From the IMG/VR virus record IMGVR_UViG_3300032116_001500, positions 1-21,616 of that record: 21,616 nt of DNA. One strand, 5' to 3'. Position 1 is the stretch's first letter. Every line of letters starts with the position of its first letter. Below the pieces are notes generated by a model, which saw only the letters and a program-made list of their open reading frames with translations, ran no database searches and was not told the DNA's origin. Positions 1 to 21,616 of the stretch are shown piece by piece. Origin of the DNA: a virus. A program made the translations under genes and the position numbers.

Positions 1-303
1 ACGTCCAGGGTTTGCGTTATCAACAGGGACAAGGGCAGAAGGAACAATATACTCACAGCCAGCAGAAACACCTAGGATGGAATAGTTATTGTAATTATTT
101 CCATTTCGATCATAAGAACTTGCTATGTAGCCAGTACCTGAGCTATTGACAGTTGTTGTTGCCATAAACACTGGATCATTTTTCCAAATGTTTTGATTGT
201 AACCAGAATTAATAAGATAAGGAGTTGTGCCACCATTCCAGGTAGCATTTGTAATTGTGCGTACAGCATTCAAGCCAGAAGACGCATTGGTTCCGTATGA
301 CAT
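1..303 (-). CDS. Probable virion (capsid-associated) protein, 3' end outside window
   Basis: The gene begins at ATG 303..301 behind a good ribosome site (CGGAG, about 7 bases upstream) and runs off the left edge; 101 residues are visible. They are rich in Asn, Gly, Ser and Thr with no Lys-rich or coiled segments, as in beta-rich virion proteins. The segment ILGVSAGCEYIVPS resembles the 'GVFAGxxYxD' motif I recall from phage head or decoration-type proteins encoded beside the major capsid gene. It lies at the distal end of the head gene block, after the scaffold-like gene, and has its own promoter-like sequence, as expected for a highly expressed structural gene. It could be a capsid, decoration or head-fibre protein; the truncated view does not allow a choice. 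Confidence 0.6.
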   Translation of the reverse strand, partial: MSYGTNASSGLNAVRTITNATWNGGTTPYLINSGYNQNIWKNDPVFMATTTVNSSGTGYIASSYDRNGNNYNNYSILGVSAGCEYIVPSALVPVDNANPGR

Positions 304-538
304 GTTTATCTCCGTGTCTAACAAAAAAATAAATAAATTGTTTTTATGGAAATAAACGCCACAGGAGCGCTTCTTGATTAATCTTCCTTACTTAACCAAG
401 GAGTTAGTTTTAATCTGACTAACAACAGAAAATATACGAGGCCTTAGAGACCAAGAAATTTAAGAGAGTTACTAAAAACCCCCTTAAATCGAAATGTGTT
501 ATGTGTATTTGTAAAGATCTAACTATCAAAGACAATTT

Positions 539-566
539 ATTTTAACAAACACACAATCAATGTCAA
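539..566 (-). promoter_or_regulatory. Sigma70-like promoter ahead of the virion gene
   Basis: On the minus strand a perfect -35 TTGACA (566..561) is followed after 16 bases by TAAAAT (544..539, five of six consensus positions). Transcription would start near 532, giving a leader of roughly 230 bases before the ATG at 303. The 296-base gap 304-599 holds no convincing gene; within it lies a weak inverted repeat (GTTAGT / ACTAAC around 404-424). The promoter would raise expression of the distal capsid-type gene above that of the rest of the head operon. This is a match by eye and the region is AT-rich, so chance similarity is possible. Confidence 0.5.
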
Positions 567-599
567 TAATATTACACTAAAAACATATGTATTTTTGAA

Positions 600-1223
600 T
601 TAAACGATAACTGTATGTCTTTCTTTCGGAGCCAATGAAGGACTTGGGGATTTAAACCCATCATCAAACAAGGTCATATTCTTCTTTAGCTCTTCATTCT
701 TTTGATTTAGCTTGTTGTACATTTCCATTTCCTGCTCATGAATGGTTTTCAACCTCTTCATAGCAACTTGGCCTTTGTACTTAATAAGATTTGCATCGTG
801 GTTTCTTCCTGCAATATTAAAGTACCGACGAGAAAGCTCTGGGTCCTCTGATCTGTCAATTGGCCACCAATATTTATTAACAGCTTCATCCAATCCACCA
901 TAAGGATCATTATTATTGCCTCTTCCTTCAATTGGAATGAAAGCGCAGATATAATCTGAGTTTTTCTCACGCAATGCTTTTGGTAAATTAAACATCGAAT
1001 CATTTAATGAGAATATAGGGGCATGTCCATGACTTGCATGTGAATTTTGTGAGTGGAAATCAAGATGACGCTTGAAATGCATTCCATCTATTTTAAACTC
1101 TTGTGCGAGACTAATATTCTCTTCTTTTTTCTTTGGCTTGCTTTCATGTGAATTTTCAGATTCAAAGGCTGCTAATTTATCCGCAACATCTTCTGTTCTA
1201 ATTTTCTTAGGTCTTCCTGCCAT
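600..1223 (-). CDS. Uncharacterised phage protein of the head module, basic N-terminus
   Basis: A 207-residue protein starting at ATG 1223 with AAGGA about 9 bases upstream. The N-terminus MAGRPKK is an AT-hook-like basic patch followed by a charged, probably disordered segment. Residues about 80-130 form the most ordered-looking part (LPKALREKNSDYICAFIP... then a WWPIDRSEDPEL segment). This pattern resembles small phage proteins encoded between scaffold and capsid genes that keep a Trp/Pro-rich motif. A Lys/Glu-rich helix follows at about 150-180. It lies between the scaffold-like gene and the virion-type gene, so a role in head assembly is the natural inference, but no enzymatic motif is visible and I do not know its function. 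Confidence 0.6.
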   Translation of the reverse strand: MAGRPKKIRTEDVADKLAAFESENSHESKPKKKEENISLAQEFKIDGMHFKRHLDFHSQNSHASHGHAPIFSLNDSMFNLPKALREKNSDYICAFIPIEGRGNNNDPYGGLDEAVNKYWWPIDRSEDPELSRRYFNIAGRNHDANLIKYKGQVAMKRLKTIHEQEMEMYNKLNQKNEELKKNMTLFDDGFKSPSPSLAPKERHTVIV

Positions 1224-1239
1224 TTTTATTATCCTTCTT

Positions 1240-1295
1240 TCATGTCTATAAAAAGGTGATTTTGTATATATGTATTCATTGTCATGTCTATAAAA
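1240..1295 (-). repeat. Two direct copies of TTTTATAGACATGA upstream of the 207-aa gene
   Basis: The 14-base sequence TTTTATAGACATGA (minus strand) occurs at 1253..1240 and 1295..1282, 42 bases apart, filling most of the short gap between the scaffold-like gene and the 207-residue gene. Spacing near four helical turns would suit a dimeric regulator, or it may be a processing or promoter element. Function unknown. Confidence 0.5.
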
Positions 1296-1298
1296 TCG

Positions 1299-2459
1299 TT
1301 AATTAGGTATGGAAAATGATATTTTTCCTTCAGTCATATTATCCAGATCATATCCATTATCTCTAAAATACTTCTGTGATTCCGCTAGAATAGACATTGT
1401 TTGTTCTTCAGAAATTGGATGTCCTGGATTTCTTGGGTCTGGAATCTTCAAAGAACGAGCCATTTTAATTGTACGCTCATCTAAAGGAACCGCATTATGA
1501 GTTGTTTGCGGATAACGATTCATGTATTGATCTGCCATTGTGGACCCTCTTCTTTCAACACCATTGCTATAAACTGCTTGCTGTCTTTGCATCAAAGGTT
1601 GCCTTGGTTTCTGTTGCATCTGTTTTTGCTGCTTTGGAGGTTCTTGTTTAATGCCATATTGATTCGCTAATGCAGTTTCGATTGTTTTGTAATACCAATC
1701 GGTCCCAATCATTTCAGCGCTTTGGTTAAACTTTAATCTTTTGTTTAATTCTTCAGCGACTTCATTAGCTTCATCCAAAATTTCTTTTGAAAAATGAGGG
1801 TCATTTGGATTCGCCCAAGGATTCCTATTTAAGAAAGAAGCATAAGACGGCGCTATTTCAGGCTCGTCGTATTCCTCTTCATAAACAGGATCTGGGGTTA
1901 TGGGATAAATATAGGTATCTTCTGAATCATTATAATTCGGTGCAGGCTGATTCTGATGCTGATACTGCTGCATCTCTAATGTTGTTTGATACTTTTTAGT
2001 ATCCATCAAAGCTTGCTGAAGTTTAATCTCAGAATCAATATCACCCATTTCTTTGGCATTTCTTAATTCTTGGATCAATCTTCTTTCATCAGCAACAAGA
2101 GTATTATAATTCGCTGAGATCGCTGACTCTTGAGTTTCATTAATAATTTGATCTCTTTGCCTTAATAACTCTTCAGCCTGTTGCAAACGTAATTGTTGTT
2201 GATAAATAACATTATCTTTTTCCTGACTAGCATGAACAAGTTGACTGATTCTCTTCTTGAAAGGATTTTTATTAACTCTTTTATTTTGAGAAGCCTCTAC
2301 TGAGTGCGTTTGTTCTTGATTTGGAATTTGTTCTTGATGTGATTCTTCAACAGAAGAAGGAGGGGCATTATCTGCCACCTCTTGTTCTATCGGAGTGTCG
2401 TGATCTGGAATAGAAAACGTTGATGTAAAGACATCATTATTGTTTTGATCTGGGTCCAT
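1299..2459 (-). CDS. Putative scaffolding (head assembly) protein
   Basis: A 386-residue, highly hydrophilic protein. Residues 1-60 are acidic and Pro/Gln-rich; about 70-170 form a long Gln/Glu/Lys/Arg-rich predicted coiled coil; about 170-200 are acidic and Tyr/Pro-rich; then comes a helical region with FLNRNPWANPNDP near 210, typical of phage scaffold-like proteins; the C-terminus is helical and charged. Low complexity, coiled coil, absence of catalytic motifs and a position between portal and capsid-type genes all fit an internal scaffold of the P22 kind, which is lost from the mature head. The start ATG directly follows the stop of the GroES-like gene (TAAATG), with AAGGGAG upstream, so the two are translationally linked. 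The scaffold call rests on context and composition, not on a diagnostic motif. Confidence 0.6.
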   Translation of the reverse strand: MDPDQNNNDVFTSTFSIPDHDTPIEQEVADNAPPSSVEESHQEQIPNQEQTHSVEASQNKRVNKNPFKKRISQLVHASQEKDNVIYQQQLRLQQAEELLRQRDQIINETQESAISANYNTLVADERRLIQELRNAKEMGDIDSEIKLQQALMDTKKYQTTLEMQQYQHQNQPAPNYNDSEDTYIYPITPDPVYEEEYDEPEIAPSYASFLNRNPWANPNDPHFSKEILDEANEVAEELNKRLKFNQSAEMIGTDWYYKTIETALANQYGIKQEPPKQQKQMQQKPRQPLMQRQQAVYSNGVERRGSTMADQYMNRYPQTTHNAVPLDERTIKMARSLKIPDPRNPGHPISEEQTMSILAESQKYFRDNGYDLDNMTEGKISFSIPN

Positions 2460-2855
2460 TTATAAGGCTCCCTTCAGAAGTATTTTTGCATCTTCATCAC
2501 TGTAAGATGAGTAAATACGTTCATCATTTATATAGAAACACAAAACACCATTATAAACTTTTTCTTCTCTCTCATACCGAGCATATTCAACCCATTCTCC
2601 AACCTCAACTTCTAAGGCTTTTAATGAAGGATGTGTCTTAAATGCAGTCGGACCAATCTTTAAAACCAAACCCATTGTCTGTAAGACATCATTTCTGGTT
2701 TGACTTTCAATCGGGATATACAATCCAGAAGTTAGTTTCTCTGGCGTTTTAGGGGCCCTTAGCAAAAGTCTGTATCCTTTTACGTCTGGGCTAACTCCTA
2801 TTTCGTTTCTAATAAATTCATCTTTTTCTTCATCTGTTAATTTTTTTTTTGACAT
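2460..2855 (-). CDS. Phage GroES-like co-chaperonin
   Basis: A 131-residue protein whose core follows the GroES (Cpn10) pattern: a first strand GYRLLLRAP, a mobile-loop-like stretch ending in SGLYIP, then GLVLKIGPTAF (the GxVLxVG element), a VEVGEWVEYARYE strand (GroES 'VkvGDxVxf') and the closing strand with YINDERIYSSYSDED. GroES is about 97 residues; the extra length is an N-terminal charged segment and an insertion near the roof loop. Known phage relatives such as T4 gp31 cap host GroEL to fold the capsid protein. Its place between portal and scaffold-like genes fits that job: folding of the capsid protein during head assembly. Start ATG 2855 has GGAAG upstream and lies just after the preceding gene's stop. 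The fold assignment is fairly secure; partner and substrate are inferred. Confidence 0.75.
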   Translation of the reverse strand: MSKKKLTDEEKDEFIRNEIGVSPDVKGYRLLLRAPKTPEKLTSGLYIPIESQTRNDVLQTMGLVLKIGPTAFKTHPSLKALEVEVGEWVEYARYEREEKVYNGVLCFYINDERIYSSYSDEDAKILLKGAL

Positions 2856-2860
2856 ACTTT

Positions 2861-3106
2861 TTACGCTTCCGGATTGATTGTATGAATCGGTGCTGAAGCG
2901 GGGATGGTTCTATTATCGTTTCTGTCTTCATATTCCTTCAAAAGATTATCAAGTGATCTGGATAAAGCTTCTGCGAATTCATGATTGCCAACGTATTTAT
3001 TAACTTGGTCAATTTCCTTACAAACTCCGCTAGCAAGCTTATGCTTAATATCATTCATTGAGTTTGTGAGAGCTATTTTTAAATGTTCGTTATAACCTAG
3101 ACTCAT
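2861..3106 (-). CDS. Small hypothetical protein of the head operon
   Basis: 81 residues, start ATG 3106 with TAGGA upstream. The protein appears largely helical (residues about 5-60) with a flexible, Pro/Ala-containing tail (TIPASAPIHTINPEA). No membrane segment, zinc site or recognised motif is visible. Its stop is only a few bases from the start of the GroES-like gene, so it belongs to the leftward head operon. Function unknown; a small virion or assembly factor is possible. Confidence 0.6.
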   Translation of the reverse strand: MSLGYNEHLKIALTNSMNDIKHKLASGVCKEIDQVNKYVGNHEFAEALSRSLDNLLKEYEDRNDNRTIPASAPIHTINPEA

Positions 3107-3178
3107 CTTATTTATTCCTACTATTTAATTACTATTTAAATTTGTAGGTTTTTCTTTTTTGTTTTCTTTTTATATAGC

Positions 3179-3985
3179 TTACGCCATATCTTTTTTACTC
3201 ATTTGTCCGTGACGAATTTTAGCAACGCCCCCAATGGCTTTCTTCTGAACTTTGCCGCCTTTATTAAAAAATGTATCTGTTTTGCCGCCAAGTTTTCCAT
3301 CAAGCTCATCTCCCTGCAGCGTTCCTCCGCTAAGAATAGGGACGGCCTTATGCGCAATCGTTCGGCGAGCTTTCCCTGCAAAGTCACCAATATCATGTAA
3401 CGCCCCATGACCACCTATATCAACAGCTCCAAGAGTACCAAGATGAACCATATTTTGACCAAAATTCTTTAAACCGCTAACAAAATCACCCCAACTGTGA
3501 TGCTCCGCATCATCATTTGTTGTAGACATCTGCCCTCCAGACTTTGCACGAGCTGGTTTCTTTTCAAACTGTCTTTGTCCCGAATCAGCACGATGGGGAC
3601 CTTTCGCAAATTGACTTTGATTAGAATCGCCATGACGAGGAGATTTCTCAAATTGATTTGATGCTTGTGGACGTCCTGGCGCTCTTTCATTTAAAGAACC
3701 CCCCCGACTAAAAACCTTTCCACCGTGACAATCTTTCTGACCTCTGTTGAGCATTGATGTATCGCCACCATCAGCAAGACCACCCGTCTTCAATCTAGCC
3801 GGAGTCCCTGAATGAGGCTCTGCATAGGATTTATCCGCATGAAGTCCTAGTTTTCCATTAACAGTATCTTTAAAACTATGTTGTCTTAGTCCGTTGGTGA
3901 AGCTAGACATAACATCGCCGCCACTACGCATACTATTTAACTTCTCTTTGTATCCTGGATTAGCGTCTTTATTATGTCCTAACAT
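3179..3985 (-). CDS. Uncharacterised phage protein with Gly-Gly-Lys motifs, downstream of portal
   Basis: The chosen start ATG 3985 (268 residues) is preceded by AGAGGA at good spacing; the frame is open 16 codons further upstream but without a ribosome site. The sequence is low in hydrophobic residues and rich in Gly, Lys, His, Asp and Ser. A degenerate repeat around 'QFEK/QFAK-P.R..S/DS' covers about residues 100-150. The C-terminus contains NKGGKVQKKAIGGVAKIRHG, a pattern I recall from phage proteins encoded immediately after portal genes; those are likely virion-associated but of unknown role. A short helical, Gly-rich segment (FVSGLKNFGQNMVHLGTLGAVDIGG) could be membrane-active. It could be an internal head or ejection protein; this is inference from place and composition only. 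Confidence 0.6.
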   Translation of the reverse strand: MLGHNKDANPGYKEKLNSMRSGGDVMSSFTNGLRQHSFKDTVNGKLGLHADKSYAEPHSGTPARLKTGGLADGGDTSMLNRGQKDCHGGKVFSRGGSLNERAPGRPQASNQFEKSPRHGDSNQSQFAKGPHRADSGQRQFEKKPARAKSGGQMSTTNDDAEHHSWGDFVSGLKNFGQNMVHLGTLGAVDIGGHGALHDIGDFAGKARRTIAHKAVPILSGGTLQGDELDGKLGGKTDTFFNKGGKVQKKAIGGVAKIRHGQMSKKDMA

Positions 3986-4071
3986 TGTATCCTCTTTTCT
4001 CAGGGTTTGATTTAATACGACTGTAAATTTCAATAATCATCTTATTATTATAACACAACTACTTTACATCT

Positions 4072-6585
4072 CTATATATTTTGTGGCTCTTGCTGTTCTG
4101 GCATCATGTTTTGGTGTTGTGTTTCAATTTCTCTAAACAATTGGTCTTTTTCTTTTATGGCTGTATCGAGCGCAACTTTCTTATCATTAATATGTGTCTC
4201 AGCCATACCTTGCTGTATTTTAAAATCAAGCTCTTTCTCTTTAAAGGAAACATCAGACAGCATCTTTTGATAGTCCAATTGTAATTTCTGTTCATCAAGA
4301 GCAAGTTTCTTATTATCAAAGTCAGCTTTCAACTTAATCTGCATTTCATTAACTTGAGTCTCATGAAGCATCGCTTGTGCTTGAATCATTGCAGGATCTG
4401 GTTGAGGTCCTTGTTGATTGGCCTGCATCTCAGCTAATTTCTGCTGAGCTATTTGAGCGGCATGCTGAGCGATTTGATTTGCTTCCTCTGGAGATATTTG
4501 AGAAGGATCTTGTGGAATAGGAGCGCCAATTGAAGTGAATAATTCAACAACTAACTTCTGTGCTTTATGTTCCTGTATATGCGCATTAGCAGCCGCGATA
4601 ACTTCCGGAGGCTGTGTCTGATCAGCCGTAATAAGAGAATGCACTGTAATATGAGCATCATGATCTTGAGGGATTCCAGCAACAACAGGTTTATTAGTTA
4701 AAAGATTCTTGTTCTCAGAGATAGGATCTAACGGTATTGTCGGAGGCGCTTCTTGTGGCTCAGGTAAGACTTTCTTAATCTCATCTTCTGACATATCCAT
4801 ATTAAGGTAATAAATCTTATAAGCTTCTCTTAGATTATGAATCTCTGGATTTTGACGAGCGTTATTGAGAATCAATTCAGATCGAAGTAACCGATAAGAT
4901 GAATTTTGTAAGTTAGGGTCTGTTGACGTAATGATTTGAATGCTGGATTGGAAATCTTTCTTTGCAATAGCATGAGAGCCACCAGGAACTAAAAACGGAT
5001 ACTCTTCATCATTTGGCAGCCATTCAATGAATCGTTCTTTAAACAACTCAAACAATTGCTGCATAGATTTATGATATCCCTGCACCACAAAGTTAGGGAC
5101 TTTCTGATAGCTTTGTAAAATCGCAAGTGCAGGGGAACTGGCTGCATTCGGTAATCTCTCGGCAACATCTTGATTGATAATAGCTGATGGTTTTCTAATA
5201 TTATCCTCAAGTTTATCCTGCATTGCTGCAAGAGCGGCACTTGGTTCACCATACAGTTTATTATTCGTTAGGATAGCCTTGTCGATGTCCATACCGCCTG
5301 TTTGTAGCTTTGTAAATTCACCGATAGCAGGCCTAATGTTATTATCTTCCAAACGTAAGGCTGCTTGATAGAATCCACCAGGGAAACTGGAATACATACC
5401 TGCGGTTAACATCATTCTTAAAATGACAGTCGCTGCATGTGCTTGTTGTCCTGCATAATGAATAAGACCATATCCTTCACCATCAAAAGAAGGCAATAAT
5501 GAGAAGTTAACAAAGAACTTTCTCTTTTCTTTTAAAGGATCGTTTTCTTTCCAATTTCTTTCCCATCGTAATATTTGACCTGAATTTGCGTCCAGATGAA
5601 CAATATAAGCAACTGGAAATGAAAAATCTGCGGCCCTATCGTCCATAGGGACTTTATAATCTACATGAGTTTCATAGATCTTATATTCATTAGAATTTTG
5701 CTTGCTTGTCGAGAAGCTAGAATCAAAACCACTAATCTGATCTAGACTTTCTTTAATAACATTCCCTTGATCCCCTGAAGAATCTGTTGGGATAATACTT
5801 AAATCTCTATATTCCTTTGTAAACTTACGAAGTTCGAACTCATCCTTTGTAATATAATGAACTTGTGTAATCCGAGAAGAGATAAGATGCGAGGATATAT
5901 CTCTATTAACAATAAGATCTTGCGGTTTAATCATCCTAAATGTAGGACGCTTCAAAATAGCATCAATAAAGACTTTCCCAAAGATAGACCCAACGACACA
6001 TGACCAAAAAACAGTCCTTCTTAATTCTTTCTCAAAACCCTCATCAATGTTCTCAATGTAATTATTATAGAACTGTTTCAAGCGATAAGCTCTATCTTCT
6101 AGTTCTTGAGAAGTCTCACCTAAGATAACTGTTGAAGCTGGACCGTTCGGAGGAAGAATGCTCGATATGATTGTAGCTGTGTAATCTAAAGTCGTTTCAA
6201 ACAGCGCAGTAGAATGCACAGTAGGATCGCCTTGATAATCAACGCCACCACCTGCAGCACCGAAATCAGGTGTGATACCCATGATTTCAATAATGTTAGC
6301 AATGTATTGATTTGTTGTTTCTTGCGTCCTTGCATCATCCTCAATGTTTTTCTTAAGATGATGGCCGGCCTCTCTTAAAAAACTATCCGGCAGCCATTCC
6401 GCCATGTTTTCATGATGATTTTGATAGCTCTGAATAGCAGGCATTTCATTAGCGGGAGATTCACCAAATAGAGTGCTTCCGTCTGGAAAGTGTCGGATTC
6501 CATCGTGAGAAACAACCCCTTCCTCTATTTGATCATCTGAATTTCCTAAACCATCATCCATATAATCAAGAGGGAAGTTATTCAT
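4072..6585 (-). CDS. Portal protein (P22 gp1-like)
   Basis: 837 residues, in the size range of podovirus portals (P22: 725) with an extended C-terminus. The protein forms the dodecameric ring at the head vertex through which DNA is packaged and ejected and to which terminase docks. Features include a charged N-terminus, a central alpha/beta region with FWSCVVGSIFGKVFID and a MIKPQDLIVNRDISS segment, typical of P22-type portals, and FVNFSLLPSFDGEGYGLIHYAG about midway. From about residue 690 there is a Gln/Ala/Lys-rich coiled coil, comparable to the portal barrel helix. It lies five bases after the C-terminal terminase gene, with GGTGA before its ATG. Gene order terminase-portal is the usual one. 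I am confident in the family. Confidence 0.9.
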   Translation of the reverse strand: MNNFPLDYMDDGLGNSDDQIEEGVVSHDGIRHFPDGSTLFGESPANEMPAIQSYQNHHENMAEWLPDSFLREAGHHLKKNIEDDARTQETTNQYIANIIEIMGITPDFGAAGGGVDYQGDPTVHSTALFETTLDYTATIISSILPPNGPASTVILGETSQELEDRAYRLKQFYNNYIENIDEGFEKELRRTVFWSCVVGSIFGKVFIDAILKRPTFRMIKPQDLIVNRDISSHLISSRITQVHYITKDEFELRKFTKEYRDLSIIPTDSSGDQGNVIKESLDQISGFDSSFSTSKQNSNEYKIYETHVDYKVPMDDRAADFSFPVAYIVHLDANSGQILRWERNWKENDPLKEKRKFFVNFSLLPSFDGEGYGLIHYAGQQAHAATVILRMMLTAGMYSSFPGGFYQAALRLEDNNIRPAIGEFTKLQTGGMDIDKAILTNNKLYGEPSAALAAMQDKLEDNIRKPSAIINQDVAERLPNAASSPALAILQSYQKVPNFVVQGYHKSMQQLFELFKERFIEWLPNDEEYPFLVPGGSHAIAKKDFQSSIQIITSTDPNLQNSSYRLLRSELILNNARQNPEIHNLREAYKIYYLNMDMSEDEIKKVLPEPQEAPPTIPLDPISENKNLLTNKPVVAGIPQDHDAHITVHSLITADQTQPPEVIAAANAHIQEHKAQKLVVELFTSIGAPIPQDPSQISPEEANQIAQHAAQIAQQKLAEMQANQQGPQPDPAMIQAQAMLHETQVNEMQIKLKADFDNKKLALDEQKLQLDYQKMLSDVSFKEKELDFKIQQGMAETHINDKKVALDTAIKEKDQLFREIETQHQNMMPEQQEPQNI

Positions 6586-6590
6586 TTATG

Positions 6591-7829
6591 TCACCAATTC
6601 TTCTTCTTTTTGAAATTAAATTTCGGATCGTCAGTAGGATCATCAGGATGATAAATAAAACCAGATTGTTTTAGTCTAATAAATGCCTGCGACATAGAGT
6701 CTATTGTATCATTACTTTCACCCTTTGGAAACAAAAGACAATCTTTTATGAGTTGTCTGGAATAATCGTTCGGGTGTTGATGATGAGGTGCTAATGTTGG
6801 CAACCATAAAAGCCCCTTTTCGATAATATCTGTAATGCGTCTGGCTCTTGCTTCTTTAGCTGTCCCACTATAATTCAGACCTGCCTTTGCTGGATTGAAT
6901 CCCATAAGAGGAATGCCAGTACTCATAAGTTCTGAGACAAGAGTATATCCACTTCCCTTAGATTCAATTAGAACTAAGTCACATTTCTTATCTTTTGGCT
7001 TAATAAAAGGATATTCATTATTATAATCATAGTTGCTGGACAGCTCGACGACCTTCTTACGAAGCTCAGGATATTCCAATTTTCCTTTAAATAATGAAAG
7101 AAGCATAACATTAGGGATATCTCGTTGATCTCTAAAGATACCCCATGTTGTGCACGCGCTATAACAAACTGTATCGGGACTCTTAGACGATGTAGCACCG
7201 ACTAATGCTGTGTCCCAAGATTGAAGAATATACTCGAAGGTTGGAAACTCATCAACCTCATAGAAGTTAAACCACTCACGTTTAAATATTCCACCACCGG
7301 GAGGAGAAGGCAACTGCTGCAACTGTCCAGAGATTCTATAAGGATCTCCCCGAAAGTCTTTTTCTTTAATCTCTTGTAGTTCATTTACGTTAATCCAATC
7401 AGGGCATAACAATTCATTCTCTTTTGTTCTCTTATCTTGCCACACTTGATTATTCGACATACGAAGGGGAATTGTCCTACTCTTCATGCTCGGTATGTAT
7501 TCCATAGGCAGAAACAAATGAACCCAAGACGGATCGTTCTTTGCAAGGATATGACCTGATAAATCTTTCTCGTGCGTTCTTTGTTGCATAACAAGACGTC
7601 TGAAGCTGCTGTAAGGAGCAACGAAACGAGAGGACATCACGAAGTCATGCCAGTCATTTGTACCTTCACGAACAACATCGCTTTCCGAATCACGGACCGA
7701 GTTTGGATCATCACAGTTGTGTACGAGAAACTTCATCGCAAAATAATTGTTGTTATCTTTGATCTTTAAGTTATATACTGATTGGTGTTGAAGCGTTTTC
7801 TTTCTGACAGATTTCACTTTTACATTCAT
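6591..7829 (-). CDS. Terminase large subunit, C-terminal part, preceded by split C-intein
   Basis: I chose ATG 7829 because the encoded 412-residue protein then begins exactly with a C-intein: residues 1-38 carry a block F-like VYNLKIKDNNNYFAM and end in block G FLVHN followed by Cys39, the +1 nucleophile. The frame is open to 7898, but those 23 extra residues match no C-intein. After splicing, C39-D40-D41-P continues the terminase Walker B region. The rest is the terminase C-terminal part: a YQQ-like element (SGQLQQLPSP, about 167-176) and the RNase H-fold nuclease with acidic residues D206 (SWDTA), E289 (LIESKG) and D377 (NDTIDSMSQ). The product alone lacks Walker A, so it must be joined to the N-terminal half at 8461-9324. 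No clear ribosome site precedes ATG 7829, and its mRNA must cross the antisense endonuclease gene. Confidence 0.9.
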   Translation of the reverse strand: MNVKVKSVRKKTLQHQSVYNLKIKDNNNYFAMKFLVHNCDDPNSVRDSESDVVREGTNDWHDFVMSSRFVAPYSSFRRLVMQQRTHEKDLSGHILAKNDPSWVHLFLPMEYIPSMKSRTIPLRMSNNQVWQDKRTKENELLCPDWINVNELQEIKEKDFRGDPYRISGQLQQLPSPPGGGIFKREWFNFYEVDEFPTFEYILQSWDTALVGATSSKSPDTVCYSACTTWGIFRDQRDIPNVMLLSLFKGKLEYPELRKKVVELSSNYDYNNEYPFIKPKDKKCDLVLIESKGSGYTLVSELMSTGIPLMGFNPAKAGLNYSGTAKEARARRITDIIEKGLLWLPTLAPHHQHPNDYSRQLIKDCLLFPKGESNDTIDSMSQAFIRLKQSGFIYHPDDPTDDPKFNFKKKKNW

Positions 7830-7852
7830 TAAACTTATACAAGGATTTAAAA

Positions 7853-8515
7853 ATGTACGAATATATACCTCCACGTCATTTACACAAAGTAGGAACAAAG
7901 ATTAACAACATCACTATATTAGATTTCTTTATAGAATCTGGGCAATTAAAAATTCATTATCGATGCGATTGTGGAAATATTAGTAAATGCAAGTTTCATG
8001 TTCCCAGCAAAAGTTGTAAGGAATGCTATTATAAAAGAGCAGGTGAAGGGGGTAGAACTCATGGACTTACAAGATCTCCTGAATATATATGCTGGGACTC
8101 AATGAAACAACGCTGCTTTAATCCAAGATCTAAGCCATTTAAAAATTATGGAGGACGAGGAATAACCGTTTGTGAAAGATGGACAGGACGAGACGGGTTT
8201 ATAAACTTTCTAAATGATATGGGGAAAAGACCTAGTCTAGAATATTCAATAGAGAGAATTAACAATAACGGGAACTATGAGCCTTCTAATTGCAAATGGG
8301 CGACTCAAAAAGAACAATTATCAAACAAGAGACAAGGAGATGGAATATATCGTATCCATAATAAAATTTGTACTATCTGTAAGATTTCGTTTAAAGGGTA
8401 TTATAAAAATTTATATTGCTCAAGATCATGTCAATGCAAAGCATATCAAAAAAGGAAACGTCAAGCTAAACTCAAAACCTCGTCATTTTCTAGAACATCT
8501 TCAGCAGAGATATAA
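7853..8515 (+). CDS. Free-standing HNH-like homing endonuclease inside the fractured terminase gene
   Basis: 220 residues, start ATG 7853 with AAGGA at 7841-7845. Residues 36-60 hold a zinc-ribbon-like set (RCDCG, then CKEC). Residues about 78-160 match the widespread phage HNH-like pattern Y..W..M..RC, NYGGRGI.VCERW, FINFLNDMG.RPS, then SIERINNNGNYEPSNCKWA and a final QLSNKR. A C-terminal zinc finger (C173xxC176 ... C189xxxC193) follows, probably for DNA recognition. It lies between the two split-intein halves of terminase on the opposite strand. Its last 55 bases overlap the N-intein coding end, and its start faces the C-intein start 23 bases away. Such enzymes cut the uninterrupted allele so the insertion spreads by repair. 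A weak promoter (TTGTTA 7750-7755, TATACT 7774-7779) lies upstream. The exact HNH subfamily and cutting activity are inferred. Confidence 0.8.
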   Translation: MYEYIPPRHLHKVGTKINNITILDFFIESGQLKIHYRCDCGNISKCKFHVPSKSCKECYYKRAGEGGRTHGLTRSPEYICWDSMKQRCFNPRSKPFKNYGGRGITVCERWTGRDGFINFLNDMGKRPSLEYSIERINNNGNYEPSNCKWATQKEQLSNKRQGDGIYRIHNKICTICKISFKGYYKNLYCSRSCQCKAYQKRKRQAKLKTSSFSRTSSAEI

Positions 8516-9324
8516 CCCTTACCTTCTATATAGATGGGGTGATTAGGAGTGCACCTTAAAATAGTCCCGTCTTCTAGCTCTATTTCAATAAATTCGTCAG
8601 TCGTATTTTTATGAAACTCTTCAATCTCTTTGAATTCAGTTTGTTGAGTTTCATGATTAAACGATAAAACCTTACAATTAATGCCTTCTTCCACAATCCA
8701 TCCAATTGGATATTCTCCCTGATCTGTCTCAACCATTGTTTCATAGGGAAAACAGATATCAAAATGACCACCTTCACCTGTGTTACCTCCAGACACAGAA
8801 CTAGAGATACGGTATCCGCCTGTCGTGTTTTCAAAGCGAAGTTTGTTATTAACATCGCTCATTAATCTAAAGTCTTGCCCCCATAAAGATTGATACCAGG
8901 GACTTAAGATGAGACGACGTGCGTAAACGCTATCACGAACAGACAGTCCTTCTTTATAAGATGTGTAGAGGAATGAGAGATTAGGGCGCTTTGTCCAAAC
9001 CCAAGGATTAAAGAAAACTGAACCAATGGTGCTCTTACCCACACGAAAAGGACAATTGATAATTAGACGTCTGATTTCTAAATTGCAGAGCGCCTCAAGA
9101 TGTTGACAGATAACCTCAAGATGATAGCTCTTAATAAAGCTTCCGGTACCTCTCGTAGCTTCCCATGCTTTAATGGTGAAGTAATAGAAACTATTCTCAC
9201 ACAACCATTTCTCTTCAATCTGCTGATCATTAAGTTTGCTTTCACTAAACTGATAGAGATTGAGATTAAGTTTTTCTAATTCTTTTTCTAAATTACCACT
9301 GAGAAGCTTAGAGTTTTGTCTCAT
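8461..9324 (-). CDS. Terminase large subunit, N-terminal ATPase part, ending in split N-intein
   Basis: 287 residues from ATG 9324 (a TTG six codons upstream is an alternative; neither has a strong ribosome site, and the start overlaps the preceding gene). Residues 1-190 are the terminase ATPase N-terminal half: RRLIINCPFRVGKST carries the Walker A (C91 to S98), and GGHFDI leads into Walker B. At residue 191 the N-intein begins with Cys1 in block A (CFPYETMVETDQGEYPIG). It runs 97 residues, includes the block B TxxH motif as T259-P-N-H262 and ends in SLA before TGA at 8463..8461. No endonuclease domain or C-intein follows, so this is a true split N-intein. With the 38-residue C-intein the total is 135 residues, a normal mini-intein. 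The joined terminase would be about 564 residues, also normal. ATP hydrolysis by the spliced product would drive DNA packaging into the head. Confidence 0.9.
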   Translation of the reverse strand: MRQNSKLLSGNLEKELEKLNLNLYQFSESKLNDQQIEEKWLCENSFYYFTIKAWEATRGTGSFIKSYHLEVICQHLEALCNLEIRRLIINCPFRVGKSTIGSVFFNPWVWTKRPNLSFLYTSYKEGLSVRDSVYARRLILSPWYQSLWGQDFRLMSDVNNKLRFENTTGGYRISSSVSGGNTGEGGHFDICFPYETMVETDQGEYPIGWIVEEGINCKVLSFNHETQQTEFKEIEEFHKNTTDEFIEIELEDGTILRCTPNHPIYIEGKGYISAEDVLENDEVLSLA

Positions 9325-9508
9325 CTTTTTTAATAAACTCAAGATTCAATTCAGCTAACGCAAAGAGATCATCAAGATCTTTTTCTTCTATTTCTTCATG
9401 AACATTCTTAAAGACTTTAGCTCCAGCATGCTCGTAAGCTAATCGCAAAGCTTTCTCACGAAATTTATAATTTAGTTCCTTACAAGGTGTGTATTTTTTT
9501 TCTGACAT
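9308..9508 (-). CDS. Small hypothetical protein upstream of terminase
   Basis: 66 residues from ATG 9508, which has AAGGT about 8 bases upstream; an ATG at 9523 lies inside the preceding gene and lacks a ribosome site. The product is a charged, helical, Leu/Glu-rich protein (AEHAGAK-type basic middle, acidic second half DLDDLFALAELNLEF). The 3' end overlaps the terminase N-terminal gene by 17 bases, which suggests coupled translation. No motif is recognised. A small terminase or terminase-accessory role is possible from position, but the larger helix-turn-helix protein at 11195-12004 is the better small-subunit candidate. Confidence 0.55.
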   Translation of the reverse strand: MSEKKYTPCKELNYKFREKALRLAYEHAGAKVFKNVHEEIEEKDLDDLFALAELNLEFIKKDETKL

Positions 9509-9509
9509 A

Positions 9510-9680
9510 TTATTTACCTTCATATTTCTCGTATATATTTTTCATCTGTTCTTGATATTTTGCATACTTTTTACGTACGGAAAAATTATAAATCCAAATA
9601 AGATAGGAGCAAATTCTAATTGGCGGTCTGTATCTAAATAACCAGAAATTAAATTTAGATATTTTATCATTAATTAACAT
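9510..9680 (-). CDS. Small basic/aromatic protein (56 aa)
   Basis: A short gene read by eye: ATG 9680 to TAA 9510, one base before the next start at 9508. The product is rich in aromatic residues and Arg/Lys (FNFWLFRYRPPIRICSYLIW, then a Lys/Glu/Tyr-rich helix). The first half is amphipathic or weakly membrane-seeking, the second half a charged helix. The same frame stays open upstream to a stop near 9735 (KESQKALEDFHKSIRLN), so the true start may be a non-ATG codon further up, or an original start was lost. Fills what would otherwise be a 240-base gap in a tightly packed operon. Function unknown. Confidence 0.45.
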   Translation of the reverse strand: MLINDKISKFNFWLFRYRPPIRICSYLIWIYNFSVRKKYAKYQEQMKNIYEKYEGK

Positions 9681-9750
9681 ATTCAATCTAATTGACTTAT
9701 GAAAATCTTCAAGTGCCTTTTGACTTTCTTTCTATTTTGGAGTTAATTCA

Positions 9751-10050
9751 TTACTCACCCAACATCTCTTTCTCTAGTCTTTCTAATTCATCTTGATATT
9801 GAGTAAAGACAGCATTCCATTGCTCACTATATTTAAAGTAATAATCTTTAATGGATTCCCAATGTTTTTCTCTAGCATCTTTTATCTGCTGATTTAATAT
9901 TTCAACATCCGGCTGAATACTTTCTTTGTATTCTCTATTTAAAAAACTGCAATTTCTTTCAAAATCTAATTGTACCGATCTTTTCTTTTCTTGATATTCT
10001 TTATATTTCTCGGGATCAATTTTACCTCTGATTGATATCTTCATTGACAT
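9751..10050 (-). CDS. Small coiled-coil hypothetical protein
   Basis: 99 residues. ATG 10050 is preferred because AAGGAG sits about 5 bases upstream; a GTG at 10056 would lie too close to that ribosome site. The start falls two bases after the upstream gene's TGA, so the ribosome site is within that gene's last codons. The sequence is almost entirely charged with regular heptad-like Leu/Ile/Tyr spacing and several aromatics (HWESIKDYYFKYSEQW), indicating a helical bundle or coiled coil. No catalytic motif. It belongs to a string of small genes between the two putative terminase subunits. Function unknown. Confidence 0.6.
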   Translation of the reverse strand: MSMKISIRGKIDPEKYKEYQEKKRSVQLDFERNCSFLNREYKESIQPDVEILNQQIKDAREKHWESIKDYYFKYSEQWNAVFTQYQDELERLEKEMLGE

Positions 10051-10052
10051 TA

Positions 10053-10385
10053 TCACTCCTTAACGATCTTTTTCTTAGCTCTTAATAAATTATAGAACAG
10101 ATTGTAAATATGATAATCATCCATGCGTCTAAAACAATCCCAATGATCTTCTAAAAATTTCTCGAACAGATTTTCGCATTTTTCATCTTCAGCAACAGCT
10201 TTCTCATGAAATTCTTTCCGTTCAATGGCTTTTTGTTCCTCTGATTTTTCGCTTTCTATTCTTTCTCTTTCAGCAAATAAATTTAAATCAAACTTTGGAT
10301 TAAATTTATCAAACGGGGAAACGTTCTGTTGTGTCTTAAATTTAGCCCAGTCAATTAACTTCCTAGCCTTTGCAAATTCAAACAT
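10053..10385 (-). CDS. Small charged hypothetical protein
   Basis: 110 residues from ATG 10385. The N-terminus is basic and aromatic (FEFAKARKLIDWAKFK), the middle strongly acidic/basic alternating (ERERIESEKSEEQKAIERKEF), the C-terminal third has Trp, His and Tyr (DHWDCFRRMDDYHIYNLFYNLL). Likely helical and soluble. The last codons carry the ribosome site for the following gene. It starts three bases after the stop of the preceding gene. No family recognised. Confidence 0.6.
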   Translation of the reverse strand: MFEFAKARKLIDWAKFKTQQNVSPFDKFNPKFDLNLFAERERIESEKSEEQKAIERKEFHEKAVAEDEKCENLFEKFLEDHWDCFRRMDDYHIYNLFYNLLRAKKKIVKE

Positions 10386-10388
10386 TAT

Positions 10389-10730
10389 TTACTCTCTCCA
10401 TGGGACTTCATGAAATATTCTACATTGATATTTTTCTCTGTCTTCTCGCGATATTCTATTTAAATATTCTTTTTGTTTCTCTTTAGATAAATGAAAAAAA
10501 ACTTTCTTTCCCAATCCATATTTGCTTTTACGCATCCTATTAATAGCTCTATCTAGATTCCTATGAATCTTATCTATCAACGCCTTATGCTCTTCAAAAG
10601 GTAGAAAATCGCGTTCACCTGTTAGAATTTTCTTTTCTTTTTCGTAAATTATTTTGTACTTCCTATCAATAGCCTCAACATCTTTTAAATATTGATAAAA
10701 TTCCTCATCTGTTAGCGTTTTTCCAACCAC
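10389..10730 (-). CDS. Small basic hypothetical protein, GTG start
   Basis: 113 residues. The start codon is GTG at 10730, supported by GGGGA about 7 bases upstream; the gene overlaps the end of the preceding gene by 19 bases. The N-terminal part is acidic (TLTDEEFYQYLKDVEAIDRKY), the rest is Lys/Arg-rich, suggesting nucleic-acid contact, although no defined DNA-binding fold is visible. Function unknown. Confidence 0.55.
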   Translation of the reverse strand: MVGKTLTDEEFYQYLKDVEAIDRKYKIIYEKEKKILTGERDFLPFEEHKALIDKIHRNLDRAINRMRKSKYGLGKKVFFHLSKEKQKEYLNRISREDREKYQCRIFHEVPWRE

Positions 10731-10918
10731 TTATTATTCCCCATTAACTCTTGAAGTCGCTGCCAAAAATGCTTAACACGCCAAGGATCTATAGGCTCTT
10801 TCCTTTTATTAATGAAATAGTGTGTCCAAACATCTTTAACAACAACATCATCTTTAGCAATCATACCAACAAGATATTCCATAAGTTTTGGATTATTCTG
10901 CAACTCTTCTCTAGTCAT
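10712..10918 (-). CDS. Small hypothetical protein (68 aa)
   Basis: Start ATG 10918 overlaps the stop of the ribbon-helix-helix gene by 8 bases, a coupled arrangement. The protein begins MTREELQNNPKLMEYLVGMI and carries several Trp residues (DVWTHYF, DPWRVKHFWQRL). It is compact, charged and probably helical. Not recognised. It sits inside the tightly overlapping chain of small genes that precedes terminase. Confidence 0.55.
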   Translation of the reverse strand: MTREELQNNPKLMEYLVGMIAKDDVVVKDVWTHYFINKRKEPIDPWRVKHFWQRLQELMGNNKWLEKR

Positions 10919-11192
10919 TTATACTTTCACTTATAATTTCGTAAAGATATTGAACAAAGTCCATTTCGTTCTCTTTAGCTGCCAATTTTAATTTTTCGAA
11001 CATATCTTTATGCATAACAATTCTAAAGTTAACGCAGTCATTATAATCTTCTACTTTAAACTTTTCCTTTAAAATTGAGTTAACCTCTTTAACGGATTCT
11101 TCCATTTTTTCTTTGCCAAAAACTTTAATAAAAGAGTCTATCGCCTCAACAATATCAAGCACTGTTTGATCTGCATTATTTTTCTTTTCCAT
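10911..11192 (-). CDS. Ribbon-helix-helix-like small protein
   Basis: 93 residues. The C-terminal half fits an Arc/CopG-type ribbon-helix-helix: a beta strand (CVNFRIVMHKDMFEKL) followed by two helices (KLAAKENEMDFVQYLYEIISES). The N-terminal half is a helical, charged segment (about 5-50) that could mediate dimers or oligomers. Such proteins bind DNA as dimers through the strand and often act as repressors; in a packaging operon it might equally recognise DNA for packaging or tune the operon. It starts two bases after the stop of the small-terminase-like gene. The fold call rests on pattern only. Confidence 0.5.
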   Translation of the reverse strand: MEKKNNADQTVLDIVEAIDSFIKVFGKEKMEESVKEVNSILKEKFKVEDYNDCVNFRIVMHKDMFEKLKLAAKENEMDFVQYLYEIISESIND

Positions 11193-11194
11193 AT

Positions 11195-12004
11195 TTATTT
11201 CTTTCCGGCTAGTGTTTGCTTTACATTTTGTGAACGAGTTAACTCTTGCAATTGTTGAAGTTGACTCAATCTTTCTCTATCCTCAATCTTACGCTTCTCT
11301 TGAGCTTCCATAAACTGTCTTTGAGTTTCCTTAAGATTCTCTTGGAAATCAACGGCTGCTATAAAGGCTCTATGCATCTCTAATGCATTCATAAGCTTTT
11401 CACCTGAATCAATATCAAGATCACCCTTAGTTACATAATCAAGAACAATTTCCATCGATTCTTTTAGTTCTTTAGGAGTCTTTGTTTTCAACTGAATAGG
11501 GAATTCATTAATAAATGTCGCAGGACGAGGGGTACTCATTAGATATCGGGCAATTATCTCACATGCCTTATCCTCACCATCGATAGCGCTTCTCCAAACT
11601 CTTTTTACAAACTTCACCATATTTGTATCGTCTTCTTCGACGTCAAGTTCATCTTTCTTTTCAGCCCAATGCAAAAAGATCTTTTTTAGGTTATTTCTCA
11701 CACTTCCATTATAATTTACCCCAGGGATAAAAGTACCATCTGGATTGCGTCCCTCACAAGCATCTACGGGGCGTGGCTCGACTTTGGACTTTTTTGACTT
11801 AGGGGAAATTTCCTCAATTTCTACCTCTTTTTCATCATCACAACAGTTATAAATAGTACCCTCTTTTTTAACATCTTTTTTGTTCTGAAAATAGTTATAG
11901 ATAGCGCTATAAGAGACATTTAATTTCTTAGCGATCTGAGCTGTTGTATAATCATCAGCCTTAAGCTTATCCACTTTTTTATAATCAATTTTTTTAGAAA
12001 CCAT
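11195..12004 (-). CDS. Putative terminase small subunit (helix-turn-helix DNA-binding)
   Basis: 269 residues, first gene of the leftward block, ATG 12004 with AAGGT upstream. Residues about 17-42 form a clear helix-turn-helix (DDYTTAQIAKKLNVSYSAIYNYF). Around 85-100 is the motif GRNPDGTFIPGVNYNG, similar to the 'GRFxPGxSGNPxG' element of phage proteins linked to packaging. The middle is an alpha-helical domain and the C-terminus (about 215-269) a Gln/Glu/Arg-rich coiled coil. A DNA-binding N-terminus plus oligomerising helices at the head of the terminase-portal operon is the layout of small terminases, which recognise phage DNA and recruit the large subunit. A transcription regulator of the operon is the main alternative. 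Confidence 0.55.
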   Translation of the reverse strand: MVSKKIDYKKVDKLKADDYTTAQIAKKLNVSYSAIYNYFQNKKDVKKEGTIYNCCDDEKEVEIEEISPKSKKSKVEPRPVDACEGRNPDGTFIPGVNYNGSVRNNLKKIFLHWAEKKDELDVEEDDTNMVKFVKRVWRSAIDGEDKACEIIARYLMSTPRPATFINEFPIQLKTKTPKELKESMEIVLDYVTKGDLDIDSGEKLMNALEMHRAFIAAVDFQENLKETQRQFMEAQEKRKIEDRERLSQLQQLQELTRSQNVKQTLAGKK

Positions 12005-12031
12005 TTTTTTACCTTATTTTATAATTTTCTT

Positions 12032-12061
12032 ATCATAGATGAATTATCGTTAAAATATCAA
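12032..12061 (-). promoter_or_regulatory. Promoter for the leftward packaging/head operon
   Basis: On the minus strand TTGATA (12061..12056) and TATGAT (12037..12032) are each one mismatch from the sigma70 boxes, with an 18-base spacer, about 28 bases before ATG 12004. This divergent gap (12005-12129) separates the leftward and rightward blocks. No equally good rightward promoter was seen; a small inverted repeat CTAAA/TTTAG lies near 12088-12100. Confidence 0.5.
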
Positions 12062-12129
12062 GTAGAACTCAAAAACAGCAAAAGCTAAACTGATTTTAGT
12101 TAAAGAGAAAACAATTTTAGGAGAATGAA

Positions 12130-12330
12130 GTGACTGATGAGCAGCTGCAACAAATGATTCAGCAATTAATGAAAATTCAAGACAATCCACAAATAATTCA
12201 TGTGTTAAAGGATTCTGTAGATTCTTATATCAGACTCCAGTATGTGGGTACGTTCGTTGGTTTTTCTATTATTCTGGGCATAATACTATTATTAGTATTT
12301 GTTGTTATAAAACTAACAAAGGATAATTAA
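12130..12330 (+). CDS. Small single-pass membrane protein
   Basis: 66 residues from a GTG start with AGGAG 6-7 bases upstream. Residues 1-36 are polar and Gln-rich (TDEQLQQMIQQLMKIQD...), then one strongly hydrophobic segment (about 38-60, GTFVGFSIILGIILLLVFVVI) and a short positive tail KLTKDN. The product is likely an inner-membrane protein with a cytoplasmic coiled N-terminus or the reverse. It is the first gene of the rightward block. A holin-like or superinfection-exclusion role is possible, but nothing in the sequence proves either. Confidence 0.6.
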   Translation: MTDEQLQQMIQQLMKIQDNPQIIHVLKDSVDSYIRLQYVGTFVGFSIILGIILLLVFVVIKLTKDN

Positions 12331-12331
12331 A

Positions 12332-12625
12332 ATGCATACAGACAAAGAAATAGCACAGCATTATAAAGAACAACAAGAAGCTGACCTCCATGTAGCTCAA
12401 GAATTTATGACATGTGATGATATTCAAGACAACATATGGATACTGTCAGACTTTGTATATGACCTAACGATGGATTATATAGATTTTACGAAAGTTAATA
12501 TGCAAAACAGTGGAATCAGAAGAACTCTTATAAAAGAGGAATTAAAGAAGAAGATATTTAATAGGATAGATGATTTGTTTGATTTTAACAAAGAGGAATG
12601 GGAAAGGAATTACGAGAATGAATGA
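12332..12625 (+). CDS. Acidic hypothetical protein, paralogue of its downstream neighbour
   Basis: 97 residues, acidic, helical. The C-terminal half (IRRTLIKEELKKKIFNRIDDLFDFNKEE) closely parallels the end of the next protein (ERNTIKEEIKKRFSETVDELFEFDKEE), so the two genes are a tandem duplication. It overlaps that gene by 8 bases (ATGAATGA). No known motif. The conserved C-terminal helix followed by an acidic tail could be a protein-interaction module. Confidence 0.6.
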   Translation: MHTDKEIAQHYKEQQEADLHVAQEFMTCDDIQDNIWILSDFVYDLTMDYIDFTKVNMQNSGIRRTLIKEELKKKIFNRIDDLFDFNKEEWERNYENE

Positions 12626-12875
12626 AGAAACGACTTTAACACAAGAGCAGGAAAACGAACATTATATTGAAAATGGATCAGTTACCTCCAAATTATATTG
12701 GATAGCAAGTTGGATGGAGACAACACTTTTAGAGATCCCAGGTCTTTTCGAAGACCACTATTCTAAACTATTAGAACGAAATACAATAAAAGAAGAGATC
12801 AAAAAAAGATTTTCTGAAACAGTAGATGAGCTTTTTGAATTTGATAAAGAAGAAGAAGAAGAAGGAGACGAATAA
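12618..12875 (+). CDS. Acidic hypothetical protein, tandem paralogue
   Basis: 85 residues from ATG 12618, chosen over an upstream ATG at 12570 because the latter lies deep in the preceding gene while 12618 has AAGGA and a coupled ATGAATGA junction. The region SKLYWIASWMETTLLEIPGLFEDHYSKLLERN matches the helical plan of the preceding gene, and the C-terminal block is clearly homologous. It ends in a run of Glu (EEEEEGDE). The stop overlaps the next start (TAATG). Function unknown. Confidence 0.6.
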   Translation: MNEETTLTQEQENEHYIENGSVTSKLYWIASWMETTLLEIPGLFEDHYSKLLERNTIKEEIKKRFSETVDELFEFDKEEEEEGDE

Positions 12876-13054
12876 TGATTAGTAAAAGTGACTATATAAA
12901 GAAAATGCAAATTAAATTAGACAATGATGACAATGATGCCACATATACAGAAGATTCAAAAGTTGTTGATTATGAACTCCGTAACATCCGAGAGATTCTC
13001 ATTAGCATTGCCGACAGCCTTTATGAGATAAACAAGAAGATGAATAATGATTAA
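12875..13054 (+). CDS. Small acidic hypothetical protein (59 aa)
   Basis: Read by eye: ATG 12875 shares a base with the preceding stop (TAATG) and AAGGAG lies about 10 bases upstream. The product begins MISKSDYIKKMQIKLDND, then an Asp/Asn-rich linker, then an amphipathic helix (DYELRNIREILISIADSLYE). Probably a short coiled-coil protein. The 3' end overlaps the next start by 8 bases. No family recognised. Confidence 0.6.
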   Translation: MISKSDYIKKMQIKLDNDDNDATYTEDSKVVDYELRNIREILISIADSLYEINKKMNND

Positions 13055-13325
13055 CTTTATTTCTTTTGAAAATACGATTAATAACAACAGTTTATTGCAA
13101 GATATGATTCGTTATTTTAATAAAATAGGATTTGAGAATGAGATAGCGATTGAGCCCTTAGAAACAAACGCATATGGTATCAATTCATTTTCGATCATCA
13201 ATTATATAAAAACCTTTTCGAATCAAAGCTTATGTGTTCCCTTGAGCATTAAGAATGACTATTGTATTTTATTAAATAAGAAGCTATGGAATATATTTCT
13301 AACAACTAATCAAATAAGGATCTAA
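13047..13325 (+). CDS. Small hypothetical protein
   Basis: 92 residues starting at ATG 13047 inside the last codons of the previous gene. Asn/Ile/Phe-rich mixed alpha/beta composition (MINFISFENTINNNSLLQD; later YCILLNKKLWNIF). No membrane segment or catalytic motif. The chain of overlapping starts supports it being translated. Function unknown. Confidence 0.5.
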   Translation: MINFISFENTINNNSLLQDMIRYFNKIGFENEIAIEPLETNAYGINSFSIINYIKTFSNQSLCVPLSIKNDYCILLNKKLWNIFLTTNQIRI

Positions 13326-13326
13326 A

Positions 13327-13713
13327 ATGAACGAAGAAATGTTACAAAAAATTATAATTGAAACCATTACAAAAACTATGCTGGTGCAAGAAAAGAAAGA
13401 TGAGCACCCTTATGTAGGTAAATACATTATTGTCAGATCAAATGGGTCTGGTGTGCATGCTGGATATTTAAAATCATATGATTCAGAGACTCAAGAAGTT
13501 TATCTAAAGGACAGTCGTCGTCTATGGTATTGGAAAGGCTTTACTCTTTCTCAATGTGCAAATGAAGGTATGATACCTGATGAACAAGATTCTGCGAAAC
13601 TCTCTCAAATCTTACCAGAAATAATGATTACAAATGTTTTAGAACTTATTCCTTGTACAGAAAAAGCTAGAAACAACATACAAGAACTCCCTGCACATGA
13701 CCCTTACCAGTAA
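13327..13713 (+). CDS. DUF6948-like phage protein
   Basis: 128 residues. After a short helix, residues 27-51 read HPYVGKYIIVRSNGSGVHAGYL, followed by VYLKDSRRLWYWKGFTLSQCANEGM and VLELIPCTEKARNNIQELPAHDP. This order (VGKYVIVR, GVHAGxL, LxDxRRLWYW, LSQxAxxG, IEIIPCTEKA) is the pattern I recall for DUF6948, a phage family of unknown function found next to genes for Gly-rich GDGSGYG-type proteins, which is exactly the case here. The first half looks like a small SH3-like beta barrel, the conserved RRLWYW suggesting a binding face. Starts one base after the preceding stop. The family label needs an HMM search; the similarity itself is clear by eye. Confidence 0.65.
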   Translation: MNEEMLQKIIIETITKTMLVQEKKDEHPYVGKYIIVRSNGSGVHAGYLKSYDSETQEVYLKDSRRLWYWKGFTLSQCANEGMIPDEQDSAKLSQILPEIMITNVLELIPCTEKARNNIQELPAHDPYQ

Positions 13714-13723
13714 GGAGATTCTA

Positions 13724-13924
13724 ATGCAGAATGGAGCTGGTTGCAGAGCTGGCGCCGGCTTTAGTGATGGATCTGGCTTTGGCCGTGGTTCTGGTGATGG
13801 ATCTGGGGTTTGTTCTGGAGATAGTCATATTCGTGGATATGGCTTCACAGATAGCCATGATTGTGGTGATGGGTCTGGATGTTTAGATGGTTCCGGAGAT
13901 TCAGATGGTTCTGGGAATGGATAA
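13724..13924 (+). CDS. Gly/Asp/Ser-rich low-complexity protein 1
   Basis: 66 residues from ATG 13724, which has a perfect AAGGAG at 13712-13717; the upstream ATG at 13697 lies inside the DUF6948-like gene. The protein is built almost wholly from DGSG, GSGDGSG, GYGF and CGDG units, with a few Cys. The pattern suggests a disordered or polyglycine-like extended fold, perhaps metal binding through Asp. It is the first of three tandem relatives. Function unknown; similar proteins occur beside DUF6948-like genes in phages. Confidence 0.6.
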   Translation: MQNGAGCRAGAGFSDGSGFGRGSGDGSGVCSGDSHIRGYGFTDSHDCGDGSGCLDGSGDSDGSGNG

Positions 13925-14162
13925 AAACATGGAAAAAATGGGCTTTAGAAACTTAAAGACGGAAAATATGCAAAGAAACGATGGTGGAGGGAATGTCTCT
14001 GGCGATGGCTATGGTGGTGGCCATGGCGATGGCTGGGGAATTGACGATGGCTCAGGCTATATAACTGGATCTGGCGCCGGCTTTAAGGATGGATCTGGCT
14101 TTGGTTTTGGCTGGGGAGATGGTTATGGCGAGGGAGTTAAAAATGGGGGAGGCTATGGATAA
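13917..14162 (+). CDS. Gly/Asp/Ser-rich low-complexity protein 2
   Basis: 81 residues from ATG 13917, which overlaps the end of protein 1 by 8 bases; downstream ATGs at 13929 and 13938 are alternatives. A normal, charged N-terminus (MDKNMEKMGFRNLKTENMQRND) is followed by GGGNVSGDGYGGGHGDGWG-type repeats to the C-terminus, with aromatic Tyr, Trp and Phe regularly placed between glycines. The three proteins differ in N-terminus but share the repetitive C-terminal part, as after tandem duplication with replaced leaders. Confidence 0.55.
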   Translation: MDKNMEKMGFRNLKTENMQRNDGGGNVSGDGYGGGHGDGWGIDDGSGYITGSGAGFKDGSGFGFGWGDGYGEGVKNGGGYG

Positions 14163-14165
14163 TAT

Positions 14166-14417
14166 ATGAATCCTCTTACAACTATAATGAAAAGAATCCA
14201 AGGAGACAATGATTTGGGCTATCGGTTTGTCTCTGACGATGACTCTAGCTTCAGCTCTTTCTCTAACTCTATTGTTCATGGCGATGGTTGGGGTGATAGT
14301 TATGGCCATGGTTATGGTCATGGAGAAAGTTCGGGATTTGGCCTTAGGTGTGGCTCTGGCGGTGGTTCTGGTACTTCTGATGGTTCTGGATCTGAATATG
14401 GTTTTGGATGTGGATAA
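14166..14417 (+). CDS. Gly/Asp/Ser-rich low-complexity protein 3
   Basis: 83 residues from ATG 14166, with GGAT a few bases upstream. The first 35 residues are ordinary (MNPLTTIMKRIQGDND..., then DDDSSFSSFSNS), the rest is HGDGWGDSYGHGYGHG and GSGGGSGTSDGSGS repeats. It is unlike protein 2 in its N-terminus but alike in the repeat. Hydrophobic frames overlapping this gene are shadows created by the repeated GGT-GAT-TCT codons. Confidence 0.55.
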   Translation: MNPLTTIMKRIQGDNDLGYRFVSDDDSSFSSFSNSIVHGDGWGDSYGHGYGHGESSGFGLRCGSGGGSGTSDGSGSEYGFGCG

Positions 14418-14422
14418 AAAAG

Positions 14423-14665
14423 ATGAAAGATAATATTTTACAATTAAGAGAAGAAGAAAAGAAAAGATGCGAAAAGAAATTAAAGCACTTTTTTGAGCAA
14501 GGTCATATATATCCGATTTCGGCTTTATTTGATATTCTACTCAATTATGACCCTACCTTATGTCATGATTTTCTTGTAATTAACATGAGACGCATGATTG
14601 ATAAGATGGACGAAGATGAATTAAGAGATGTCCTTAATATTAACCTTGATAATATATTACATTAA
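14423..14665 (+). CDS. Small helical hypothetical protein (80 aa)
   Basis: ATG 14423 is preferred because GGA lies 8 bases upstream; an ATG at 14408 in the same frame lies inside the preceding gene. The N-terminus is a long charged helix (KDNILQLREEEKKRCEKKLKHFFEQG), followed by SALFDILLNYDP and an acidic amphipathic helix at the end. It could be a small adaptor. No family recognised. Confidence 0.5.
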   Translation: MKDNILQLREEEKKRCEKKLKHFFEQGHIYPISALFDILLNYDPTLCHDFLVINMRRMIDKMDEDELRDVLNINLDNILH

Positions 14666-14670
14666 TCAGT

Positions 14671-14689
14671 TGTACGATTTTTCCGTACA
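14671..14689 (+). other. Short inverted repeat TGTACG / CGTACA
   Basis: Arms TGTACG (14671-14676) and CGTACA (14684-14689) flank a 7-base loop ATTTTTC, just after the stop at 14665. It could be a weak hairpin or an operator before the next gene. There is no T-run after it, so it is not a typical terminator. Confidence 0.35.
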
Positions 14690-14725
14690 TCTGAAATTCA
14701 ACCAAAATGAAAGCAATTACCTATA

Positions 14726-15130
14726 ATGGCAATATTCAAAAAGAAGATCGAAGATGAGCAACTTGTTACAAAAGAAACATTTGTTATTTCTTTAAAAGAT
14801 GTATTAGAGAAAGAATTTCCGAAGTGGCATATATTGCTTTTTCCTGGAGATTTAACAGCAGATAAACCTTATGATACGCTTTTAATTCGTACTTTCGAGA
14901 AGTTCACCACAAAGTTTATATCGAATGGTCTACCGAATCCTTTTCACAAAGAGAAAGCGGAAAGTATACAGATTGTTATTGCTGTGAGTTGTATTTCAAA
15001 AAACAAATTAAAAGAATATGACGACGCGTTTTTCAATTCAACAAAAGAATGGGTTTACACTCATTTAATCACAGATAATTTAAAATCGATTTATTCTAAA
15101 TTAAAAGAAATAGAAGAAACAAACAGTTAA
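14726..15130 (+). CDS. Hypothetical protein (134 aa), last gene before a terminator
   Basis: ATG 14726; the ribosome site is weak. The protein starts with a basic patch (MAIFKKKIEDEQLV), then alternates short strands and helices: FPKWHILLFPGDLT, DTLLIRTFEKFTTKF, IQIVIAVSCISKNKLKEYDDAFFN. The regular alpha/beta plan suggests a compact soluble domain, but no catalytic residues stand out. It ends this gene group, followed by a hairpin with a T-rich tail. Function unknown. Confidence 0.55.
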   Translation: MAIFKKKIEDEQLVTKETFVISLKDVLEKEFPKWHILLFPGDLTADKPYDTLLIRTFEKFTTKFISNGLPNPFHKEKAESIQIVIAVSCISKNKLKEYDDAFFNSTKEWVYTHLITDNLKSIYSKLKEIEETNS

Positions 15131-15210
15131 GTTTTTCTCAAAATCTTTAAAATTTTACCAAAAAGCCCTTGAATTCCCTCAATTTTCTCTCTACACTTTC
15201 CCTACATAAA

Positions 15211-15245
15211 TAAAAAACCAGCATTTTTTAGGTGCTGGATTTCTT
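15211..15245 (+). terminator. Probable rho-independent terminator after the 134-aa gene
   Basis: Stem CCAGCA (15218-15223) pairs with TGCTGG (15233-15238) around a 9-base loop. It is preceded by an A-run and followed by ATTTCTTT. The stem is short and the T-tract is interrupted, so termination may be partial. A-run and T-rich flanks could let it act in both directions. Confidence 0.5.
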
Positions 15246-15307
15246 TAGAATAATAACAAAAATTTCAACGAATAAACCATAAGAGGTTTATATGAATAAG
15301 GATAAAA

Positions 15308-15331
15308 TTTAACTTTAACTTTACCTTTAAC
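15308..15331 (+). repeat. Four tandem hexamers TTTAAC (one TTTACC)
   Basis: Consecutive copies at 15308, 15314, 15320 (TTTACC) and 15326, followed by CTTTAA. Short AT-rich tandem repeats near an initiator gene resemble DNA-unwinding elements or binding sites; function is inferred only. Confidence 0.4.
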
Positions 15332-15474
15332 CTTTAAAAAAGAAGAATTAATCCATCCCCCCTTTTCTTTTTTTAAATTATATAAAAAAGAGAAGTATGT
15401 CAACCAATAATTTTTAAAGAATGAAAATTCTAACATCTTGAAAGAGTAAAAGCGAATGGAATCAACGGAAGAAG

Positions 15475-15490
15475 GATAATTTAAATTATC
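15475..15490. promoter_or_regulatory. Perfect 16-base palindrome (operator candidate)
   Basis: GATAATTTAAATTATC reads the same on both strands, 65 bases before the replication gene start. Length and symmetry fit the site of a dimeric repressor controlling initiator expression. AT-rich DNA makes chance palindromes more likely, but 16 perfect bases is notable. Confidence 0.4.
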
Positions 15491-15554
15491 AAAAAGAAAA
15501 CAAATGAAAGTAAGGACTTATAAAGACACTTCAGCGTAACACTACGGAGTATAT

Positions 15555-16721
15555 ATGAGCTGGACGCATAAAATATCACAAATAAAAATGAGCCAACTTT
15601 CAAGAAATGATAAAGTTTTATTAAGTTTCCTTGCAGGCAAAGCAGATTTCAAAACAGGAAAGAACATTTATGCTAGTACATTAACAATGCATGAAGTTAC
15701 TGAAATTTCCTTAAAAGGCGTATCAATATCCCTTAAGTCACTTATAAAGACAGGAATTATTATTAAGGTTCAAGACAATTACGCAATCAGGAAAACAAGC
15801 GTATATGATTTGAATGTCCCCTTACTTGATGAATGGGAAAAATCAAGCAAAGAATATCTCTCAAAAAAATCCAAAAGATCTAAAAAGATAGAACAAAATA
15901 CAAATGTAATAGCTACAGATGTTAATAATGAAACATGTGTAATAGCTACAGATGTTAACGATAAAACAGATGTAATAGCTACACCTGTTAACGATAAAAC
16001 AGATGTAATAGCTACAGATGTAATAAAAAAACATATGTCATTTTCGCCTCAAACATATGTAATAGCTACGCATAACCTATATAGTACCTATAAATATACT
16101 ACTAGTGCGTGCGCGCGCGAGGCTGTGCCTAAAATTTCATCACACGCTACTTCTGATCAAAATGCCCTAGCTACTACTACTAATTCTCAAAATAAAATTT
16201 TGGCTAAAACAGCCGGTGAATTGCAGGAAGATTTTTCACTAACGAACGAGATGCAGGAAATTGCATTTGCGATGAATTTTCATCCAAGCAAAATACAAGA
16301 AGCTTATCGAGAGACCTGCGACTACTGGAAGGACTCTGGGAACTATCCGAAGAACGTGATTCTTTCTTGGAAGGGAAGTTTGCTTAGGAAGATCAATCAC
16401 GATAAGACCTATTGGACGACGTCTGAGGTTCGCTCACAGCCTGTTGCTGCGTTTAAGAAACAAACACCTCCTCCCGAGCCGGAGCCTATTTCAGTCCCTA
16501 TTCCTGCAGAAGAAGAGCGCAGGGTATTGCATCGAATCATTGGTGACGCAAAGTACAAATCCTGGTTTATTGATTGCCGGATTGTTTTCAAGCGTTCTGG
16601 CGATGAGCTTATGGTGTATTGTCCGAGCTATTTTGTTCGAGATTATTTGGACAATCATTTCAAATCTGCAATTTCGAAGGCTTTTAACTGTGAAAACGTG
16701 GATTTTGCACTTGGAGGATAA
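15555..16721 (+). CDS. Phage replication initiator: winged helix, iteron-coded linker, DnaA domain-I-like C-terminus
   Basis: 388 residues, ATG with CGGAG upstream. Residues about 14-92 form a winged-helix-like DNA-binding domain (LSRNDKVLLSFLAG..., MHEVTEISLKGVSISLKSLIKTGII). Residues 117-172 are a linker of repeated 11-residue units, VIATDVNDKT-like, written by 33-base DNA repeats. About 228-281 resembles the helical module of phage O or DnaT-type proteins (CDYWKDSGNYPKNVILSWKG). After a Pro-rich linker (304-317), residues 322-377 match DnaA domain I: LHRIIGDAKYKSWF then LMVYCPSYFVRDYLDNHF. In DnaA this domain contacts the DnaB helicase. Role inferred: bind its own origin and recruit host helicase. 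Base composition shifts from AT-rich in the first half to visibly richer in GC after about 16250, suggesting a mosaic. Confidence 0.75.
   Translation: MSWTHKISQIKMSQLSRNDKVLLSFLAGKADFKTGKNIYASTLTMHEVTEISLKGVSISLKSLIKTGIIIKVQDNYAIRKTSVYDLNVPLLDEWEKSSKEYLSKKSKRSKKIEQNTNVIATDVNNETCVIATDVNDKTDVIATPVNDKTDVIATDVIKKHMSFSPQTYVIATHNLYSTYKYTTSACAREAVPKISSHATSDQNALATTTNSQNKILAKTAGELQEDFSLTNEMQEIAFAMNFHPSKIQEAYRETCDYWKDSGNYPKNVILSWKGSLLRKINHDKTYWTTSEVRSQPVAAFKKQTPPPEPEPISVPIPAEEERRVLHRIIGDAKYKSWFIDCRIVFKRSGDELMVYCPSYFVRDYLDNHFKSAISKAFNCENVDFALGG
15905..16069 (+). repeat. Five iteron-like repeats within the initiator gene
   Basis: TGTAATAGCTAC occurs at 15905, 15938, 15971, 16004 and 16058. The first four are spaced exactly 33 bases and extend into longer shared sequence (ACAGATGTTAACGATAAAACA). 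The fifth is 54 bases further on. Because the spacing is a multiple of three, the repeats keep the frame. They are followed by an AT-rich stretch (about 16076-16104) and an alternating purine-pyrimidine tract GTGCGTGCGCGCGCG (16105-16119). Lambda-type origins lie inside the O gene in the same position, between the DNA-binding and partner-binding halves. Origin function is inferred. Confidence 0.6.
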
Positions 16722-16851
16722 AGTTTATGGTTCTTAGGGGTTGCTAATAGCGAAATTTTGAACGTACAGCGTTTTTTTAGATATTAGATGTAGACTTCTA
16801 TGGTTTCCCGTATTAAACTCAATCCTACGCAATTAAATGAGGGATTAAAAA

Positions 16852-17316
16852 ATGAAAGAAGAGCAGGAATCGAAATGGCGCTGGAAAAATTGCTTATTTT
16901 GCAAACAGTCTTTTCCAATGATGAAGTCTTATCAAACCTTTTGTTCACCCAAGTGTCGTTCAGATCATCATAATGGAAAGCGTTATGATTGCCAATACTG
17001 CGGGAATGCCGTTTACAAGAGAATGAAGGGGGGCGATCCAACATGTCGGGAATGTGAAAGAGAATTATTAGATAGAATGAATTATTCTTTTTCTGGAAAA
17101 GCAGAATATTTATTAGGATTGTACCGCTCGAGGTATGAAGAAGAGTTGCGTATAATCGATTGGAGTAAAGAAGAATTGGCTGCCGGGGATGATGATTTCA
17201 GAAAAAAAATCAGAATTGCTTTAAAATCAAGATATAAAGTTGAAGAACGGATTGCATGGCTTCAATATCATTCTAAAAAGCATACTTGTTTGGAGGAATT
17301 GAAGAAAAATGACTAA
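16852..17316 (+). CDS. Small protein with two zinc-binding motifs
   Basis: 154 residues, ATG 16852 with GAGGGA upstream. Residues about 14-42 have CLFC...TFCSPKCRSDHH, and about 47-66 have CQYC...CREC; together these are two Cys4-like zinc knuckles or ribbons. The remainder is a charged helical domain (YRSRYEEELRIIDWSKEEL; RIALKSRYKVEERIAWLQYHSKK). Such small zinc proteins commonly bind nucleic acid; the position after the replication initiator suggests a role in replication or early gene control. The gene overlaps its neighbour by 8 bases. No specific family is assigned. Confidence 0.65.
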   Translation: MKEEQESKWRWKNCLFCKQSFPMMKSYQTFCSPKCRSDHHNGKRYDCQYCGNAVYKRMKGGDPTCRECERELLDRMNYSFSGKAEYLLGLYRSRYEEELRIIDWSKEELAAGDDDFRKKIRIALKSRYKVEERIAWLQYHSKKHTCLEELKKND

Positions 17317-17605
17317 AATAAAAATAAGCGCTTTAGAAAAAAACGAAGCAAGGGAAAGAGATTTAGAATATTATATTAGAATCATGCAAAATCCTATTCC
17401 CTTTAAGCATGTTGAAGGTGTGAAAAACGCAAAAATAGAATTAGAAGCATTGAAAATAAAAATAGCTAAACAGTATAAAGCTATTGGTAAAAAAACTATT
17501 GGATTTGATCTCGAAAAATACAAAAGAATAACACAACCCGATTTATATTTTGATATAAAAGAATATGTTAAAAAATATTATCCGAAAAAAGAAGAAGAAA
17601 AATGA
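17309..17605 (+). CDS. Small basic hypothetical protein
   Basis: 98 residues, ATG 17309 overlapping the previous gene by 8 bases, with GGAGGA about 15 bases upstream. Highly Lys/Glu/Ile-rich, helical in the first two thirds (RERDLEYYIRIMQNP; KNAKIELEALKIKIAKQYKAIG), ending in DIKEYVKKYYPKKEEEK. It overlaps the next gene by 4 bases (ATGA). No motif recognised. Confidence 0.55.
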   Translation: MTKIKISALEKNEARERDLEYYIRIMQNPIPFKHVEGVKNAKIELEALKIKIAKQYKAIGKKTIGFDLEKYKRITQPDLYFDIKEYVKKYYPKKEEEK

Positions 17606-17907
17606 CTGGAGAAATCAAAATATCTAAAAAGGGAAACGTCATAAAATTTCCTTCTCAAAGAACTTTAAAAAAACAACGAGAAAAAACCAAGGAAGAGTTA
17701 GAAAAACATATTATAATTACGATTTTGAGTGATATTAATCATTATCTTTCTCATTTAATCAGTAAAGAAACTTTAAAATATTATCAAGTTCTATGGAATC
17801 TTGAGCCTATTAAACTTTTAGATGAAAAATTAGCTTTCATCAGAGAAGATATTACTAATCTCATTGATATAATCAATGCCGAAATAAATTATATAAAGGG
17901 TGAATGA
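17602..17907 (+). CDS. Small hypothetical protein
   Basis: 101 residues. Start ATG 17602 in an ATGA overlap with the preceding stop, so translation is probably coupled. A basic N-terminus (KISKKGNVIKFPSQRTLKKQREK) precedes a helical Ile/Leu-rich body with YLSHLISKETLKYYQVLWNLEPIKLLDEK. Not recognised; a nucleic-acid-binding early protein is conceivable from the basic N-terminus. Confidence 0.55.
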   Translation: MTGEIKISKKGNVIKFPSQRTLKKQREKTKEELEKHIIITILSDINHYLSHLISKETLKYYQVLWNLEPIKLLDEKLAFIREDITNLIDIINAEINYIKGE

Positions 17908-18110
17908 TGAATAACGATACAATACAATTTACGCCTGCTATGATTATGGAAATTAGAGAGCATGTTTTTAATGCTTTGCATAAACACGAAAAAGATTATA
18001 AAGAACCAATTCTTTCTAATTCTTATTGCATAGGGCTAGAAAACTTTAAAATGCTATTATTAATAATGGTTTATCGAGAAAATATTAGGTGTGTAAAATG
18101 GATTCATTAA
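17904..18110 (+). CDS. Small hypothetical protein (68 aa)
   Basis: ATG 17904 (overlapping the previous TGA) or the adjacent ATG 17907; GGGTG lies 6-8 bases before. The sequence starts MMNNDTIQFTPAMIMEIREHVFNALHKHEKDYKEP, followed by a hydrophobic helix (FKMLLLIMVYREN). The overlap chain supports it. Function unknown. Confidence 0.5.
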   Translation: MMNNDTIQFTPAMIMEIREHVFNALHKHEKDYKEPILSNSYCIGLENFKMLLLIMVYRENIRCVKWIH

Positions 18111-18382
18111 CTAAAGGTTTATATTATATATCAGACACTACTATAAATGATTTTGTTCGATACGATAGGCGTACGGGAAAAGTTATCAAATATCCTAACG
18201 GAATTTCAGAGGAAGATAAAATTAAAATTCAAGATAATTTAATGACAATCCATAAAAACTTATCTGAGCCTGAAAAAGAAAGATATTCTTTTAGATGCAC
18301 AAATTATAGAGGAGTAGAAAAATATATAGGAGACTTGAGTGACTATAAAAGAATACAATCATTTTTTTCAAAGAAAATTTAA
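18098..18382 (+). CDS. Small hypothetical protein (94 aa)
   Basis: ATG 18098 with AGGTG upstream; a GTG three codons earlier is less well placed. Mixed strands and helices: GLYYISDTTINDFVRYDRRTGKVIKYPNG is a likely beta hairpin pair, then a charged helix (EEDKIKIQDNLMTIHKN). No catalytic motif. Overlaps the preceding gene by 13 bases. Confidence 0.5.
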   Translation: MDSLTKGLYYISDTTINDFVRYDRRTGKVIKYPNGISEEDKIKIQDNLMTIHKNLSEPEKERYSFRCTNYRGVEKYIGDLSDYKRIQSFFSKKI

Positions 18383-18429
18383 TGAATCCATTAAATTTTA
18401 GAGCAAAACAAACCACAAAGGAGAATTAA

Positions 18430-18705
18430 GTGAATTTAGAAAATTATCATTATTATTTGACAGCAAAATTTAATGAATTAATAGAAAAAATTTCAGAGGA
18501 AGAAAATTTTAATCCTGCCTCAGAAGATGATATTTCGTGCCCGGCAAGAAAACTTTTAATAAAATATTACTACGAAATGATGGAAAGGTTACGTGATCTT
18601 GAAAAAATTGAAGTTATGTTAAAAATGACAAGAAAAAACACTGGCGTTGCTACTTATCACAAAAATTTACTGAAAGATCTTACATCCCTAGACTCGGATA
18701 GTTAA
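18430..18705 (+). CDS. Small helical hypothetical protein, GTG start; last gene of this block
   Basis: 91 residues. GTG 18430 is supported by AAGGAG at 18418-18423. Helical and acidic at the N-terminus (YHYYLTAKFNELIEKISEEEN), Lys/Met/Tyr-rich in the middle (KLLIKYYYEMMERLRDLEKIEVML). It converges on the leftward tRNA-like elements, 25 bases away. Function unknown. Confidence 0.55.
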   Translation: MNLENYHYYLTAKFNELIEKISEEENFNPASEDDISCPARKLLIKYYYEMMERLRDLEKIEVMLKMTRKNTGVATYHKNLLKDLTSLDSDS

Positions 18706-18730
18706 AAGCTTTGATTCATTAGATAAGAGG

Positions 18731-18804
18731 CGTAGGCAACGGGGGATTCTCCCGAATCTCTATATACCGAAATATACAGTGTTTTAACGTTAAACTATAC
18801 CTAC
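18731..18804 (-). tRNA. tRNA-like element 1 (degenerate, oversized anticodon arm)
   Basis: Acceptor GTAGGTA pairs with TGCCTAC over 7 positions (one G-T). D-arm GTTT/AAAC has a 7-base loop. The anticodon arm is 20 bases (CTGTATATTTCGGTATATAG): it pairs as 7 bp with a 6-base loop TTTCGG, or 6 bp with an 8-base loop, but not as the canonical 5 bp plus 7. The T-arm CGGG/CCCG encloses AGAATCC instead of TTCRANN. No CCA is encoded. Either a decayed tRNA or a tRNA-shaped RNA; amino acid not assignable. Confidence 0.45.
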
Positions 18805-18826
18805 ATAAAAATGATTTAATAAAAAA

Positions 18827-18902
18827 GTGGGGGGGCGGGAATCGAACCCGATATATCTATACACCTAAATGTATAGGGTTTTAACCTTTAAACTACCCCC
18901 CA
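18827..18902 (-). tRNA. tRNA-like element 2 (oversized anticodon arm)
   Basis: Acceptor TGGGGGG/CCCCCCA is perfectly paired. D-arm GTTT/AAAC has an 8-base loop with GG. T-arm has the canonical TTCGATT loop with four G-C pairs and one T-C mismatch at its base. The anticodon arm is again 20 bases (CTATACATTTAGGTGTATAG), pairing as 7 bp with loop TTTAGG or 6 bp with loop ATTTAGGT. Depending on how the loop is read the anticodon could be TAG or TTA, or four bases. No CCA is encoded. It clearly shares ancestry with element 1 (same D-arm and arm plan). It begins one base after a terminator T-run. Confidence 0.5.
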
Positions 18903-18903
18903 T

Positions 18904-18937
18904 AAAAAAACGCCCCTCTAAGGATTAAAAAGGGGCG
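18904..18937 (-). terminator. Strong rho-independent terminator
   Basis: On the minus strand CGCCCCT (18937..18931) pairs with AGGGGCG (18917..18911) over 7 bp with a 13-base loop, followed by seven T (18910..18904). It would end transcripts coming from tRNA-Gly or the adjacent small RNA, and directly abuts tRNA-like element 2. Confidence 0.85.
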
Positions 18938-19032
18938 CTGCGTAAATAGGAAATTATTACTTTAATATTCGACTCTGAACGAGGGAAAATGTTTTTTAGG
19001 CATTCATCCCTCATGAGACCTTGGAAATCTCA
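18904..19032 (-). ncRNA. Putative small RNA with own promoter and terminator
   Basis: The stretch between the promoter (start near 19032) and the terminator is about 129 bases, holds no credible gene, and can fold into successive hairpins: TGAGA/TCTCA (19032..19014) with loop TTTCCAAGG; GAGGGA/TCCCTC (19012..18981) with an inner ATG/CAT; then the terminator stem. The first hairpin starts exactly at the predicted first base. Its loop contains TTTCCAA, the anticodon loop sequence of the neighbouring tRNA-Gly(UCC). Role unknown. Confidence 0.5.
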
Positions 19033-19038
19033 ATATTT

Positions 19039-19067
19039 ATTTAATCTAAAATAGGAATTGTTGTCAA
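19039..19067 (-). promoter_or_regulatory. Promoter for the putative small RNA
   Basis: Minus-strand TTGACA (19067..19062), a 17-base spacer, then TTAAAT (19044..19039; four of six consensus). It lies just after the tRNA-Gly and directs transcription into the 129-base hairpin-rich segment that ends at the strong terminator. Confidence 0.5.
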
Positions 19068-19091
19068 TGGGATTTTTTAAGTTGTTGATAA

Positions 19092-19165
19092 TGGAGCGGA
19101 AAGACAGAATCGAACTGACATCCTTAGTTTGGAAAACTAACATATTACCATTATACTATTCCCGC
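19092..19165 (-). tRNA. tRNA-Gly (anticodon TCC)
   Basis: Starts GCGGGAATAGT as bacterial tRNA-Gly(UCC) does. Acceptor GCGGGAA/TTTCCGC (one G-T pair), D-arm GTAT/ATAT with loop AATGGTA, anticodon arm TTAGT-TTTCCAA-ACTAA with anticodon TCC (reads GGA), T-arm with loop TTCGATT and one T-T mismatch in the stem, discriminator T and encoded CCA. It reads GGA, a codon used heavily in the Gly-rich genes of this window. A full cloverleaf, probably functional. Confidence 0.9.
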
Positions 19166-19382
19166 ATTGGATTGAAAGACTGGCTTAGAGTCAACAAGTA
19201 ATTCGTCATCAATGAATGTTAATGTTAATGTTCCAGTCTCTCGAGAAGACCATACAATTTATTTCCTCTTAAAATCAATTAAATTTTTTCAAAATCAATC
19301 AAAATCTCACGACTAGAATCAATATTTATCTTTACTCATTTCAATACAAACCCTATACTAATTAAGGTTTTAGGCGTACGAT

Positions 19383-19430
19383 AATTGATAGCCTTGGATT
19401 AAGCAAGATATTGATTTGAGGCTATTAATT
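19383..19430. repeat. Inverted repeat, 11-base arms
   Basis: AATTGATAGCC (19383-19393) and GGCTATTAATT (19420-19430) match as inverted copies at 10 of 11 positions, 26 bases apart. It may form a long-loop hairpin or be a pair of protein-binding sites. Confidence 0.45.
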
Positions 19431-19512
19431 TCCCCCTAAAACTTTCATCCTTATATTTCTAGAGTAAATTCCATGTGGTGGCTATCGCCCTATCAACATA
19501 CAATCATGCTTG

Positions 19513-19555
19513 TTATGCAAATCGTCTATTTGAAATTAGCAACGATTTGTCATAA
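19513..19555. repeat. Inverted repeat, 13/14-base arms, upstream of the nuclease operon
   Basis: TTATGCAAATCGT (19513-19525) and ACGATTTGTCATAA (19542-19555) are inverted copies differing by a single extra base, around a 16-base spacer, 41 bases before the nuclease start. The position suits an operator or a cruciform regulatory element. Confidence 0.5.
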
Positions 19556-19595
19556 TGTTATTATTATATTAACCAAAATAAGTTATTAGACTTGT

Positions 19596-20021
19596 ATGTG
19601 GAATTCCATAGAGCAACGACATCTTTATCAATATTTATTCTCTATTCCCAATCCCAATCTAAGCAATCATAAAGGCGAGACGAAACTTCACCTAGAGTGT
19701 ATCAATCATATGAAGAGCTGGGCTGTCTCTGGTGAGCTAAAGGCCCTCTGGTTCCACCCTGCCAATGAAACCCTTAAGAAGGGAGATACAGGCTGGGGAA
19801 TGCTTTTAAAGATGATGGGGAAGCTTCCTGGAGTTCCTGATCTTATCTTTCTATGGGACAAGGGAAGTGGCTGTATTGAATTAAAAAGTTCAAAAGGAAG
19901 ATTAACAGAAGAACAAGAAACTTTTAAAAAATGGTGCTGTGAATTTAATATTCCGTATGCTATATGTCGCTCATTAAAAGAAGTTGAAAAAACTTTAAAA
20001 GACTGGAAAGTGTTAAAATGA
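19596..20021 (+). CDS. VRR-NUC domain nuclease
   Basis: 141 residues, about the size of stand-alone phage VRR-NUC proteins. The PD-(D/E)xK core is complete: E29 or E34 in the first helix, GVPDL (D82), IELK (E95, K97), then GRLTEEQ with Q107 and a closing helix. The family includes Holliday-junction and flap nucleases (as in FAN1) and phage enzymes acting on replication or recombination intermediates. ATG 19596 lacks a strong ribosome site. Its stop overlaps the next start by 4 bases (ATGA). With the YqaJ-type exonuclease further on, it suggests a replication/recombination operon. Confidence 0.85.
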   Translation: MWNSIEQRHLYQYLFSIPNPNLSNHKGETKLHLECINHMKSWAVSGELKALWFHPANETLKKGDTGWGMLLKMMGKLPGVPDLIFLWDKGSGCIELKSSKGRLTEEQETFKKWCCEFNIPYAICRSLKEVEKTLKDWKVLK

Positions 20022-20725
20022 CTGATATTAAAAAAGACTCGACGGTGTCCAATCCAGTTAAAATGTCTAAATCTCTTGGAAATGTAATCTCTCCTCATTA
20101 TTTAATTGAAAAATATGGAATGAATGCCGTGCGTTTTTATTTTAATTATGCAGGCCCTGCTCAAAACGATGTAATATTTTCTGAAGAAAATCTTTGTGAA
20201 CTTTACAACTCCATGCTTGCCAACGAATATGGGAATTTAGTGCAAAGAGTTATGGGGCTGGTTTATAAAAACTTTCAGAAAACAAACAATTTTTCAGGAC
20301 AAGAAATAATATGCTCTTATATTCCCTTTTATGAAGAATTAAACAATCAAACATTGTTTTCTTCTCTTAATAAACAAACTTTCGAAAATTTAGATCGATA
20401 CGTAGATGAATTTTCTTTTAAGAAGTATATTGATCTTATTTGGCAAAGTATAAAAAAATCAAATCAATATATTCAAGAAGAAAAACCATGGACTTTAAAA
20501 AATACCGATTCAAAACGTATGGGAACTGTTTTGTATGTTCTTTTAGAAACAATTAAGAGAATTACAATAGCATTACAGCCCATTATCCCTGACGGTTGCA
20601 GTGCAATTTTAAAGAGATTGCATTTAGAGAATGAAATGAAGTTCAATAAAATTGAAGAAATGCTAATTCCAGGAACAATTATAATCCAAGATCTGAATCC
20701 TGTTTTTCCTCGAATTGAAAAATAA
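20018..20725 (+). CDS. Truncated methionyl-tRNA synthetase: KMSKS loop and anticodon-binding domain only
   Basis: 235 residues. After 14 unrelated residues (MTDIKKDSTVSNPV) the protein matches bacterial MetRS from the KMSKS loop to the natural end: KMSKSLGNVISPHYLIEKYGMNAVRFYF, then LANEYGNLVQRVM (MetRS 'LANxLGNLxxR'), KSNQYIQEEKPWTLKN, and a PDG...DLNPVFPRIEK terminus. The HIGH motif and the catalytic Rossmann half are absent, so it cannot aminoacylate alone; it keeps the helical anticodon-binding domain. ATGA overlap with the nuclease gene and an intact frame suggest it is expressed. Possible roles: tRNA-Met binding or decoy, complementation of a split enzyme, or a captured host fragment, perhaps linked to an attachment site. 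None is proven. Confidence 0.85.
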   Translation: MTDIKKDSTVSNPVKMSKSLGNVISPHYLIEKYGMNAVRFYFNYAGPAQNDVIFSEENLCELYNSMLANEYGNLVQRVMGLVYKNFQKTNNFSGQEIICSYIPFYEELNNQTLFSSLNKQTFENLDRYVDEFSFKKYIDLIWQSIKKSNQYIQEEKPWTLKNTDSKRMGTVLYVLLETIKRITIALQPIIPDGCSAILKRLHLENEMKFNKIEEMLIPGTIIIQDLNPVFPRIEK

Positions 20726-20799
20726 TTAAACTTTCGCATATCTTTTCTAAAATCAATAGAATAAAACCTATTAAAATAATTTGAGAGACCTTAAAAATC

Positions 20800-21027
20800 A
20801 TGATGACTAAACAAGAAGTTTTCAATCTTATTATAACGCCGATATTGATATTGATATGTGTTATAACGCTTGCATGTCTAATGTTTAGCGCTGATGCAAA
20901 ACAAGAAGATGTTGATAATTTAAAATTCCAAATCAATCATTTGAAACAAGATATAAGAGTCCTTCATGAAGATCTTCAAAACTTAACAACGGAAGAAGAA
21001 GAACTCCCGATTGTAACTGTGCGATAA
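20800..21027 (+). CDS. Small membrane protein with periplasmic or cytoplasmic coiled coil
   Basis: 75 residues (tandem ATGs at 20800/20803, GAGAG upstream). Residues about 9-30 form one transmembrane helix (LIITPILILICVITLACLMF), followed by a heptad-like coiled coil (DVDNLKFQINHLKQDIRVLHEDLQNL) and an acidic end. A membrane anchor with coiled coil recalls spanin or Rz-like plans, but the protein is short and no partner gene is evident, so this is only a comparison. Confidence 0.55.
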   Translation: MMTKQEVFNLIITPILILICVITLACLMFSADAKQEDVDNLKFQINHLKQDIRVLHEDLQNLTTEEEELPIVTVR

Positions 21028-21038
21028 AAGAAACTTTA

Positions 21039-21101
21039 ATGACATTTACCTTTGTTTTCTTTATGACCCTTCTCTTGATTGAAATTATAGAAGCAATATA
21101 A
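21039..21101 (+). CDS. Possible 20-residue hydrophobic peptide
   Basis: A short frame MTFTFVFFMTLLLIEIIEAI between two small membrane-protein genes. It is strongly hydrophobic but has no good ribosome site, so expression is doubtful. It could be a tiny membrane peptide, or chance. Confidence 0.2.
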   Translation: MTFTFVFFMTLLLIEIIEAI

Positions 21102-21102
21102 A

Positions 21103-21222
21103 ATGTTACCAACAATCATGTTATTCTTTATCTTTGGACCCATTCTACTAGGGGGTAGCATTCTTATTTCTTTATGGATGTTTGCATGGATAAAAGATAC
21201 TTGGGACAATTTAAATGATTAA
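21103..21222 (+). CDS. 39-residue single-pass membrane protein
   Basis: Read by eye. ATG 21103; the product MLPTIMLFFIFGPILLGGSI... is one long hydrophobic segment (about 5-29), then a charged tail WIKDTWDNLND. Its stop overlaps the next start by 8 bases (ATGATTAA), a coupling that supports it being real. Function unknown; small inner-membrane proteins of this size occur widely in phage early regions. Confidence 0.5.
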   Translation: MLPTIMLFFIFGPILLGGSILISLWMFAWIKDTWDNLND

Positions 21223-21505
21223 ATTTAGAACTTTTTATATGGAAAATGATTATGGCTTTTCAGAGGATAATTATATAAACATTCCTGAAGATACTAAAAA
21301 AATTATTACTGTTATTGATAAAACTTTTTATAAAAATATTGCACTTTCAAATTTAAACCACGAAGAATTGGAAAAGTATGATTCTTTCTTCAAAGATGTA
21401 AGAAATCAAATTTTTCCTTATTTTCATATTAAAGAAAATAAATTGTTTTTCTTTGGATATTCTCCTTATTGCAATGTTTTTGAATTTGTTTATGTAGGAA
21501 ATTAA
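21215..21505 (+). CDS. Small hypothetical protein (96 aa)
   Basis: ATG 21215 inside the end of the membrane-protein gene. Aromatic-rich (MIKFRTFYMENDYGFSEDNYI; YFHIKENKLFFFGYSPYC) with alternating strands and a central helix (NLNHEELEKYDSFFKDV). No catalytic motif. It ends two bases before the YqaJ-type gene start, so it belongs to the recombination operon. Function unknown. Confidence 0.55.
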   Translation: MIKFRTFYMENDYGFSEDNYINIPEDTKKIITVIDKTFYKNIALSNLNHEELEKYDSFFKDVRNQIFPYFHIKENKLFFFGYSPYCNVFEFVYVGN

Positions 21506-21507
21506 AA

Positions 21508-21616
21508 ATGACTCTGACGCCTGAACAATTAGAAAAAAGAAGACTTGGTATTGGGGGGTCGGATGTAGCGGCTATCTGTGGGTTAAATCCTTATAAGACA
21601 GCTGTCGATGTGTATT
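21508..21616 (+). CDS. YqaJ-type viral recombinase/exonuclease, 3' end outside window
   Basis: 36 residues are visible from ATG 21508, which has AGGAA upstream. They read RRLGIGGSDVAAICGLNPYKTAVDVY, the N-terminal signature of YqaJ/lambda-exonuclease-type proteins (R...IGGSDVAAxxGxNPY). The catalytic PD-(D/E)xK residues lie beyond the window. These enzymes resect double-stranded ends for single-strand annealing during phage recombination. The motif is strong though the gene is partial. Confidence 0.85.
   Translation, partial: MTLTPEQLEKRRLGIGGSDVAAICGLNPYKTAVDVY

What the first reader, a model, noticed from the sequence alone, without database searches (positions are those of the whole stretch)
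6591..9324. Fractured large-terminase gene requiring protein trans-splicing by a split intein
Seen: the minus strand has a terminase N-half that turns at GGHFDI into a Cys1-started N-intein (97 residues, block B TPNH) and stops at 8461; a separate gene starts at 7829 with a 38-residue C-intein ending FLVHN before Cys, then DDPNS and the nuclease half. Walker A is on one polypeptide, Walker B and the nuclease on the other. The insertion sits within Walker B, so no packaging ATPase exists until splicing. Known: Dassa and colleagues described 'fractured genes' with split inteins around endonuclease genes; many inteins sit in ATP-binding motifs. Inference: a short natural split intein with possible fast splicing.
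Basis: partly seen in the sequence, partly recalled or inferred. Interest (0 to 1): 0.9.

Follow-up and report, generated by a model that had tools for sequence, protein, structure and literature searches.

The report
Phage packaging-motor gene split by intein
This phage encodes its DNA-packaging motor as two separate proteins that must be stitched together by a two-part protein-splicing element, with a selfish DNA-cutting gene lying backwards between them; it is a clear new example of a rare but already described arrangement.

Summary
On the minus strand an N-half of the large terminase (TerL; 190 residues with Walker A) runs into a 97-residue N-intein and stops at 8461. A second gene starts at 7829 with a 38-residue C-intein, followed by the Walker B acids and the nuclease. 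The key class 1 splicing residues are present. Eighty-seven related terminase records are uninterrupted at this point, and the closest (50-58% identical) join exactly at I190/C191. Three IMG/VR records share an identical fractured gene while differing by SNPs in the flanks, so it is not an assembly error. The N-intein is strongly acidic (-18) and the C-intein basic (+7), whereas related one-piece inteins are near neutral; this fits an intein adapted to working in two pieces. Best explanation: protein trans-splicing of TerL by a naturally split intein created or maintained by an HNH invader. This is Dassa-type 'fractured gene' biology. Split TerL inteins (AceL-TerL, GOS-TerL) and inteins in TerL Walker B are known. 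It is a new member of a known kind; the antisense endonuclease is the unusual feature. Splicing is inferred; 'fast splicing' has no support.

The parts
8755..9324 (-). TerL N-extein (190 aa, Walker A), first part of the N-half gene 9324-8461
   Evidence: PHROG_38 TerL positions 247-405, E 1.3e-20; 55-63% identical to uninterrupted TerL records
9028..9054 (-). Walker A / P-loop (CPFRVGKST, residues 91-99)
   Evidence: read from sequence; G96 K97 S98 invariant in alignment A2
8461..8754 (-). N-intein (97 aa, Cys1, block B TPNH) and stop codon
   Evidence: TIGR01445 E 2.7e-10; NrdJ-1 and Npu DnaE intein matches; net charge -18
7853..8515 (+). HNH homing-endonuclease gene, antisense to terL, between the intein halves; its 3' end overlaps the N-intein 3' end by 55 nt
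   Evidence: PHROG_374 HNH endonuclease E 2.6e-41, PHROG_3377 1.5e-37; conserved HNH-family motif aligned with other viral copies
7841..7846 (+). AAGGAT Shine-Dalgarno-like site of the HNH gene
   Evidence: sequence upstream of ATG 7853
7716..7829 (-). C-intein (38 aa, block F VYNL..NYFA, block G FLVHN), start of the C-half gene
   Evidence: Pfam Intein_splicing positions 119-155, E 2.2e-4, below Pfam cut-off; PDB intein match; net charge +7
6591..7715 (-). TerL C-extein (Cys+1, Walker B acids DD, nuclease) and stop codon
   Evidence: PHROG_38 positions 408-707, E 1.7e-33; TIGR01630 2.6e-6, below its cut-off
7707..7712 (-). Walker B acidic pair DD, directly after Cys+1
   Evidence: invariant in alignments A1 and A4
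4072..6585 (-). portal protein gene next to terL (context)
   Evidence: PHROG_1216 portal E 2.8e-10
11195..12004 (-). possible small terminase gene (context, weak)
   Evidence: PHROG_309 E 6.8e-4

Best explanation
The phage large-terminase gene is fractured into two genes by a naturally split class 1 intein at the Walker B strand of the ATPase. The two proteins associate through an acidic N-intein and a basic C-intein. The intein then excises itself (N-S shift at Cys1, transfer to Cys+1, Asn cyclisation after His) and joins I190 to C191 to give a 564-residue TerL. An HNH homing-endonuclease gene, encoded on the opposite strand between the two intein halves, is the likely agent that broke a one-piece intein and may still promote homing of the whole cassette into intact terL genes. 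Shown: anatomy, homology, exact junction, identical structure in three records. Inferred: trans-splicing, the need for it before packaging, homing, and how the C-half is translated.
For: Intein signatures on both halves. TerL halves abut in PHROG_38. Eighty-seven non-duplicate related records are uninterrupted here; the nearest join with no residue gained or lost and several carry the native Cys at +1. The fractured sequence is identical in three records with 6 and 11 flanking SNPs, nearly all synonymous, and no indels. In IMG/VR the uninterrupted junction DNA pattern hits only the 51%-identical clade, and the FLVHN-CDDP junction occurs only in the fractured records. Charges -18 / +7, against -3..+4 and -2..0 in six related one-piece inteins; shuffling the residues gives a C-part of +7 or more in 1.7e-4 of trials. 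The HNH gene is a strong family match. The VYN block F variant also occurs in related inteins L139 and L140. An uninterrupted relative folds like T4 gp17 and the HK97 terminase.
Against: No splicing data. The C-half ATG at 7829 has no clear Shine-Dalgarno sequence, and promoter-like sites are no more frequent than in shuffles. Block F has Asn for the usual Asp. The charge control set is small. No related split copy outside this strain cluster was found, so selection on the intein cannot be measured.
Confidence: 0.92

Rival explanations
1. The two halves work together as separate subunits without being joined, the intein pieces serving only as a docking clamp.
For: The split separates the P-loop from the nuclease, and charged intein pieces would dock.
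Against: The catalytic splicing residues are kept: Cys1, TPNH, penultimate His, Asn, Cys+1. The break lies inside the Walker B strand, a poor place for a two-chain interface.
Confidence: 0.03
2. RNA splicing or another readout removes the middle and makes one continuous protein.
For: Introns do occur in phage terL, for example in ICP1 (PMC10448857).
Against: No group I or II intron model matches. The intein halves would be redundant. The N-intein ends in a stop and the C-intein begins with ATG.
Confidence: 0.02
3. A decaying terminase in a defective phage or phage-plasmid remnant.
For: Host-symbiont plasmids carry related terminases, and the one on the Bealeia plasmid appears broken.
Against: Both halves are fully open, SNPs in the flanking genes are almost all synonymous, and the charge pattern suggests adaptation to being split.
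Confidence: 0.02
4. An assembly chimera or sequencing error.
For: The window is a metagenomic contig.
Against: Three records from separate samples agree base for base over 6576-9421.
Confidence: 0.01

Closest known systems
'Fractured genes' with split inteins and a free-standing endonuclease gene (Dassa et al. 2009; paper not held here, content recalled)
   Same: A conserved enzyme gene is broken by a split intein with an endonuclease gene between the halves, in phage-like DNA.
   Different: Gene is TerL and the nuclease is HNH type on the opposite strand. Whether any of the Dassa loci is antisense could not be checked. In the two comparators examined, MIJ3 PolB and KP13-7 NrdA, the nuclease genes run in the sense direction.
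AceL-TerL and GOS-TerL natural split inteins (PMC11766414)
   Same: Naturally split inteins in a metagenomic phage terminase, both with Cys+1.
   Different: Those are atypically split (25/104 and 37/115 residues); this one is split at the usual place (97/38).
Mycobacteriophage TerL inteins, site TerL1-e in Walker B (PMC5050341)
   Same: An intein in the Walker B motif of TerL; a representative was shown to splice.
   Different: One-piece inteins in cis.
Streptococcus phage GXN1 TerL (PQ819873)
   Same: Walker-B-region split intein separating the P-loop half (VGFDVF|C) from the DE and nuclease half (VSHN|CALMDE).
   Different: Halves lie about 58 kb apart; unannotated there; different terminase lineage, inserted about three residues earlier.
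Helicase inteins at the DE|CH Walker B site in viral contigs (L136, L138-L140)
   Same: Best N-intein relatives in IMG/VR (36-42% identity, CF.YET.V-type start), also in a Walker B motif before Cys.
   Different: One-piece, 265-366 residues where measured, in SNF2/SF2 helicases.

Membership tests
Class 1 intein | Cys or Ser at position 1 | tested here: met
   Cys1, codon 8754-8752
Class 1 intein | Block B T-x-x-H | tested here: met
   RCTPNH; aligns with relatives
Class 1 intein | Penultimate His and terminal Asn, then Cys/Ser/Thr at +1 | tested here: met
   FLVHN then Cys
Class 1 intein | Block F Asp, usual but not universal (so not used as an exclusion) | tested here: not met
   VYN instead of VYD; the same variant occurs in inteins L139 and L140
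Class 1 intein | Catalyses splicing | not testable with these tools
   needs expression
Naturally split intein | N and C parts in separate open frames, each fused to one half of the same host protein | tested here: met
Fractured gene | Endonuclease gene between the intein halves | tested here: met
   HNH gene 7853-8515, on the opposite strand
Large terminase | Walker A, Walker B and RNase H-like nuclease | tested here: met
   PHROG_38; Foldseek of uninterrupted relative to T4 gp17, HK97 and G20c nuclease
HNH homing endonuclease | Conserved HNH-family motif | tested here: met
   PHROG_374 E 2.6e-41; motif shared with seven viral copies
HNH homing endonuclease | Cuts the empty terL allele and drives homing | not testable with these tools
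   needs a cleavage assay
Atypical TerL split inteins (AceL, GOS) | Short N-part of about 25-37 residues | tested here: not met
   N-part is 97 residues

The most novel reading that the evidence does not exclude
The antisense endonuclease is more than a passenger: transcription of the HNH gene opposes the terL read-through needed to make the C-half, so the selfish gene times when the packaging motor can be assembled. It would be the first fractured gene known to have a head-on endonuclease and a possible packaging-timing switch.
Probability: 0.1. Interest if true: 0.65.

Novelty: new member of a known kind. Interest (0 to 1): 0.45.

Why it matters
It gives a clean natural case in which an essential phage motor cannot exist until two proteins splice, with dozens of intact relatives defining the exact junction. 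It supports the idea that split inteins arise when homing-endonuclease genes land inside one-piece inteins, here apparently backwards, and it offers a new, strongly charge-paired 97/38 split intein for protein-joining tools.

Tried and rejected
Searched for a group I or II intron in the gap: none. Looked for a continuous frame across the gap: 14-15 stops per frame. Searched IMG/VR for a close empty allele by protein and by degenerate junction DNA: only the 50-58% identical clade. Searched IMG/VR for other split copies of this intein: only one-piece relatives. Checked other viral HNH relatives for flanking inteins: no convincing match. A scan of genome contigs with the N-intein gave one short weak match. 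A five-intein alignment was too diverse to scan with. Considered that VYN in block F marks a dead intein; rejected because relatives have it too. 'Fast splicing' has no evidence. Dassa 2009 is not held, so its loci could not be compared for orientation. A search for host relatives is not possible for a virus record.

Full report
What is there. The window is an IMG/VR virus record of 21,616 bases. On the minus strand lies a head-gene cluster: portal (4072-6585), terL in two pieces (6591-9324), and upstream a possible small terminase (11195-12004, weak). The first terL piece (9324-8461) gives 190 residues of TerL with Walker A, then changes at GGHFDI into CFPYETMVET..., a 97-residue N-intein, and stops. 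The second piece (7829-6591) starts with a 38-residue C-intein ending FLVHN and continues as CDDPNS..., the Walker B acids and the nuclease. The intein is recognised by TIGR01445 (2.7e-10) and, below Pfam's cut-off, by Intein_splicing on both halves; the joined intein matches NrdJ-1 in the PDB (2.5e-13). PHROG_38 aligns to the N-half at 247-405 and the C-half at 408-707.

The junction. Relatives found in IMG/VR and the phage collection let the join be tested. After removing duplicate loci I count 91 records with the N-terminal region: 87 uninterrupted, one with a one-piece intein (L047), and three fractured (the window and two near-identical records). In the nearest clade the last N-extein base directly precedes the first C-extein base, reading GGHFEI-CDDPNN or GGHFEI-TDDPNN. 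The uninterrupted relative L005 was modelled (mean pLDDT 68) and Foldseek finds PhiV-1, HK97 and T4 large terminases. In that model the junction is before the last residue of the strand that leads into the DD pair, i.e. inside Walker B; confidence in that part of the model is low.

Not an artefact. The two further records match the window over 9.0 and 9.5 kb at 99.9% with no indels. They differ at 6 and 11 sites, all but one synonymous, and are identical from 6576 to 9421. No Rfam intron is found, and each minus frame in the gap has 14-15 stops.

The gene between. Its 3' end overlaps the N-intein 3' end by 55 nt, and its start codon lies 23 nt from the divergent C-half start. It occupies the place where one-piece inteins carry their in-frame endonuclease domain, but backwards. 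In MIJ3 PolB and KP13-7 NrdA the intervening nuclease genes run with the host gene. Antisense endonuclease genes are known in group I introns of nuclear rDNA (PMC9548176, title), so the orientation has a parallel in another element.

Adapted to being split. The N-intein carries net charge -18 and the C-intein +7, while six related one-piece inteins are near zero in both parts. Dealing the same residues at random gives a C-part of +7 or more with frequency 1.7e-4. Opposite charges on the two pieces are a known property of natural split inteins such as Npu DnaE (own knowledge). This argues against a recently broken gene. The best IMG/VR relatives of the N-intein are one-piece inteins in the DE|CH Walker B motif of SF2/SNF2 helicases (36-42% identity); in the phage collection the best local match is the N-intein of the split NrdA of phage KP13-7 (39%). 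Those scans used short patterns, so the ancestry remains a suggestion.

Mechanism. Trans-splicing is the best explanation. Cys1, TPNH, HN and Cys+1 are present; block F has VYN where VYD is usual, as in inteins L139 and L140. How the C-half is expressed is open: its ATG lacks a clear Shine-Dalgarno sequence and promoter-like sites do not exceed shuffled expectation, so read-through of the late operon against the HNH gene is assumed.

Known or new. Natural split inteins in TerL (AceL-TerL, GOS-TerL; PMC11766414) and one-piece inteins in the TerL Walker B motif (PMC5050341) are described. A split PolB intein with an HNH gene between is described in MIJ3 (PMC6892783). The general arrangement is that of Dassa et al. 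2009, which could not be read. I also found an unannotated split-intein TerL in Streptococcus phage GXN1, with halves about 58 kb apart. The case is therefore a new member of a known kind with one unusual feature.

Host. Terminase relatives on plasmids of Candidatus Megaera (Rickettsiales) and Candidatus Bealeia (Holosporales), and in Roseobacter and Pelagibacter phages, suggest an alphaproteobacterial host; this is an inference.

Noticed in passing
L127 and L130 (Streptococcus phage GXN1, PQ819873, about 61.2-62.1 kb and 122.6-125.5 kb): TerL is split by an intein near Walker B with halves about 58 kb apart, and a second split intein with a Vsr-like nuclease region lies in the nuclease part; unannotated in the record.
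   Followed up: partly
L114 (Klebsiella phage KP13-7, OP617745): nrdA is broken by two apparent split inteins with GIY-YIG-like and HNH-like genes between, all on one strand; the pieces are mostly annotated as hypothetical.
   Followed up: partly
L047 from base 2099: A one-piece intein of 328 aa in TerL a few residues upstream of the window's site; the spliced product would have one residue more than related terminases.
   Followed up: no
window 20018-20725 (+): C-terminal part of a methionyl-tRNA synthetase (KMSKS motif to anticodon-binding domain) without the N-terminal half; a host gene fragment, possibly an integration scar.
   Followed up: no
window 18827-18902 and 19092-19165 (-): Two tRNA genes, one tRNA-Gly(TCC) and one for which ARAGORN reports a four-base anticodon (ttag).
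   Followed up: no
window 13697-14417 (+): Gly/Asp/Ser-rich repetitive coding sequence open in overlapping frames.
   Followed up: no
window 2460-2855 (-): GroES-like co-chaperonin (Pfam Cpn10, E 9.5e-6) among the structural genes.
   Followed up: no
window 15555-16721 (+): Replication protein with a DnaA N-terminal domain; a DnaA-like gene also lies upstream of terL on a Candidatus Megaera plasmid (L150), hinting at phage-plasmid relatives.
   Followed up: partly
L133 (Candidatus Bealeia plasmid): A related terminase appears broken into fragments annotated as two hypothetical proteins; no intein was looked for in detail.
   Followed up: no
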